From Xanthomonas bonasiae (lineage in GTDB: Bacteria; Pseudomonadota; Gammaproteobacteria; Xanthomonadales; Xanthomonadaceae): a stretch of 64,000 nucleotides of DNA. Where the stretch lies: NCBI RefSeq assembly GCF_017163705.1, contig NZ_JAFIWB010000020.1, positions 1 to 64,000 on the forward strand, read 5' to 3'. This document shows positions 1-64,000 of the stretch, piece by piece. The first letter of the stretch is position 1. Every line of letters begins with the position of its first letter. The notes beneath the pieces are model-generated. The model was given only the letters and a program-made list of their open reading frames with translations, ran no database searches and was not told the origin of the DNA. A program made the position numbers and the translations under genes.

Positions 1-24
1 CCCCAATCCCCAATCCCCAATCCC
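1..24. repeat. CCCCAAT heptamer array
   Basis: Three tandem copies of the 7-mer CCCCAAT plus a partial copy lie at the window edge, just beyond the stop codon of the ynbB-like gene. Read on the minus strand the unit is GGGGATT, one base different from the CGGGATT unit of the array at 44085-44119. The array may continue outside the window. Confidence 0.8.
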
Positions 25-30
25 GGCCTC

Positions 31-1005
31 TCACACCCACCCATAGCGGATCAGGTGGAAGAACACCGGCGCGGCGAAGCACACCGAGTCCAGCCGGTCG
101 AGCACGCCGCCGTGGCCTTCGATCATGTGGCCCCAGTCCTTGATGCCGCGGTCGCGCTTGATCGCCGACATCACCAGGCCGCCGAAGAAGCCCATCAGGT
201 TGGCCACCAGCGCCAGCGCGAACGCCTGCAGCGGCGAGAACGGGGTGATCCACCACAGGGCCGCGCCGAGCAGGCTCGCCGACAGGATGCCGCCGACGAA
301 GCCTTCCACGGTCTTGGACGGCGACAGCTTCGGCGCGATCAGGTGCCTGCCGATCAGCTTGCCCCACACGTACTGCAGCACGTCCGAGGACTGCACCACG
401 ATCACCAGGAACGCGAACAGCAGCAGGTTGCGGCCTTCGTAGCCGGGGATTTCCAGGTTCAGCAGCGCCGGCACGTGGGAGATGCAGAACACGCAGATCA
501 TCAGCCCCCACTGCACTTTCGCGGTGCGCTCCAGGTAGCGCGTGGTGTCGCCGCCGATGGTGGCCAGGATCGGCAGCACCAGGAACGCGTAGACCGGGAT
601 CAGCAGCGTGTACAGCCCGTACCAGCCGCTCCACACCAGCCAGTACTGCCACGGCAGCACGATGTAGAACGCGGCCAGCAGCGCGTAGTAGTCGCCGCGC
701 CGGGTCGGCGCCAGGGTGATGAACTCGCGCAGCGCGAACAGCGACACCAGCGCGAACAGCACGATCACGCCGATGCGCCCGAACACGAACGCCAGCGCCA
801 CCACCGCGGCCATCACCCACCAGGCGCGGATCCGCGCCACCAGATTGTCGAGCACCGCGCTGGGGCGCCCGCGCGCGCGCCAGCGCAGGGTTTCGGAAAT
901 CAGCGTGGCCAGCAGCAGCACCGCGGCGATGCCGAGGAACAGCCAGATGGTCTGCTGCCGCAGCGAGGATTGCTGCAGATGGTCGCTGAAGGCGATCGCG
1001 CTCAT
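31..1005 (-). CDS. ynbB: YnbB-like CDP-diglyceride synthase (phosphatidate cytidylyltransferase)
   Basis: A 324-residue polytopic inner-membrane protein of the CdsA family, which makes CDP-diacylglycerol from CTP and phosphatidic acid. The C-terminal family signature is visible: SPSKTVEGFVGG, then a late segment with IKRDRGIKDWG and GHGGVLDRLDS, where KDWG replaces the usual KD.G. The start is ATG at 1003-1005, overlapping the stop of the acyltransferase upstream (ATGA overlap), so translation is coupled. It is the last gene of an eight-gene minus-strand cluster matching E. coli ynbABCD in its core. It is probably not the housekeeping CdsA, which normally sits with uppS and dxr; it is more likely a paralogue supplying CDP-lipid to the cluster's own CDP-alcohol transferases (inference). 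Confidence 0.88.
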   Translation of the reverse strand: MSAIAFSDHLQQSSLRQQTIWLFLGIAAVLLLATLISETLRWRARGRPSAVLDNLVARIRAWWVMAAVVALAFVFGRIGVIVLFALVSLFALREFITLAPTRRGDYYALLAAFYIVLPWQYWLVWSGWYGLYTLLIPVYAFLVLPILATIGGDTTRYLERTAKVQWGLMICVFCISHVPALLNLEIPGYEGRNLLLFAFLVIVVQSSDVLQYVWGKLIGRHLIAPKLSPSKTVEGFVGGILSASLLGAALWWITPFSPLQAFALALVANLMGFFGGLVMSAIKRDRGIKDWGHMIEGHGGVLDRLDSVCFAAPVFFHLIRYGWV

Positions 1006-1634
1006 CGTGCGGCCTCCATCTGTTCCGGCGACAACGCCAGCAGCGCCGCACGCGTGCGTTCCAGGAACGCCTGCTTGTCCTCGCCGGCGCCCAGCCGCAG
1101 CGGCTCGCCGAAGGTGGTGGTGCACAGCAGCGGCAATGGCAGCCATTTGCCCTTGGGCATCACCCGCTTGAGGTTGTCGATCCACACCGGCACGAACTCC
1201 AGCTCCGGCCGATTCCGCGCCAGGTGGTAGATGCCGCTCTTGAACGGCAACACGCCTTCCTCGGTGTTGCGCGTGCCTTCCGGAAACAGGATCAGCGAGC
1301 CGCCGCCATCGACCGCCTCGCACAGGCACTCGATCGGATCGCGGCTGCGCTGCGCGGCCTCGCGCTCGATCAGCACGCCGTTGAACACCGCGTGGATCAG
1401 GTAGCGGCGCAGCGCGTCGCGCTGCCAGTACTCGGCTGCGGCCACCGGCCGCACCTCGCGCCGCAGCGCCGCCGGCAGCGACGACCAGATCAGCACGAAA
1501 TCGCCGTGGCTGGCGTGGTTGCCGTAGTACACGCGGCGTTCGCTGGAGGGAATGCAGCCGCGCCAGAACGCACGCGCGCCGGTCAGGATGCGGATCGCGG
1601 CACTGCAGCCGCGGGCGATCAGACGCTCGATCAT
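1002..1634 (-). CDS. 1-acyl-sn-glycerol-3-phosphate acyltransferase-like protein (PlsC family)
   Basis: A 210-residue lysophospholipid acyltransferase-like protein. The HX4D motif is NHASHGDFV near residue 40 and the substrate-binding motif FPEGTRN is near residue 120. Family members acylate lysophosphatidate at the inner membrane to give phosphatidate, the substrate of the neighbouring CDP-diglyceride synthase. The start ATG at 1632-1634 overlaps the preceding stop by four bases and the stop overlaps the next start, so it is embedded in the operon. E. coli ynbABCD has no such gene, making this an addition to the core cluster. The actual acyl acceptor cannot be told from sequence. Confidence 0.85.
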   Translation of the reverse strand: MIERLIARGCSAAIRILTGARAFWRGCIPSSERRVYYGNHASHGDFVLIWSSLPAALRREVRPVAAAEYWQRDALRRYLIHAVFNGVLIEREAAQRSRDPIECLCEAVDGGGSLILFPEGTRNTEEGVLPFKSGIYHLARNRPELEFVPVWIDNLKRVMPKGKWLPLPLLCTTTFGEPLRLGAGEDKQAFLERTRAALLALSPEQMEAAR

Positions 1635-2284
1635 GTCCCCTCCAGTTCGCGCACGATGGCGCGCAGACGCATCACGATGGTCACGGCCGCGCCGCCGATC
1701 AGCAGCGCCATGGTCGCGACCAGAATCATTTCGGCGACGGCCGTGTAGTGCAGCAGCAGAACGACGGCCGCCAGCAGCGCAGCCAGCGACAGCCAGTGCA
1801 TGCGTTGCACGCGCGCCATCGGTCCCTGCAAGGGCTCGCTGACGCCACAAGCCAGGCCGAGCATGCGCACGTAGGCGGTGCCCACGCACAGCAAGGCCGC
1901 GGCCCAGCCCAGGTCGGCTCCCCAGCTCAGCACGTGCTGCAGGCCGTAGCCCACGCCCAGGCACACGACGACGTCGGACAGGCGGTCGGGCGCTTCGTTG
2001 TAGACCTCGCCGGCGCGGCCGACCATCCGCGCCTGCCGCGCCATCAGCCCGTCCAGGCGATTGCACAGCAGCCGCCCCTGCAGGCCGAGCGCGGCCAACA
2101 GCAGCAAGCCGGCCGCATCGCGCGGCGGCTCGCGCCAGGCGCAATAGAACATCAGCGCCGCCAGCGCGGCGAAGCCGGTGGCGGTCCAGGACAGGCCATT
2201 GGGCGTGGCGCCACGTGCGCGCAGCGCCGTCGCCAGGCGCGCGCGCCACTGCGCGCGGCGTTGTGCCAGGGTCGGTCGGGCCAT
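1631..2284 (-). CDS. CDP-alcohol phosphatidyltransferase family protein (second copy)
   Basis: A 217-residue membrane protein of the CDP-OH-P-transferase family, which moves a phosphatidyl group from CDP-lipid to an alcohol. The catalytic signature is present as NRLDGLMAR, then eight residues, then GEVYNEAPD. In canonical enzymes the first residue of DxxDGxxAR and the Asp after GxxxD are aspartates that bind metal; here both are Asn. The same two changes occur in the YnbA homologue at 7403-8017, so this looks like a subfamily trait rather than decay. Start ATG at 2282-2284 overlaps the stop of the upstream gene by one base. The alcohol substrate is unknown. Confidence 0.8.
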   Translation of the reverse strand: MARPTLAQRRAQWRARLATALRARGATPNGLSWTATGFAALAALMFYCAWREPPRDAAGLLLLAALGLQGRLLCNRLDGLMARQARMVGRAGEVYNEAPDRLSDVVVCLGVGYGLQHVLSWGADLGWAAALLCVGTAYVRMLGLACGVSEPLQGPMARVQRMHWLSLAALLAAVVLLLHYTAVAEMILVATMALLIGGAAVTIVMRLRAIVRELEGT

Positions 2285-3780
2285 CAGTCGCCACCTCCAC
2301 CGCAACCGCCGCAGCCGCTGCTGCAACTGCTGCCGCCGCCATCGCCACCGCCACCGCCGGTGTTGCAGCTGCTGCCGCCACCGCTTCCGCCGCTGCTGGC
2401 GACCACCGGCGATCGCAGCGCGTGATAGTCGGCCCACGCCGTGCTCATCAGCACGCCGGTGCCGCCCAGCGCCAGCGGCGTGGCCAGGTGCGTGCCGGGC
2501 GTCGTGGAGGAGAGGACCGTCCCGGCGCGCCATGCCGCATCGCGCGCGGCCAGCAGCCGGTCGCCGGCGACGCTGCGGCGCGGCGGGGTCAGCAGGAAGC
2601 CCAGTGCGATGAGCGTCACCGCCACCATCGCCGCGACCAGGAAGCCGACCGGGCGCTGCAGCTGCAAGCCGATCTCGATCTTGAGCGCACCCACGACCCA
2701 CAGCGCCACCGGCGGCGCGGCGCCGAGCAGGCGCGCGCACCAAGCCTGGCCGCGCCCGAGCAGCAAGCGCTTGCCGATCAACGCCTGGCGCAGCGGCATC
2801 GCGTCGTCGCGCAGCGCCTGCAGCGCCAGCGACAAGGTCGGGTTGGCGCGGACCAGTTGCAGGGCGCGCTGCAGCGACGCCGGCACCGCCACGCCGTCCG
2901 CCACGTGCAGCGCGGTCGCATCACTGCGGCGGCGCGTCAGCGTCGACAACGTCGGCCGCAGCTGCACCGCGCCGCAGATCTGCAGCAAGCCAAGGTGCAG
3001 GTCAGCCACGCGCTCGCTGCCGCCGGCCAGGAACGCCAGCTCGGCGTGATCGACCACGCTGGCCGCGTGCCGCTGGCCGAGGCCGCGCACCGCGCGCCGC
3101 AACCGCGCGGCCAGCGCCCAGGCCAGGCCGATCCCCGCCAGGAACAGCACGATGAAGGCACTGCCGCGCCAGTGCAGCGGCGAGACGGCCGGGTTGTCCA
3201 ATCCCAGCCACCAGCCCAGCAGCAACGTGGCCGCCGCCCACAGCCACAGCGCCTTGCCGGATGCGCGCGGCCTGTCCCAGCGGCGCGCGTGGAGATCGCC
3301 GGCGGTGGCGGCCCGCGCGGCGCGCTCCCCGGCCGGTGCCGGCCAGCAGGCCGTCGGCGGTTCGCCGAAATAGCAGCGGTAGCGCGCCAGGGTGGCCCGG
3401 TATTGCGCGGCGTGGCGCTCGGCGTCGGCGGCATCGCCGCGGCCGGGCCGGTGATGCAGGGTGGTCTGCAACACGTGGGGGCAGAACTGCTGCCAGTATT
3501 CGCGAGTATCGGTGAGATGGGTATGCCAGACCTGGTCGATCAGCGCACTGGGGGTGACGTCCTCGGCTCCGCTGCAGGCCAGGAAGCAGAAGCGCCGGTA
3601 TTCCTCGATCGCCTGCGCGGCCACGGTCAGGGAGACCTGGGCTTCCCTGGCCACGCGGCGCACGAACACCGGCAAGGCGTCGTCGGCCTCGCCGAAACGG
3701 TAGGCTTGCAGCCGCTGCCACAGCGCTTGTTGCGCGGCGTCGGCGTGGGGCAGCGGCGCCGGATCGGTGGAGGCGGTCAT
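2284..3780 (-). CDS. Membrane protein: GRDP-like N-terminus, transmembrane middle, Gly/Cys-rich C-terminus (TIGR04222-like)
   Basis: 498 residues. The N-terminal part carries VWHTHLTDTREYW (about residues 83-95), the hallmark of the glycine-rich-domain-protein-like family. It is followed by paired hydrophobic segments (around residues 180-220), a soluble stretch, and two further membrane segments around 360-400. The last about 37 residues are almost only Gly, Ser, Cys and Asp, with six cysteines in the tail. This layout resembles the TIGR04222 membrane family, whose function is unknown. The gene lies 13 bp after the small membrane gene and abuts the CDP-alcohol transferase by a TGATG overlap. 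Role in the lipid cluster unknown; the Cys-rich tail could bind metal or anchor the protein to a surface (speculative). Confidence 0.7.
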   Translation of the reverse strand: MTASTDPAPLPHADAAQQALWQRLQAYRFGEADDALPVFVRRVAREAQVSLTVAAQAIEEYRRFCFLACSGAEDVTPSALIDQVWHTHLTDTREYWQQFCPHVLQTTLHHRPGRGDAADAERHAAQYRATLARYRCYFGEPPTACWPAPAGERAARAATAGDLHARRWDRPRASGKALWLWAAATLLLGWWLGLDNPAVSPLHWRGSAFIVLFLAGIGLAWALAARLRRAVRGLGQRHAASVVDHAELAFLAGGSERVADLHLGLLQICGAVQLRPTLSTLTRRRSDATALHVADGVAVPASLQRALQLVRANPTLSLALQALRDDAMPLRQALIGKRLLLGRGQAWCARLLGAAPPVALWVVGALKIEIGLQLQRPVGFLVAAMVAVTLIALGFLLTPPRRSVAGDRLLAARDAAWRAGTVLSSTTPGTHLATPLALGGTGVLMSTAWADYHALRSPVVASSGGSGGGSSCNTGGGGGDGGGSSCSSGCGGCGGGGD

Positions 3781-3793
3781 GGCCTGCGCTCCG

Positions 3794-4228
3794 TCATGCG
3801 ATCTGCGCCGCGATCTGCGCCGCCAGCAGCGCCAGCAGCTGCAGCGCCAGGCTGGCGATCTGCCGCAACAACAAGCCGCGCATGCCGCGCCAGCGTGATT
3901 GCCAGTCGCGCGGCGGCGGCAAGCGCCGCAGCAGGCCGAGCCGGTGCAGGGCGGCGTCGAGATCGGAGCCGGCCTGGTCCAGGTCCGCTTCGGCCAGCAC
4001 CGCGTCGAGCAGCGCGGCATCCAGGCCGACGCGCGCGGCCCAGTAGCGCTGCGCCACGCCGGCGAGCACGCTAAGCAGGCACAGCATCGCCGCCAGCGAC
4101 ATGGCGACGTTGGCGTACCACGCGCCCAGCAGCAGCGCGACGGCGAACAGCACCAGCGACAGCCGGTCCAGCGGCGATGCCTGCCGCAGCAGTGCGGCCA
4201 TCGTGCGCAGTTCCAGCGGCGTGCTCAT
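3794..4228 (-). CDS. Small membrane protein of the ynb-like cluster
   Basis: 144 residues with two adjacent hydrophobic segments in the N-terminal third (LSLVLFAVALLLGAW and the following AMSLAAMLCLLSVLAGV) and an Ala/Leu-rich hydrophobic C-terminus. No known domain is recognised. Start ATG at 4226-4228 overlaps the ynbD stop (ATGA). Its position between ynbD and the GRDP-like gene suggests that the two membrane proteins act together, but nothing in the sequence gives a reaction. Confidence 0.7.
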   Translation of the reverse strand: MSTPLELRTMAALLRQASPLDRLSLVLFAVALLLGAWYANVAMSLAAMLCLLSVLAGVAQRYWAARVGLDAALLDAVLAEADLDQAGSDLDAALHRLGLLRRLPPPRDWQSRWRGMRGLLLRQIASLALQLLALLAAQIAAQIA

Positions 4229-5562
4229 GCCGGCAGCTCCAGGGCGCGCGGCGGCAGGTACGGCGCGGCGCATGCGGCGGCGATGGCATCGCGCTGCGCA
4301 GGCCCCAGCACCACCCGCGCTGCGCGTGCGCGCAGCAGCGCGAGCGCGGCATCCAGATCGGCGGCGCGACCGCTGTGCAGCAGCCAGGTGGCGACCGCGG
4401 CGGCGCTGCGCGAATAGCCCAGTGCGCAGCACACCAGCACCGGGCCGTGACGGCGTGCGGCCTCGATCGCGGCGGCGGCTTCGCGCAATGCCGGCGCGGG
4501 CGGCGCGACCAGGTCCAGCATCGGCACGCTGCGGTCGTGCGCACCGGCATCGCGCAGCGACAGTTCGGCGCAGACATCGACCACCACCGCGAACGCCGCG
4601 CGCTCGCCGCGGCCGGGAAGGCGTCCCAGCCAGACCCCGTCGGCGATCTCGCGCGGCGCCGGATCGCGCCGGGTCCAGGCGCGCGCATTGAGCCAGGCCG
4701 CGGCCAGGTACGGCGCGTACAGCCAGCGCGCGGCCAGGCTGAGGCGGCCATCGGCGCGCTTCTGCAGGCCCAGCGCGCCAAGCAACGCGTAGTCGAGCGC
4801 GACCAGCAGCAGCGACAGCGCCGGCCACAGCAGCCACCATGCCGCACCGCCCAGCACCCATGCCAGCGCGACGCAGACGGCGCTACCGCATAGATAGGCG
4901 GCGGCCAGCCGCCAACGCGCCGGATCGCGCGCCAACGCCAGCGCGCTCCACGGCGGCGCGATGCGCTGCGGCCACAGCCACACGCACAGCCAGCCGGCGG
5001 CCAGGCCGGTGGGAATGTCCAGGAAATGGTGCTGGTAGGTGGTCAGCACCGACAGCCCGATCAGCGCGAACCAGGCGTGCAGCGCGCCGCGCGCGCGCCC
5101 GTGCAGATGCTGCGCATAGCGCACCCACAGCACCACCAGCAGCACGATGTGCAGCGACGGCGCCTGGTTGAACGGCTTGTCGAAGCCGAGCAGCACCGCG
5201 AACAGCCAGCCGAACACGCCTTCGCTGGGCGGCCGCTCGAAACCGAAACGCAGCGGCCACAGCAGGAAACAGCTCACCGCCAGCAGCTGCGCGGTCAGCA
5301 ACCGCCGGGCGTGGGTATCCAGTTCGGCGCGCGTGCGGCAGACGAAGAACGAGATCACGTAGAACAGGTCGATCGACCAGTACGGCACGATCGTCCACGG
5401 CCAGAACGGGATCTGCGTTTCCCACGCGAACGGCAGCGACGGCACGTAGGCGCGACGCTCGGCCAGCGTATTGGCCAGGCCGTAGCTGAGGAAGAAGAAC
5501 GGCCCCAGCAGCGCCAGCCACGCCAGCGCCCGCCGCCACGGCCGCGGCGCCGCTTCGCTCAC
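4225..5562 (-). CDS. ynbD: YnbD-like PAP2 / dual-specificity phosphatase membrane protein
   Basis: 445 residues, close to the E. coli YnbD length. The N-terminal half is a polytopic PAP2-type region with RP (FERPPS), PSLH and HHFLD motifs corresponding to the three phosphatase blocks of lipid phosphate phosphatases. The C-terminal third is a dual-specificity/tyrosine phosphatase domain with the loop CCALGYSRS, a Cys-x5-Arg-Ser P-loop preceded by Cys instead of the usual His. The start is GTG at 5560-5562, overlapping the ynbC stop. Two unlike phosphatase domains in one chain suggest dephosphorylation of a phosphorylated lipid intermediate (inference). Confidence 0.85.
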   Translation of the reverse strand: MSEAAPRPWRRALAWLALLGPFFFLSYGLANTLAERRAYVPSLPFAWETQIPFWPWTIVPYWSIDLFYVISFFVCRTRAELDTHARRLLTAQLLAVSCFLLWPLRFGFERPPSEGVFGWLFAVLLGFDKPFNQAPSLHIVLLVVLWVRYAQHLHGRARGALHAWFALIGLSVLTTYQHHFLDIPTGLAAGWLCVWLWPQRIAPPWSALALARDPARWRLAAAYLCGSAVCVALAWVLGGAAWWLLWPALSLLLVALDYALLGALGLQKRADGRLSLAARWLYAPYLAAAWLNARAWTRRDPAPREIADGVWLGRLPGRGERAAFAVVVDVCAELSLRDAGAHDRSVPMLDLVAPPAPALREAAAAIEAARRHGPVLVCCALGYSRSAAAVATWLLHSGRAADLDAALALLRARAARVVLGPAQRDAIAAACAAPYLPPRALELPA

Positions 5563-7313
5563 GGCGCGATCCGCTGCGCCAGCGACACGGTGAAGATGCC
5601 CCATTCGTCGATGCGCTGTTCGAGTTTGCGGAAGCCGGCCGCGCGCACCAGTTCGTCCATCTCCTGCTGGGTGCGGCGGCGCATCACCCAGGCCGCGCCG
5701 CCGCGGTGGCTGGTCAGCGCGCGGGCGATGAATTCCAGCTGCGGGTGCCACGGCTGGCCGGTGTAGGCGAGGTAGCCGCCCGGTTCGACCGCGGCGGCCA
5801 CGCCCTGCAGCGAGCGCAGCACCTGGTCGTTGTCGGGGAACAGTTCGTACAGGCCCGACACCACCGCCAGCGTCGGCCGCGGCTGCAATGCCGCCAGCGC
5901 GTCGCGGTCGAAGGCGTCGCCCTGCTCGAAACGGGCGATGTCGGCGGCGCCGAGTTCGGCGATCAGCGCGCGCCCGCGCTCCACGTTCAAGGCGCTGAAA
6001 TCGCGCAGCGCGATCGCATCGGCGCGCTGTTCGCCGCCGGCCAGCGCTTCCAGCACGTAGCGGCCGTGGCCGGCGGCGATGTCGAGCACGCGCACCGGCG
6101 CGCCGGCGTCGCGCAGCCGCTGCATGGCCAGGCGCAGCAGTTCGTGCAGATGGGTGCGGCGCACGCGGATGCCGCGCCAGCCGATCGCATCCAGGTAGTT
6201 GCGGTCGATGAAGCGCCCCAACGGGCCCTTGCCGCTGGCGCGGTCGCGATACACGTAGTCCAGCGTGCTGCCGGAATCGAAGCCGGTCTGCAGGCCCAGC
6301 GCGACGCCCTCGGACAGGGTGCCGCCGAAGCGCAGGTTGGCGCGCACGAAGCGCCAGCGCAGGTCCTGCAGGCTGTATTTCTGCGGCGGCCAGGACAGCC
6401 GCTCGGCTTCCTCGAAGGTCGGTCCGCGGCGGTGCGCCTGCAGCAGGCTCGGCAATGCCGGCGCCTCGGCGAAGCGCTCGCGCACGAAGCGGCGGATCTG
6501 CGCCAGCGCCGGCGCGCGGTCGCGCTCGCCCAGGGTGTCGTGGAAGAACCCGGGCAGCAGGTGGCGCTCCTTCACCGGCGAGGACAGCCGCTCGTAGAAA
6601 CGGTCCTGCGGGCCGCGGTGCACCACGAAATCGTCGCCGGACACCAGCAACTGCACCGGCACGGTGATCGCCTGCGCGTCGCCGACCACGCGGTCGGCGG
6701 CGGCGTACACGCCCAGCAGCACCCGCACCGAGATCGGCCGGGTGATCAGCGGATCGTCGCGGTAGCTCGCCACGCGCGCCGGGTCGTGGGTCAACCACTG
6801 CGGCTTGACGTAGCTGTTGACGAAGAAATTGCCGCGCAACTTGTGCATCAAGGCCAGCCCGGGCCGCGCGAACGGCACGTACAGCTTGACCTTGAACGCC
6901 GGCGAGGCCAGCACCAGCGCGCGCAGCGGCGGTGCGTAGTCGTGCACCCAGGTGCTGGCGATCACCGCGCCCACGCTCTGCGCGATCACCACGATGTCCT
7001 GCACCGCGATGCCGTGGGCCTCGCCGATGTGGGCGATGAAGCGGTCCAGGTCGCGCACCAGCGCCGGGAAGCCGGGCGCATCGCCGCGCACGCCGGGCGA
7101 GCGGCCGTTGCCGCGCGCGTCCCAGGCGAACATCGCGCAGTCGTCCAGCCCCAGTTCGACCGCCAGGTGCAGCACCCGCCCCGAATGTTCGTGGCCGCGA
7201 TGCAGCAGCACCACCGCACGCGGCACCGCCGCCGGCGCCATCGCCGGCCAATGCCGGTAGAACAACCGCGTTCCGTCGAAACTGCAAAACTCGCTTTCGC
7301 TGACCTGCCGCAT
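5559..7313 (-). CDS. ynbC: YnbC-like alpha/beta hydrolase - SAM methyltransferase fusion
   Basis: 584 residues, matching E. coli YnbC (about 585). The N-terminal half is a serine alpha/beta hydrolase: a HRGHEHSGR oxyanion region, nucleophile elbow AQSVGA near residue 113, and acid-region GDDFVVHRG. The C-terminal half is a class I methyltransferase with motif I VLDIAAGHGRYVLEAL near residue 365. It is 89 bp downstream of ynbA and overlaps ynbD. The combination of lipase-like and methyltransferase modules fits tailoring of a lipid head group or acyl chain, but no substrate is known for this family. Confidence 0.87.
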   Translation of the reverse strand: MRQVSESEFCSFDGTRLFYRHWPAMAPAAVPRAVVLLHRGHEHSGRVLHLAVELGLDDCAMFAWDARGNGRSPGVRGDAPGFPALVRDLDRFIAHIGEAHGIAVQDIVVIAQSVGAVIASTWVHDYAPPLRALVLASPAFKVKLYVPFARPGLALMHKLRGNFFVNSYVKPQWLTHDPARVASYRDDPLITRPISVRVLLGVYAAADRVVGDAQAITVPVQLLVSGDDFVVHRGPQDRFYERLSSPVKERHLLPGFFHDTLGERDRAPALAQIRRFVRERFAEAPALPSLLQAHRRGPTFEEAERLSWPPQKYSLQDLRWRFVRANLRFGGTLSEGVALGLQTGFDSGSTLDYVYRDRASGKGPLGRFIDRNYLDAIGWRGIRVRRTHLHELLRLAMQRLRDAGAPVRVLDIAAGHGRYVLEALAGGEQRADAIALRDFSALNVERGRALIAELGAADIARFEQGDAFDRDALAALQPRPTLAVVSGLYELFPDNDQVLRSLQGVAAAVEPGGYLAYTGQPWHPQLEFIARALTSHRGGAAWVMRRRTQQEMDELVRAAGFRKLEQRIDEWGIFTVSLAQRIAP

Positions 7314-7402
7314 CCGTTGCCGATTCCCTGTCGTTCGTACTTGCCGTTGCCGTGAGTGCCGCTACCGCTTCCGTGTCGTTGCCGCGGCCTGCGCCGCGCG
7401 GC

Positions 7403-8017
7403 TCAGCGCGGCGCCGCCTCACGCAGGCCGGCGGCAACGCGCCGCAGCACCGTCGCCGCGCACAGCAGCGCCAGCACGATCGCGAACCCGTCCACCGTCT
7501 TCGCCCCGACCCAGCCGCCGGCCAGCAGCAGCCCCAGCAGGCCGATCGCGAAGGCGCGATCGCTCTTGCCCATCGGTCCGTCGTAGCGCCGTCCGGCGCC
7601 GACCATCAGCCCCAACACCCCGGCATACTCGGTCAATGCCGCCGCCAGCGCCAGCGCCCACAGCCAGCCGGCAGCCGCGCCGGGCACGCTGGCCAGGCTC
7701 AGGTACAGGGCCGCATCGGCGATCACGTCGCTCAGTTCGTTGAGGTAGGCGCCCAGTTTGGACTGCTGGCCGAACTCGCGCGCCAGCATGCCGTCGACCG
7801 CGTTCAAGGCCATGCGCAGCAGCATCCACGCCGGCAGCAGCGCGTACCACAGCGGCTGCGCCGGCGCGCGCCAGAACACCCAGGCGGCGACCAGCAGCGA
7901 CACCGCGGCCGCGCCCACGGTGACCTGGTTGGCGGTCACGCCGAGCCGGTAGAGGCCACGCACCCCGGGGCGCAGCAGGTCCTGGAAGCGTCCTTTCAAT
8001 GCGTAGATCGAAACCAT
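7403..8017 (-). CDS. ynbA: YnbA-like CDP-alcohol phosphatidyltransferase
   Basis: 204 residues, like E. coli YnbA (about 201). The N-terminus is [12 protein letters not shown] followed by a VTANQVT stretch typical of the family. The active-site signature is NAVDGMLAR, eight residues, then GAYLNELSD: Asn again replaces the first and third acidic residues of the canonical DxxDGxxAR...GxxxDxxxD. ATG at 8015-8017 was chosen over upstream starts because it matches the family N-terminus. First gene of the cluster; divergent from purH with 77 bp between the start codons. Confidence 0.88.
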
Positions 8018-8055
8018 TGCGGGGTCCTGAGGGTCCATGCCGGGGCGGCGCAGCC

Positions 8056-8061
8056 TACAAT
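8056..8061 (+). promoter_or_regulatory. Possible -10 element of purH
   Basis: TACAAT lies 33 bases upstream of the purH start codon in the ynbA-purH intergenic gap. No convincing -35 hexamer is seen at the expected distance. Confidence 0.35.
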
Positions 8062-8094
8062 ATCGGCTCCCCGCTCCGATGTGTGCCCTGCCCC

Positions 8095-9681
8095 ATGTCC
8101 TCCGATTTCCTGCCCGTGCGCCGGGCATTGCTGTCCGTTTCCGACAAGACCGGCCTGATCGACCTGGCCCGCGCGCTGGCCGCGCGCAACGTGGAACTGC
8201 TGTCCACCGGCGGCACCGCCAAGGCGATTCGCGAGGCCGGGCTGGCGGTCAAGGACGTGTCCGAGCTGACCGGCTTCCCGGAAATGATGGACGGCCGGGT
8301 CAAGACCCTGCACCCGCTGGTGCACGGCGGCCTGCTCGGCCGCGCCGGCACCGACGACGCGGTGATGGCCGAACACGGCATCGCCCCGATCGACCTGCTG
8401 GTGCTGAACCTGTATCCGTTCGAGGCGGTCACCGCCAGGGCCGACTGCACGCTCGCCGAGGCGGTGGAGAACATCGACATCGGCGGCCCGGCGATGCTGC
8501 GCTCGGCGGCGAAGAACTTCGCGCGCGTGGCGGTGGCCACCGATCCGGCGCAGTACGCCGACCTGCTCGCCGAACTGGAGGCGCACGACGGCCAGCTGTC
8601 GGCGGCCAAGCGCTTCGCGCTGTCGGTGGCCGCGTTCAACCGCGTGGCGCAGTACGACGCGGCGATCAGCAATTACCTGTCGGCGGTGGTCGAGCACAAC
8701 GAGGCCGGCGTGTGCCGCACCGCGTTCCCGGCGCAGAGCAACGGCACCTTCGTCAAGGTGATGGACCTGCGCTACGGCGAGAATCCGCACCAGCACGCCG
8801 CGTTCTACCGCGACCTGTGCCCGGCGCCGGGCTCGCTGGCCACGTTCCAGCAGTTGCAGGGCAAGGAGCTGAGCTACAACAACATCGCCGACAGCGACGC
8901 GGCGTGGGAATGCGTGCGCCAGTTCGACGCGCCGGCCTGCGTCATCGTCAAGCACGCCAATCCCTGCGGGGTGGCGGTGGGCGCGGCCTGCGGCGATGCC
9001 TACGAACTGGCCTACGCGACCGATCCGACCAGCGCCTTCGGCGGCATCCTCGCCTTCAACCGCACGCTGGACGCGGCCACCGCCAAGGTCATCCTGGACC
9101 GCCAGTTCGTCGAGGTGCTGATCGCGCCGGACTACGAAGAGGGTGCGCTCGAGTACGCGAAGAAGAAGGCCAACGTGCGCGTGCTGCGCATTCCGCTGGC
9201 GCCGGTGTCCGGCGGTTTCGTCGACACCAAGCGCATCGGCTCGGGCCTGCTGATGCAGACCGCCGACGACCGCGTGGTGAGCCGCGACGACCTCAAGGTG
9301 GTCACCCGCCTGGCGCCGACCGAAGCGCAGTTCGCCGACCTGCTGTTCGCCTGGAAGGTGGCCAAGTACGTCAAGTCCAACGCCATCGTCTACGCCAAGG
9401 ACTACCGCACCATCGGCGTCGGCGCCGGGCAGATGAGCCGGGTATATTCGGCGCGCATCGCCGGCATCAAGGCCGCCGATGCGGAGCTGGTGGTGGAAGG
9501 TTCGGTGATGGCCTCCGATGCGTTCTTCCCGTTCCGCGACGGCATCGACGCGGCCGCGGCGGCCGGCATCAAGGCGGTGATCCAGCCAGGCGGCTCGATG
9601 CGCGACGGCGAGGTGATCGCCGCCGCCGACGAACACGGCATCGCGATGGTGTTCACCGGCGTGCGCCATTTCCGCCATTGA
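8095..9681 (+). CDS. purH: Bifunctional AICAR transformylase / IMP cyclohydrolase
   Basis: 528 residues, the normal PurH length; catalyses the last two steps of de novo IMP synthesis in the cytosol. The N-terminal MGS-like cyclohydrolase domain shows [16 protein letters not shown] and the [16 protein letters not shown] motif. The transformylase domain carries [10 protein letters not shown] (catalytic Lys-His near residue 285). ATG at 8095 gives the usual [18 protein letters not shown]-type start. Followed by a lipoprotein gene and then purD, a conserved purine pairing. Confidence 0.97.
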
Positions 9682-9700
9682 GCGGCCAGGGATCCGAACG

Positions 9701-10558
9701 ATGAAATCCAGCCCGTTGCGCCACGGCCTGCCGCTGCTGCTCGCGCTCGGCATGGCGGCCTGCAAACCGACCGCCACGCCAACGCCGGCCGCGCCGGCGG
9801 CCGCACCGACACCAGCCGCAGCGCCTGCAGCCACTGCGCATGTGCCGCGCACCGAACGCCTGCAGGCGTTCCTGCAGACGCGCTACGGCAAGCAGGCGCG
9901 CCTGTCGGAGAGCTGGTCCGGCCAGGCCGACGGCAACGCGGTGCAGAGCGAGGTCTGCGCCGAACAGCCGGTGGTGGTCGGCGACCAGATCCAGGAGCTG
10001 CTGGCGGTCTGCCACCGGCTCAGCGGCGGCGGCCATGCCAATCCGGGACTGATCGATTTCCTGATCCTGCGCGACGCCGGCCAGGGCCTGGCGGTGGTGG
10101 CCGAGAAGCTCGGCGACGGCTTCGGCAGCGATGGCGATCCGGGCGCGGTGGACATCCTGCGGCTGGGCAGCGATTTCTACGGCTTTCTGGTCTACAGCAG
10201 CTGGGTTGGGCAAGGCACCGTGCTGGAATCGCAGGATCTGGTGCTGCCCGGCCCCAAGGGCCTGGTCAACGCCGGCTCGGTGCGCCAGCACATCGACAAT
10301 CATGGCGCGCTGGACTGCAGCGACGACGGCCGCGATCCGCAGCAGACCGCCGCGCAATGCCAGGCGCAGCTGTTCGACGTGGACTTCGAACTCGACGTGG
10401 ACGACAGCGATCGCGCCGCGCGGGTGTGGCCGGTGACCATCGAGGAACGCGGCATCTCCTGCGGCAAGAAGCTCGGCACCACCCAGGTGTTCGCGTTCGA
10501 CGCCAAGCGCTGGGCCTATCCGTTCCCCGATTCGATGCAGCGCGAAGCCTGCGAATAG
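9701..10558 (+). CDS. Putative lipoprotein between purH and purD
   Basis: 285 residues. Signal peptide with lipobox GMAAC (Cys21), followed by a Pro/Ala/Thr linker to about residue 48, then a soluble domain with several cysteines. No domain recognised. The gene is 19 bp after purH and 28 bp before purD on the same strand, so it is probably cotranscribed with the purine genes, but an exported lipoprotein has no obvious part in purine synthesis. Confidence 0.8.
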
Positions 10559-10586
10559 TTCTTCCTTCGACCTCACGAGACACGCC

Positions 10587-11876
10587 TTGAAAATCCTCGT
10601 CATCGGTTCCGGCGGCCGCGAACACGCCCTGTCTTGGAAGCTCGCCCAATCCCCGCGCGTCAGCGAAGTGCTGGTCGCCCCGGGCAATGCCGGCACCGCC
10701 ACTGAAACCAAGTGCCGCAATGTGGCGGTCAAGGTGGACGACCTGGATGGCTTACTCAAGCTGGCCCAGGACGAAGCCGTGGCGCTGACCGTGGTCGGCC
10801 CGGAAGTGCCGCTGGTGCTGGGCGTGGTCGATCGTTTCCGCGCCGCCGGCCTGCGCATCTTCGGCCCCAGCGCCAAGGCCGCGCAGCTGGAAGGCAGCAA
10901 GGCCTTCGCCAAGGCATTCCTCGCCCGCCACGGCATCCCGACCGCGTTCTACGAAGTGCATACCGAGGTGGACGCGGCGCTGGCCTATGTCCGCGACAAA
11001 GGCGCGCCGATCGTGGTCAAGGCCGACGGCCTGGCCGCGGGCAAGGGCGTGATCGTGGCGATGACCCTGGACGAGGCCGAAGCCGCGGTGCGCGACATGC
11101 TCTCCGGCAATGCCTTCGGCGATGCCGGCGCGCGCGTGGTGATCGAGGAATTCCTCGACGGCGAGGAAGCCAGCTTCATCTCCATGGTCGATGGCGCCAC
11201 TGCGCTGCCGATGGCCACCAGCCAGGACCACAAGCGCGTCGGCGACGGCGATACCGGCCCCAACACCGGCGGCATGGGCGCGTATTCGCCGGCACCGGTG
11301 GTCACGCCGCAGGTGCACGCGCGGGTGATGCGCGAGGTGGTGGAGCCGACCGTGCAAGGCATGATCGCCGACGGCGTGCCGTTCACCGGTTTCCTGTATG
11401 CCGGGCTGATGATCGACGCCAGCGGCGCGCCGAAGGTGATCGAGTTCAACGTGCGCTTCGGCGACCCGGAAACGCAGCCGGTGATGCTGCGCCTGCAGTC
11501 TGACCTGGTGGATCTGATCGAAGCGGCGATCGACGGCCGCCTGCACGCGACCGAAGCGCAGTGGGATCCGCGCCCGTCGCTGGGGGTGGTGCTGGCGGCC
11601 GCGCCGTATCCGGAAACGCCGGTCACCGGCGAAGCGATTACCGGGCTGGACCAGGTGCCGGCCAGCGCCAAGGTGTTCCATGCCGGCACCGCGCTCGACG
11701 CCACTGGCCGCGTGCTCAGCGCCGGCGGCCGCGTGCTGTGCGTGGCCGCGCTGGGCGACAGCGTGTCCGACGCGCAGCGCAATGCGTACGCCGGCGTGGC
11801 GCAGATCCGGTGGCCCAGCGAATTCCATCGCAGCGACATCGGCTGGCGCGCTATCGCGCGCGAACGCGGCGCGTAG
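10587..11876 (+). CDS. purD: Phosphoribosylamine-glycine ligase
   Basis: 429 residues, full length. Makes glycinamide ribonucleotide from phosphoribosylamine, glycine and ATP (second step of purine synthesis). The N-terminus KILVIGSGGREHAL and the ATP-grasp residues around NVRFGDPETQ are clear. The start codon is TTG at 10587; no in-frame ATG or GTG gives the conserved N-terminus. A REP-type inverted repeat follows the stop and probably ends the unit. Confidence 0.97.
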   Translation: MKILVIGSGGREHALSWKLAQSPRVSEVLVAPGNAGTATETKCRNVAVKVDDLDGLLKLAQDEAVALTVVGPEVPLVLGVVDRFRAAGLRIFGPSAKAAQLEGSKAFAKAFLARHGIPTAFYEVHTEVDAALAYVRDKGAPIVVKADGLAAGKGVIVAMTLDEAEAAVRDMLSGNAFGDAGARVVIEEFLDGEEASFISMVDGATALPMATSQDHKRVGDGDTGPNTGGMGAYSPAPVVTPQVHARVMREVVEPTVQGMIADGVPFTGFLYAGLMIDASGAPKVIEFNVRFGDPETQPVMLRLQSDLVDLIEAAIDGRLHATEAQWDPRPSLGVVLAAAPYPETPVTGEAITGLDQVPASAKVFHAGTALDATGRVLSAGGRVLCVAALGDSVSDAQRNAYAGVAQIRWPSEFHRSDIGWRAIARERGA

Positions 11877-11891
11877 GGGCCACGCCGCCCT

Positions 11892-11971
11892 CTGTAGGAG
11901 CGGCTTCAGCCGCGACAGATCGTATGGGCACCTACGGATAGGATCTGTCGCGGCTGAAGCCGCTCCTACAG
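11892..11971. repeat. REP-type inverted repeat, paired copy 1
   Basis: An 80-bp palindromic element with 30-nt perfect arms (11892-11921 and 11942-11971). Each arm holds the 'tgtaggagcggcttcagccgcgac' unit. The interior (about 20 nt) is nearly the same as in the copy at 34732-34809, so the whole element, not only the arms, is conserved. Located between purD and the uracil-DNA glycosylase-like gene. Confidence 0.95.
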
Positions 11972-12000
11972 CTGACACCATCGGCATTCGAGGACATTCC

Positions 12001-12675
12001 ATGGCGCTGGATCCCGACCTCCGCACACAATTCCGCGCGCTGGCGGCGCAGACCGACGGCATCGACACCAAGGTCTACGCCGACTACGCCAAGGACCCAC
12101 TCGAGCCGATCATCGGCCTGGGCCGCCGCAACGCGCGGCTGTGCGTCTTCGGCCGCGACCCGGGCCGCACCGAGGTCGAATACGGCGAACCGTTCGTCGG
12201 CAGCGGCGGCCAGCTCGTGCGCAAGGCGCTGTACCGGCACCTGCACGGCGGCGAGGCGATGCCCGATTTCGCGGCCTCGCTCGCGGTCGGCCGCGATGTC
12301 TTCTGGATCAACACCGTGCCGTACAAGCCGCTCGGCAACAAGGCCTGGTCGATGCAGGTGAAGCGGCGCTTCCATCCGTTGATGCGGCGCCTGCTGATCG
12401 AACAATGGCGCGGCCGCGACATCGTCACCCTCGGCCGCGAAGCGTTCCTGTGGTTCGGCATCGACCAGCCCAGGGACGTGCGCGCGCAGCTGGACGCATT
12501 CTGGGCCGACCCGTCGCGCTTCAACGCGCACATCGACATCGGCCTGCGGACCGAGACCGGCGCAGCGCGCCGCTTCACCCTGCATCCGCTGCCGCATCCC
12601 TCGCCGCTCAACCAGACCTGGTTCAAACGCTTCCCGGCGCTGCTCGAAGCGCGCTTGCGGCAACTGTCGGTGTGA
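12001..12675 (+). CDS. Uracil-DNA glycosylase family protein
   Basis: 224 residues. Motif A appears as FGRDPGRTEVEYGEPFVGSG and motif B as HPLPHPSPLN, which is the layout of the broad UDG superfamily (family 4/5-like), enzymes that remove uracil from DNA. The usual GEAPG of family 4 is GRDPG here, so the exact base specificity is uncertain. The cysteines that would coordinate an iron-sulfur cluster in family 4 enzymes are not evident. Monocistronic, behind a REP element. Confidence 0.8.
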   Translation: MALDPDLRTQFRALAAQTDGIDTKVYADYAKDPLEPIIGLGRRNARLCVFGRDPGRTEVEYGEPFVGSGGQLVRKALYRHLHGGEAMPDFAASLAVGRDVFWINTVPYKPLGNKAWSMQVKRRFHPLMRRLLIEQWRGRDIVTLGREAFLWFGIDQPRDVRAQLDAFWADPSRFNAHIDIGLRTETGAARRFTLHPLPHPSPLNQTWFKRFPALLEARLRQLSV

Positions 12676-12756
12676 GCGCGAGCGCCCGCACAGCCGTGCC
12701 GGCCGCCATGCTGGAGCGCGTCCAGGCAACGATCCGTTGACCTGAGCTTCACAAAA

Positions 12757-12772
12757 GAGAACAATTCGCATT
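12757..12772 (+). promoter_or_regulatory. Candidate Fur box upstream of siderophore receptor
   Basis: GAGAACAATTCGCATT resembles the GAGAATNATTCTCATT-type Fur operator. It lies about 140 bp before the first TonB-dependent receptor gene, where iron control is expected. Confidence 0.5.
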
Positions 12773-12910
12773 AGCCAGCGCATGGCTCCGCGTCGACGGA
12801 GTCAGTTTCCCGCATCCGGGACATCCAGCGGTCAGCCATCCCCCTTCCTCTCCCACCGCTTTCGCCGATCGCGGGCGGCACGCTGCTGCCCGCAGAAAAG
12901 GATGCTGCCG

Positions 12911-15004
12911 ATGTCTTGTCCGTCCGCGCTCGCCGCGCATGTGCTCCCCTGCCGATTCCATCGCGGCGTGCGCCTGGCCGCGCTCGCCGCCGCGCTCCTG
13001 CTGGCCTGCGACGCCCATGCCGGAGACGCGGAGAGCGAGCAGGCGACCGAGCTGGATGCGGTCAGCGTGACCGCCGCGCGCGTGCATGCCAACGCCGGGG
13101 CGCTGGGCGAACGCAACGTGCAGGACACGCCGTTCGCGATCCAGGTGCTGGATCGCGACGACCTCGACAAGCGCCAGGTGGTGTCGCTGGGCGATGCCTT
13201 CTTCAACGATCCGTCGGTGGTCACCCAGGTCGGCGCCTATTCCAGCGGCTGGAGTTCGCCGATCATCAACCGCGGCCTCGGCCTGAGCTACGACAGCTAC
13301 CGCGTCAACGGCCTGCAGGTCTCGTCCTGGGGCAGCGAATGGCCGCTGGAAGCGATGGAACAGGTGGAGCTGCTGAAGGGGCCGGCCGGCTTCCTGTACG
13401 GCTTCGGCCAGCCCGGCGGCCTGGTCAATTACCTGACCAAGAAGCCGACCGACGACACCACCCTGTCGGCCAGGCTCGGCTGGCGCTCGGACGCCGTGGC
13501 CAGCGCCCAGCTCGACGCGGGCGGGCGCTTCGGCAACCAGGACATGTTCGGCTACCGCCTCAACGCCTTCCGCGAGAAAGGCGAGACGTACAACGGCGGC
13601 GAGGTCGACCGCAAGGTCGTCTCGGCCGCGCTCGACGCGCGCCTGAGCGATCGCCTCACCTGGACCGCCGACCTGGTCTACCAGAGCCGCCAGCTGTCCG
13701 AGGAAGCGCCGCAGTACTACTTCATCGGCCTGAGCGCGGTGCCGCGCGCGATCGCCGGCGACGCCGACCGCTCGGTGACCGGTTCGTACTACGACACCCG
13801 CTCCCGCCTGCTGTCGACCGGGCTGGAATGGCGCTTCGCCGACGGCTGGAAGGCCAGCCTGAACTACGGCGTCACCACCTCGTGGAACGACGTCAACAAG
13901 ATCTTCGCCTACATCGACGACGGCAACGGCGACTACGCCGTCAACGCCTACGAACTGGGCGGCAGGAGCGAGTGGAAGCTGGTGCAGCTGATGCTGCAGG
14001 GCCGCTTCGTCACCGGACCGCTGAGCCACCAGCTGGTGGCCGGCGCCTCGCGCCAGGACGCTACCGGCTGGGACCGCCCCTACGTGTGGCAGACCATCGG
14101 CCGCGGCAACCTCTACGACTGGCAGGGCATGACCCACTACAGCAGCGCCTCGCGGGTGATGACCCGCAGCAGCGAGACGCTGCAGAAGGCGCTGTTCGTC
14201 AGCGACACCGTCGCCTTCGCGCCGGGCTGGTCGCTGCTGGCCGGCTGGCGCTACAACGACTACGAACAGGTCGGCACGTACCACACCTATCCGGTCACGC
14301 CGACCTATGCGCTGATGTACAAGCCGGCCGACGCGGTCACGCTGTATGCCAGCTACATCGAGTCGCTGGAAGCCGGCGGCCGCGTCGGCGACGACTACAT
14401 CAACGCCGGCCAGGTGCTCGACCCCACCATCAGCAAGCAGTACGAGATCGGCGCCAAGCTCGCCTATCCGCGCTGGAACGCCAACGCGGCGGCATTCCGA
14501 TTGGAGCGCGGCGCCAGCATCGACCGCATCACCGCCGCCGGCAAGTACCTGGAGCAGGACGGCATCACCCTGTACGACGGCATCGAACTGAGCGGCGACT
14601 ACCGCCTCACCGAGCAACTGAGCCTCGGCGCCGGCGCCACCTGGCTGGATCCGCGCTACGACAAACTCTCGCCGGACAACGCGGCCGATCAAGGCCACCG
14701 GGTCAGCTTCGCGGCGCGCTGGCAAGGCGTGGCGCACGTGGACTACGCGTTCCCCGGCATCGACGGACTCAGCGTCTACGCCGCGCTGCGCTACTTCGGC
14801 GACGTCTGGTACGACACCGCCAACACGCTGAAGCTGCCGGACTACACGCTGGCCAATGTCGGCGCCGGCTATCGCATGCGCCTGCACGGGCATCCGCTCA
14901 CCTGGCGCGCGAGCATCGACAACCTCACCGACCGCAAGTACTGGATCACCAACAGCGTCGGCGCGCCGCGCACCTATGCACTGAGCGTGCAGTTCGACCT
15001 GTGA
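12911..15004 (+). CDS. TonB-dependent siderophore receptor (first of tandem pair)
   Basis: 697 residues from ATG 12911, chosen because an AAAAGG ribosome-binding site lies 9 bases upstream and a signal peptide ending at DAHAG follows directly; ATG 12902 also exists. After the signal peptide come a plug domain (TELDAVSVTAARV, RDTPFAIQVLDRDDL-like region, then the conserved VELLKGPAGFLYGFGQPGG) and a 22-strand barrel ending in FDL. Outer-membrane uptake of a ferric chelate powered by TonB. A paralogue of the next gene. The ligand cannot be read from sequence. Confidence 0.9.
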   Translation: MSCPSALAAHVLPCRFHRGVRLAALAAALLLACDAHAGDAESEQATELDAVSVTAARVHANAGALGERNVQDTPFAIQVLDRDDLDKRQVVSLGDAFFNDPSVVTQVGAYSSGWSSPIINRGLGLSYDSYRVNGLQVSSWGSEWPLEAMEQVELLKGPAGFLYGFGQPGGLVNYLTKKPTDDTTLSARLGWRSDAVASAQLDAGGRFGNQDMFGYRLNAFREKGETYNGGEVDRKVVSAALDARLSDRLTWTADLVYQSRQLSEEAPQYYFIGLSAVPRAIAGDADRSVTGSYYDTRSRLLSTGLEWRFADGWKASLNYGVTTSWNDVNKIFAYIDDGNGDYAVNAYELGGRSEWKLVQLMLQGRFVTGPLSHQLVAGASRQDATGWDRPYVWQTIGRGNLYDWQGMTHYSSASRVMTRSSETLQKALFVSDTVAFAPGWSLLAGWRYNDYEQVGTYHTYPVTPTYALMYKPADAVTLYASYIESLEAGGRVGDDYINAGQVLDPTISKQYEIGAKLAYPRWNANAAAFRLERGASIDRITAAGKYLEQDGITLYDGIELSGDYRLTEQLSLGAGATWLDPRYDKLSPDNAADQGHRVSFAARWQGVAHVDYAFPGIDGLSVYAALRYFGDVWYDTANTLKLPDYTLANVGAGYRMRLHGHPLTWRASIDNLTDRKYWITNSVGAPRTYALSVQFDL

Positions 15005-15007
15005 ACC

Positions 15008-15041
15008 GCGCGGCGGCCTGCGCAGCGGCCGCCGCGCCTTT
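15008..15041 (+). terminator. Terminator-like hairpin between the two receptor genes
   Basis: An 11-bp GC-only stem (15008-15018 with 15027-15037), 8-nt loop, followed by CTTT. The short T stretch makes it a weak intrinsic terminator; it may reduce read-through into the second receptor. Confidence 0.5.
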
Positions 15042-15101
15042 CGTCCACCCAGCCCCAGCGGCAAGGCACGACGCCCTCTTCCCCGACCAACGGAACCCGT
15101 C

Positions 15102-17219
15102 ATGTCCACCCGACTCCCACGCCATTCCCTGTTGCCGCTCGCGCTGATGGCCGCGCTCTGCGCATCCGCCCATGCCGCAGCGGCCGAGACCGATGCCGAC
15201 CCCGCCGAACGCAAGGCCACGGAGCTGGACGCGGTCCGGGTCAACGCCGAGCGCGCCGAGGCGCCGGCCGGCGCCCTGGGCGAACGGCCCGCGCGCGACA
15301 CCCCGTTCTCGATCACCCGCATCGATGCCGACGCCCTGCAGGAGCGCCAGGTCAACTCGCTGGCGCAGATGTTCATGACCGATCCGTCGGTCTCCGGCAA
15401 CGTCGGCGCCTACAACAGCAGCTGGTACACCACCATCCAGGTGCGCGGCCTGCCGGTCAGCTACAGCAACGGCTACAAGCTCAACGGCATGCCGCTGTAC
15501 ACCTACGGCGCCGAGTGGCCGAGCGAGACCATGGAGCAGGTGCAACTGCTCAAGGGTGCCAGCGGCTTCATGTACGGCTTCGGCGCCCCTGGCGGCATCG
15601 TCAACTACATCACCAAGAAGCCCACCGACACGCCGCTGCTGGACCTGAGCGTCGGCTACCGCGACGGCGGCGTATACAGCGCGCAGCTCGACAACGGCCG
15701 CCGCTTCGGCGAGGACGACCGCTTCGGCTACCGCCTCAACCTGCTGCGCGAACAGGGCGATACCTACAACGACACCCACGTCGAGCGCACGCTGGCCTCG
15801 CTGGGGCTGGATGCGCGCCTGAGCGACGACCTCACCTGGACCGCCGACCTGCTCTACCAGGACCGCAAGCTGGAGAACGAAGCGCCGACCATCACCTTCT
15901 ACGGCTATGGCGACAGCGCCCTGCCGCGCCGCCTCGACCCGCGCCGCGACCGCGCCATCCGCGACACCTTCTTCAACACCGAGATGCAATCGGCGATGAC
16001 CGGCCTGCGCTGGCAGATCGACGATGCCTGGAACGCGCGCCTGGACCTGAGCTACAGCAAGTTCCGCAGTTCGATCAACAAGATCTGGGACTACGTGCTC
16101 AACCGCGAGGGCGACACCAACACGTATATCTACGACCTGGGCAACCTCGCCGAGAACTACCTGGCGCAGGGCCTGCTCGAAGGCCGCTTCAGCACCGGCC
16201 CGATCGACCACCAGCTGGTCGCCGGCGCGAGCTGGCAGCAGGCCGACAGCGGCTGGGCCAAGCAGAACCTGTGGTACCAGCTGGGTACCTCCAACCTGTA
16301 CGAGGACAGCGCGCTCAGTTACCACAGCACCCATTCGCGCGACACCTACCGCAGCGACCGGGTCGAGCAGAACGCGCTGTTCGCCAGCGACACGCTCAGC
16401 GTCGGCACGCACTGGTCGCTGCTGCTGGGCCTGCGCCACACCCGCTACGAACAGAACAGCTGGGACGTGGACGGCACGCACACCGCGCGCTACCAGAAGT
16501 CGGTCAACACCCCGACCGTGGCGCTGCTGTTCAAGCCGCGCGAAGACCAGACCGTGTACGCCAGCTACGTGGAATCGCTGGAGCAGGGCAGCACCGTCGG
16601 CCAGCTCTACGAAAACCGCAACACGCTGCTGCCGCCGCTGGAAAGCAAGCAGTACGAGCTGGGCTACAAGCTGGAGCGTGCGCGCTGGGCGCTGGATGCG
16701 GCCTGGTTCCGCATCGAGCGCGGCGCCGAATACGGCAATGCCGCCAACTACTACGTGCAGGACGGCGAGGTGCGCTACCAGGGATTCGACCTCAGCGGCC
16801 ACGTGCAGGCCACGCCGAACTGGCGCATCGGCGCCGGCGCGACCTGGGTCGACGCCGAATACCTGCGCAACGAGGCCGCCGCGGTCGGCCGCACGCCCGC
16901 CGGCGTGGCCAGGTTCCAGGCCACGCTCGACACCGCGTACGCCTTCGACGCCGTGCCCGGGCTGAGCGTGCACGCCGCGGCCAAGCACTACGGCTCGCAG
17001 CCGTACGGCGCGTCGATGTGGAACGACCTGTACGACCTGAAGCTGCCGTCCTTCACCCTGCTCGATGCCGGCCTCGGCTATCGCACGCACTGGGGCGCCA
17101 CGCCGCTGACGCTGCGTGGCGAACTCACCAATCTCACCGACCGCCGCTACTGGACCAACGACGGCAACGGCTACGGCCAGCCGCGCACCTGGTCGCTGAG
17201 CGCCACGTTCGAACTTTGA
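15102..17219 (+). CDS. TonB-dependent siderophore receptor (second of tandem pair)
   Basis: 705 residues with a signal peptide (cleavage near AHAAA), a plug with VRGLPVSYSNGYKLNG and VQLLKGASGFMYGFGAPGG, and a barrel ending in the aromatic-last strand ATFEL. It parallels the first receptor along its length (for example APAGALGER versus ANAGALGER, and YGFG.PGG), so the pair arose by tandem duplication. Starts 97 bp after the first gene. Divergence in the extracellular loop regions suggests different ligands (inference). Confidence 0.9.
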   Translation: MSTRLPRHSLLPLALMAALCASAHAAAAETDADPAERKATELDAVRVNAERAEAPAGALGERPARDTPFSITRIDADALQERQVNSLAQMFMTDPSVSGNVGAYNSSWYTTIQVRGLPVSYSNGYKLNGMPLYTYGAEWPSETMEQVQLLKGASGFMYGFGAPGGIVNYITKKPTDTPLLDLSVGYRDGGVYSAQLDNGRRFGEDDRFGYRLNLLREQGDTYNDTHVERTLASLGLDARLSDDLTWTADLLYQDRKLENEAPTITFYGYGDSALPRRLDPRRDRAIRDTFFNTEMQSAMTGLRWQIDDAWNARLDLSYSKFRSSINKIWDYVLNREGDTNTYIYDLGNLAENYLAQGLLEGRFSTGPIDHQLVAGASWQQADSGWAKQNLWYQLGTSNLYEDSALSYHSTHSRDTYRSDRVEQNALFASDTLSVGTHWSLLLGLRHTRYEQNSWDVDGTHTARYQKSVNTPTVALLFKPREDQTVYASYVESLEQGSTVGQLYENRNTLLPPLESKQYELGYKLERARWALDAAWFRIERGAEYGNAANYYVQDGEVRYQGFDLSGHVQATPNWRIGAGATWVDAEYLRNEAAAVGRTPAGVARFQATLDTAYAFDAVPGLSVHAAAKHYGSQPYGASMWNDLYDLKLPSFTLLDAGLGYRTHWGATPLTLRGELTNLTDRRYWTNDGNGYGQPRTWSLSATFEL

Positions 17220-17227
17220 GCGGCACG

Positions 17228-17253
17228 CTGCGCCTTGCCGCGGCAGGGCGCAG
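17228..17253 (+). terminator. Near-perfect palindrome after second receptor gene
   Basis: CTGCGCC/GGCGCAG arms enclose a TGCCGCGGCA palindrome, 9 bp after the receptor stop. There is no T tract, so termination is only a possibility. Confidence 0.3.
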
Positions 17254-17368
17254 CGGCGACCGCAGGACAGCGGCGACGGCCGCACCGCGGACGCAGCGCC
17301 GATGCTCGCCGACCCCACTTCGGCGTCGGCAAGCATCATCGCGGCCAGCGTTGCGTTATCGTGTCGCC

Positions 17369-19591
17369 GTGCCGAAATCCTCGATCGAAACCCGCCTCAG
17401 CCGCCTGTGGGCCCACGAAAAGGCCAGCTACGGGCTGCGCGTGTTCATCGCCCTGGGCGTGGCGATGGGCGTGTGCTGGCAGCAGCAGCAACTGACCGCG
17501 CTGCCGGCGATCTTCCTGGGCGCCATCGCCAGCGCGATCGCCGAGACCGACGACAACTGGCTGGGCCGGATCAAGTCAGTGCTGCTGTCGCTGCTGTGCT
17601 TCGCCGCCGCCGCGGCCGCGGTGGTGCTGCTGTTCCCGTATCCGCTGGCGTTCGTCGCCGGCATGGCGCTGTCCACCTTCGCCCTGACCCTGCTCGGCGC
17701 GCTCGGCGAACGCTACGCCTCCATCGCCCAGGCCACGGTGGCGCTGGCGATCTACGCGATGATCGGCATCGACCATGGCGGCCGTTCCGGCCACGTCGGC
17801 GGCAGCGCCTGGCACGGCATCGGCCTGTTGATGCTCGGTGCGGCCTGGTACGGGCTGCTGTCGGTCCTGTGGACGCTCCTGTTCGCCAACCGCCCGGTGC
17901 GCGAACGGCTGTCGCGGCTGTTCTTCGAACTCGGCCGCTACCTGCGGCTCAAGGCCGCGCTGTTCGAACCGGTGCGACAGAGCGACCTGCACGCGCGGCG
18001 GCTGGCGCTGGCCGAGCAGAACGCGCAGGTGGTGGCGGCGCTGAACGCGGCCAAGACCGCGATCATGAGCCGCTTCGGCCGCTCCGGCCGGCCCGGCGTG
18101 CAGTCCGGCCTGTACTTCCGGCTGTACTACATGGCGCAGGATTTCCACGAGCGCGCCAGCTCCTCGCACTATCCCTACGAGGCGCTGACCGACGCGTTCT
18201 TCCACAGCGACGTGCTGTACCGCTGCCAGCGCCTGCTGGCCCTGCAGGGCAAGGCCTGCGCCGCGCTGGGCGAGGCGATCCGGATGCGCCAGCCGTTCGA
18301 ATACGGCGAGCAGACCCAGCAGGCCACCACCGACCTGCGCCAGTCGCTGGACTTCCTGCACGCCCAGGCCGACCCGCGCCAGGCGCGGCTGCTCGGCTCG
18401 CTGGAACTGCTGGTCACCAACCTGCAGAGCATCGAGCGGCGGCTGTCCGAAGCCGCGCAGTCCGACACCACCAGCGACACCCTCGACACCCGCCTGCGCG
18501 ACTCCTCGCCGCACACCTTGCGCGAGATGCTGGTGCGCGTCGGCCAGCAGCTCACCCCGGGCTCGGTGCTGTTCCGGCACGGGCTGCGCATGGCGATCGC
18601 GCTGGTGGTCGGCTACGCCATCATGCAGTCCATCCACGCCAGCAACGGCTACTGGATCCTGCTCACCACCGCCTTCGTGTGCCGGCCCAACTACGGCGCC
18701 ACCCGGCTGCGCCTGGCGCAGCGCATCGCCGGCACGCTGATCGGCCTGATCGCGACCTGGGCGCTGATGCAGCTGTTCCCCGGCACCGAACTGCAGCTGC
18801 TGTTCGCGCTGTTCGGCGCGTTGCTGTTCTTCGTCACCCGCACCGACCGCTACATGCTGGCCACCGCCGCGATCACGGTGATGGCGCTGTTCTGCTTCAA
18901 CCTGCTCGGCGACGGCTTCGTGCTGATCTGGCCGCGCCTGGTGGATACGCTGATCGGCTGCGCGATCGCCGCGGCGGCCTCGTTCCTGATCCTGCCCGAC
19001 TGGCAGGGCCGGCGCCTCAACCAGGTGATGGCCACGGTGCTGGCCAGCTGCGCGCGCTATCTGGCGCAGGTGCTGGAACAGTACCGCAGCGGCATGCGCG
19101 ACGACCTGCCCTACCGCATCGCCCGGCGCGACATGCACAACGCCGACGCCGCGCTGTCGGTGGCGCTGTCCAACATGCTGCGCGAACCCGGCCGCTACCG
19201 CCGCAACCTGGATGCGGGCTTCCGCTTCCTGGCGCTGTCCAACACCTTGCTCGGCTACCTGTCGGCGCTGGGCGCGCACCGCGCCGCGCTGGCCGGCGAG
19301 GCCGATCCGGCCATCGACCGCGCCGGCGGTTACCTGCAGGACACCCTGGGCGCGATCGCCGACGCGCTGGCGCAGCGCCAGGCGCTACCGCCGGCCGACG
19401 AATCGGCCGAGGTGGGCATGGCCGATGCGCTGGAGCACGAGGACGGGATCGACGACGCCAAGCGGCGGCTGGTGCGCAACCAGCTGGCGCTGACCCTGCG
19501 CCTGTTGCCCAAGCTGCGCGCCGCCGCGCACGCGGTCACCGCTCCGGCAGCGGCACCAGCGCCGCCGGCGGCCGTGCCGGCCGCACGCTGA
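17369..19591 (+). CDS. yccS: YccS/YhfK-type FUSC family membrane transporter
   Basis: 740 residues. Two sets of membrane segments (N-terminal from about residue 20 to 180, and a second from about 400 to 540) separated by cytosolic domains, as in E. coli YccS. Conserved family stretches include ERASSSHYPYE, SPHTLREM, YWILLTTAFVCRPNY and NLLGDGF. FUSC proteins are thought to export aromatic or hydrophobic compounds. GTG at 17369 is the best start because the N-terminus then aligns with YccS; there is no suitable ATG. Its 3' end overlaps the convergent MFS gene by 56 bp. Confidence 0.85.
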   Translation: MPKSSIETRLSRLWAHEKASYGLRVFIALGVAMGVCWQQQQLTALPAIFLGAIASAIAETDDNWLGRIKSVLLSLLCFAAAAAAVVLLFPYPLAFVAGMALSTFALTLLGALGERYASIAQATVALAIYAMIGIDHGGRSGHVGGSAWHGIGLLMLGAAWYGLLSVLWTLLFANRPVRERLSRLFFELGRYLRLKAALFEPVRQSDLHARRLALAEQNAQVVAALNAAKTAIMSRFGRSGRPGVQSGLYFRLYYMAQDFHERASSSHYPYEALTDAFFHSDVLYRCQRLLALQGKACAALGEAIRMRQPFEYGEQTQQATTDLRQSLDFLHAQADPRQARLLGSLELLVTNLQSIERRLSEAAQSDTTSDTLDTRLRDSSPHTLREMLVRVGQQLTPGSVLFRHGLRMAIALVVGYAIMQSIHASNGYWILLTTAFVCRPNYGATRLRLAQRIAGTLIGLIATWALMQLFPGTELQLLFALFGALLFFVTRTDRYMLATAAITVMALFCFNLLGDGFVLIWPRLVDTLIGCAIAAAASFLILPDWQGRRLNQVMATVLASCARYLAQVLEQYRSGMRDDLPYRIARRDMHNADAALSVALSNMLREPGRYRRNLDAGFRFLALSNTLLGYLSALGAHRAALAGEADPAIDRAGGYLQDTLGAIADALAQRQALPPADESAEVGMADALEHEDGIDDAKRRLVRNQLALTLRLLPKLRAAAHAVTAPAAAPAPPAAVPAAR

Positions 19592-20747
19592 CGCCCATCC
19601 ACAGCAGCGCCGCCACCGCCAGCGCCGCGCCGCCGACCACCACCCCGCGCCAGCCGGCGTAGGCGTAGGCGGCGGTGCCGAGGCTGGAACCGATCGCGCC
19701 GCCGATGAAATAGCAGGTGACATAGGCCGAGGTGATGCGGTTGCGCGCCTTCGGATCCAGTTGGTAGATCACGTGCTGGTTGCCGATGTGCACGCCCTGC
19801 ACCGCCACGTCCAGCAGCAGCACCCCGGCGATCAGCAGCCACAGCGAGTGCGGCGCGGCGGCCAGCAGCAGCCACGACAGCAGCAGCATGGCCAGCCCGC
19901 CCCAGCCCACCCACTGCCCGGCGCCGCGGTCGGCGAGCTTGCCCGACAGGTTGGCGGCGAACGCGCCGGCGGCGCCGATCAGGCCGAACAGGCCGATCGT
20001 CGCGGTACCGTAGCCGTAGCTGGGGCCGGACAGCAGGAACGCCAGCGTGGTCCAGAACATGCTGAAACCGGCGAAGATCAGCCCGCCCAGGATGGCGCGC
20101 GCGCGCAGCACCGGTTCGTCGCGCAACAGCGCCAGCACCGAACCGATCAGGTGCGGATAGGACAGCTGCGGATTGCCCGGATGCCGCGGCAGCGCGCGCC
20201 ACAGCAGCGCCGCCACCAGCAGGATCAGCGCCGCGGCCACCCAGTACACGACATGCCAGCCGCCGGCGCCGGCCAGCAGCCCGGACACGGTGCGCGCCAG
20301 CAGGATGCCCAGCAGCAGGCCGCTCATCACCGTGCCGACCACACGCCCGCGCTCGTGCGGCGCGGCCAGGGTGGCGGCGAACGGCACCAGGATCTGCGCG
20401 GCCACCGAACTGAGTCCGGTGACCAGGGTGCCGAGCAGCAGCAGCGCGAAGCTGGTCGAGGCGGCGCTGATCAGCAGGCCCACCGCACTGAGCGCGTACA
20501 GCCCCACGATCAGGCTGCGGCGCTCGAAGCGGTCGCCCAGCGGCACCAGCAACAGCAAGCCGGCGGCGTAGGCCAGTTGCGCGGTGGTGACCACCGCGCC
20601 GGCGCTGCGCACGTCGATCGCGAAGGTCTGCGCCAGCACTTCCAGCAGCGGCTGCGCGTAGTAGTTGCTGGCCACCGCCAGGCCGGTGGCGGCGGCCATC
20701 AGCAGCACCAGGCCGCGATGCAATGGGGGGTGCGGGGTCGTGTCCAT
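19536..20747 (-). CDS. MFS transporter
   Basis: 403 residues, 12 hydrophobic segments. The motif after helix 2, PLGDRFERRS, is the MFS GxxxDRxGRR loop. The N-terminus (AAATGLAVASNYYAQPLLE) is typical of a drug/solute efflux subfamily often annotated YgaY-like. Start ATG at 20745-20747. It is divergently arranged with a LysR regulator across 103 bp, which suggests regulation of this exporter by the LysR product. The C-terminal codons overlap the end of yccS on the other strand. Confidence 0.85.
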   Translation of the reverse strand: MDTTPHPPLHRGLVLLMAAATGLAVASNYYAQPLLEVLAQTFAIDVRSAGAVVTTAQLAYAAGLLLLVPLGDRFERRSLIVGLYALSAVGLLISAASTSFALLLLGTLVTGLSSVAAQILVPFAATLAAPHERGRVVGTVMSGLLLGILLARTVSGLLAGAGGWHVVYWVAAALILLVAALLWRALPRHPGNPQLSYPHLIGSVLALLRDEPVLRARAILGGLIFAGFSMFWTTLAFLLSGPSYGYGTATIGLFGLIGAAGAFAANLSGKLADRGAGQWVGWGGLAMLLLSWLLLAAAPHSLWLLIAGVLLLDVAVQGVHIGNQHVIYQLDPKARNRITSAYVTCYFIGGAIGSSLGTAAYAYAGWRGVVVGGAALAVAALLWMGVSVRPARPPAALVPLPER

Positions 20748-20808
20748 GAGCCGAATCCAAGGGTGCGGAAGGAATGGCGCCAGTCTGGGCAAGCGCCATC
20801 GATCTTTC

Positions 20809-20818
20809 CAATGTATTG
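20809..20818. promoter_or_regulatory. Dyad in the MFS/LysR divergent intergenic region
   Basis: CAATGTATTG (CAAT-N2-ATTG) sits in the otherwise AT-rich centre of the 103-bp divergent gap. It is a candidate operator core for the adjacent LysR-type regulator; such sites usually have short imperfect dyads here. No experimental support. Confidence 0.35.
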
Positions 20819-20850
20819 TTTTCACTCGATCCATCTCGTTTTAAGATGCC

Positions 20851-21738
20851 ATGCTGACCCTGCGCCAACTCGAGTTCGCCGTCGCCGTGGCCGAGGAGGG
20901 CAGCTTCACCGCCGCCGCGCGGCGCTGCCACACGGTGCAGTCGGCGCTGAGCCACCAGATCGCCAAGATCGAGGAGGCGTTGGGCGCGCGCCTGTTCGAA
21001 CGCGGCGCGCGGCAGGTGCGGCCGACCGCCGCCGGCGAGGTGTTCCTGCACAACGCCCGCGCCACCCTGCGCGCGGCCGAGCGCCTGCACGAAGAGATGG
21101 CGCAGGCGCTGGGCACGGTGCGCGGGCGCCTGCACATCGGCCAGATCTCCGCGCTGACCACGGTGCAGGTACCGGCGCTGCTGCGCCGCTTCCGCGAAGC
21201 GCACAGCGCGGTGGACGTGCATCTGCGCACCGGCATGAGCGATGCGCTGCTGCTCGACCTGGGCGAAGGCCGGCTGGACGTGGCCCTGGTCGGAGTCGGC
21301 CCGCACATCGCGCTGCCCGAGCAGCGTCTGCTGCTGCACCAGGAACCGCTGGCGCTGATCGCCGCGCCCGGCAACCGCTTCGCCGCGCGCGCCGAGGTGT
21401 CCCTGCACGAACTGGAGGACGCGCCGATGGCCGGGCTGATCGCCGGCGCCGGCGTGCGCGGCATCATCGACCGCGCCTTCGCCGAGGCCGGCCTGCGCCA
21501 GCGGCTGCAGTACGAGGTCACCCATGCCGACCTGCAGCGCCAGCTGGTGATCGCGGACCTGGGCCTGGCGATCGTGCCGCAGACCATCGCCGCGGCGATG
21601 CACGGCGTGGCGGTGATCGCGCTGCGCGAGCGCTTCCGCTTCCTGACCTACGCCACCTGGCGCGCGGACCCGACCCCGGCCGCACGCGCGCTGATCGCGC
21701 TGCTGCGGCAGCAGGCAGGCGCCGTCGCAACCGGCTAA
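20851..21738 (+). CDS. LysR family transcriptional regulator
   Basis: 295 residues. The winged helix-turn-helix occupies residues 1-60 (LRQLEFAVAVAEEGSFTAAA, then QSALSHQIAKIEEALGARLF) and a periplasmic-binding-protein-like effector domain follows. Start ATG 20851. Divergent from the MFS exporter, its likely target. Effector unknown. Confidence 0.9.
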   Translation: MLTLRQLEFAVAVAEEGSFTAAARRCHTVQSALSHQIAKIEEALGARLFERGARQVRPTAAGEVFLHNARATLRAAERLHEEMAQALGTVRGRLHIGQISALTTVQVPALLRRFREAHSAVDVHLRTGMSDALLLDLGEGRLDVALVGVGPHIALPEQRLLLHQEPLALIAAPGNRFAARAEVSLHELEDAPMAGLIAGAGVRGIIDRAFAEAGLRQRLQYEVTHADLQRQLVIADLGLAIVPQTIAAAMHGVAVIALRERFRFLTYATWRADPTPAARALIALLRQQAGAVATG

Positions 21739-21763
21739 CCGGATCGCCTCGCACCGCAGCCCC

Positions 21764-21788
21764 CTGTAGGAGCGGCTTCAGCCGCGAC
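21764..21788 (+). repeat. REP-type repeat, single arm
   Basis: One unpaired copy of ctgtaggagcggcttcagcc plus gcgac, 25 bp after the LysR stop. It keeps the internal GCGGC-ttca-GCCGC mini-hairpin but has no inverted partner nearby. Confidence 0.85.
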
Positions 21789-21952
21789 GAACGGAGCACG
21801 CCACCATGACGCCGCCTGCAAAAAGCCAGCACGCGCGTATCCCGCAGACGCCACCGCCGACACAGCCCGCATCGCGGCACGCCCCGCTCCACGGCGCCGC
21901 ATCCGCCGCGCAACGAACCTGCTAGGCTGCGCGCGTTCGCAAAGGAGCCTGC

Positions 21953-23875
21953 ATGTCCGGCCATAGCCAGTTCGCCCTGCTGAAACAGCGTCGCTTCCTG
22001 CCGTTCTTCGTGGTCCAGGGGTTGGGCGCGTTCAACGACAACGTCTACCGGCAGGCGATCATCGGCTTGCTGTTCTATCTGGGCGTCACCCCCGAGCAGC
22101 GCACGCTGTACACCAATCTGGCGCCGGCGCTGTTCATCCTGCCGTACTTCCTGTTCTCCGCATTGGCCGGGCAGATCGCCGAGAAGCTGGAGAAATCGCG
22201 GCTGGTGGTGATCACCACCACGATGGAGATCGCGATCATGTCGCTGGCCGCGGTCGGCTTCCTGACCGAGAACATGGCGGTGCTGCTGGTCGCGCTGTTC
22301 TGCACCGGCCTGCAGTCCACCCTGTTCGGCCCGGTGAAATATTCGATCCTGCCTTCGGTGCTGAAGCCGGAGGAACTGACCGGCGGCAACGGCCTGGTCG
22401 AGATGGGCACCTCGATCTCGATCCTGTGCGGCATGATCCTGGGCGGACTGATCTTCCAGATCGCCGGCAGCCACGGCCCGGTCGCCGCGGCCACCGCGGT
22501 GATCGCGCTGGCGGTCACCGGCAACCTGGTCGCGCGCCTCATTCCCAAGGTCGATGCCGGCGCGCCGGACCTGAAGATCAACTGGAATCCGCTACCCGAG
22601 TCGCTGGCGATCATGCGCCTGACCCGGCGCCAGCTGGCGGTGCGCAACGCGGTGCTCGGCGTGTCCTGGTTCTGGTTCATCGGCACGGTGCTGACCGCGC
22701 AGTTGCCGACCTACGCCGAACTCAATCTCGGCGGCGCGCAGGACCTGTACATCTTCGCCCTGGCGCTGTTCTCGATCGGCACCGGCACCGGCTCGCTGCT
22801 GTGCGAGAAGCTGTCCGGACGCACCGTGGAGATCGGCCTGGTGCCGCTGGGCGCGTTCGGCATCAGCGCGTTCATGCTCGACCTGTATTTCGCCCGCCCC
22901 GGCGGCGCGCTGCAGGCCGGGCTGGGCATCGGCCAGTTCGTGCACCAGGCCGGCAGCTGGCGGATCATGCTCGACCTGGTCGGCATCGGCCTGTGCACCG
23001 GCCTGTTCGTGGTGCCGCTGTTCGCGCTGATCCAGAGCCGCACGCCCAAGGCGGAGCTGTCGCGGGTCATCGCCGGGCTCAACATCCAGAATTCGATGTT
23101 CATTGTCATCGCCGCGATGGTCGGCATCGCGCTGCAGATGAAACAGCTCACGCTGTTCGGCACGCGCGTGCCGATGCCCGGGCTGAGCATCCCGCAGGTA
23201 TTCCTGGCGCTGGCCATCGCCAACGCGGTGGTGGCGATCTGGATCTTCAGCATCGTCCCCGAATTCCTGATGCGCTTCCTCAGCTGGGTGATGGTGCGTG
23301 CGCTGTACCGGCTGCGCCTGCACGGCATCGAGCGGCACGTGCCCGACGAGGGCGCGGCGCTGATCGTGTGCAACCACGTCAGCTACATGGACGCGCTGGT
23401 GCTGGCCGCGTCGATCCCGCGCCCGGTGCGTTTCGTCATGTACTACCGCATCTTCAACATCCCGGTGATGCGCTGGATCTTCCGCACCGCCAAGGCGATC
23501 CCGATCGCCGGCGCGCGCGAGGACCCGGCGCTGATGCAGCGCGCGTTCGACGAGATCGACGCGGCGCTGGCCGAGGGCGAACTGGTGTGCATCTTCCCCG
23601 AGGGCGCGCTGACCAAGGACGGGGAGATCGCCAAGTTCAAGTCCGGCGTGGAGAAGATCGTCGAGCGCCGCGCGGTGCCGGTCGTGCCGATGGCGCTGCG
23701 CAACATGTGGACCAGCATGTGGAGCAAGCGCGACTCCCGGCTGCGGCGCATGCGCGTGCCGCGGCGCTTCCGCGCGCACGTGGAGGTGATCGCGGGCGCG
23801 CCGGTGGCGGCCGCCGAGGTCAGCGCGGAGCTGCTGGAAGCGCAGGTGCGGCAGCTGCGCGGGGATGCCGCGTGA
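21953..23875 (+). CDS. MFS transporter - acyltransferase fusion (LplT/Aas-like, no acyl-ACP synthetase domain)
   Basis: 640 residues. Residues 1 to about 420 form an MFS domain like the lysophospholipid flippase LplT (FNDNVYRQA, STLFGPVKYSILP). Residues about 440-640 form a PlsC-type acyltransferase with NHVSYMDALV and FPEGALTKDG. Together this suggests inward flipping and re-acylation of lysophospholipids at the inner membrane. Longer homologues carry a C-terminal AMP-dependent acyl-ACP synthetase; here the protein stops after the acyltransferase. A clear AAAGGAG ribosome-binding site precedes ATG 21953. Confidence 0.88.
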   Translation: MSGHSQFALLKQRRFLPFFVVQGLGAFNDNVYRQAIIGLLFYLGVTPEQRTLYTNLAPALFILPYFLFSALAGQIAEKLEKSRLVVITTTMEIAIMSLAAVGFLTENMAVLLVALFCTGLQSTLFGPVKYSILPSVLKPEELTGGNGLVEMGTSISILCGMILGGLIFQIAGSHGPVAAATAVIALAVTGNLVARLIPKVDAGAPDLKINWNPLPESLAIMRLTRRQLAVRNAVLGVSWFWFIGTVLTAQLPTYAELNLGGAQDLYIFALALFSIGTGTGSLLCEKLSGRTVEIGLVPLGAFGISAFMLDLYFARPGGALQAGLGIGQFVHQAGSWRIMLDLVGIGLCTGLFVVPLFALIQSRTPKAELSRVIAGLNIQNSMFIVIAAMVGIALQMKQLTLFGTRVPMPGLSIPQVFLALAIANAVVAIWIFSIVPEFLMRFLSWVMVRALYRLRLHGIERHVPDEGAALIVCNHVSYMDALVLAASIPRPVRFVMYYRIFNIPVMRWIFRTAKAIPIAGAREDPALMQRAFDEIDAALAEGELVCIFPEGALTKDGEIAKFKSGVEKIVERRAVPVVPMALRNMWTSMWSKRDSRLRRMRVPRRFRAHVEVIAGAPVAAAEVSAELLEAQVRQLRGDAA

Positions 23876-23968
23876 ACCTGCAAGGTGCCTGGAAACGCCG
23901 CTTCGGGTAGATTAGGCGCCGGGGAGACGCCTGCGTACTGCAGCGGCGTCCATTGCAGGGGTCGATCA

Positions 23969-24268
23969 GTGAGTCAGGTATTGCCGCCACCACCGCCCAA
24001 CGGCGCGGGCATCTACGTCCCCAACAATCTGGTGTGGGCGATCCTGTCCACGCTGTTCTGCTGCCTGCCGCTGGGCGTGGTGTCGATCGTCTATGCCTCG
24101 CAGGTGGACGGCAAGCGCGCCGCCGGCGATGTGGCCGGCGCACGCGACGCCTCGCGCAAGGCCGGCCTGTGGGCGATGTGGTCGGCGCTGGCCGCGCCGA
24201 TCCTGCTCGCGCTGTGGTTCCTGCTGTTCGGCGGCATCGCGATCCTCAGCAGCGCGCTGGGGCAGTGA
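23969..24268 (+). CDS. CD225/dispanin family membrane protein A
   Basis: 99 residues. Starts at GTG 23969 with CAGGGG 8 bases upstream. A Pro-rich head (VLPPPPPNG) is followed by the CD225 core NNLVWAILSTLFCCLPLGVVSIVYASQV and AGDVAGARDASRKAGLW, then a second membrane segment. CD225 is the family of interferon-induced transmembrane proteins in animals; bacterial members have no settled role. First of three CD225 genes interleaved with two DUF2752 genes. Confidence 0.85.
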   Translation: MSQVLPPPPPNGAGIYVPNNLVWAILSTLFCCLPLGVVSIVYASQVDGKRAAGDVAGARDASRKAGLWAMWSALAAPILLALWFLLFGGIAILSSALGQ

Positions 24269-24323
24269 GTCCGCCCGCTTTCTCGTTTTTTCTTCGTTCC
24301 ACCACGCAACCGGAGTAACACGG

Positions 24324-24608
24324 ATGAATACCACCGCACCGCAAGTGTCCAACAATCTGGTCTGGGCGATCCTGAGCACGCTGTTCTGCTGCCTGCCGCT
24401 GGGCATCGTTTCGATCGTGTTCGCCGCCCAGGTCAACACCAAGCTCGCCGCCGGCGACGTCGCCGGCGCCCGCGAATCGGCCGACAAGGCCAAGAAGTGG
24501 GCGATCTACTCGGTCATCGCCTGGGTGGTGCTGGTCGTGCTGTACCTGATCTTCATCTTCGCCCTGGGTGGCCTGGGCATGATGCAGCAGTCGTCGACCA
24601 CGTACTGA
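24324..24608 (+). CDS. CD225/dispanin family membrane protein B
   Basis: 94 residues, very similar to the preceding gene (NNLVWAILSTLFCCLPLG identical in both). Lacks the Pro-rich head. Two hydrophobic segments: the CD225 membrane-associated segment and a C-terminal transmembrane helix. 55 bp after gene A and 85 bp before the first DUF2752 gene. Confidence 0.85.
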   Translation: MNTTAPQVSNNLVWAILSTLFCCLPLGIVSIVFAAQVNTKLAAGDVAGARESADKAKKWAIYSVIAWVVLVVLYLIFIFALGGLGMMQQSSTTY

Positions 24609-24693
24609 TCGACGATCCGGGCCGCCGTTGCCGCGCGCCGCGGCGGCCTTGTTCGCTCGCTCCACGATTCCGTTACCGACGATTCCGTTGCCG

Positions 24694-25113
24694 ATGTTCC
24701 TGCGCGCACGCCCCCTGCCCCGCTGGCTGCCGCTGGCCGCACTGAGCGGCGCCGCCGTGGTCGCGACGCTGGTGCTGCGCCGGGTCGATCCCAATGTGCC
24801 GGGCAATCCGTTGCCTGCGTGCCCGTTCTACGCGCTCACCGGCCTGTATTGCCCAGGCTGCGGCAGCACCCGCTGCCTGCATGCACTGGTGCACCTGGAT
24901 ATCGCCCATGCCATGGCGACCAATCCGCTGCTGGTGGTGGCGCTGCCGCTGTTGGCGATCATGGCGCTCAATGCCGCCGGGCTGCGCATGCGCCTGCTGG
25001 CGCCGCTGCTGAAGATCCTCGCCGATCCGCGCCTGTGGCTGTGGCTGCTGCTCGGCTACGCGGTGCTGCGCAATCTGCCGTGGTACCCGTTCACCCTGCT
25101 GGCGCCGCACTGA
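24694..25113 (+). CDS. DUF2752 family membrane protein 1
   Basis: 139 residues with the DUF2752 signature CPFYALTGLYCPGCGSTRCL near residues 45-65 (CPxCGxTR type) and the closing NLPWYPFTLLAPH. Three to four hydrophobic segments. The cysteines may bind metal or form a disulfide at the membrane face; function unknown. ATG 24694 gives MFLRARPLPRW, matching the paralogue at 25550 better than the upstream starts. Confidence 0.82.
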   Translation: MFLRARPLPRWLPLAALSGAAVVATLVLRRVDPNVPGNPLPACPFYALTGLYCPGCGSTRCLHALVHLDIAHAMATNPLLVVALPLLAIMALNAAGLRMRLLAPLLKILADPRLWLWLLLGYAVLRNLPWYPFTLLAPH

Positions 25114-25208
25114 GCGCATCGCGCGGCGCCGAAAGATGGAGCCGCGGCGACCACCTCGTCTAGACTTGGCCCCATGCCCAGCGCATAGCCCCTCAAGGAG
25201 ATCCACAC

Positions 25209-25544
25209 ATGAGCACCGTCAGCCCCGTCACGCCGCCGCCCGCCCCCGGCGCGATTCCCAATCATCTGGCCTGGGCGATCATCGCAACAGTGCTCGGATT
25301 CTGCCTGTGCTGTCCGTCGATCATTCCGGGCATCGTCGCCATCGTGTTCTCCAGCAAGGTCAACGGGCTGCTCAACCAGGGCGACCTGGACGGCGCGCGG
25401 CGCGCCTCCAACAGCGCCAAGACCTGGTGCTGGGTGACCACCGCGCTGGCCATCATCGGCCTGTTGATCAACATCGGCATGGTCGCGACCGGCGGCATGC
25501 AGAGCTACATGGAATACGTGAACCAGATGCAGCACATGAGCTGA
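25209..25544 (+). CDS. CD225/dispanin family membrane protein C
   Basis: 111 residues. N-terminal Pro-rich stretch (VTPPPAPG), then the CD225 core NHLAWAIIATVLGFCLCCPS and the conserved QGDLDGARRASNSAKTW. A strong AAGGAG ribosome-binding site precedes ATG 25209, and TAGACT at 25161 is a possible -10. More diverged than copies A and B. Five bases separate it from the second DUF2752 gene, so these two are cotranslated. Confidence 0.85.
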   Translation: MSTVSPVTPPPAPGAIPNHLAWAIIATVLGFCLCCPSIIPGIVAIVFSSKVNGLLNQGDLDGARRASNSAKTWCWVTTALAIIGLLINIGMVATGGMQSYMEYVNQMQHMS

Positions 25545-25549
25545 TCGGC

Positions 25550-25957
25550 ATGCGCGCCTGGCAACAACGGGCGTGTCTCGGCGCCGCCACCGCCCTCGCG
25601 GCGGCCGGCGGCGCGCTGTTGTACCGGTTCGATCCCAACGCCGCGGACAATCCATTCGCGCCGTGCCTGTTCCATGCGCTCACCGGCTACTACTGTCCCG
25701 GCTGCGGCATGACCCGCGCGCTGCACGCCCTGGTGCACCTGGATCCGCTCGGCGCCTTCGCGATGAATCCCGGGGCGATGCTGGGCCTGGCCGTGCTGCC
25801 GGGCCTGATCGCGTGGAAGGCGGGCTGGCGCGCGGCATGGTTCGCGCCGGTGGCCACGCTGCTGTCGCGGCCGAACTTCTGGCTGCTGGCGCTGCCCGGC
25901 TACTGGATCGCGCGCAACCTGCCGTGGTTTCCGTTCACCCTGCTCGCGCCGGGTTAG
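25550..25957 (+). CDS. DUF2752 family membrane protein 2
   Basis: 135 residues, paralogue of the gene at 24694: ALTGYYCPGCGMTRALHALV and NLPWFPFTLLAPG repeat the first copy almost exactly. Start ATG 25550 lies 5 bases after the CD225 C stop. The CD225-DUF2752 pair is thus present twice, the second time as a tight operon. Confidence 0.82.
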   Translation: MRAWQQRACLGAATALAAAGGALLYRFDPNAADNPFAPCLFHALTGYYCPGCGMTRALHALVHLDPLGAFAMNPGAMLGLAVLPGLIAWKAGWRAAWFAPVATLLSRPNFWLLALPGYWIARNLPWFPFTLLAPG

Positions 25958-26854
25958 TCAGCTGACCCAGCCGGCGATCACCAGCAACGCCAGCACCACC
26001 AGCCACAGCAGCAGTACCCGCCAGATCTGGCTCATCGCATCGCGCAATTCCGGCAGGCGCCGCAGCACCGGCACCACCATGCCGGCATCGCTGTAGTCGT
26101 GCGCCTCCTCGTCGAGTTCGCCGCGCACGCTGGCGCAGGCCACCGGGCCGAGGAAGCCGCTGTCCAGCTGCCAGCGATTGCCGCCGGCCGCGCGCCAGGC
26201 GCCGAACACGGTCTCGAAATTGCCGACCAGCGCCAGCGAGAAGGTCATCAGCTGCGCCACCGGCCATTCCATCGCGGCCAGCACGGTGCGTGCGCCGAGC
26301 GCGGTGGCCAACGGCAGCCGCGGCGCGTACGGGCCGACCGCGGCCAGCGCCAGCAGGCGATAGCCGAGCGCGCCGAACGGCCCCAGCAGCAGGAACCAGA
26401 ACAGCACCGCGAACCAGCGCCGCAATGCGCTGATCGCCACCGCCTCCACCAGCCCGGCCGGATCCTCGCGCGGCGGCCCGCCATCGGCGTGCAGATGCGC
26501 GACCGCCACGCGCCGCGCGGCGACGTCGTCGGCCTCGATCACCGCTTCCACATCGGTATCCAGGTCGCGCGGCCCCCAGCTGAAGGCCAGCACCAGCACC
26601 CCGAACAGCAGCGCCAGCAGGCCCAGGTGCGGCGCGGCGAGCAGCCACTGCAGCAGGCCGACCAGCAGCAAGGCCGGCAGCAGCGCCAGCGCGATGCCGT
26701 AGCGGCCGCGCCAGCCGCTGCCTTCGCCGGCGTGCGCATCCAGCCACGACAGCCAGTCGCCATAGGCATCGAAACGGCGCAGCGAGGCCACCATGCCGGG
26801 CGCGACATGGCCCAGCACCAGGGCGACGATCACAGCGACGAGGGTAGTGAACAT
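25958..26854 (-). CDS. ampE: AmpE-like regulatory membrane protein
   Basis: 298 residues, with an N-terminal membrane helix, SLRRFDAYGDWLSWLD-type cytosolic start and a cluster of helices (about residues 40-100, 150-190, 275-298). These are features of AmpE, an inner-membrane protein linked to beta-lactamase induction and cell-wall recycling, whose exact activity is unknown. The usual partner ampD is not adjacent; nudC lies upstream. The stop is contiguous with the DUF2752 gene on the opposite strand. Confidence 0.78.
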   Translation of the reverse strand: MFTTLVAVIVALVLGHVAPGMVASLRRFDAYGDWLSWLDAHAGEGSGWRGRYGIALALLPALLLVGLLQWLLAAPHLGLLALLFGVLVLAFSWGPRDLDTDVEAVIEADDVAARRVAVAHLHADGGPPREDPAGLVEAVAISALRRWFAVLFWFLLLGPFGALGYRLLALAAVGPYAPRLPLATALGARTVLAAMEWPVAQLMTFSLALVGNFETVFGAWRAAGGNRWQLDSGFLGPVACASVRGELDEEAHDYSDAGMVVPVLRRLPELRDAMSQIWRVLLLWLVVLALLVIAGWVS

Positions 26855-26904
26855 GCAGGTCCTCCGGGACCGTTCTGAAGCGTGTGCAGCGGACGCCGGG
26901 CGGC

Positions 26905-27837
26905 CTACGCGTGCGTGCCGCCGCGGCGATACCAGTCCACGACCAGCGCGCGTGCGATGGAGATGCCCGGCGGCAGGCGCAGGCCGTGGCCGTCGTCGGC
27001 GCTGTCGCCCTGTGCCGCGGCGCGCTGCAGGGCGGCCCCGATCTCGTCGCGTTCGAACCAGCGGGCGTCTTCCAGCTCCCCATCCACCTGCGGCAGGTCG
27101 GGCTCGGCCAGCGCGCTGAAGCCAAGCATCAGCGCACCGGGGAACGGCCATGGCTGCGCGCCGTAGTAGCGGCAGCTGCCGGGCCGGACCCGCACCTGGG
27201 TCTCCTCGGCCACTTCGCGCGCCACGGTCTGCTCCAGCGACTCGCCCGGCTCGACGAAGCCGGCGATCACCGAATAGCGCCGCGCCGGCCAGCTCGCCTG
27301 GCGCCCCAGCAGCAGCCGCGCGCCGTCGCTGACCGCGACGATCACCGCCGGATCCACGCGCGGATAGTGTTCGCTGGCGCATTGCGCGCAGACGCCGAGG
27401 AAGCCGCCGCGGCGGAACCCGATGGCGCCGCCGCAGACGCCGCAGAAGCGGGTGCGCGATTGCCAGTGCAGCATGCCGCGGGCATAGGCGAACAGGCCGG
27501 ACGCGAACGCCGGCCACTCGGCGGCGGCGCGGCGCAGGTCCATGCGCTGCGGCGGGTCGATGTCGGCGTCGCGCAGGCCCGCGCCCACCGCGAACCAGGC
27601 ATCGCCATCGCGCAGGCCGAGAAAGATCGCCTGCTCGACCATATCGCCCAGCGCCGCGCCGGTCAGCGCCAGCGGCTGGCCGTGCGCATCGGCGTAGGCA
27701 TTGCCATCGGCATCGAGCAGCAGCAGGCGCGCGGTGGGCCAGGCGCGGCGCAGGGCTTCGGGATCGTTGCGCAGCGCGTCGGCGCGGTCGATGACCGCGT
27801 CGGCGAACGCGAAGGAAACAGGCGTCAGTTCGGGCAT
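26905..27837 (-). CDS. nudC: NAD(+) diphosphatase / NADH pyrophosphatase
   Basis: 310 residues from ATG 27837 (MPELTPVSFAFAD). A zinc ribbon CGVCGG...CAQCASEHYPR precedes the Nudix box GFVEPGESLEQTVAREVAEETQV, and the NudC-specific motif appears as AQPWPFPGALMLGF (normally SQPWPFP). NudC hydrolyses NAD(H) and removes NAD caps from RNA. The Nudix Glu residues are all in place. Confidence 0.93.
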   Translation of the reverse strand: MPELTPVSFAFADAVIDRADALRNDPEALRRAWPTARLLLLDADGNAYADAHGQPLALTGAALGDMVEQAIFLGLRDGDAWFAVGAGLRDADIDPPQRMDLRRAAAEWPAFASGLFAYARGMLHWQSRTRFCGVCGGAIGFRRGGFLGVCAQCASEHYPRVDPAVIVAVSDGARLLLGRQASWPARRYSVIAGFVEPGESLEQTVAREVAEETQVRVRPGSCRYYGAQPWPFPGALMLGFSALAEPDLPQVDGELEDARWFERDEIGAALQRAAAQGDSADDGHGLRLPPGISIARALVVDWYRRGGTHA

Positions 27838-27885
27838 GCGGCGCAGGGTGCAGGCAAACCGCGCATCCCGCAAGCCGCAGCGTGT

Positions 27886-28272
27886 CTACACGCTGAAGCT
27901 GCTGCCGCAGCCGCAGGTGGTCTTGGCGTTGGGGTTGCGGATCACGAACTGCGCGCCGTGCAGGCCTTCGCTGTAATCCACTTCCGCGCCCATCAGGTAT
28001 TGCAGGCTCAGCGGGTCGACCAGCAGGGTGACCTCGTCGGTGCGCACCGACAGGTCGTCCTCGGCGCGGTTCTCGTCGAACTCGAAGCCGTACTGGAACC
28101 CGGAACAGCCGCCACCCTGGATGTACACGCGCAGCGCCAGCGCGTCGTTGCCTTCCTCGCGGATCAGCTCGCGCACCTTGGCCGCGGCGGCCTGGGTGAA
28201 GTTCAGCGGCCGCTCCAGCGACTGGTAGTCGGGGGCGGGCGCGGCGCTGGGCAGGGAAACGAGAGTGCTCAT
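27886..28272 (-). CDS. erpA: Iron-sulfur cluster insertion protein ErpA
   Basis: 128 residues of the A-type carrier family. The three ligand cysteines are seen in [11 protein letters not shown] and the C-terminal TTCGCGSSF. ErpA passes Fe-S clusters to apo-enzymes, including those of isoprenoid synthesis. ATG at 28270-28272 (MSTLVSLPS) was chosen; an upstream in-frame start would add 13 residues unlike the family. Lies between nudC and a bactofilin. Confidence 0.93.
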
Positions 28273-28303
28273 GGCTGCAGGATGGGGGCGGCCGGGAGCC
28301 GAA

Positions 28304-28759
28304 TCAAGCATCCGCCGCGGTCAGCGCGCGCTGCGCCAGCTCGGCCTGCGGCTCTTCGTGCGCCCGCTCCGGCGGCGCCAGCGCGGCCATGCTGCCGGCA
28401 TGGATCAGCCGTCCGGTCAGCTGCGCACCGGCGTTCATCTCCACCACCTGGTAGTGCACGTTGCCCTGCACCCGCGCCTTCGGCGCCAGTTCCACGCGCT
28501 CGGCAGCATGCACGTCGCCGGTCAGCTGGCCGTTGATGATCACGATCGGGGCGCGCACCTCGCCCTCGATGCTGCCGTGCTCGGACAGGGTCAGCGTCGC
28601 CGGCGCGCCGTCCTCGGCCAGCACCTTGCCGAGGATGCGCCCTTCCACGTACAGGCCGCCGCTGAACACCAGGTCGCCCCGGATCACCACCTGCGCGCCG
28701 ATCAGGGTATCCACCACGGTCTGGCCGCTGCTGCGGCCGTTCTTGTTGCTTCCGAACAT
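28304..28759 (-). CDS. Bactofilin (polymer-forming cytoskeletal protein)
   Basis: 151 residues. The central part (about residues 15-115) is a right-handed beta-helix of hydrophobic/Gly repeats ([25 protein letters not shown]). Unstructured ends flank it. Bactofilins polymerise without nucleotide and organise cell-wall enzymes or appendages. Seven bases separate it from the upstream membrane gene, so the two are likely one operon. Confidence 0.9.
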
Positions 28760-28766
28760 AAGCTGC

Positions 28767-29501
28767 CTACTCCCCTTTGCCGTTGCCGGCCAGTGTCCAA
28801 TCGAAACTCTGGGTGACCGGCGCCCCTCCGCCGGACAGCGATACTCGCACCCGTTGCGGGGTGAAATCCTTGGGCAGGATCACGCTGCCGTCCAACTGCT
28901 GGAAATAGCGGAACGAATAGTCCTGCCCGGGCACGCCGCTCTTCTGGTGCAGTTCGTCCCAGCCCACGCTGGCCAGCTTGCCGCCGCGCACGCCTTCCAC
29001 CGCCAGGCGCATCTGCCCCTGGCTGATCGCGCCGCGGTTGAGGTTCTGGGTCAGCACCACGTTGTAGTGCCAGGTGCCGCCGGCCTCGGCCGAGAACTCG
29101 GCCGAATGCACGGTCAGGCCCTTGCGCTGGCTGGTGGCGCCGACCAGGCGCTCGTAGAAGGCCACGTCGGCCCGCAGCCCGGCGATCTCCTCGTCGCGCT
29201 CGGCCAGCGAACTCTGCACTTCGTTGTTGGCGGCGCGGCTGATCTGGTCGGAGCGGGCCAGGGTGGCCTGGCGCTGGTTGAGCGTGTCGATCTGCCGCTG
29301 CTGCGCCTGCAGCTTGGCGTCGGCCTGCCGCAGCTGCGTCCTCACCTCGCCCAACTCGGGCGCGGCCTGGCGGCTGGCCAGCAGCCAGGTTCCTGCCAGC
29401 GACAGCAGCCAGACGATGGCGATCAGCAGCCACAGGCCACGTCCGCGCGCGGGCGCGGCGCCGTTGGGCACGATCTGGAAACGGGGCACGGGTCGGTTCA
29501 T
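28767..29501 (-). CDS. Membrane protein with coiled coil (DUF6776-like), partner of bactofilin
   Basis: 244 residues. Cytosolic Pro/Gly head, one transmembrane helix (GLWLLIAIVWLLSLAGTWLL, about residues 22-42), then a coiled coil (about 50-110, RTQLRQADAKLQAQQRQIDTL) and a periplasmic beta-rich domain. No enzyme motif. Operon with the bactofilin suggests a membrane anchor or effector of that filament (inference). Confidence 0.75.
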   Translation of the reverse strand: MNRPVPRFQIVPNGAAPARGRGLWLLIAIVWLLSLAGTWLLASRQAAPELGEVRTQLRQADAKLQAQQRQIDTLNQRQATLARSDQISRAANNEVQSSLAERDEEIAGLRADVAFYERLVGATSQRKGLTVHSAEFSAEAGGTWHYNVVLTQNLNRGAISQGQMRLAVEGVRGGKLASVGWDELHQKSGVPGQDYSFRYFQQLDGSVILPKDFTPQRVRVSLSGGGAPVTQSFDWTLAGNGKGE

Positions 29502-29682
29502 CGTCAAAGCCGCGCCACCGAGGCGGCAGCGGCGTCGATCCTCGCGGGGGGTCGGCCGGCCGGCTAGTGTAAGCCACGCGCCGTAGCTTGCCGTTGCCGG
29601 CACGCGCGGCCCGTGCGCTGGCCTTCGCTGCACGCTTGGCCGATAGTGGCCGCCACCCGCGCATCTGCAGGAGCGCCTCGCC

Positions 29683-30315
29683 ATGACCGACGCCCACCTC
29701 TTCGTAATCGGCATCCTGCTGGCCTGGCTGGCCGGCATCCGCGTCTACCTGACCGTGTTCGGGATCGGCGTGGCCGGCCTGCTCGGCTGGCTGGACTTGC
29801 CGCCGGCGCTGCAGGCCACCGAGTCGTGGTGGGTGCTCGGCACCTCCGGCGCCCTGGCGCTGGCCGAGTTCTTCGCCGACAAGATTCCCGGCGTGGATTC
29901 GGTCTGGGACCTGCTGCAGACCCTGACCCGGATCCCGGCCGGCGCGTTCCTGGCCGCGGCCACGCTGTCCCAGGACGGCCAGTTGGGCGCCGGCGCGCTC
30001 GCCACCGGCGCCGGCGTCGCGCTCACCAGCCACGTGCTGAAGGCCGGCTCGCGCGCCTTGCTGAACACGTCGCCGGAACCGGCCAGCAACTGGATCGCCT
30101 CGCTGACCGAGGATTCCGTGGTTCTCGCCACGCTCGCGCTGGCCCTGGTGCATCCGTGGCTGGCGCTGGCCGTATTGCTTGGGGCGAGCGTGCTGGGTGC
30201 GCTGCTGGTGTGGTGGGTGTGGCGCACGCTGTGGCGCGGCGTCCGCCGCCTGCTGGCGGCGCCCGCGGACGCCGCCGTCGCCAGGCCGAGCCGAGATGGC
30301 TCCCTGTCTTCGTGA
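29683..30315 (+). CDS. DUF4126 family membrane protein
   Basis: 210 residues. Hydrophobic helices with the family's early GIRVYLTVFGIGV, EFFADKIPGVDSVWD and FLAAAT stretches. Function unknown. Single gene in front of the two-component system. A GCAGGAG ribosome-binding site precedes ATG 29683. Confidence 0.82.
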   Translation: MTDAHLFVIGILLAWLAGIRVYLTVFGIGVAGLLGWLDLPPALQATESWWVLGTSGALALAEFFADKIPGVDSVWDLLQTLTRIPAGAFLAAATLSQDGQLGAGALATGAGVALTSHVLKAGSRALLNTSPEPASNWIASLTEDSVVLATLALALVHPWLALAVLLGASVLGALLVWWVWRTLWRGVRRLLAAPADAAVARPSRDGSLSS

Positions 30316-30356
30316 ACTTCATCGCATAATTGCGCGCGCACCAGGATAAAGACGCG

Positions 30357-32258
30357 ATGGCCGCAAGAGACACCGCACCGCTTTCCAGCCGCGACGATCC
30401 GCGTTCGCGCAACGTCCGTGCCGAGACCCCGCCACCGCACTACTGGCGGCGCTGGGCCGCCGACGCGGTGCCGGACGCGCAAGCGCCGGCGCCCGACCTC
30501 GACATGGCGCCGCGCGCGGAAGACGGCACCGCCTCCGCCGCCGCCCCCGGCGAGCAGACCGCCGCGGCCGCGCCGAGCGCGGCAAGCGACGCTGCCGCGC
30601 CGCCGCCGCCGCTGGACGCGCCGTACCGCATCCTGATCGTCGAAGACGACCGTTCGCAGGCCTTGTTCGCGCAGAGCGTGCTGCATGGCGCCGGCATGCA
30701 GGCGCAGGTGGAGATGCGGGCCGAAGGCGTGCAGCAGGCGATCGCCGACTACCGCCCCGACCTGATCCTGATGGACCTGCACATGCCCGGCCTGGACGGC
30801 ATGCGCCTGACCGCGTTGATCCGCCAGCAGCCGCAGCACCAGTTGCTGCCGATCGTGTTCCTGACCGGCGACCCGGATCCGGAGCTGCAATACGAAGTGC
30901 TGGACAGCGGCGCCGACGATTTCCTGACCAAGCCGATCCGGCCGCGGCACCTGATCGCCGCGGTCTCCAACCGCATCCGCCGCGCGCGCCAGCAGGCGCA
31001 GCAGAGCGCCAGCGACGGCCTGCCGCTGAACAATCCCGAGACCGGCCTGCCGACCCGCACCCACGTGCTGCAGTTGCTCGGCGAGTCGCTGCGCGCGCGC
31101 GCCGGCGGCTGCCTGTTCTTCATCGAGATCGCCAGCGCGCTGGGCCTGCGCGAACGCTACGGCTACGCCGCGTTCGAACGCCTGATGACCCAGGCCGGGC
31201 GCCGCCTGGCCAGCGTCACCGCGCCGCAGCCGCTGGCCCGGCTCAACGACAACAGCTTCCTGCTGCTGGCCCAGGACAACGACCTGGACGCGCTGCGGCA
31301 GCGCGCCCAGGCCTTGCGCGAAGCCCTGGCCAGCCATGCGTTCCCGCTGCGCGACGACGAAGCCGTGCACCTGCGCTGCGCGATCGGCTATGCCGACCTG
31401 GCGCAAGGGTTCGAGGACGCCGGCAGCGCACTGGAAGCGGTCGAACGCACCGCGCTGCAGGCGCGCCTGCATCCGCAGGGCGTGGCCGCGTACGCGCCGC
31501 CGCGCGAGGACGAGGACCTCGGCCGCATCGCCATGTTCGAAGGCCAGCTGGAGCCGGCCTACCAGCCGATCGTCGCCGTGGCCGGCGGCGATACCGCGCA
31601 GTACCAGGTCCTGCTGCGCCTGCGCCAGCGCGACGGCACGCTGCTGTCGGCCGGACAGGTGTTGCCCGCGGCCGAGGCCGGCGGGCGCATCGCCGACCTC
31701 GACCAGCAGGTGCTGGACCACGCGCTCGGCCTGCTGCACCTGTACCAGCACGCCACGCCGCCGCTGCGCCTGTTCGTGTCGCAGTCCTCGCGCACGCTGG
31801 CGCGCGGCGCCTTCGCCGACTGGCTGGTCGAGGCGATCGGCCGCCGCGGCGTCACCGGCACCTCGCTGGTGATCGACCTGCGCCTGGACGATGCGCTGAT
31901 CCACACGGTGACGCTGCAGCAGTTCTGCGCCCGGCTGATGCCGCTGGGCGTGCAGTTCTGCCTCAGCCAGTTCGAACCCGGCGCCGAGGCCGAGGCGTTG
32001 CTCAACCAGTTGCCGCTAGGCTACCTGCGCCTGTCCGCGCGCTTCGCCAACGCGCACGCCGATGCCGAACTGCGCGACCAGTTGCGCGCCGCGATCGACC
32101 TGGCGCACCGCGCCGGGCTGCTGATCATCGGCCAGCAGATCGAGGAAGCGCAGGCCGCCGCGGCGATGTGGATGGGCGGGGTCGATTTCATCCAGGGCAA
32201 CCTGGTGCAGTCGGTCGGCGACGAACTGAACTTCGATTTCCAGAACGCGGTGCTGTAG
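30357..32258 (+). CDS. Response regulator with degenerate GGDEF and EAL domains (FimX-like layout)
   Basis: 633 residues. A Pro/Ala-rich head (1-85) precedes an intact receiver domain (about 90-205; [10 protein letters not shown], phospho-acceptor Asp in [10 protein letters not shown], Lys in TKPIRP). Next is a GGDEF-like domain (about 225-370) where the catalytic loop reads LNDNSF, and an EAL-like domain (about 385-625) where EAL is replaced by QVLLRL after YQPIVAV. Neither cyclase nor phosphodiesterase activity is expected; like FimX it could sense c-di-GMP. It lacks the PAS domain of FimX, so the name is not assigned. Two bases separate it from the hybrid kinase gene. Confidence 0.8.
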
Positions 32259-32260
32259 CG

Positions 32261-34708
<2,448 letters not shown>

Positions 34709-34731
34709 GCGGCCTATACCCATTGCCTGTG

Positions 34732-34809
34732 TGTAGGAGCGGCTTCAGCCGCGACAGATCCTATGGGTACCTTCGGATAGGGCCTGTCGCGGCTGAAGCC
34801 GCTCCTACA
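34732..34809. repeat. REP-type inverted repeat, paired copy 2
   Basis: A 78-bp palindrome with 26-nt perfect arms (34732-34757 and 34784-34809) of the 'tgtaggagcggcttcagccgcgac' unit. The inner part CCTATgggtaccttcggATAGG (split here for length) forms its own stem and closely matches copy 1. It lies between the hybrid kinase and bfr genes, which converge. Confidence 0.95.
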
Positions 34810-34892
34810 GGGGTGCCAGCATCCCTTGGGCTACCTACGCGGGGCGAGGCCCGCCCGAATGCTGGCCAAAACACGGCCAGCGGAAGCGCCGC

Positions 34893-35363
34893 TCAGTCCT
34901 CGAGCTTGGTCAGCAGATAGTTCGGCTCGCCGATGCGGCCGATCAGATCGAGCTGGGTTTCCAGCCAATCGATGTGCTCTTCCTCCGACTCCAGGATGTC
35001 GGCCAGCAGCTGGCGGCTGACGTAGTCCTGGATCGACTCGGCGTAGGCGATGCCTTCGCGCAAGGTGGTGGTGCCGTCCTGTTCCAGCGCCAGGTCGCAC
35101 TCGAGGATTTCCTTCGGGTTCTCGCCGATGCGCAGCTTGCCCAGCGCCTGGAAGTTGGGCAGCCCCTCGAGGAACAGGATGCGGTCCGCCAACTTGTCGG
35201 CGTGCTTCATCTCGTCGATCGATTCCTTGTATTCGTGTTCGGCCAGTTCCTTCAGCCCCCAGTTCTTCAGCATCTTGGCGTGCAGGAAGTACTGGTTGAT
35301 CGCGGTCAACTCGTTGTAGAGGACCTTGTTGAGGAACTCGATGACCTTGCTGTCGCCCTTCAT
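34893..35363 (-). CDS. bfr: Bacterioferritin
   Basis: 156 residues, normal length. A four-helix ferritin fold with ferroxidase ligands in [12 protein letters not shown] (Glu18), DEMKHADKL (Glu, His) and ESEEEHIDW, and the haem-ligand Met in DEMKH. Stores iron as a 24-mer. The start is ATG at 35361-35363. The next minus-strand gene upstream is bfd, which encodes the ferredoxin used for iron release. Confidence 0.95.
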
Positions 35364-35476
35364 CGCAGTGCTCGCTAATGCGTGGAAAGCGCAGACTTTA
35401 GCGAATCGGCCGCGGCCGTGAAGGAACGCGAATCGTGATCATCCCGCTGCGCATCCGCGCCGCGCGGACGCCGCTC

Positions 35477-35686
35477 TCAGGCGGCGCGGGCCATGCCGCC
35501 CAGCATGGGCAACGGCAGGTCGCGCAGCAGCGCGCGTTCCAGCAGGTCGCCGGCCATGTCCAGGCAGGAACCGCAGGTGGCACCGCAACCGGTGCGCATG
35601 GTCAGCTCGGATACGGTGCGGCAGCCGGCGTCGGCGACTTCGCGGATCTGGCGATCGGTGACCCCATTGCAGATGCAGACGTACAC
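35477..35686 (-). CDS. bfd: Bacterioferritin-associated ferredoxin
   Basis: 69 residues. Cysteines in YVCICNG and CGATCGSC form the C-x-C...C-x2-C [2Fe-2S] pattern of Bfd, which reduces ferric iron in bacterioferritin to release it. The start codon is GTG at 35684-35686, immediately before the conserved YVCIC. A likely Fur operator lies 55-71 bp upstream. Confidence 0.92.
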   Translation of the reverse strand: MYVCICNGVTDRQIREVADAGCRTVSELTMRTGCGATCGSCLDMAGDLLERALLRDLPLPMLGGMARAA

Positions 35687-35740
35687 GATGGCGTTGGCAG
35701 CGGACGGCGCGGACTGCGCCTGCCGCCATTCAAACCAAAG

Positions 35741-35757
35741 TGAGAATGGTTGTCAAT
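35741..35757 (-). promoter_or_regulatory. Candidate Fur box upstream of bfd
   Basis: TGAGAATGGTTGTCAAT (plus-strand reading) approximates the GAGAATGATTCTCAT Fur operator and lies in the short AT-richer gap between rppH and bfd. Iron-starvation induction of bfd is well known in other gammaproteobacteria. Confidence 0.5.
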
Positions 35758-35765
35758 TCCGACCG

Positions 35766-36377
35766 TTAATCGTTATTAATACGGGCGACCAGCGGACCGC
35801 CGCGCTTGCGCGGCCGCTTGCGCGGGCGCTCGTGGCCGGCGTTGTTGCCGGGCATCCACGCTTCCTGCGCCAGGGTCGGCATGGCGCGGATGCCCGGCCC
35901 GGCGATGCTCTGCGCCAACGGCGCCAGGTGGCGCAGGGCGCGGGCATACACGCCGCGCTTGAACAGCACCACATGCTCCACCGGATACCAGAAGTCGACC
36001 CAGCGCCAATGGTCGAATTCCGGGGTCTCGGTCAGCTCCAGGTTCAATTCGCTCTCGTCGCACTGCATCCGCAGCAGGAACCAGACCTGCTTCTGGCCGA
36101 TGCACACCTGGCGTTCGTTGCGGCGGATGGCGCGGCTGGGCAGCCGATAGCGCAGCCAGCCAGGCGTCGCGCCGAGCACTTCGACGTGCTCGGGCAACAG
36201 CCCGGTCTCTTCACGCAACTCGCGGTACATGGCCTCGACCGGGGTCTCGTCGGTATTCATGCCGCCTTGCGGGAACTGCCAGCCATCCCGGCGCACGCGA
36301 CGTGCCCAGAACACCTGACCGTCCGGCCGCATCAGCACGATGCCCACGTTCGGTCGATAGCCGTCCGGATCGATCAC
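35766..36377 (-). CDS. rppH: RNA pyrophosphohydrolase
   Basis: 203 residues from a GTG start at 36375-36377: the protein then begins (M)[14 protein letters not shown] exactly as RppH does, and AGGAG lies just upstream. The Nudix box is [23 protein letters not shown] with all Glu ligands. RppH converts 5'-triphosphate mRNA ends to monophosphate and so triggers RNase E decay. A basic tail (RPRKRPRKR) is typical of xanthomonad copies. Confidence 0.95.
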
Positions 36378-36454
36378 GATGCGGACTCCTGAAAAATCTA
36401 CTGGCTCCGACTCTGCCATGGCTGCGGCCGGCCCACAAGCGCGGCAAAAACCCG

Positions 36455-36483
36455 TTGACAGCCGCCCCATTTACTATAAGAAT
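36455..36483 (+). promoter_or_regulatory. Promoter of the tRNA-Met/tRNA-Gln unit
   Basis: A consensus -35 TTGACA at 36455-36460 is followed by an AT-rich ACTATAAGAAT stretch (36473-36483) that supplies the -10 (TATAAG or the overlapping TAAGAAT). It ends 15 bases before the first tRNA. Confidence 0.7.
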
Positions 36484-36497
36484 TGGCGGTTCACCAA

Positions 36498-36574
36498 GGC
36501 TATGTAGCTCAGCCGGTTAGAGCACAGCACTCATAATGCTGGGGTCGGTGGTTCGAGTCCACCCATAGCCACCA
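36498..36574 (+). tRNA. tRNA-Met (CAT), elongator type
   Basis: 77 nt including an encoded CCA. The acceptor GGCTATG pairs with CATAGCC; the anticodon loop CTCATAA has CAT at 36532-36534. The acceptor starts with a paired G, and the sequence parallels the E. coli elongator metT, not the initiator. Confidence 0.95.
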
Positions 36575-36618
36575 TGGTGTCCACGCAGCAGGCGTGCGAT
36601 AATTGCAATCTGCGACAT

Positions 36619-36693
36619 TGCCCCGTCGCCAAGCGGTAAGGCACCTGACTCTGACTCAGGCATTCGGTGGTTCGAATCCATCCGGGGCAGCCA
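36619..36693 (+). tRNA. tRNA-Gln (CTG)
   Basis: 75 nt including encoded CCA. Acceptor TGCCCCG pairs with CGGGGCA; the anticodon loop CTCTGAC gives CTG at 36651-36653, decoding CAG. It follows tRNA-Met by 44 bp and is presumably cotranscribed with it. Confidence 0.95.
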
Positions 36694-36741
36694 AACAAAA
36701 AAGAAAGGCCGATCAAAGATCGGCCTTTCTTTTTTGTTTGG
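36691..36741 (+). terminator. Long-stem intrinsic terminator of the tRNA unit
   Basis: Perfect 24-bp inverted repeat (36691-36714 and 36718-36741) with an AAA loop and a TTTCTTTTTTGTTT run. The left arm begins with the encoded CCA end of tRNA-Gln, so terminator and tRNA 3' end overlap. It can act in both directions. Confidence 0.92.
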
Positions 36742-36842
36742 CGCGGGGTTTGCGCAGGCGCTACGCGCCTGCGCCCCACACCTTGCTGCGCAAGGCGTGG
36801 GCCCCGACCCTTCCGCTCCCACATCCCCGCGCCTGTCGGCGC

Positions 36843-36869
36843 GCCCCCTTGGACTCCAAGGGGGCTTTT
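36843..36869 (+). terminator. Terminator-like hairpin
   Basis: Stem GCCCCCTTGG / CCAAGGGGGC with loop ACT, directly followed by TTTT. No plus-strand gene immediately precedes it, so it may be a backup terminator for the tRNA transcript. Confidence 0.6.
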
Positions 36870-37064
36870 CACCAGACACTTTGATGCAGGTTGGAGGTAA
36901 AGCCTTGACCTGCGGGCAGGCCGCGCTCGACTGCCAACGGTACTGAATGACGCTGCCATGGGCGCAGCGATCGAACGTGCACGATCCACAGCAGTCGCCA
37001 TTGCCTGGCTCCGCCATTTCGATGGACTGCCGGTCGCCGCGACACAGACCCGGCCCCGAAACGA

Positions 37065-37092
37065 CAAAAGCCCGGCCGGAGCCGGGCTTTTG
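37065..37092 (-). terminator. Terminator of the rplM-rpsI operon
   Basis: Twelve-bp inverted repeat CAAAAGCCCGGC / GCCGGGCTTTTG with a 4-nt loop, 47 bp after the rpsI stop on the minus strand, giving a T run on that strand. Confidence 0.85.
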
Positions 37093-37139
37093 CGTATTCC
37101 CAGGGGAATCCCGAAGGATTCCACGCCAGGCGCGGTGGA

Positions 37140-37532
37140 TCAGCGCTTGGAGAACTGGGTCGCGCGGCGGGCCTTGTGCAGACCGACCTTCTTACGCTCG
37201 ACTTCGCGGGCGTCGCGGGTCATGAAGCCGGCCTTGCGCAGCTCGGACTTCAGGGTTTCGTCGTACTCGACCAGCGCGCGGGCGATGCCCAGGCGGATCG
37301 CACCGGCCTGGCCGGTGGTGCCGCCGCCGGCGGCGGTGACGAAGATGTCGAAGCTCTCGGTGTTCTTGGTCAGCTCCAGCGGCTGGCGCACGATCATGCG
37401 CGCGGTCTCACGGCCGAAGAACTCGTCCAGCGGACGGTTGTTGACGGTGATGTTGCCGGTGCCCTTGCGCAGGAACACGCGGGCGGTGGAGGACTTGCGG
37501 CGGCCGGTGCCGTAGTTTTGCGTGATAGCCAT
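37140..37532 (-). CDS. rpsI: 30S ribosomal protein S9
   Basis: 130 residues, complete. N-terminal [16 protein letters not shown] and the C-terminal basic tail ATQFSKR that reaches the ribosomal P site are diagnostic. Two bases after rplM, the universal rplM-rpsI operon. Confidence 0.99.
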
Positions 37533-37534
37533 GA

Positions 37535-37963
37535 TTAGATATCCAGAACTTGCGGCTGCTGGGCGGTATGCGGATGCTCGGAGCCCTTGTAGACCTTGAG
37601 CTTGCGGTACATGGCGCGACCCAGCGGACCCTTCGGCAGCATGCCCTTGACCGCGATCTCGATGACGCGCTCGGGATGACGCTCCAGCGCCTGCGCCAAG
37701 GTCTCGGTCTTCAGGTTGCCGATGTAGCCGGTGAAGCGGTGGTACTTCTTGTCGTTGAGCTTGTTGCCGGTGACCGTGATCTTCTCGGCGTTGATCACCA
37801 CCAGGTAATCGCCGGTATCGACGTGCGGGGTATAGACCGGCTTGTGCTTGCCGCGCAGACGGCGGGCCAATTCGGTGGAAAGCCGGCCCAGCGTTTTGCC
37901 GGCGGCGTCGACGAGATACCAGTCGCGCTGGACGGTCTCGGACTTAGCGGTGAAGGTGCTCAT
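37535..37963 (-). CDS. rplM: 50S ribosomal protein L13
   Basis: 142 residues, complete. Start ATG at 37961-37963 ([20 protein letters not shown]). Conserved [20 protein letters not shown] and [12 protein letters not shown] are present. First gene of the operon with rpsI. Confidence 0.99.
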
Positions 37964-38174
37964 TAGAAGACTCGGTTGGTCGGGCGGATTCAGGCAGCAG
38001 GCTGCCTGAACTTTGCCACGCGTTGTGAATTGCAAAAACGCAAGAGGCGAAATTCTACGCGCCGCCGCCGCCGCTTGCAAGTCCACCCTGGCGGAGCCGC
38101 CACGGGCGGCGGCCGCGCTTGGCATCGCGGCGGCCGGAGGGGAAAATCGAATCCCCTACCGCCCCGGCCCCTCG

Positions 38175-38819
38175 ATGACGGCTCCCCGCCTGCATACCCC
38201 GCTCGACCGCGCCCTGGTCGAGGCCCAGCGCGCCCTGGAGACGGTGTTCGGCAATCCGCCGGCACAGCGCCCCTACCCGGCCGCGGCCACCGCCGACGTG
38301 GTGCTGGCGCCGGACGAACGCCGCCACGCCGCCGGGCTGATGCGCATCAACCATGTCGGCGAGGTCTGCGCGCAGGGCCTGTACTTCGGCCAGGCCGCGG
38401 TCGCGCGCGATCCGGCGACCCGCACGCACCTGCTGGAGGCGGCGCAGGAAGAGACCGACCACCTGGCCTGGTGCGCGGCACGGCTGCGCGAACTGGACAG
38501 CCGCCCGAGCCTGTTCAATCCGGTCTGGTACGCCGGCAGCTATGCGATCGGCACCCTGGCCGGGCTGCGCGGCGACGGCTGGAACCTGGGCTTCGTGGTG
38601 GAGACCGAACGCCAGGTCGAGGCGCATCTGGACGAGCACCTGCAGACGCTGCCGCCGGCCGACCTGCGCAGCCGCGACGTACTCAAGGTGATGAAGGCCG
38701 ACGAGGCGCGCCATGCCGAGCATGCCGAACAGGCCGGCGCGCGGCGCTTGCCGGCGCCGATTCCGAGCCTGATGGCCGCGACCTCGCGGCTGATGAAAGC
38801 GGTCGCCTACCGGCTCTGA
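38175..38819 (+). CDS. coq7: Demethoxyubiquinone hydroxylase Coq7
   Basis: 214 residues. A di-iron carboxylate hydroxylase of ubiquinone synthesis (last ring hydroxylation). The ligands sit in [37 protein letters not shown] and [12 protein letters not shown] 38175 ([12 protein letters not shown]) chosen as family start. This replaces the flavin enzyme UbiF used by E. coli. It is divergent from rplM. Confidence 0.94.
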
Positions 38820-38982
38820 ACGCGGCGCGGCACGCGTGCCGCGGACGCTCGCGCTGGCATTGCCGGTGCATTCGGGTTAAAGTGAACGAAAGCTGACTGA
38901 TTCCACGTCGGCTTGCCCTGTTCCGGCGACCGGCGGTTCCATCCCGGCACCGCCCGTCTCCGCCGCAGCACTGCGCCGAGCC

Positions 38983-39528
38983 ATGCCGCTCGCGCGCGCA
39001 TTTTCGACCGACATGCCCGCACGCTCCATCCACATTGCCTCGCCACGGACCCGCTGGCTCTCGCGCCTGCTGTTCGCCAGCCTGTTCGCGCTCGGTGGCG
39101 GCGCATTGCTGTACCACCTGCTCGGCGACTACCGCCACGCCAGCGCGATCCTGTCCGACCACTCGGTGGCCACGGTGCCGGTGATCGCCGACGGCGCCTT
39201 CGGCGTGCATGCCGAGCCGCTGGTGCATTACCGCTTCCACTATGTCTTCGAGAGCAAGGGCCGACTGCACCGTGGCACGTTCGAGGCCAGCGGCGCCGAG
39301 GCCGCGCCGCTGCTGCTCGACGGCGCCACGGTGGAGATCGCCTACGCCAATGCCGACCCGTCGCGCTTCGGCCGCCTCGACCAGCTGCAGCACGCCGGCA
39401 ACCTCGGCGGCGTGCTGACCCGCCTGGCGATCGCGCTGTCGATCGCCGCGCTGCTGGCCGCAGCCGCACACCAGGTGCTGATCGGACGCGTGCTCGGCAC
39501 GCGCCGCCGTCGTCCCGCCGTGGCCTGA
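38983..39528 (+). CDS. Putative membrane protein (DUF3592-like)
   Basis: 181 residues with two transmembrane helices (about 30-50 and 148-168) around an extracytoplasmic domain containing HYRFHYVFESKGR and ANADPSRF. That is the layout of DUF3592 proteins, whose role is unknown. ATG at 38983 is used; 39013 is equally possible because neither has a clear ribosome-binding site. Confidence 0.6.
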   Translation: MPLARAFSTDMPARSIHIASPRTRWLSRLLFASLFALGGGALLYHLLGDYRHASAILSDHSVATVPVIADGAFGVHAEPLVHYRFHYVFESKGRLHRGTFEASGAEAAPLLLDGATVEIAYANADPSRFGRLDQLQHAGNLGGVLTRLAIALSIAALLAAAAHQVLIGRVLGTRRRRPAVA

Positions 39529-39623
39529 GCGGTTTCGGACCGCGCGCGCCGCGCAGGCGCCGCTGCGCCCCCCCCACGCGTTAGGGCATGGGCTTGCTTC
39601 TCAGGCGGCGAACCCGGCAGCGC

Positions 39624-39941
39624 TCAGGGCTGGACCAGCTTCAGGCCGATCACGCCGGCCACGATCAGCCCGATGCAGGCCAGCCGCGCCGGCGAGGCGC
39701 TGTCGCCGAACAGCGCGATGCCCAGCGCCGCGGTGCCCAACGCGCCGATCCCGGTCCAGATCGCATACGCCGTGCCCAGCGGGATGTGCTTCAGCGCCTG
39801 GGTCAACAGCCACAGGCTGATGCCGGCGCCGGCCAGCGTGCCCAGCGTCGGCCACAACCGGGTGAAGCCTTCGCTGTACTTGAGTCCGAGCGCGAAGCCG
39901 ATTTCGAACAGGCCGGCGAGCAGCAGGTAGATCCATGGCAT
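39624..39941 (-). CDS. gdx: Guanidinium exporter Gdx (SugE-type SMR protein)
   Basis: 105 residues with four transmembrane helices. The essential Glu13 is in LLLAGLFEIGFALGLKYS; the G-x6-W-type pattern and LKYSEGF follow the Gdx/SugE branch rather than EmrE. Gdx exchanges guanidinium for protons. ATG is at 39939-39941 with GGAG seven bases upstream, and this ribosome-binding site lies inside a short ACGG-loop hairpin. The upstream leader carries guanidine-II-type hairpins, supporting the assignment. Confidence 0.93.
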   Translation of the reverse strand: MPWIYLLLAGLFEIGFALGLKYSEGFTRLWPTLGTLAGAGISLWLLTQALKHIPLGTAYAIWTGIGALGTAALGIALFGDSASPARLACIGLIVAGVIGLKLVQP

Positions 39942-39945
39942 TGTC

Positions 39946-40048
39946 TGTCTCCGTAGACAAATAAAAACAAAAACGGCCCGATGTCTGCACATCGGGCCGC
40001 CGTCGGCAGGGGTCGCAGCGCAAACGCCGCGGGGCGGGCCGTCCCGCC
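39946..40048 (-). promoter_or_regulatory. Guanidine-II (mini-ykkC)-like riboswitch of gdx
   Basis: In the gdx leader, minus strand, three hairpins with ACGG tetraloops are visible: GGCGGG-ACGG-CCCGCC (40048-40033), GCCG-ACGG-CGGC (40007-39996) and TGTCT-ACGG-AGACA (39959-39946). The guanidine-II riboswitch consists of two such ACGR-loop hairpins. The second hairpin shares its CGGC 3' strand (39999-39996) with the 5' arm of the terminator at 39974-39999, so the two cannot form together. The third covers the gdx ribosome-binding site. Ligand binding by the first two would therefore favour read-through. Which pair acts as the aptamer is inference. Confidence 0.8.
39963..39999 (-). terminator. 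Intrinsic terminator between speD and gdx
   Basis: Eleven-bp stem CGGCCCGATGT / ACATCGGGCCG, loop GCAG, followed on the minus strand by TTTTTGTTTTT. It ends the speD transcript and also lies in the gdx leader, where its base competes with an ACGG-loop hairpin. Confidence 0.92.
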
Positions 40049-40060
40049 GAATGTGACGTG

Positions 40061-40855
40061 CTACTCGGCCAGATTGCGACCGTGGAACAGTTCCTCGATC
40101 TCGCGCTTGAGCAGCGCCTCGATCCGCATGCGCTCCTTGAACGAGAGGTTCTTGGCCTTTTCCTCGAACAGGTACTGGTCCAGATCGAAGTCCTTCAGGT
40201 GCATCTTGGTGTGGAAGATGTTCTCCTGGTAGACGTTGACATCGAACATCTCGTAACGCGCCTTGATGTTCTTGGCCAGGAAGTTCTGGATCGAATTGAT
40301 CTTGTGGTCGATGTAGTGCTTCTTGCCCTTCACGTCGCGGGTGAAGCCACGGATACGGTAATCCATGATCACGATGTCCGATTCCAGCCGCTCGATCAGG
40401 TAATTGAGCGCCTTCAGCGGCGAGATCACCCCGCAGGTGGCGACGTCGATGTCGGCGCGGAAGGTCGCGATGCCGTGCTGCGGGTGGGTTTCCGGGTAGG
40501 TATGGACGGTGATGTGGCTCTTGTCCATGTGCGCGACCACCGCGTCGGAGATGATCTCCTTGCCGGCCAGCTTCTTGTCGATCACCGGCTCTTCGGAGAT
40601 CAGGATGGTCACCGAGGCGCCCTGCGGATCGTAGTCCTGGCGCGCGATGTTGAGGATGTTGGCGCCGATGATCTCGGCCACATCGGTGAGGATCTCGGTC
40701 AGTCGGTCGGCATCGTACTGCTCGTCGATGTACTCGATGTAGCGCTGGCGCTCCTCTTCGGAAACCGCGTAGCAGACGTCGTAGATGTTGAAGCTCAACG
40801 CCTTGGTGAGGTTGTTGAAACCTTGCAGCCTCAGGCGAGGCAACGGCTTGACCAC
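40061..40855 (-). CDS. speD: S-adenosylmethionine decarboxylase proenzyme
   Basis: 264 residues, the E. coli-type class. Start GTG at 40853-40855 gives (M)[20 protein letters not shown], as in other xanthomonads. Autocleavage occurs before the Ser of [13 protein letters not shown] (about residue 112), creating the pyruvoyl cofactor. It provides aminopropyl groups for spermidine. Upstream of gdx in the same direction, divergent from clp. Confidence 0.95.
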
Positions 40856-41004
40856 GGGCGTGAATCCTCTAAAAGATGGATGGGGTAGAAAGGGCAGCAA
40901 TTATGGGCCAAACGCGCCCGTAGCGAAACGTGGGGATTGGCGCTCGTTTGCCGCAGACAACGCGTCCCGTTAAGCTTCGGGACTCACGTAGTAGCGAAGC
41001 CGCC

Positions 41005-41694
41005 ATGAGTCCCGGAAACACCTCCACTGCAACACCTGTGCGCATCGCTCCAAGTCCTCTGACGTTGGACACCGCCACCATCGACCGCTTCCTGGCGCAC
41101 AGCCATCGGCGTCGCTATCCGGCGCGGACCGACGTGTTCAGGCCCGGCGATCCGGCCGGCACCCTGTACTACGTCGTCAGCGGCTCGGTCAGCATCATCG
41201 CCGAGGAAGATGACGACCGCGAGCTGGTGCTGGGCTATTTCGGCAGCGGCGAGTTCGTCGGCGAGATGGGCCTGTTCATCGAATCGGACCAGCGCGAGGT
41301 GATCCTGCGCACCCGCACTCCATGCGAACTGGCCGAGATCAGCTACGAACGGCTGCACCAGCTGTTCCTGGGCTCGCTGTCGGCCGATGCGCCGCGGGTG
41401 CTGTACGCGATCGGCGTGCAGCTGTCCAAGCGCCTGCTCGACACCTCGCGCAAGGCCAGCCGCCTGGCATTCCTGGACGTCACCGACCGCATCGTGCGTA
41501 CCCTGCACGACCTGGCGCAGGAGCCGGAGGCGATGAGCCACCCGCAGGGCATGCAGCTGCGCGTCTCGCGGCAGGAGCTGGCGCGGCTGGTCGGCTGCTC
41601 GCGCGAGATGGCCGGGCGGGTGCTGAAGAAGCTGCAGGTCGACGGCATCCTGCACGCCCGTGGCAAGACCGTGGTGCTGTACGGCGCGCGCTGA
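41005..41694 (+). CDS. clp: Clp: CRP-like global regulator (c-di-GMP responsive)
   Basis: 229 residues. A cNMP-binding-type domain (about 35-145, FRPGDPAGTLYYVVSGSVSI, FVGEMGLF) and a C-terminal winged helix with the recognition helix VSRQELARLVGCSREMAGRVL. In Xanthomonas, Clp drives virulence and extracellular enzyme genes and loses DNA binding with c-di-GMP. ATG 41005 (MSPGNTS) matches the known N-terminal extension. The degenerate GGDEF/EAL regulator at 30357 is a possible player in the same c-di-GMP network (inference). Confidence 0.95.
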   Translation: MSPGNTSTATPVRIAPSPLTLDTATIDRFLAHSHRRRYPARTDVFRPGDPAGTLYYVVSGSVSIIAEEDDDRELVLGYFGSGEFVGEMGLFIESDQREVILRTRTPCELAEISYERLHQLFLGSLSADAPRVLYAIGVQLSKRLLDTSRKASRLAFLDVTDRIVRTLHDLAQEPEAMSHPQGMQLRVSRQELARLVGCSREMAGRVLKKLQVDGILHARGKTVVLYGAR

Positions 41695-41742
41695 GCGCAA
41701 GGCCGCGACCGCGCGCCGCGCTAGCGGCGGCGGTCCACCGCG

Positions 41743-42501
41743 ATGGTTCTGAGCGAGACCTTCTATTGGTTCGTGCTGGTCGGCCTGGCGGCGCAGCTGG
41801 TCGATGGCGCGCTGGGCATGGCCTTCGGCCTGGTGTCCTCGTCCGTGCTGCTGAGTATGGGCCTGCCGCCGGCGGCGGTCAGCGCCAGCGTGCACAGCGC
41901 CGAAGTCTTCACCACCGGCGCCTCGGGCCTGTCGCACCTGGCGCTGGGCAATGTCGACAAGCGCCTGTTCCTGCGCCTGGCGCTGCCGGGCATGGCCGGC
42001 GGCATCCTCGGCGCCTATGTACTGACCCAGCTGCCGGGCGACATGATCCGTCCGTTCGTGCATCTGTATCTGCTGGGCCTGGCGGTGCTGATCCTGTTGC
42101 GCGCCGCCGGCCGTGCGCTGCCGCGGCAGCAGGTGCAGCGGGTGCCGCTGCTGGGCTTCGTCGCCGGCCTGCTCGACGCCAGCGGCGGCGGCGGCTGGGG
42201 GCCGGTGGCGACCTCGACCCTGCTGGCGCGCGGCGGCCAGGCGCGCACCACGATCGGCACGGTCAATGCCGCCGAATTCCTGGTGACGCTGTCGATCTCG
42301 CTGACCTTCCTGCTGACGATGGGCGTCCAGCACCTGGACATCGTGCTCGGGCTGCTGGTCGGCGGCATGCTGGCCGCGCCGCTGGCGGCGGTGCTGGTCA
42401 AGCGGGTGCGCGAACGCTGGGTGCTGGTGGCGGTGGGCCTGCTGGTGCTAGGGATCAGCCTGTACCAGATCGGCAGCACGCTGCATCGCTGGTGGGCTTA
42501 G
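41743..42501 (+). CDS. TSUP family sulfite/sulfonate-type permease
   Basis: 252 residues, eight hydrophobic helices. The duplicated TauE/SafE motifs are clear: DGALGMAFGLVSSSVL in the N-terminal half and DASGGGGWGPVATSTLL in the C-terminal half, then TVNAAEFLVTL. Such permeases move sulfite, sulfoacetate or related anions. It lies 48 bp after clp; no sulfur gene is near. Confidence 0.85.
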   Translation: MVLSETFYWFVLVGLAAQLVDGALGMAFGLVSSSVLLSMGLPPAAVSASVHSAEVFTTGASGLSHLALGNVDKRLFLRLALPGMAGGILGAYVLTQLPGDMIRPFVHLYLLGLAVLILLRAAGRALPRQQVQRVPLLGFVAGLLDASGGGGWGPVATSTLLARGGQARTTIGTVNAAEFLVTLSISLTFLLTMGVQHLDIVLGLLVGGMLAAPLAAVLVKRVRERWVLVAVGLLVLGISLYQIGSTLHRWWA

Positions 42502-42505
42502 CCCG

Positions 42506-43228
42506 TTATTGCGGCGAGGCGTCGCCAGCGCGGTCGCGGCAACCCCAGTTCAGGATCGGCGTGCCGGAGGGCAGTTCGCGGCGGAAACGGGCCACGGCCG
42601 AGGCCTTCGGATTGACCACCACCGGCACCGCGGCGGCGTGCAGCAGCGGCAGGTCGGCGGTGCTGTCGGAGTAGGCGGTGGCGATCTCGCCATAGCCCAG
42701 CTCGCGCAGCATGCGCATCTTCTCTTCGTTGTGGCAGTGGCGAGTGGCGGTGACCGCGCCCAGCCGCGGGCCGATCAGGCTGCCGACCACCGGCACGTCC
42801 TGGTGGGCGACGAAGCCGAGGATGGCGCGCGCCAGTTCCGGCGGCGCTCCGGTGGCGACCACCACCCGGTCGCCGGCGGCGCGGTGCCGGGCGAACACCT
42901 CCAGCGCGTGCGGCAGCAGGCGCTGGCGGATCCGCGCCTCGTGCTGCAGCACGTACTGGTCGATCACCCGATTGAACTCGCGGGCGCGGTGCAGGCCGAA
43001 GCTGGCGATCCACACGTAGCCGGAGATGCCGGTGCGCCGGGTCGGCAGCATCGCCACCAGCGGCCCCAGCAGCGGCGTGGCCAGCAGCGCGGCGGCCAGG
43101 CGCACCGGATTGCGCCGGATCAGCCAGGCGAACAGGTGGCTGCCCGAGTCGCCGTCGTACAGCGTGTGGTCGAAATCGAACACCACCAGCGGCGCATCGG
43201 CGCGCGGCGCGGGATAGGCCTCGCTCAT
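42506..43228 (-). CDS. HAD-IB family hydrolase (PgpC/YfhB-like)
   Basis: 240 residues. HAD motifs: [12 protein letters not shown] (nucleophile Asp, DxD), [11 protein letters not shown] (motif II), the Lys in NEEKMRML, and [11 protein letters not shown] (motif IV). The insert [12 protein letters not shown] and overall layout resemble YfhB/PgpC, a phosphatidylglycerophosphatase, but the substrate cannot be fixed from sequence. Start overlaps the trpC stop (ATGA), so it is translationally coupled to trpC. Confidence 0.8.
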
Positions 43229-44022
43229 GGTTCGAAGAACAGCTGGCGCAGCGCCTCGCCGGGTTCCTCGGCGCGCATGAAGGCTTCGCCGACCAGGAAC
43301 GCGTGCACGCCGGCCGCGCGCATCGTCGCCACGTCGGCCGGGCCGAGGATGCCGCTCTCGGTGACCAGCAGGCGATCGCGCGGCACCGCGTCCTGCATTG
43401 TCAGCGTGGTCTGCAGCGACACCTCGAAGGTGCGCAGGTTGCGGTTGTTGATGCCGATCAGCGGCACCGGCACCTGGATCGCGCGTTCCAGTTCGTCGAT
43501 GTCGTGCACTTCGACCAGCACGTCCATGCCCAGTTGCAGCGCCAGCGCCGACAGTTCGGCCAGCTGCAGGTCGTCGAGCGCGGAAACGATCAGCAGGATG
43601 CAGTCGGCGCCGAGCGCGCGCGCCTCATACACCTGGTACGGGTCGATGACGAAGTCCTTGCGCAGCACCGGCAGCGTGCACGCCTCGCGCGCCTGTTGCA
43701 GATAGCGGTCGTGACCCTGGAAGAAGTCCTCGTCGGTCAGCACCGACAGGCAGGCGGCGCCGCCGAATTCGTAGCTGACCGCGATATCGGCCGGGTGGAA
43801 GTCGGCGCGGATCACGCCCTTGGATGGGCTGGCCTTCTTGACCTCGGCGATCACCGCGGGGTCGCCGGCGGCGATCGCGGCCTGCAGCGCGCGCGCGAAA
43901 CCGCGCACCGGCGGCGCCGCCTCGGCGCGCGCCATCAGCTCGGACAGCGGCACGCGCGCGCTGCGCGCGGCGATCTCTTCGGCCTTGCGGGCGAGGATGG
44001 TGCGGAGGATGTCGCTGCTCAT
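43225..44022 (-). CDS. trpC: Indole-3-glycerol-phosphate synthase
   Basis: 265 residues, monofunctional TIM barrel. Catalytic Lys in [13 protein letters not shown] and [17 protein letters not shown], plus INNRNLRTF and VTESGIL, are all present. Closes the indole ring in tryptophan synthesis. ATG at 44020-44022 ([10 protein letters not shown]). Not fused to TrpF as in E. coli. Confidence 0.96.
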
Positions 44023-44084
44023 AGGGCTTGGATCCTGGGGGACGGGCATTATCGGTCAAGATGGTGAAGGCCGGAGTATGGGCC

Positions 44085-44119
44085 GGGATTCGGGATTCGG
44101 GATTCGGGATTCGGGATTC
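44085..44119. repeat. GGGATTC heptamer array
   Basis: Five tandem copies of GGGATTC plus a trailing GG, between trpC and the upstream acidic-protein gene. The unit differs by one base from the array at the window start. A candidate for slippage-based length variation. Confidence 0.9.
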
Positions 44120-44284
44120 GGCCAGCGGCATGGCCGGTTGCCGCCGACAAGCGCACCGCGATGGCCGCCAAGCGCCTCAATGCGTAGATCCGCGTTGGTT
44201 CGAGCCTGGCGCCGCAGTCGGCAACGCGGTGACAACCGGGCTTCAGGTAGCGGTCGGCAGCTAGGTGCGCTGGAGTCTGCCGCG

Positions 44285-45196
44285 TCAGTCCCTGGCCTCG
44301 CGTGCGTCGAACGCCTCCCGGTCGGACAATTCGAAGTACAGCACCTCGGACCAGTTGGTGAGTCCCAGCGGCCGCTCGGTGGCGCCGGTGCGCGTGCTGT
44401 CGCAGTCGTCGTCGAAGCGCAGGCCGTGGAAGACATCGAGCGGCGGTGCGCCCTCTTCGACAGCCAGGCGGCGCAGCAGGCGCGCCGCCTCGTGGGTGTC
44501 GGCCGGCAGGGCCTCGAAGGCGGCGCCGACGGCGCGGCAGCGTTCGATCTCCTCCTCGACGCATGCGCGCAGTTCCGCTTCTTCGGCCGCCGACATCATG
44601 TCCAGCTCGACGGTCTCCAGCAGCAGGAACGCGTCGCGGTTCTCTTCCAGGAAGGCGATCGTTTCGTCCAGCCAGCCCGGCAAGTGCTCGACCGTCGCAG
44701 GCGCGCGCACCGGCGCCGCGATCGGTGCCGATACCGGCGTCGCCGAGAGCATCCGCGCGAGACGCCCCAGCCAGGACACCGGTGGTGGCGCGGCGATCGG
44801 CGCCGGAGCGGGCGGTGCGGCAGGCGCAGCCGTCGCCGCGATCACCTTCACGATCTCGGCGAAGCGCCTGAGCCGCTCCAGGCCCGGCGCGAACGGACTG
44901 CTGATCGCATGCAGGCGCGGGGGCTGGTCTTCGTCTTCGTCTTCGTCTTCACCCTCGTCGGCCTCCTGATCGGCGGCTTCAACGACATCTTCGTCGTTGT
45001 TCTCGTCATCGTCCTCGTCGTCATCCAGGCCTTCCGCCACGAGCGAGGCGCATAGCTGGGGATCGGCCGACATCAGCAGCCGGTACACGAACGGCACGTC
45101 GTATGCCCACTCCGAGAGGCTGGAAATGGTGTCGGGCCGGTCGTAGTAGGACGTCGGCCGGTTGCCGAGGCTGTAGAGATAGGATCGGTTGGCCAT
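44285..45196 (-). CDS. Acidic protein starting MANRSYLYS (DUF7822-like), unknown function
   Basis: 303 residues. The head MANRSYLYSLGNRPTSYYDRP followed by LSEWAYDVPFVYRLLMSADPQ resembles a xanthomonad family of unknown function. Residues about 55-90 are a nearly pure Asp/Glu run, followed by an Ala/Pro-rich region (about 120-165) and a helical C-terminus rich in Glu. No signal peptide or membrane helix. Lies between trpD and trpC on the same strand but 262 bp and 209 bp from them, so it may be transcribed separately. Confidence 0.7.
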   Translation of the reverse strand: MANRSYLYSLGNRPTSYYDRPDTISSLSEWAYDVPFVYRLLMSADPQLCASLVAEGLDDDEDDDENNDEDVVEAADQEADEGEDEDEDEDQPPRLHAISSPFAPGLERLRRFAEIVKVIAATAAPAAPPAPAPIAAPPPVSWLGRLARMLSATPVSAPIAAPVRAPATVEHLPGWLDETIAFLEENRDAFLLLETVELDMMSAAEEAELRACVEEEIERCRAVGAAFEALPADTHEAARLLRRLAVEEGAPPLDVFHGLRFDDDCDSTRTGATERPLGLTNWSEVLYFELSDREAFDAREARD

Positions 45197-45405
45197 GCAA
45201 ATCCTCGTGTCGGGGTGCGCCGCCGATGCGCAGCGGACAGCAGCTTATCGCGCCGGCCAGCGCACCGCCCTGCACCCGCATCGCCACCGGCACATTCGCT
45301 CATCCGCATGACGCGCGAACGACATGGCGCGCACCAAGCCTGCATTGCCGACGGCATGGATGGCCGCGGCGGCGACGCGGCGACCGTTTTGCCGCTCCGT
45401 CGCGT

Positions 45406-46464
45406 TCAGCCGGCAGCGGACGCCGCGTCCTGCAGACCCGCCAAGCGCCGCGTACACGCCACATACGCATCGAGCTTGGCGCGCGCGCGGCCGTCGGCGA
45501 TCGCCGTGCGTGCCAAGCCGATGCCGGCGCCGATATCGGCCGCCACGCCGGCCACGTACAGCGCCGCGCCGGCGTTGAAGGCGACGATGTCCAGCGCCGG
45601 ACCGGGCACGTTGTCGAGCACGCCGAGCAGCATCGCCATCGATTCGGCGGCATCGGCGACCTTGAGGTTGCGGCTGGCCGACATGGCGATGCCGAAATCC
45701 TCCGGATGCACTTCGTACTCGCGCACTTCGCCGTCGCGCAATTCGCCGACCAGGGTGCCGGCGCCGAGCGAGAGTTCGTCCATGCCGTCGCGCCCCCACA
45801 CCACCAGCGCGCGCTCGGCGCCCAGCTCGTGCAGCACGCGCGCCTGGATGCCGACCAGGTCGGGATGGAACACGCCCATCAGGATGTTCGGCGAACCGGC
45901 CGGATTGGTCAGCGGTCCGAGGATGTTGAAGATGGTGCGCACCCCCATCTCGCGCCGCACCGGCGCCACCACCTTCATCGCCGGGTGGTGCACCGGCGCA
46001 TACATGAAGCCGATGCCGGTGGCGTCCAGGGCCTGCGCCACCTGCTCGGGCTGCAGCTCGATCGCCGCGCCCAGCGCTTCCAGCGCGTCGGCGCTGCCGG
46101 ACTTGGAGGAGACGCTGCGGTTGCCGTGCTTGGCCACCTTGGCGCCGGCCGCGGCGGCCACGAACATCGCGCAGGTGGAGATGTTGAAGGTGTGCGAGCC
46201 GTCGCCGCCGGTGCCGACGATATCGACCATGTGGGTGCGGTCGGCGACCTCGACGGTGCGCGAGAACTCGCGCATCACCGCGGCCGCGCCGGCGATCTCG
46301 CCGATCGTCTCCTTCTTCACCCGCAGCCCGGTGAGGATCGCCGCGGTCATCATCGGCGACACTTCGCCGCGCATGATCTGCCGCATCAGCCCGACCATCT
46401 CGTCGTGGAAGATCTCGCGGTGCTCGATGGTGCGTTGCAGGGCTTGCTGGGGGGTCAGCGTCAT
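45406..46464 (-). CDS. trpD: Anthranilate phosphoribosyltransferase
   Basis: 352 residues, full length. PRPP-binding [34 protein letters not shown] and VHHPAMK are diagnostic. Second step of the tryptophan branch. 16 bp downstream of the small exported protein gene. Confidence 0.97.
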
Positions 46465-46480
46465 GGCGGTTCCTGGACGT

Positions 46481-46831
46481 TCAAAGACTGGCGTGCTCGA
46501 GGATTTCCTGGCCCATCAGCACACAGTCGCCTTCGCGCATCCGGTAATAGAGCAGGCGCATGCGGTACTCGCCCTTGTAGACGTAGCCCATCACTTCCAG
46601 GACGTCGAAGCGTTGCTTGGCATTGGCCGGATTGGCGATGGACGGCAGCGGCCGGGCCGGGCCCGGCACCTCCGCGCGCTCGTCGTTGCCTACATGGAAA
46701 TTCAGCAGGCGCCGCGCCTGCGCCACGGCCTGGTCGGCGCACTGCATGGTCGAGGGCACCGCAGCGGCTCGGACCGGCGCCACGGCCAGGATGGCACTGG
46801 CCACCAACAACAACGACAGGCATCGGTTCAT
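46481..46831 (-). CDS. Small exported protein between trpG and trpD
   Basis: 116 residues with a signal peptide (cleavage near VRAAA, residue 24). The mature part has two cysteines (STMQCADQA and EGDCVLMG) that could pair, and the stretch [19 protein letters not shown]. No family recognised. The start overlaps the trpG stop (ATGA), so its synthesis is coupled to trpG although an exported product has no evident part in tryptophan synthesis. Confidence 0.7.
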
Positions 46832-47412
46832 TGCGGACGCTCCAGAAAGTTACGCAGCAAGGCGTGGCCGTGCTCGGTGAGGATGGACTCGGGATGGAAC
46901 TGCACGCCCTCGACCGGGAACTGGCGGTGGCGCAGGCCCATGATCTCTTCCATCGTGCCGTCTTCGTTTTCGGTCCAGGCGGTCACTTCCAGGCAGTCCG
47001 GCAGCGTGGTCTTCTCCACCACCAGCGAGTGGTAGCGGGTGGCCTCGTAGCGGTCCGGCAGGCCGGCGAACACGCCGCGGCCTTCGTGGCGGATACGCGA
47101 GGTCTTACCGTGCATGATGGTGCCGGCACGCACCACCTGCCCGCCGTAGGCCTGGCCGATGCTCTGGTGGCCCAGGCACACGCCGAGGATCGGCGTGCGC
47201 TGGCCGAGCCGCTCGATCAGCTGCAGCGACACGCCGGCCTCGTTCGGCGTGCACGGGCCGGGCGAGATTACGATGCGCTCCGGCGCCAGCCGCTCGATCT
47301 CGTCCACGCTGAGCGCGTCGTTGCGCACCACCTTGACCTCGGCGCCGAGCGCCTGCAGGTACTGCACGAGGTTGTAGGTGAAGCTGTCGTAGTTGTCGAG
47401 CATCAGCAGCAT
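46828..47412 (-). CDS. trpG: Anthranilate synthase component II (glutamine amidotransferase)
   Basis: 194 residues. Class I amidotransferase triad: Cys in [11 protein letters not shown], His and Glu in [24 protein letters not shown] at the N-terminus. Delivers ammonia to TrpE. It may also serve folate synthesis (PabA role). Separated from trpE by two unrelated genes. Confidence 0.97.
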
Positions 47413-47422
47413 GGCAAGGGAC

Positions 47423-48187
47423 TCATTGCGCGATCAGGAAGACCGCATAGACGTTTTCGGAAAGGGTGAGGCTGCCGGCTTCGAGGGATTCGGCGGCGGG
47501 CGCCGGCATCGGAAGTGGCGTAGGCCTGTAGTTCTCGCTGACTAGACCTTGGCGGCGCGACCCTGATGGCCAATGACCAGCCTGAATGCCATAAGCAAAG
47601 TCTGGCGCCACTTCCGAAATGGTGTAAAGACCACCCAGACGCACGCCATAGGCCGTTGCCAGCGCCTGCGCCGACGTACGAGTCTGTTCGGCCGCCTGGC
47701 GCTTGAGTTCGGCACGCAGCGCGGCTTCACCGCTGTAATGCGGTGCGATGCCGGACACTTGCAGTTCTTCGCTAGTGCTCAGCTTGCCGAGCAAGCCGCG
47801 CACATCGTCCAGCGTGCCGAAATCAGCAGACAAGGTCCGCTGCACGCGGGTCCCGCTGAAGATTTGCTTGTCGTCTTCGTAGCGCTGCTCTGGCTGGATC
47901 GACAGCGTGGCCGCCTGCACGCTGTCGGCAAGCGCATGCTGTTGCTTGAATGCAGCCAGCACGTTCGCCGCATTGGCCTGCACGCGCTTGCGCGCCGCAC
48001 CCGGGTCGGCATCCACTGCACTCAGCGTGATCTTGACCCCGAAGCGATCCGGCACCACTTCGCGCTGCGCCTCGCCCTTGACCAGCAGGTGCGGCTGCGA
48101 CGGCAGACTGTTGACCTGCGCGCTGGCGAACGCCGGCAATGCCAGCAGCACGGCGATGACCCAGCGACCGATCGTGTTCGTTTTCAT
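47423..48187 (-). CDS. Periplasmic SIMPL domain protein (DUF541)
   Basis: 254 residues. Signal peptide [18 protein letters not shown] with cleavage after FASA, then a SIMPL domain ([45 protein letters not shown]). E. coli YggE is the best known member, linked to oxidative stress; the biochemical role is unclear. It ends 10 bp before trpG. Its base composition is somewhat less GC-rich around 47530-47650 than its neighbours. Confidence 0.85.
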
Positions 48188-48208
48188 CCTTGCTCTCCTT
48201 GGCGAATG

Positions 48209-49285
48209 TCAGCCGGCCGCGCGTCGCGCGCCGGGGTACGAAAGCGCGGCGAAATCGCGGCACAGCGCGTCGACCGCGTCGGCCCGCGTCGCCCACGAGG
48301 TCACGAAGCGGATCACCCAGCGGCCGTCGGCCAGCGCCTGCCAGCGCTCGAAGTCGTAGCGCTGCGCCAAGGCCTCGACGGCCTCACCCGGCAGCGTCAC
48401 GAACAACTGGTTGGTCGGCGAGTCCGACGCGAACTGCGCGCCAGCCGCGACCAGGCCTTCGCGCAGGCGCGCGGCCATGCGGTTGGCATGCGCGGCCAGT
48501 TCGTAGAACAGGCCGTCCTCGAACAGTGCGGCGAACTGCGTGCCCAGCACCATGCCCTTGGCCAGCAGCGCGCCGCGCTGCTTGAGCAGGTAGCGGAAAT
48601 CGGCCTGCAACGCGGGATTGACGATCACCAGCGCCTCGCCGAGCAGCGCGCCGTTCTTGGTGCCGCCGATATAGAACGCATCGGTCAGCGCGGCGACATC
48701 GGCCAGGCTCAGGTCGTTGCCCTCGGCGGTCAATGCGCTGCCGATGCGCGCGCCGTCCAGGAACAGCCACAGCCCATGCGCGTCGCAGACGTCGCGCAAG
48801 GCCTGCAGCTCATGCTTGCGATAGACGGTGCCGAGCTCGGTGGTGTTGGACACGTACACCAACCGCGGCTGCACCATGTGTTCGTTGCCGTGCTCGGCCA
48901 GCAGTGGCGCGATCAGCGCCGGGCTCAGCCGGCCATCGGCCGCCGCCACCGTCAGGACCTTGTGCCCGGTGGCCTCGATCGCGCCGGTCTCGTGCGTGGC
49001 GATGTGCCCGCTGGCGGCAGCGATCACCGCCTGATGCGGACGCAGAAATGCGCCGATCGCGGCAAGGTTGGTCTGCGTGCCGCCGACCAGCAGGTGCACG
49101 TCGGCGTGCGCGCAGGCGATCTCGCGGCGGATCAGCTGCGCCGCGCGTTCGCTGTGCCGGTCCAGGCCGTAGCCGCCGTTCTGCTCGGCGCTGGCCGCGG
49201 CCAATGCGGCCAACAGGCGCGGATGCGCGCCTTCGCTGTAGTCGTTGCGGAAGCTGATCCGCGGGCTCGGCGCGGACACGCTCAC
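48209..49285 (-). CDS. ltaE: Low-specificity L-threonine aldolase-like PLP enzyme
   Basis: 358 residues, beta-eliminating lyase/threonine aldolase fold. N-terminal FRNDYSEGAHPRLL, DGARIGSALTAEG, and the PLP-lysine region FYIGGTKNGALLGEAL. Cleaves L-threonine or allo-threonine to glycine and acetaldehyde. The start is GTG at 49283-49285, overlapping the trpE stop. Its place inside the trp series ties threonine/glycine metabolism to tryptophan expression only by position. Confidence 0.85.
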   Translation of the reverse strand: MSVSAPSPRISFRNDYSEGAHPRLLAALAAASAEQNGGYGLDRHSERAAQLIRREIACAHADVHLLVGGTQTNLAAIGAFLRPHQAVIAAASGHIATHETGAIEATGHKVLTVAAADGRLSPALIAPLLAEHGNEHMVQPRLVYVSNTTELGTVYRKHELQALRDVCDAHGLWLFLDGARIGSALTAEGNDLSLADVAALTDAFYIGGTKNGALLGEALVIVNPALQADFRYLLKQRGALLAKGMVLGTQFAALFEDGLFYELAAHANRMAARLREGLVAAGAQFASDSPTNQLFVTLPGEAVEALAQRYDFERWQALADGRWVIRFVTSWATRADAVDALCRDFAALSYPGARRAAG

Positions 49286-50757
49286 AGCCCCTTCGCCGCC
49301 TCGGCCACCGCGCGGAACAGCGCGCGGCCCTTGTTCATGGTCTCGTCCCATTCCTTCTGCGGATCGGAGTCGTAGACGATGCCGGCGCCGGCCTGCACGT
49401 GCAGGCGGCCGTGCTTGATCACCGCGGTGCGGATCGCGATCGCGGTATCGGCATCGCCGTGCCAGCCGAGATAGCCGATGCTGCCGGCATAGACGTTGCG
49501 CTTGATCGGTTCCAGTTCGCGGATCACTTCCAGCGCGCGGATCTTCGGCGCGCCGCTGACGGTGCCGGCGGGGAACGTGGCACGCAGCACGTCGGCGTAG
49601 CTGAGCCCGGGCAGCAGCGTGCCGGTGACTTCGCTGACGATGTGCATGACGTGGCTGTAGCGCTCGATCACGAAGCGTTCGCCGACCGCGACGGTGCCGG
49701 CCTGCGACACCCGGCCGGCATCGTTGCGGCCCAGGTCGATCAGCATCAGGTGCTCGGCGCGTTCCTTCGGATCGGCCAGCAGCTCCGCTTCCAGCGCCAG
49801 GTCCTCTTCCACGGTCTTGCCGCGCGGGCGGGTGCCGGCGATCGGGCGCACGGTGACTTGGCCGGCTTCCAGCCGCACCAGGATCTCCGGCGAGGAGCCG
49901 ACCACCTGGGTGTCGCCGACGTCGAGGAAATACATGTACGGCGACGGGTTCAGCGCGCGCAGCGCGCGGTACACGTCCACCGGGCGCGCGCTGAACGGCA
50001 CGCTCAGGCGCTGGCTCAGCACCACCTGGAAGATGTCGCCGGCGCGGATGTATTCCTTGGATTTCTCCACCGCGGCGATGAAGCCTTCGCGGGTGAAACC
50101 GGACACGAAGTCGCTTTCGTCGAGCACGTCGCGCGCCAGCGGTACCGGGTAGCCGGCGCCGGGCTGGCGCAGCGTGGCGGTCAGCGCGTCCAGCCGCGCC
50201 TGCGCCCGTTCCCAGGCGTCGGCCTCGCGCGGATCGGCGTGCACGATCAGGTACAGGCGGCCCTTGAGGTTGTCGAAGACCGCGACCTCTTCGGACAGCA
50301 TCAGCAGGATGTCGGGCGTGTCGAGCTCGTTGCGCTTGTCGCCGCTGGCCAGGCGCGGCTCGATGTAGCCGATGCATTCGAAGCCGAACCAGCCGACCAG
50401 GCCGCCGGTGAAGCCGGGCACGCCGTCGAGCTTGGGCACCGAATGCGCCGAGCGCAGCGCTTCGACCTCGGCGAACGGATCGGCGACCTCGCGGCGCTCG
50501 ATCAGCTCGCCGTGATCGCGCACTTCCAGCGTATGCCCGCTGAAGGTGTACACGCGCCGTACCGGCAGGCCGATGATCGAATAGCGGCCGAAGCGTTCGC
50601 CGCCTTCGACCGATTCGAACAGGTAGGTATGCGGGGCGTCGGCGAGCTTGAGATAGACCGACAGCGGCGTGTCCAGGTCGGACAGCACTTCGCGGACGAC
50701 GGGGATGCGGGTGTGGCCTTCAGCGGCGTAGCGCTGGAACAGCTCGCGGGTGATCAA
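49282..50757 (-). CDS. trpE: Anthranilate synthase component I
   Basis: 491 residues, full length. Chorismate-binding C-terminal half with GDIFQVVLSQRL, PIAGTRPRGKT, LIDLGRNDAGRV and GTVSGAPKIRALE. The N-terminus lies in the feedback region. The start is TTG at 50755-50757 with GGAAGG 8-13 bases upstream. First gene of the interrupted trp series. No Trp-rich leader peptide is seen upstream. Confidence 0.97.
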   Translation of the reverse strand: MITRELFQRYAAEGHTRIPVVREVLSDLDTPLSVYLKLADAPHTYLFESVEGGERFGRYSIIGLPVRRVYTFSGHTLEVRDHGELIERREVADPFAEVEALRSAHSVPKLDGVPGFTGGLVGWFGFECIGYIEPRLASGDKRNELDTPDILLMLSEEVAVFDNLKGRLYLIVHADPREADAWERAQARLDALTATLRQPGAGYPVPLARDVLDESDFVSGFTREGFIAAVEKSKEYIRAGDIFQVVLSQRLSVPFSARPVDVYRALRALNPSPYMYFLDVGDTQVVGSSPEILVRLEAGQVTVRPIAGTRPRGKTVEEDLALEAELLADPKERAEHLMLIDLGRNDAGRVSQAGTVAVGERFVIERYSHVMHIVSEVTGTLLPGLSYADVLRATFPAGTVSGAPKIRALEVIRELEPIKRNVYAGSIGYLGWHGDADTAIAIRTAVIKHGRLHVQAGAGIVYDSDPQKEWDETMNKGRALFRAVAEAAKGL

Positions 50758-50944
50758 GACGACTTTCCTTCCGGGACTCGGTGGCGGGGCGGACGACGGC
50801 TACAGGCCACCATCGCCACGCACGGCGAGCGGAAGTGAAGGAACGCTGGGTCGTCAGGCTGGACACGGCGGCTACTTTACCGCAACTGCGGCGACTGGCA
50901 ACGGTTGCAGAAGGGACCATCGGCGCTGCGGTGGATGGGCTGTT

Positions 50945-51137
50945 GCAGCCTGGAAGCGAAAGCACTGCTTGGGCTGGATGCAGTCGCGACCGAAGTCCCT
51001 CCCACAGCGCACCCGGCCGCCGCGCCGCAAGTCCCATTGCGGGAGCGACTGCAGCCTGGAAAGCGAAAGCACTGCCTGGGCTGGATGCAGTCGGGACCGA
51101 AGTCCCTCTCACAGCGCACCAGACCGCCGGTCGCGAG
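50945..51137 (+). repeat. Two imperfect direct repeats of about 90-107 bp
   Basis: Copy 1 starts at 50945 and copy 2 at 51051; both begin gcagcctgga, include gcactgc.tgggctggatg, cagtcg.gaccgaagtccct and cacagcgcacc, and are separated by a 106-bp period. Copy 2 is followed by the REP-type arm at 51142. The repeats contain gcgactgcagcc and ggctggatgcagtcg segments that can fold back on each other. Confidence 0.85.
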
Positions 51138-51141
51138 TCCT

Positions 51142-51165
51142 TGTAGGAGCGACTTCAGTCGCGAC
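51142..51165 (+). repeat. REP-type repeat, single variant arm
   Basis: tgtaggagcgacttcagtcg plus cgac: the same unit as the other REP copies, but the internal mini-hairpin GCGGC-ttca-GCCGC is changed to GCGAC-ttca-GTCGC. Both sides changed together, keeping the stem. Confidence 0.85.
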
Positions 51166-51201
51166 GCGGCACCCCGTCCAGGCCAGCGCCCGGCGCGGCC
51201 G

Positions 51202-52140
51202 CTACCCCGCCCGGCCGCGCAGCAACGCCGAATCGGCCGGCAGGTGCATGCGCAGGCGGCCGGCGACGCAATCGATGCGGAAGTGCCGCGAGGTCTCCGG
51301 TTCGCCGTCCAGGTTCAAGGTCAGCGGCATGGCCGCGTCGATGCGCACCCACGGCAGTTGCGCACGCACCGCGACCCGCTCCAGCGCGGCCTGCTTGCCG
51401 GACGTGACCAGCGTGCCCAGGGTCGCGGCGACTTCGCCGCTCATCTCCGGGACGATGGTCAGGTCGAGCAGGCCGTCGTCGAGCAACGCGTCCGGGCACA
51501 GCGCCTGGCCGCCGCCGGCCTGGCGTCCGTTGCCCAGGCCGAGCGCGATGAATTCGCCTTCCCAGGCGAAATCCGGCCCCTCGAACCGCGCCTGGATCGG
51601 ATCGATCTGGCCCAGCTTGCCCATCCCGGTGATCAGGTAGGCCAGGCCGCCGAGCATTTTCTTCAGGCCCTCGTCGGTTTCCACCGTGACCTGGGTGCCG
51701 AAGCCGCCGCTGGCGACATTGGCGCACCAGTGCGGCCCGTGCTCGGCCTCGATGCGCAGCAGGTCGATGGCCACCGCCGGCGCCTGCGCGACCAGTTCCA
51801 GCGCCGCCAGCGGGGTGTCGGGAATGCCGGCGGCGGTGGCGAAATCGTTGGCCGTGCCCAACGGCACCAGGCCCAGCGCCGGCAGCGCCGCAGCCGCGGC
51901 GTCATGGTGCGCGAGGGCGCTGGCCACCTCGCTCAAGGTGCCGTCGCCGCCGGCGGCGACGATGCAGTCGGCGCCGTCGGCCACGGCCTCGGCCACGTAG
52001 CGCTCGGCGTCGCCCTCCTCCCAGGTCACCCGCACCTGCAGTCGGATGCCGCGCTCGCGCAGCGCGGACACGGCCTCGCGCAGCGGCTCGTCGCCCGCCG
52101 ACTTGCCGTTGAGGATCAGACGCCAGTGCGGTGCTGCCAT
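51202..52140 (-). CDS. yegS: YegS-like lipid kinase (diacylglycerol kinase family)
   Basis: 312 residues. DAGK catalytic motif [15 protein letters not shown] near residue 65 and [15 protein letters not shown], then the second domain with [19 protein letters not shown]. YegS phosphorylates phosphatidylglycerol in vitro. ATG at 52138-52140 ([18 protein letters not shown]) is the family start. Confidence 0.92.
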
Positions 52141-52346
52141 GCGGACCTTCCCGAGATCAGGCCTGCAGCCTAGCCGGCGACGGATGCGGACATCGTGAAT
52201 GCGCGGCGCGCCGGCGCGCGGGCGATGCCCGCCGTGCCCGGAGCGCGCCACGGTGAGACATCGGCCCTGGCCGGCCTGCCGCGAGCGGTCGCTGGCCTAG
52301 CGCCCGGCACGCGGCGCGATGTCGGCCGCGCTGTCATACCTGCGTC

Positions 52347-52455
52347 ACCGATCACCCGGAACATGGAAGGCCATAGCAAGGACGACGGATGGAGGCAGGA
52401 TCAGCCTCCGATTTCTCCCAGGGGCCGCACTGGCGACAGTGCGGTTCTTTCTTTT
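52347..52455 (+). ncRNA. Candidate GGA-rich small RNA (RsmA-titrating type)
   Basis: No plus-strand gene is nearby, yet a good plus-strand terminator lies at 52425-52455. Upstream of it are at least six GGA motifs, including ATGG-AAGG-CCAT (52363-52374) and GGAGGC-AGGATCA-GCCTCC (52391-52409), the latter with AGGA in the loop, the arrangement CsrA/RsmA binds. CATACC at 52335-52340 is a possible -10, giving an RNA of roughly 110 nt. The 5' end is a guess; function is inferred only from GGA density and folding. Confidence 0.5.
52425..52455 (+). terminator. Orphan plus-strand intrinsic terminator
   Basis: Eight-bp stem CCGCACTG / CAGTGCGG, loop GCGA (a GNRA tetraloop), followed by TTCTTTCTTTT. 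The T run exists only on the plus strand, while both flanking genes are on the minus strand. Confidence 0.85.
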
Positions 52456-52465
52456 GCGCCGCCGC

Positions 52466-52948
52466 TCAGCCGGCCGCGAACCTGGCCAGCGCCTCGCCCT
52501 GCAGGCGGTACACGGTCCATTCGTCCTGTGCCTGCGCGCCGGCGGCCTGGTAGAACTCGATCGCCGGCTGGTTCCAGTCGAGCACCGACCATTCGAAACG
52601 GCCGCAGCCCTCGGCCAGCGCCTGCCGGGCCAGGTGCCGCAGCAAGGCCTTGCCGGCGCCGCTGCCGCGGTGTTCCGGGGCCACGTACAGATCTTCCAGG
52701 TACAGGCCGTTGCGGCCGAGCCAGGTCGAGTAGTTGTAGAAGTACACCGCGTAGCCGATCGGCTGCGCGTCGGCCTCGCAGATCAGCGCGTGCGCGGTGG
52801 CGCCGGGGCCGAACAGGCTGGCGCGCAGGCCGGCCTCGTCGGTCTGCACCGCGTCCTCGGCGCGCTCGTAGCGGGCCAGGTCGCGGATCAGGCGCAGGAT
52901 CAGCGCGGCATCGTCGGCGGTGGCCGGGCGGATGTGCAGCACGGCCAT
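52466..52948 (-). CDS. GNAT acetyltransferase (diamine/SSAT-like)
   Basis: 160 residues. The acetyl-CoA loop is in LYVAPEHRGSGAGKALLRHLA and the C-terminal NQPAIEFYQAAGAQ is typical of spermidine/spermine or thialysine acetyltransferases. N-terminus IRPATADDAALILRLIRDLARYE fits that subgroup. Substrate uncertain. One base separates its start codon from the rpe stop, so it follows rpe in an operon. Confidence 0.85.
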   Translation of the reverse strand: MAVLHIRPATADDAALILRLIRDLARYERAEDAVQTDEAGLRASLFGPGATAHALICEADAQPIGYAVYFYNYSTWLGRNGLYLEDLYVAPEHRGSGAGKALLRHLARQALAEGCGRFEWSVLDWNQPAIEFYQAAGAQAQDEWTVYRLQGEALARFAAG

Positions 52949-52949
52949 C

Positions 52950-53618
52950 TCAGCGCGCCGCCACCGCTGCGCGCATCTGCGCGATCACCGCGGCATAGTC
53001 GGGCGCGTTGAAGATGGCCGAGCCGGCGACGAAGGTGTCGGCGCCGGCGGCGGCGATCGCGGCGATGTTGTCGGGCTTGACCCCGCCGTCGATCTCCAGC
53101 CGGATCGGCTTGCCGCTGGCGTCGATCCGGGCGCGGATCGCGCGCAGCTTGTCCAGCGCCGACGGGATGAAGGCCTGGCCGCCGAAGCCCGGGTTGACCG
53201 ACATCACCAGCACCAGATCCAGGTCGTCGAGCACCCAGTCGAGGATGTCCACCGGCGTGGCCGGATTGAGCACCAGCCCGGCCTTGCAGCCGTGCGACTT
53301 GATCAGCTGGATGCTGCGGTGCACGTGGCGGCTGGCCTCGGGGTGGAAGCTGATGAGGCTGGCGCCGGCCTCGGCGAAGTCCGGGATCAGCCGGTCCACC
53401 GGCTCGACCATCAGGTGCACGTCGATCGGCGCGGTGACGCCGTGCTTGCGCAGCGCCTGGCACACCATCGGGCCGATGGTCAGGTTGGGCACGTAATGGT
53501 TGTCCATCACGTCGAAATGGATCCAGTCGGCGCCGGCCTCAAGGACGTTGTCGACTTCTTCGCCGAGGCGGGCGAAATCGGCGGACAGGATGGACGGGGA
53601 GATGATGCAGTCGGACAT
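52950..53618 (-). CDS. rpe: Ribulose-phosphate 3-epimerase
   Basis: 222 residues, complete TIM barrel. [53 protein letters not shown] and [10 protein letters not shown] show all metal and phosphate ligands. Interconverts ribulose 5-phosphate and xylulose 5-phosphate. Upstream is the small J-domain gene (10 bp). Confidence 0.98.
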
Positions 53619-53628
53619 GGCGAAGGTC

Positions 53629-53961
53629 TCAGCGCTTGCGCAGGGTGCGGATACGGTCGTAGGCGGTGTTGAGCTGGCTGGCCTTCTTCTCGGCCCGCGC
53701 CCGCAGCTCCGGGCTGGCGCCGGCGACCTTGTCGGGGTGGTACTGGGAGATCAGCCGGCGATAGGCCAGTTCAATCTCGGCGTCGGTGGCGTCGCGGCGC
53801 ACGCCCAGCTCGCGGTAGGGGTCGTCGCGCTGGCCGAGCTTGAACCAGTCAGCATCGAAGGCGTGCCCGACGAGCAGCCCGAGCACCGCGCCGAACACCG
53901 GATTGGGCCGGAACAGCAGCGCCCCGGCGATCGCGCCGAGCAGTTTTCCGTACCAGTGCAT
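53629..53961 (-). CDS. Small membrane-anchored J-domain protein (DjlA-like, no TerB domain)
   Basis: 110 residues. A hydrophobic N-terminus ([17 protein letters not shown] and [15 protein letters not shown]) looks like the DjlA membrane anchor, but the central TerB domain is missing and a J domain follows at about residue 48 ([25 protein letters not shown], then HPD in YHPDKVAG). It could recruit DnaK to the inner membrane. DjlA is normally more than 250 residues, so this is a reduced form. Confidence 0.82.
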
Positions 53962-54104
53962 GGGCGAGGGCGGGCTCGGCGGACAAGGCCTCGCATTTTA
54001 CGGCACAGCGGGGCTTTCCGGCCGTACACTACGCGGCCCGCTGTCGAGCCGCGGGCCCGCCGGGTCCCGGGACAGCCGCCATTGCGAAGTCCGTAGGAGT
54101 GCCT

Positions 54105-55031
54105 GTGTCCACCACGCTGTTGCAATCCGATCTGCCCGGCCTGCCGTTGCGTCACCGGGGCAAGGTCCGCGACGTATTCGATATCCCCCGCGACCGCCTG
54201 CCTGCCGACGCCCCGCCCGGGGACTACCTGCTGATGGTCGCCACCGACCGTCTGTCCGCGTTCGACGTGGTGCTGCCCGACCCGATTCCCGGCAAGGGCG
54301 AGATGCTGTGCCAGGTCTCCAACTTCTGGTTCAAGAAGACCGAGCACCTGATGCCCAACCACCTGACCGGCATCGACGTGGCCGCGGTGCTGCCCGCCGG
54401 CGTGGACGCGGCGCTGTACGCCCGGCGCGCGGTGGTGACCAAGAAGCTCAAGCCGGTGCCGGTGGAAGCGATCGCCCGCGGCTACCTGATCGGCAGCGGC
54501 TGGAAGGACTACCAGCGCACCGGCAAGGTCAGCGGCATCGAGCTGCCCGACGGCCTGCGCCAGGCCGAGAAGCTGGCCGAACCGATCTTCACCCCCTCGA
54601 CCAAGGCCGCGGTCGGCGACCACGACGAGAACATCGACTTCGACGCGATGGTCAAGACCGTCGGCGCCGAGCTGGCCGAGCGCGTGCGCGACGCCACCCT
54701 GCGCATCTACCGCTTCGCCGCCGACTTCGCCGCCGAGCGCGGCATCCTGCTGGCCGACACCAAGTTCGAGTTCGGCACCGACGCCGACGGCCGCCTGTAC
54801 ATCATGGACGAGATGCTGACCCCGGATTCCTCGCGCTACTGGCCGGCCGACGAGTACCAAGTGGGCACCAGCCCGCCGAGCTACGACAAGCAGTTCGTGC
54901 GCGACTACCTGGAGACGCTGGACTGGGGCAAGACCGCGCCCGGCCCCAGCCTGCCGCAGGACGTGATCGACCGCACCCGCGCCAAGTACGCCGAGGCGCT
55001 GCAGCGGCTGGCGGGGATTTCGATCGACTGA
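54105..55031 (+). CDS. purC: SAICAR synthase
   Basis: 308 residues of the longer PurC type. [32 protein letters not shown] and [15 protein letters not shown] are diagnostic. Step 7 of purine synthesis. GTG at 54105 ([12 protein letters not shown]) is preferred because AGGAG ends 5 bases before it; GTG 54099 overlaps that site. TACACT at 54025 may be the -10. Confidence 0.96.
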
Positions 55032-55528
55032 GCGCAGCTCCCGCGTGGCGGGCGCTGCGACGGGCTTGGCCATGCTGGACAAGCCCTCACTGCACCGCGC
55101 CCGCAGACTTGGAGCCACGCGTGCGGGGCGCCAGCTTAGTCGCAACCCGCGCCTGCGCAAGGCCGTTGCTCCATCGACGCAGTGGCCGCAATGACGCAGT
55201 CCGCTCGGTTCGTTTTTCTTTGTCCGCAGCCCGTGACAGCGCACCAGATCTGCGCAAGCGCAGTTCGTCTGCCTATAAGGCACTGCCGTGTAGGACAGAC
55301 CCCCGTCTACTCGATACCCGACGAACACTGGCTTGTGCAGCGGACGATGGTGAAGTCCACACGCTGGCGCTCGCCTGGCACGGCAGCGCGCTTCTCCTGC
55401 GCCAGAGGGGAAGCGTCGACGGTTTGGCCACACCGCCATCAGCCGGATTTTCACCGGTCGTTTACCCCACCGTCCTAAACTGAAACCCCGAACGGGGTTA
55501 TGCCATCCAACCAGATCAGGAGGATCCG
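55032..55528. other. Gene-free stretch before the toxin/immunity-like locus
   Basis: About 497 bp. No frame shows family motifs or a convincing ribosome-binding site. Composition becomes less GC-rich from about 55190, which continues into the next genes and marks the edge of an accessory region. No integrase, tRNA or insertion-sequence end is seen. Confidence 0.6.
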
Positions 55529-56008
55529 TTGGTCATCGCACGCGCGCTTTCGACCACTCTCGTGCTTGGTCTGACGCTTGCGGCATACAAGCCACCGGGC
55601 GGAACCAGCGCCGTCGCATCGCGGCCGTCCACCTCGGCTGCCGCCCCGGTTGCAGCAGCGCCGCGTTGCCCGGATGCCGATTTCGACAGCTTCCTCAAGC
55701 ATTTCAGCGCCGACATCACGGTGCAGGAAAAGGCCACAGCTAACCCGCTGACGATGATCCGGCTCGATCCTGACGCCCAACCCGAACCGAAGCAGGTGAA
55801 CCGCGAGGTCCCGCTGTCTGGAGTCGAGTGGCCGGTGATCCCGCATCTGGACGCAGCCCGCGGCGGGGGGCTCGAGGTCGTCGTCTCGAAAAATGCCGCT
55901 GGTCGTCAGGTCTTGGTCCGCACAGCGGACACCGGCGACCAGCGGATTTACCACTTCGTCCAGCGTCCGTGCTGGACCTTGGTGAAGGTGGACGATCAAT
56001 CGCTATGA
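55529..56008 (+). CDS. Small exported protein, candidate immunity protein
   Basis: 159 residues from a TTG start at 55529, supported by a perfect AGGAGG 5 bases upstream. The N-terminus is a signal peptide; it ends LTLAAYKPPGG, where a lipobox (LAACKP) would be expected, so a tac codon stands where tgc would give the lipid-modified Cys. The rest (CPDADFDSFLKHFSADITVQ, and CWTLVKVDDQSL at the end) resembles small xanthomonad exported proteins found near secreted-toxin genes. Likely periplasmic. Role as immunity protein is inferred from the two downstream genes. Confidence 0.6.
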   Translation: MVIARALSTTLVLGLTLAAYKPPGGTSAVASRPSTSAAAPVAAAPRCPDADFDSFLKHFSADITVQEKATANPLTMIRLDPDAQPEPKQVNREVPLSGVEWPVIPHLDAARGGGLEVVVSKNAAGRQVLVRTADTGDQRIYHFVQRPCWTLVKVDDQSL

Positions 56009-56152
56009 GCCAGCGCAGACCATGCAAGCTCCTTTGGTGCCGCAAGCCCCAGTACGGCACATTCGCCAAACGCTCGATGCGACAGGAAAGCTCCTGAACT
56101 GCCCCGCAGCTTGCCGCGGATTTCTCCCTTCATCTCGAATTGCCTGCTTCCT

Positions 56153-56833
56153 ATGAGCGACTTATCCAACTCCAACTCTTTTCGCGGCACTCTCCTTCCG
56201 GCCCTGTGCCTGCTGGCCATTGGACTGGCCGGATGCAGCCAACCTGCAACCACCAACGCCACCAACACCGCGCAGCCGGACGTGAAGAAAGCGCCGCACG
56301 CGCCACCAGCTGCATCGCCCACCGACACGCCGCAGGGCGATGACCTCGCCGATTTCGCGAAAGGCTTGGGCGCCCATTGCGATGACGCCACCAAAGGGCT
56401 TGGCTGCGTCCTTGGCAACATGGACGCTGGCGACTTCTACGACATCGAGTTGTCCCCGGACTGTGGCCCGGAGGGCTTCTTCGCAGGCGTTTCCGAACGC
56501 GATGCGCCGCTGCTGGGCACGCTGCCCGTGACCGGCAGCAAGGCCAAGATCAATGCGCGACTCTCCGATGGGCAATTCGTTTGCGTACAGGCAACGGCGC
56601 GCGTGGGTCAGCAGGCGAATTACTACTACGTAGTTTCCATCCCCACCAGCAGCGTCGCCGCGTGCCGAGGCAAGCCCATCTGCAGCCAATATGGCGATCG
56701 CCCGATCACCTTTGTTGCGCAACAAAATACCGGCAAGGCATGTGCGCTAACGAGCGATGCCCGCCCTCAAGGCGATTGTGCCCGTGGCTGGGTGGAGCCT
56801 AAGAATCTGGACGTGTTCTCGAACGGAATCTGA
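56153..56833 (+). CDS. Putative lipoprotein, candidate immunity protein of the adjacent hydrolase
   Basis: 226 residues. ATG 56153 gives a signal peptide with lipobox LAGC (Cys28), then a Thr/Ala/Pro linker (about 30-60) and a domain with seven or more cysteines. X-T4SS effector genes in Xanthomonas are commonly preceded by genes for periplasmic lipoproteins that block the effector's activity; the next gene, 52 bp downstream, encodes such a hydrolase-like protein. Assignment rests on position and on export signals. Confidence 0.65.
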   Translation: MSDLSNSNSFRGTLLPALCLLAIGLAGCSQPATTNATNTAQPDVKKAPHAPPAASPTDTPQGDDLADFAKGLGAHCDDATKGLGCVLGNMDAGDFYDIELSPDCGPEGFFAGVSERDAPLLGTLPVTGSKAKINARLSDGQFVCVQATARVGQQANYYYVVSIPTSSVAACRGKPICSQYGDRPITFVAQQNTGKACALTSDARPQGDCARGWVEPKNLDVFSNGI

Positions 56834-56885
56834 CCGCAGCACCCCTGAAATTCACAACCACTAGGGATAGATAAGGACTTCCATC

Positions 56886-58661
56886 ATGCCCGACCAAAGA
56901 ATTGTTCGACTAGTCAGTACTGAGGGAAAGAACCGCACCCTTGAGCTGGAAGACGGAAGCGTCGTGGTGCGTTCCGAAGGATCGGTTTCGTGGCGCAACA
57001 ACAACCCAGGCAATTTGAAATTCGAATTCGCCGGCAGTGCCGACAAGACCGTTACCAACACCAGAACCCGTGAAGATGCACTGGCGGCAGCCCAGCACCG
57101 CTTCCAGGGCGTCGTCGATCTGGATCAATGGGGTAACGCAGTCTTCGAGAGCTACGAAGCGGGCCGTGCCGCCAAGATCCAGCTCCTCGAAAACAGACAT
57201 GCCAACCATACGGTCGAACAGCTGCTTCCCAGCTATTCGCGTGCCGACTACAGCGGGCAGACCAATCACTCGGCGCAGGCGGCCGCCATCTTCGCCGAGG
57301 GGCATCGGCAAGGAGTGGATCTGCGCAGCAAGACCGTAGCTCAGATGACCCAAGCCGAGCGCGCCGCGCTGGCAGACGGGATTCGACGTTTCGAGGGCTG
57401 GCAAGCAGGCGACACCCAGACGATAAGGGCTCCCACATCGGCACAGGCAACGCCGGCGGCCGGACAGCAAGCCGCGTCACTCGACCATCCTGGCAGCGCT
57501 GCAATCTATAGCGAGGCGCGCCGGCACTTCTTCGACGAGGGCCGCCACTACGAATATGGGCGTCCGGATGCGCCGCGCCCAGGACGCGACGCCAGTCGAC
57601 TGGAGCGCGACCTCGACGGTGACGGTCGCCTCGGCGTGGACTGCTCGGCCTTCGTCTGGCGTGGCCTGAAGAATGCCGGCTACGACGTACCTGGCAATAC
57701 CGCGGACGGGTTCACTACATCGACTCTCTTCAACGGCTCTCGCACCACCGCTTACGCCCGCGAACATTTCGACGTGACGTCCGCGTCCGATGCTCGCCGT
57801 CCCGGAGGAAACCTGCAGCAAGGCGACATCCTCATGTTCTCCGGAGCCGGAGGACAGCATGTCGGAATCTTCAAGGGGTACGACGCCCAGGGGCGAATCC
57901 AGTTCATCGGTTCGCAAAGCTCGAGCGGCCCGGACGAAGTGACGATCAAACCGGGCGGCTATTGGGACGGGGGCACAATGAATATTGTCGGGTCGCTACG
58001 TGCGAAACCGGAATTCCAGGTGCGTGCGCCACAGCATGGTGGAGATGCTCTACCAACCCGCACAGAGTCCACCGCACAGCACACCAACCTCCTGCTCCAC
58101 GGCGACCGCGGCGAAGGCGTCCGCACGCTGCAACAGCAACTCAACCAGCTTGGCGTGCGCGATGCGCACGGGAAGCCGCTGACCGAAGACGGTCGCTTCG
58201 GCGACAACACGCGCGATGCGGTACGCACCTACCAGCAGACGCATGGGTTGCTGGTCGACGGCAAGGCCGGGACGCAGACGCTGGGCAGCCTGCGCGAACA
58301 ACTGCGTGCTCCGCAGGAGCAGGCACAGGCGCCACAGCGCCAGACGCCTGCCGAGGCCGATCCACTGGTCAAGGCGGTGCGCGAGCGCATGCCGGAAGGC
58401 ACCACGCCCGAGGTCGCCGCCAATGTGGCGCTGCAGGCCAAGCAGAGCGGCATCGACAGCGCCGACAAACTGCGCAGCATCACCGTACAGGACGACAAGG
58501 CCTACGTGCTCGGCACCACGCCCGGTTTCCGCGCGGTGGTGGACCTGCAACAGCCTGCGCCGCCGCTGGAGCAGACCAATGCGCGGTTGCTGGCCAGCCA
58601 TGCGGCGCAACAGCAGAACGTGCAGGAAGAGCAGCAACGGATCGTGCAGGGCGGGCGCTGA
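56886..58661 (+). CDS. NlpC/P60-type peptidoglycan hydrolase with XVIPCD-like tail (candidate X-T4SS effector)
   Basis: 591 residues, no signal peptide. Residues about 30-175: a WRNNNPGNLKF module known from phage and secreted cell-wall proteins. About 200-375: NlpC/P60-like peptidase with Cys253 in VDCSAFVWRG and His325 in GGQHVGIFKGY. About 400-465: peptidoglycan-binding domain 1 (VRTLQQQLNQLG, DGRFGDNTRDAVRTYQ). About 485-591: a region with ADPLVKAVRERMPEGTTPEVA and a Gln-rich end resembling XVIPCD, the secretion signal of the Xanthomonas antibacterial type IV system. Two exported small proteins lie upstream as likely immunity factors. No VirB/D4 gene is in the window. Confidence 0.72.
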   Translation: MPDQRIVRLVSTEGKNRTLELEDGSVVVRSEGSVSWRNNNPGNLKFEFAGSADKTVTNTRTREDALAAAQHRFQGVVDLDQWGNAVFESYEAGRAAKIQLLENRHANHTVEQLLPSYSRADYSGQTNHSAQAAAIFAEGHRQGVDLRSKTVAQMTQAERAALADGIRRFEGWQAGDTQTIRAPTSAQATPAAGQQAASLDHPGSAAIYSEARRHFFDEGRHYEYGRPDAPRPGRDASRLERDLDGDGRLGVDCSAFVWRGLKNAGYDVPGNTADGFTTSTLFNGSRTTAYAREHFDVTSASDARRPGGNLQQGDILMFSGAGGQHVGIFKGYDAQGRIQFIGSQSSSGPDEVTIKPGGYWDGGTMNIVGSLRAKPEFQVRAPQHGGDALPTRTESTAQHTNLLLHGDRGEGVRTLQQQLNQLGVRDAHGKPLTEDGRFGDNTRDAVRTYQQTHGLLVDGKAGTQTLGSLREQLRAPQEQAQAPQRQTPAEADPLVKAVRERMPEGTTPEVAANVALQAKQSGIDSADKLRSITVQDDKAYVLGTTPGFRAVVDLQQPAPPLEQTNARLLASHAAQQQNVQEEQQRIVQGGR

Positions 58662-58765
58662 CGCCTGTCGCTTCCGCGCTGCCGGCGCTCGCGTGCGACA
58701 GCACGCACGCCGGCAGCGTGCAGGTACTCGGCGTGACGGGCGGCGCGTCCGCCGCGCCGCGCGCT

Positions 58766-60022
58766 TCAACCTGCCGCAGTGCCCTGCAGGGCCGGCTCGC
58801 GCGGCATGCTCCGTTGCAGGCCGCGTAGCAGGACCCAGGCCACCAGGGACACGGCGACGACCACGTAGCCCACCACCGGGAAGTGCTGCAGCTTGCCGTC
58901 GGCCCCCATGGTGACGATGTGCCCGGCGATCAGCGATGCCAGGCCGCCGGACAGCTGCTGCACGGAGGCACCGATCGCGTTGAACGCCCCGCGCTGCTGC
59001 AGCGCCGGTACCGAGGCGGCCAGTGCCTGGTACGGAATCATGCGCGAGAAGATCGCGGCGAACAGCAGCACATTGACCACGATCAGCACCGGCAGCGAGA
59101 CCCGGCCAAGATGGGTGTAGATCAGCACCATGAGGATGCTGAGCGCGGTGCCGAAGGTGAACACACGCAAGGTGCCGAAGCTGTCGGTCGCCCTGCCAAT
59201 CAACGGGCCGAACACGATGGCGCAGACCCCGGTGATCAGATAGATGGTGGGCAGGCTGTGCAGGTCGATGCCGAGATTGCCGACGATGTACGCACTGCCG
59301 AACGGCATCAGCATGAAGCCGCCGGTGCTCAGCAGCGCGGTCGTCGCGAACGCCAATTGGTAGCGCGGCACGGCGAGGGTGCGCAGCAGATGCCGCCATG
59401 CGCCGTGTTCGCGCGGCGCCTGCAGATGTCCGGCGACCGGTTGCAGCTTCCACGCCACGACCAGGCCGGCGGCCAGGCCGAGCGCGGCCATCGCCAGGAA
59501 TGGCGCATGCCAGTCCCAGCGGTTGGACAGGTACAGGCCGATCGGAATCCCCAGCACCTGGCTGGCGGCGAACGCGGTCTGGATCAATCCCATCACCCGG
59601 CCACGCAGCTGCGCGGGGAACAGGTCGGTGGCGATGGCCAGCACCACCGAGCCGATCACGCCGCCGAACAGCCCGGTGACGATGCGCGCCAGCAACAGGC
59701 TGTGGAAGCTCTGCGCCAAGCCGCACCACGCGGTGCCGACCACGAAACCGGTGTAGAAGAACAGCAGGATCTTCTTGCGATCGAACCTGTCGGCAAAGCC
59801 TGCCGTCAGCAAGCCCGACGCCGCGGCGCTGAACGCGTACGCGGACACGACCAGGCCGAATTGGGTCGGGCCGATGCGCAGCGCGGGCATGATGGTGGCG
59901 CCCAGCGGCGACATCAGCATGAAATCGAGGATGACCGCGAACTGCAGGAACGCCAGCATGCCCGCCACCACTTTCTGGTAGGCGGTGAAGCCGGATGGGA
60001 CGACGGCGGCGTCGGCGCTCAT
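58766..60022 (-). CDS. MFS transporter of the ECF sigma operon
   Basis: 418 residues, 12 helices. LTAGFADRFDRKKILLFFYT is the MFS loop-2 motif. N-terminal VVAGMLAFLQFAVILDFMLMSPLG is typical of the arabinose-efflux-like (AraJ/YdhP-type) subfamily. Start overlaps the ferredoxin stop (ATGA). The substrate is unknown; it converges with the hydrolase gene at its 3' end. Confidence 0.85.
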   Translation of the reverse strand: MSADAAVVPSGFTAYQKVVAGMLAFLQFAVILDFMLMSPLGATIMPALRIGPTQFGLVVSAYAFSAAASGLLTAGFADRFDRKKILLFFYTGFVVGTAWCGLAQSFHSLLLARIVTGLFGGVIGSVVLAIATDLFPAQLRGRVMGLIQTAFAASQVLGIPIGLYLSNRWDWHAPFLAMAALGLAAGLVVAWKLQPVAGHLQAPREHGAWRHLLRTLAVPRYQLAFATTALLSTGGFMLMPFGSAYIVGNLGIDLHSLPTIYLITGVCAIVFGPLIGRATDSFGTLRVFTFGTALSILMVLIYTHLGRVSLPVLIVVNVLLFAAIFSRMIPYQALAASVPALQQRGAFNAIGASVQQLSGGLASLIAGHIVTMGADGKLQHFPVVGYVVVAVSLVAWVLLRGLQRSMPREPALQGTAAG

Positions 60023-60330
60023 GGCTGCGGCATCCGGCGGCGCAGGCTGATGGCATGTTCCGGGCACGCAGCGACGCACAGGCCGCAGCCGAGGCAGGCG
60101 TCGGCCTTGGGCGTATACGCCACGCGCATGCCATGCACGCGCAGCTTGAGCCGGGGCCGCCATCCAAGCTCCGCATAGTCGGCCGCATCGATGCGCCGCA
60201 GTTCGAATACCTGCTCCGGGCACACCTCCACGCAATCGCCCTTGCCCTCGCAGCGCGCCAGTTCGACGATCGGCGCCACCGTCCCGGGCGGCTGCCTGCA
60301 GACGGTCAGCGCACTATCAAGAGGCGTCAT
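60019..60330 (-). CDS. Ferredoxin-type 4Fe-4S protein
   Basis: 103 residues with two cluster motifs. The second, CLGCGLCVAACPEH, is a complete CxxCxxCxxxCP. The first, CEGKGDCVEVCPEQ, has Lys where the second Cys would stand, so it may hold a 3Fe-4S cluster or use another ligand. The segment between motifs includes RLKLRVHGMRVAYTP. It is fourth-to-last in coupling: its start overlaps the preceding small gene and its stop the MFS gene. An electron carrier of unknown partner. Confidence 0.85.
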   Translation of the reverse strand: MTPLDSALTVCRQPPGTVAPIVELARCEGKGDCVEVCPEQVFELRRIDAADYAELGWRPRLKLRVHGMRVAYTPKADACLGCGLCVAACPEHAISLRRRMPQP

Positions 60331-60635
60331 TGGCGTTCGCCCCGGTGCCGGCGGCGGTGCATGGCGTGCCTGAACTGCTCGCGCTCTTCCGGCGTCATCG
60401 CCTGCCATTTCTCCCAGTGGCGGTGTCTGTGCCAGCCACCGTGCCCGCGGAATCCGCCGAACAGGATGCGGCTGAGCACCAGCAATTCCACCGCATGCGG
60501 GTAGTCGATCGGGCGGGCACCGCTCAACGCCACCGGCAGCACCGCATTCCACAACTGCATGACCACCACGCCGAGGACGGCGACCGCCGCCAGCACGAAC
60601 ACCGCCTTGCCCAGATATCTCGCTTTGAATGCCAT
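60327..60635 (-). CDS. Small membrane protein with His/Arg-rich tail
   Basis: 102 residues. One or two hydrophobic segments (AVFVLAAVAVLGVVVMQLWNAV, split here as two parts of one helix, about residues 12-35), then a tail rich in His, Arg and Trp (HGGWHRHRHWEKWQ, MTPEEREQFRHAMHRRRH). GGAG precedes ATG at 60633-60635. It follows the sigma factor gene by 13 bp. The tail could bind metal or act as an anti-sigma element; neither is shown. Confidence 0.7.
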   Translation of the reverse strand: MAFKARYLGKAVFVLAAVAVLGVVVMQLWNAVLPVALSGARPIDYPHAVELLVLSRILFGGFRGHGGWHRHRHWEKWQAMTPEEREQFRHAMHRRRHRGERQ

Positions 60636-60648
60636 CTCGTTCACTCCT

Positions 60649-61227
60649 TCAGGATTCGAGTTCGTCGTAAGCCGTTTGCAGGCGCGCGCGCAGGTACAGC
60701 ACGGCGTAGCGCTTGCGTGCCAGCAAGGTGTTGATCGCGATGCCGCTGTCGGCGGCCATCTGCTTGAAACTGCGGCCCTCGAATTCGTGGGCCACGAACA
60801 CCTCGCTCTGGCTCTGCGGCAGCTCGTCGAGCGCCTGCTGCAAGGCCAACAGCAGACGCGCGCGTGCATACGCCGCGTCCGGTCCGCCGCCGGGCGCCGG
60901 CAGCGCCAGATCCAGGCGCAGCGTGTCGTCGTCGACGTCCTCGCCGGCGTCGTCGCGGTACTCCTGCAGCGGCTGCGCGTTGCGTTTGCGGAAGCGGTCG
61001 ATGATGCGGTTGCGCGCGACCTGGAACAGCCAGGCGCTGGCCTGCTCGATCGGCGCGGGGAGCCGGTAGGCCTGCACGAACTCGGACAGCACGTCCTGCA
61101 GGATGTCCTCGGCCTCGGCGCGGTCGAGCACGCGGCGGCGGATGAAGTTGCCGAGCCGCGAGCGCTCGCGCAGGACCGTCGCGGCGATGGCGCGGTCGGT
61201 CTCGGGCGCTGGGTTCGTTGGGCTCAT
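60649..61227 (-). CDS. ECF-type RNA polymerase sigma factor
   Basis: 192 residues. Region 2 (RLGNFIRRRVLDRAEAEDILQDV, QASAWLFQVARNRIIDRFRK) and region 4 (LPQSQSEVFVAHEFEGRSFKQMA, then NTLLARKRYAVLYLR) are clear. ATG at 61225-61227. First gene of a four-gene operon (sigma, small His-rich membrane protein, ferredoxin, MFS). A classical zinc-binding anti-sigma gene is absent, so the second gene may have that role (inference). Confidence 0.9.
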   Translation of the reverse strand: MSPTNPAPETDRAIAATVLRERSRLGNFIRRRVLDRAEAEDILQDVLSEFVQAYRLPAPIEQASAWLFQVARNRIIDRFRKRNAQPLQEYRDDAGEDVDDDTLRLDLALPAPGGGPDAAYARARLLLALQQALDELPQSQSEVFVAHEFEGRSFKQMAADSGIAINTLLARKRYAVLYLRARLQTAYDELES

Positions 61228-61422
61228 GGTGTTGCAGACGTGGCAGCGCGGCCGATATTGTGGCCGGCGCCGGTTTTTTTCGCGCGTGCCGCAAGCCGTC
61301 GCAAAACGGACCCGGCCGCAGGCGCCGGCGCCCGCTGCGAGAGGTGCGCCGGCTTGTGCCGCCCGCTGTCTCCGCGTCGCTGCCTGGATGGCGCTATGCT
61401 GGCCCGATTCCTGGGAGGGACG

Positions 61423-61905
61423 ATGGATACCACCGCCTACGCGCGCCCGATCGACCGCTATTTCGCCAGCTATTCCGACGATCACCGCAATGTCGCCAAC
61501 CAGCGCATCCATGTGCTGGCGGTGCCGGCGATCCTGTGGTCGGTGGTGGCGCTGCTGTGGTGCATCCCGGTCGGCGGCAGCTGGTTCCAGAGCGGGCTGT
61601 GGGCGGCACTGGGCATGTTCGCGGCGTGGATGTTCTACAACCGGCTGTCGCGGCCGCTGGGCTACGGCATGCTGGCCACCTTCTTCTTCTGCGGCTGCCT
61701 GTGCCGGCTGCTGGAGGCGCGCCTGGGCCTGCACGGCCTGCTGTGGCTGGCCATCGGCGTGTTCGTGGTGGCCTGGATCGCGCAGTTCGTCGGGCACAAG
61801 CTGGAAGGCCACAAGCCCAGCTTCCTCACCGACCTGGTGTATCTGCTGATCGGGCCGGCCTGGGTGCTGGCCAAGCTCTATCGGCGCATGGACTGGCGCT
61901 ACTGA
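61423..61905 (+). CDS. Mpo1-like DUF962 membrane protein
   Basis: 160 residues. Family pattern: FASYSDDHRNVANQRIHVLAVP at the N-terminus, four hydrophobic helices, and QFVGHKLEGHKPSFLTDLVYLLIGPAWVL. Yeast Mpo1 is an iron-dependent dioxygenase of long-chain 2-hydroxy fatty acids; the conserved His residues are present here. GGGAGG precedes ATG 61423. Divergent from the sigma factor gene. Confidence 0.86.
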   Translation: MDTTAYARPIDRYFASYSDDHRNVANQRIHVLAVPAILWSVVALLWCIPVGGSWFQSGLWAALGMFAAWMFYNRLSRPLGYGMLATFFFCGCLCRLLEARLGLHGLLWLAIGVFVVAWIAQFVGHKLEGHKPSFLTDLVYLLIGPAWVLAKLYRRMDWRY

Positions 61906-61933
61906 ACCTGGCGCCGGGCCTGCTGCCCGCGCC

Positions 61934-62857
61934 TCAGCGCGGCACGCCCAGCATCGCCGCATCCGGCGCGAAGGCGCGCGGCGCGTAGCCGAAATCGCGC
62001 TGCGCCGGCGCCAGATCGAACACCAGGTCCTCGCCCATGCGCTGCAGCGCGGCGCGGTTCATGCTGCGCAGGCGGCCGCCGGCATGGGCGATGCCCAGGG
62101 CCAGCGCGAACAGCGCATGCGGCAGCGACAGCAGCCGCGCCGGCGGCTGCAATGCGGCCAGCACGCGCCGCACCATCTCGCGGTAGCTGAGCACTTCGCC
62201 GCCGCCCAGCGCATAGCTGCGGCCATGCGTGGCCGGATGCGCCAGCACCGCCAGCGCCGCATCGGCCAGGTCCTGCACGTGCACCGGCTGGCGCAGGCCG
62301 CGCGCGCTGCGCGGCAGCACGAACCAGCCGCTGCGTCGCGCCAGCGTGGCGATCGCGCTCAGCGTGCGGTCGCGGCCGGCGCCGTAGACGAGCGTCGGAC
62401 GCAACACGGTCACCGCGGCGCCGCGTTCGGCGGCGGCGGCGAACAGGGCCGCCTCGGCCTCGCGCAGGCGCCGGGCGACGTCGCGTTCGGCGGCGTCCAG
62501 CGAATCGCGCTTGACCTCCAGGCTGGTGGAACCGAACGCGACCACGCGCGTCGCCCGCAACGGCGTGCGCCGGTACCAGTCGGCGAACGCATCCAGCGGG
62601 CCGCAGCTGAAGATCGCCTCGGCCTGCACCGGTGGCGCCTGCAGCTGGCTCAACTCGCCCGGATGCCAGTGCAGGCCGTCGCGCGGCGTTTGCGGCGTGC
62701 GCGAGAACGCATGCACCTGCCAGCCGGCCGCCAGCAACCCGTGCACCAGACGCTCGCCGATCTGGCCGCTGCCGCCGAACAGCAGCGCCACGCGCGCTTG
62801 GGCCGTGGGCGTAAGCGTCGGGGAGGCGGCAGCGGTCGCAGGGGGCGCATCGGTCAT
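61934..62857 (-). CDS. NAD(P)-dependent epimerase/SDR family protein
   Basis: 307 residues. An Ala/Pro/Thr-rich head (1-20), then an extended-SDR Rossmann motif LLFGGSGQIGERLVHGLL. The catalytic Tyr is probably in RPTLVYGAG, the region that follows. NAD-dependent epimerase/dehydratase-like; substrate unknown. ATG at 62855-62857 was chosen; an upstream start is possible. Confidence 0.8.
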   Translation of the reverse strand: MTDAPPATAAASPTLTPTAQARVALLFGGSGQIGERLVHGLLAAGWQVHAFSRTPQTPRDGLHWHPGELSQLQAPPVQAEAIFSCGPLDAFADWYRRTPLRATRVVAFGSTSLEVKRDSLDAAERDVARRLREAEAALFAAAAERGAAVTVLRPTLVYGAGRDRTLSAIATLARRSGWFVLPRSARGLRQPVHVQDLADAALAVLAHPATHGRSYALGGGEVLSYREMVRRVLAALQPPARLLSLPHALFALALGIAHAGGRLRSMNRAALQRMGEDLVFDLAPAQRDFGYAPRAFAPDAAMLGVPR

Positions 62858-63003
62858 CGCACAAGCATAGCGAGCGCGCGCCGCCGCGCCCAATCCCGTG
62901 ACCGCCACGCGCTCGCAAGCGCATCACCTGGCCTGCGCTATCGTGGCGCGATGACCTTGCATGCGCCGACCACCATCGCAGGCCAGCGCCGCGGAGTGCC
63001 TGT

Positions 63004-63009
63004 TACACT
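63004..63009 (+). promoter_or_regulatory. Possible -10 of the antiporter operon
   Basis: TACACT in a TGTTACACT context, 34 bases before the mrpA-like start codon. No good ribosome-binding site follows and the -35 is unclear. Confidence 0.35.
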
Positions 63010-63042
63010 CGGGCTCCTGCTCGCGAATCTCGTATTCCCTGC

Positions 63043-64000
<958 letters not shown>

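Follow-up and report, generated by a model that had tools for sequence, protein, structure and literature searches.

Guanidine-II riboswitches (mini-ykkC, RF01068) consist of two hairpins with G-C-closed ACGR loops upstream of gdx/sugE, which are connected by a linker of 7-40 nt (PMC7544219). In the crystal structure, the binding pocket is built from the closing G-C pair, the loop residues A, C and G and an extrahelical purine, and in one member the linker has to span about 49 angstroms (PMC5486947). With respect to output, the class has been called 'exclusively translational' (PMC9561414) and a 'translational switch' (PMC12186494), described as acting 'in a translational manner' (PMC7544219) or 'proposed to be translational' (PMC9094411). 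Tandem guanidine-II aptamers are the subject of a further study (PMC9481103). In the E. coli gdx (sugE) leader, which combines the same gene with the same type of sensor, exposure of the Shine-Dalgarno (SD) sequence is the described mechanism (PMC13064478). Rho-dependent premature termination has been reported in its 5' UTR as well (PMC7815308), so that transcription-level control has a precedent in this class. Two other classes are ON switches at the level of transcription. Guanidine-I (ykkC) acts by antitermination (PMC12186494), and guanidine-IV (mepA/GGAM-1), often located before sugE, responds to guanidine via an intrinsic terminator (PMC7736828). Among the papers found in literature searches, none reports by title or abstract that a guanidine-II riboswitch uses an intrinsic terminator or occurs in Xanthomonas or Stenotrophomonas. 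A study of X. campestris RNAs lists seven Rfam riboswitches, none of them for guanidine (PMC7694677), as expected if Rfam misses the leader form described here.

The leader between speD and gdx of Xanthomonas bonasiae is quite likely a kissing-hairpin riboswitch of the guanidine-II type that works as an ON switch and uses an intrinsic terminator as expression platform. It resembles guanidine-II in its two G-C-closed ACGR hairpins, the full set of pocket nucleotides, the linker length and the position before gdx/sugE. It differs in having a terminator instead of SD control, with the 3' arm of the second hairpin forming the 5' arm of the terminator, and also in a conserved hairpin within the linker, a C-G second pair in P2, a sub-cut-off Rfam score and the location behind speD. 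In contrast to the Rho-dependent termination in the E. coli gdx leader, the terminator found here is intrinsic, conserved and shares bases with P2. Guanidine-IV has no conserved ACG trimers, and the window leader gave no Rfam match to it at E values up to 10. Guanidine-I has a different aptamer, to which the window leader was not matched either.

The leader between speD and gdx

The window (the whole analysed stretch of 64,000 nt) carries the following features, listed in the direction of transcription with the basis of each assignment in brackets.

40061..40900, minus strand: speD, S-adenosylmethionine decarboxylase, directly upstream of the leader, longest frame (TIGR03331)
40033..40048, minus strand: P1 hairpin GGCGGG-ACGG-CCCGCC, first guanidine-II-like half (sequence, pairing in 53 leaders, loop counts)
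40014..40031, minus strand: linker hairpin CGCGGCG-TTTG-CGCTGCG between P1 and P2 (fold and covariation)
39996..40007, minus strand: P2 hairpin GCCG-ACGG-CGGC, second half, putative antiterminator (pairs in 82 distinct leaders)
39974..39999, minus strand: intrinsic terminator stem-loop of 11 bp, 5' arm with CGGC in common with P2 (covariation and terminator scan)
39963..39973, minus strand: terminator U-tract TTTTTGTTTTT (sequence)
39944..39961, minus strand: third ACGG hairpin TGTCT-ACGG-AGACA over the ribosome-binding site, judged to lie outside the switch (genus comparison)
39624..39941, minus strand: gdx/sugE, SMR exporter, 105 aa (SugE profile, solved structure)

The three ACGG hairpins and the terminator given in the first-pass annotation were all present on the minus strand between speD and gdx, but the conserved 7-bp linker hairpin (40031-40014) had been missed. 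P1 starts 12 nt downstream of the speD stop codon and is spaced from P2 by 25 nt, most of which is occupied by the linker hairpin. The last four bases of P2 (39999-39996) are at the same time the first four bases of the terminator stem, and 32 nt lie between this stem and the ATG of gdx (39941-39939). The third hairpin, which reaches 7 bp if extended, covers the GGAG at 39952-39949.

The gdx product was best matched by the NCBIfam profile SugE NF008512 with 124 bits, slightly below the cut-off of 126, and its closest solved structure is the SMR protein 6wk5, which we take to be Gdx-Clo. The longest speD frame gave 462 bits with TIGR03331 in an alignment beginning at residue 22; the real start of speD lies probably further inside this frame.

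Hairpins of at least 4 bp with an ACGR loop number 28 in the window (10 on the plus and 18 on the minus strand). Three of them inside 110 nt occurred at this single site, and 30 simulated Markov-1 sequences, each 64 kb long, contained no comparable cluster. The leader fold had a z-score of -3.57 relative to shuffled sequences. Between positions 39900 and 41100 one terminator-like site was found compared with 0.9 expected in shuffles, and a lone terminator is thus within chance for this region. A scan of the region around the leader detected no sigma-70-like promoter near it. In five leaders outside the genus of the window (L007, L059, L125, L137 and L174), a GGTTACAT...GGTTCGG...TAGnCT-like stretch recurs upstream of P1. 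This GGTTACAT-containing stretch between speD and P1 is possibly a gdx promoter. In L007 (X. chitinilytica), the terminator is separated from the ribosome site by nearly 200 nt, which include a REP-like stretch of inverted repeats.

The order speD-leader-gdx on one strand was found at all of the 30 best loci from a covariance search of genomes of the order. speD was located upstream at 45 of 45 terminator-type loci with enough flanking sequence, compared with none of 21 classic loci, and three more speD-adjacent loci (L007, L123 and L124) likewise matched the leader model. A three-loop antitermination layout behind speD had been expected to be unusual. For this leader, the position between speD and gdx is the rule.

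Distribution and covariation of the leader

The comparison comprised leaders from 80 named loci, the best of at least 538 gdx loci, together with 29 loci from genomes of the family, in which gdx was matched at 1e-25 in 154 of 247 genomes, and 60 further stretches. P1, terminator and P2 (or an altered P2) were found at 19 of the 80 named loci (L007-L020, L024, L028, L059, L064 and L073), 18 of them recognised by pattern and L007 by the leader model. These loci belong to Xanthomonas, Stenotrophomonas, Pseudoxanthomonas, Lysobacter and two other records of the group. In the genus of the window, the leader was present in 18 of 20 genomes. In the other two (G001 and G012), gdx was not matched at 1e-25, and neither P1 nor P2 was seen downstream of speD.

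Among 299 genomes of the order, 60 were matched by the covariance model at E≤0.01 and 52 at E<1e-8, all 52 from the family of the window. A search of 398 genomes of the phylum gave 18 matches, seven from the family at E<1e-8 and the remainder at 4.2e-6 or weaker. The strongest match outside the family had an E value of 4.2e-6 (L259), and the alignments available from 9 of the 13 outside loci searched contained a terminator but never both ACGR-loop hairpins. An occurrence outside the family was rejected on the basis of these matches and alignments. We regard the unit of P1, linker hairpin, P2 and terminator as conserved in Xanthomonadaceae. Both leader forms coexist in genome G047, where a classic guanidine-II leader (30.2 bits, slightly below the cut-off) precedes another SMR-like gene, and a leader of the terminator type precedes gdx (L222 and L135/L255). 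On a gdx tree of 140 rows the terminator-type genes require six changes, five of them forced by supported branches. Replacement of the gene under a fixed leader is not claimed; a single gdx clade was not rejected in a set of 59 rows (p-AU 0.19).

Pairing was analysed in leaders picked by a pattern that required the P2 core. This selected 54 leaders, with those lacking the core (S. maltophilia type, L123 and L124) and L279 falling outside the pick; exchange of L116 for the window, which is the same stretch, and removal of L168 gave an alignment of 53 rows. In P1, 98.1% of the cells were paired, with two-sided changes at two of six pairs. The linker hairpin was paired in 98.1% of the cells with changes on both sides in all five counted pairs, and the terminator in 98.6% with such changes in six of 11 pairs. 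None of 500 shuffles gave whole-structure pairing measures as high as those observed, and the pairing signal was lost when partners were slid by one to three columns.

The outer core pair of P2 was G-C in 29 of the 53 leaders, A-U in the other 24 and broken in none. Its 3' base is also part of the terminator, where it was paired as C-G, U-G or U-A in 53 of 53. A switch between P2 and terminator predicts one base that keeps partners in two mutually exclusive helices, and the shared column fits this prediction, in line with the competition that had been proposed for these two structures. On the gdx tree, the swap between G-C and A-U corresponds to three changes, and well-supported branches enforce two of these. 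Being invariant and part of the row-selection pattern, the three inner pairs of P2 provide no covariation evidence; two additional outer pairs form in just 20 and 10 of the 53 leaders. Comparison of the stems among relatives, as suggested beforehand, thus revealed changes on both sides in P1 and the terminator and variation of the outer core pair of P2, but no compensation in the third stem.

The leader covariance model was run over 94 sources that had been chosen as seeming leader carriers and included the alignment rows, so that its 94 matches do not represent a discovery rate. They comprise 82 distinct leaders; seven further matches (E 0.0014 to 0.0088) lie outside this count. The P1 loop was of the ACGN type in 80 of the 82 (ACGG 42, ACGA 33, ACGT 4, ACGC 1; GCGG in the other two). 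P2 loops were ACGG in 64, ACGA in eight and others in ten leaders, and P2 stems were GCCG/CGGC in 38, ACCG/CGGT in 31 and others in 13, with all four pairs formed in 69. Both hairpins were intact with ACGR loops in 61 leaders, which agrees with the guanidine-II-like character assigned to P1 and P2 in the first-pass annotation.

The full pattern was departed from in the other 21 leaders, including ten of the S. maltophilia type and several members of the genus. The S. maltophilia-type leaders (L008, L009, L011, L013, L017, L145, L146, L147, L149 and L165) have kept P1 and the terminator, and their P2 loop has become a five-base loop with the pattern ACCNA (ACTCA in L017). This change may reflect a loss of function or the use of a different antiterminator or ligand. 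Altered copies with a retained terminator were also observed in the genus: P2 is one base shorter in L123, its stem is changed in L279, both P1 and P2 are altered in L124, and the P1 loop is GCGG in L275 and L278.

Relation to the guanidine-II family

RF01068 scored the window leader at 16.8 bits, below its gathering cut-off of 32. None of 20 terminator-type relatives exceeded the cut-off (best 29.1 bits) compared with 18 of 20 classic leaders from the same family in a shorter search, and the cut-off was not reached in any of the 20 genomes of the window's genus. The Rhodanobacter and Dyella loci (L022, L033, L037 and L053) possess the classic two hairpins adjoining the ribosome site and reached 34-42 bits. 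In 10 other loci searched alongside these, all matched by the leader model, RF01068 found nothing at E values up to 5. By score, the leader is not a formal member of RF01068. A missing RF01068 hit together with unconserved loops had been named beforehand as the outcome speaking against a guanidine-II relative; the hit is indeed missing above the cut-off, but the ACGG loops are conserved in relatives. Elsewhere in the genome of the window (G000:C29:13356-13401, L001), RF01068 gave a sub-threshold hit of 22.3 bits (E 0.06), slightly above the score of the leader, and similar weak hits were seen in most genomes of the genus. Low-scoring Rfam matches to Xoo8, sX6, naRNA4 and C0465 in the window were taken as chance.

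P1 and P2 of the window are two ACGR-tetraloop hairpins, and by sequence each of them contains all pocket nucleotides, from the closing G-C pair through A, C and G to the purine. The GG..CC stem beside the loop is found in P1 but not in P2, where it is CG..CG. CG..CG was counted in 61 hairpins of terminator-type leaders; in other leaders, 109 of 111 hairpins had GG..CC. The C-G instead of G-C at the second pair of P2 is required by the shared terminator arm. The linker of 25 nt is inside the known range and contains the conserved hairpin, and the gdx-like gene downstream corresponds to the guanidine export or degradation genes associated with the class. Instead of an SD/anti-SD platform, the leader has a conserved terminator overlapping P2; in contrast, 11 of 20 classic leaders combine CTCC in the linker with GGAG at the SD position.

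A candidate read-through switch and competing explanations

The observed properties of the leader are helices whose pairing is conserved, an arm common to P2 and the terminator, conserved pocket nucleotides and the order speD-leader-gdx. Guanidine would probably turn on gdx via continued transcription and not via release of the ribosome site. In the proposed mechanism, transcription would enter from the speD side, and P1, the linker hairpin and P2 would fold as the polymerase leaves speD. In the presence of guanidinium, P1 and P2 would kiss through their ACGR loops, trapping two ligands and holding P2. P2 would thereby keep its 3' arm CGGC from the base of the terminator, and the polymerase could enter gdx and the exporter be made. 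If guanidinium is absent, the 11-bp terminator would capture CGGC from the 4-bp P2, and transcription would stop before gdx. Formation of P2 removes the four terminator pairs beside the U-tract, which should disable the terminator.

Folding energies of -58.3 kcal/mol were calculated for the terminator state versus -50.0 kcal/mol for the state with P1 and P2. The difference of 8.3 kcal/mol in favour of the terminator suggests OFF as the default state. Growing transcripts were folded in steps of 3 nt, with position 40060 taken as their start. At lengths of 66 to 81 nt, the minimum free energy folds contained P1, the linker hairpin and P2 at a stage where the 3' arm of the terminator was still incomplete. 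P2 thus precedes the complete terminator in these folds, which would leave a co-transcriptional window for the ligand to trap it. Seven unpaired nucleotides and a hairpin could suffice for the linker span measured in the crystal structure. Points against the proposed switch are the shortness of P2 with 4 bp in the window and its second pair, C-G instead of the G-C of other leaders, as well as the sub-cut-off Rfam score, the 21 leaders that depart from the full pattern, the frequent terminators behind speD and the negative promoter scan. An outer helix P0 between the 5' end of the leader and the terminator arm, seen in folds of partial transcripts, was rejected as its own pairs scored no better than swapped ones (3.79 versus 3.80 in 63 leaders).

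The third ACGG hairpin had been suggested to add translational control, and a leader with three aptamers, the third also binding guanidine over the ribosome site, would account for the perfect ACGG hairpin of 5-7 bp over GGAG in the window and seven other leaders of the genus. Among all 18 leaders from the 20 genomes of the genus, however, this hairpin was intact in eight, carried a one-sided mismatch at the fourth pair in nine and was absent from one (L127; eight were broken among 17 leaders scored together, L121 being read separately), and compensation by the 5' arm was found in none. In the compared leaders from other genera, the only similar structures found by scanning were weak hairpins of 4 bp with an ACGA loop at this site (L155 and L170), and by sequence GGAG could also sit in the 8-nt loop of an alternative 6-bp stem. 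Stabilisation of the third hairpin by the ligand would moreover hide the ribosome site and oppose an ON switch. We therefore rejected it as a functional part or third aptamer, consider it probably incidental to the ribosome site and regard a three-aptamer leader as extremely improbable.

The terminator might also be the 3' terminator of speD itself, with the ACGG hairpins being incidental or relics. In a lenient scan reaching 230 nt beyond the speD stop codon, terminator-like hairpins were present at 24 of 28 speD loci, 27 of the 28 being loci without the leader, so that a terminator downstream of speD is common in itself; several leaders, too, have retained the terminator with an altered P1 or P2. 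Covariation of P1 and the linker hairpin and the constancy of the P1 loop are at odds with incidental hairpins. Furthermore, the two genomes of the genus without a gdx match have lost P1 and P2 and gave no leader model match, although terminator-like hairpins are located 152 and 177 nt after their speD. A P2-like hairpin behind speD occurred in one of 27 genomes examined, in which gdx is located at this place (L335), and in the window the terminator stem is close to the gdx start codon. Taken together, we consider this explanation unlikely. Another guanidino compound such as agmatine or methylguanidine could replace guanidine as the ligand, since the guanidine-II pocket has an open side and accepts methylguanidine, aminoguanidine and agmatine (PMC5486947). 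The upstream gene serves polyamine synthesis, and the second pair of P2 as well as some P1 loops are unlike those of classic members. The controlled gene resembles a SugE/Gdx exporter, however, and the window has kept every pocket nucleotide, which makes a different ligand rather improbable. Comparably little weight is given to an extended version, a family-specific read-through switch in which one half of the kissing-loop aptamer doubles as an arm of the terminator. Such a switch would respond to a guanidino compound from polyamine metabolism, for instance agmatine, instead of guanidine and would couple speD transcription to export. The S. maltophilia lineage with its five-base P2 loop would then have moved to another ligand or antiterminator.

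We favour the guanidine-responsive antitermination switch described above. The naturally altered copies, in which P1, P2 or a loop is changed, are ready test cases for it. If this reading is true, a very small cooperative aptamer can drive control of transcription with a P2 of 4 bp, and a lineage of likely guanidine sensors is overlooked by Rfam. The expression platform would then differ among the branches of one family, with Xanthomonas, Stenotrophomonas and Pseudoxanthomonas carrying the terminator version.
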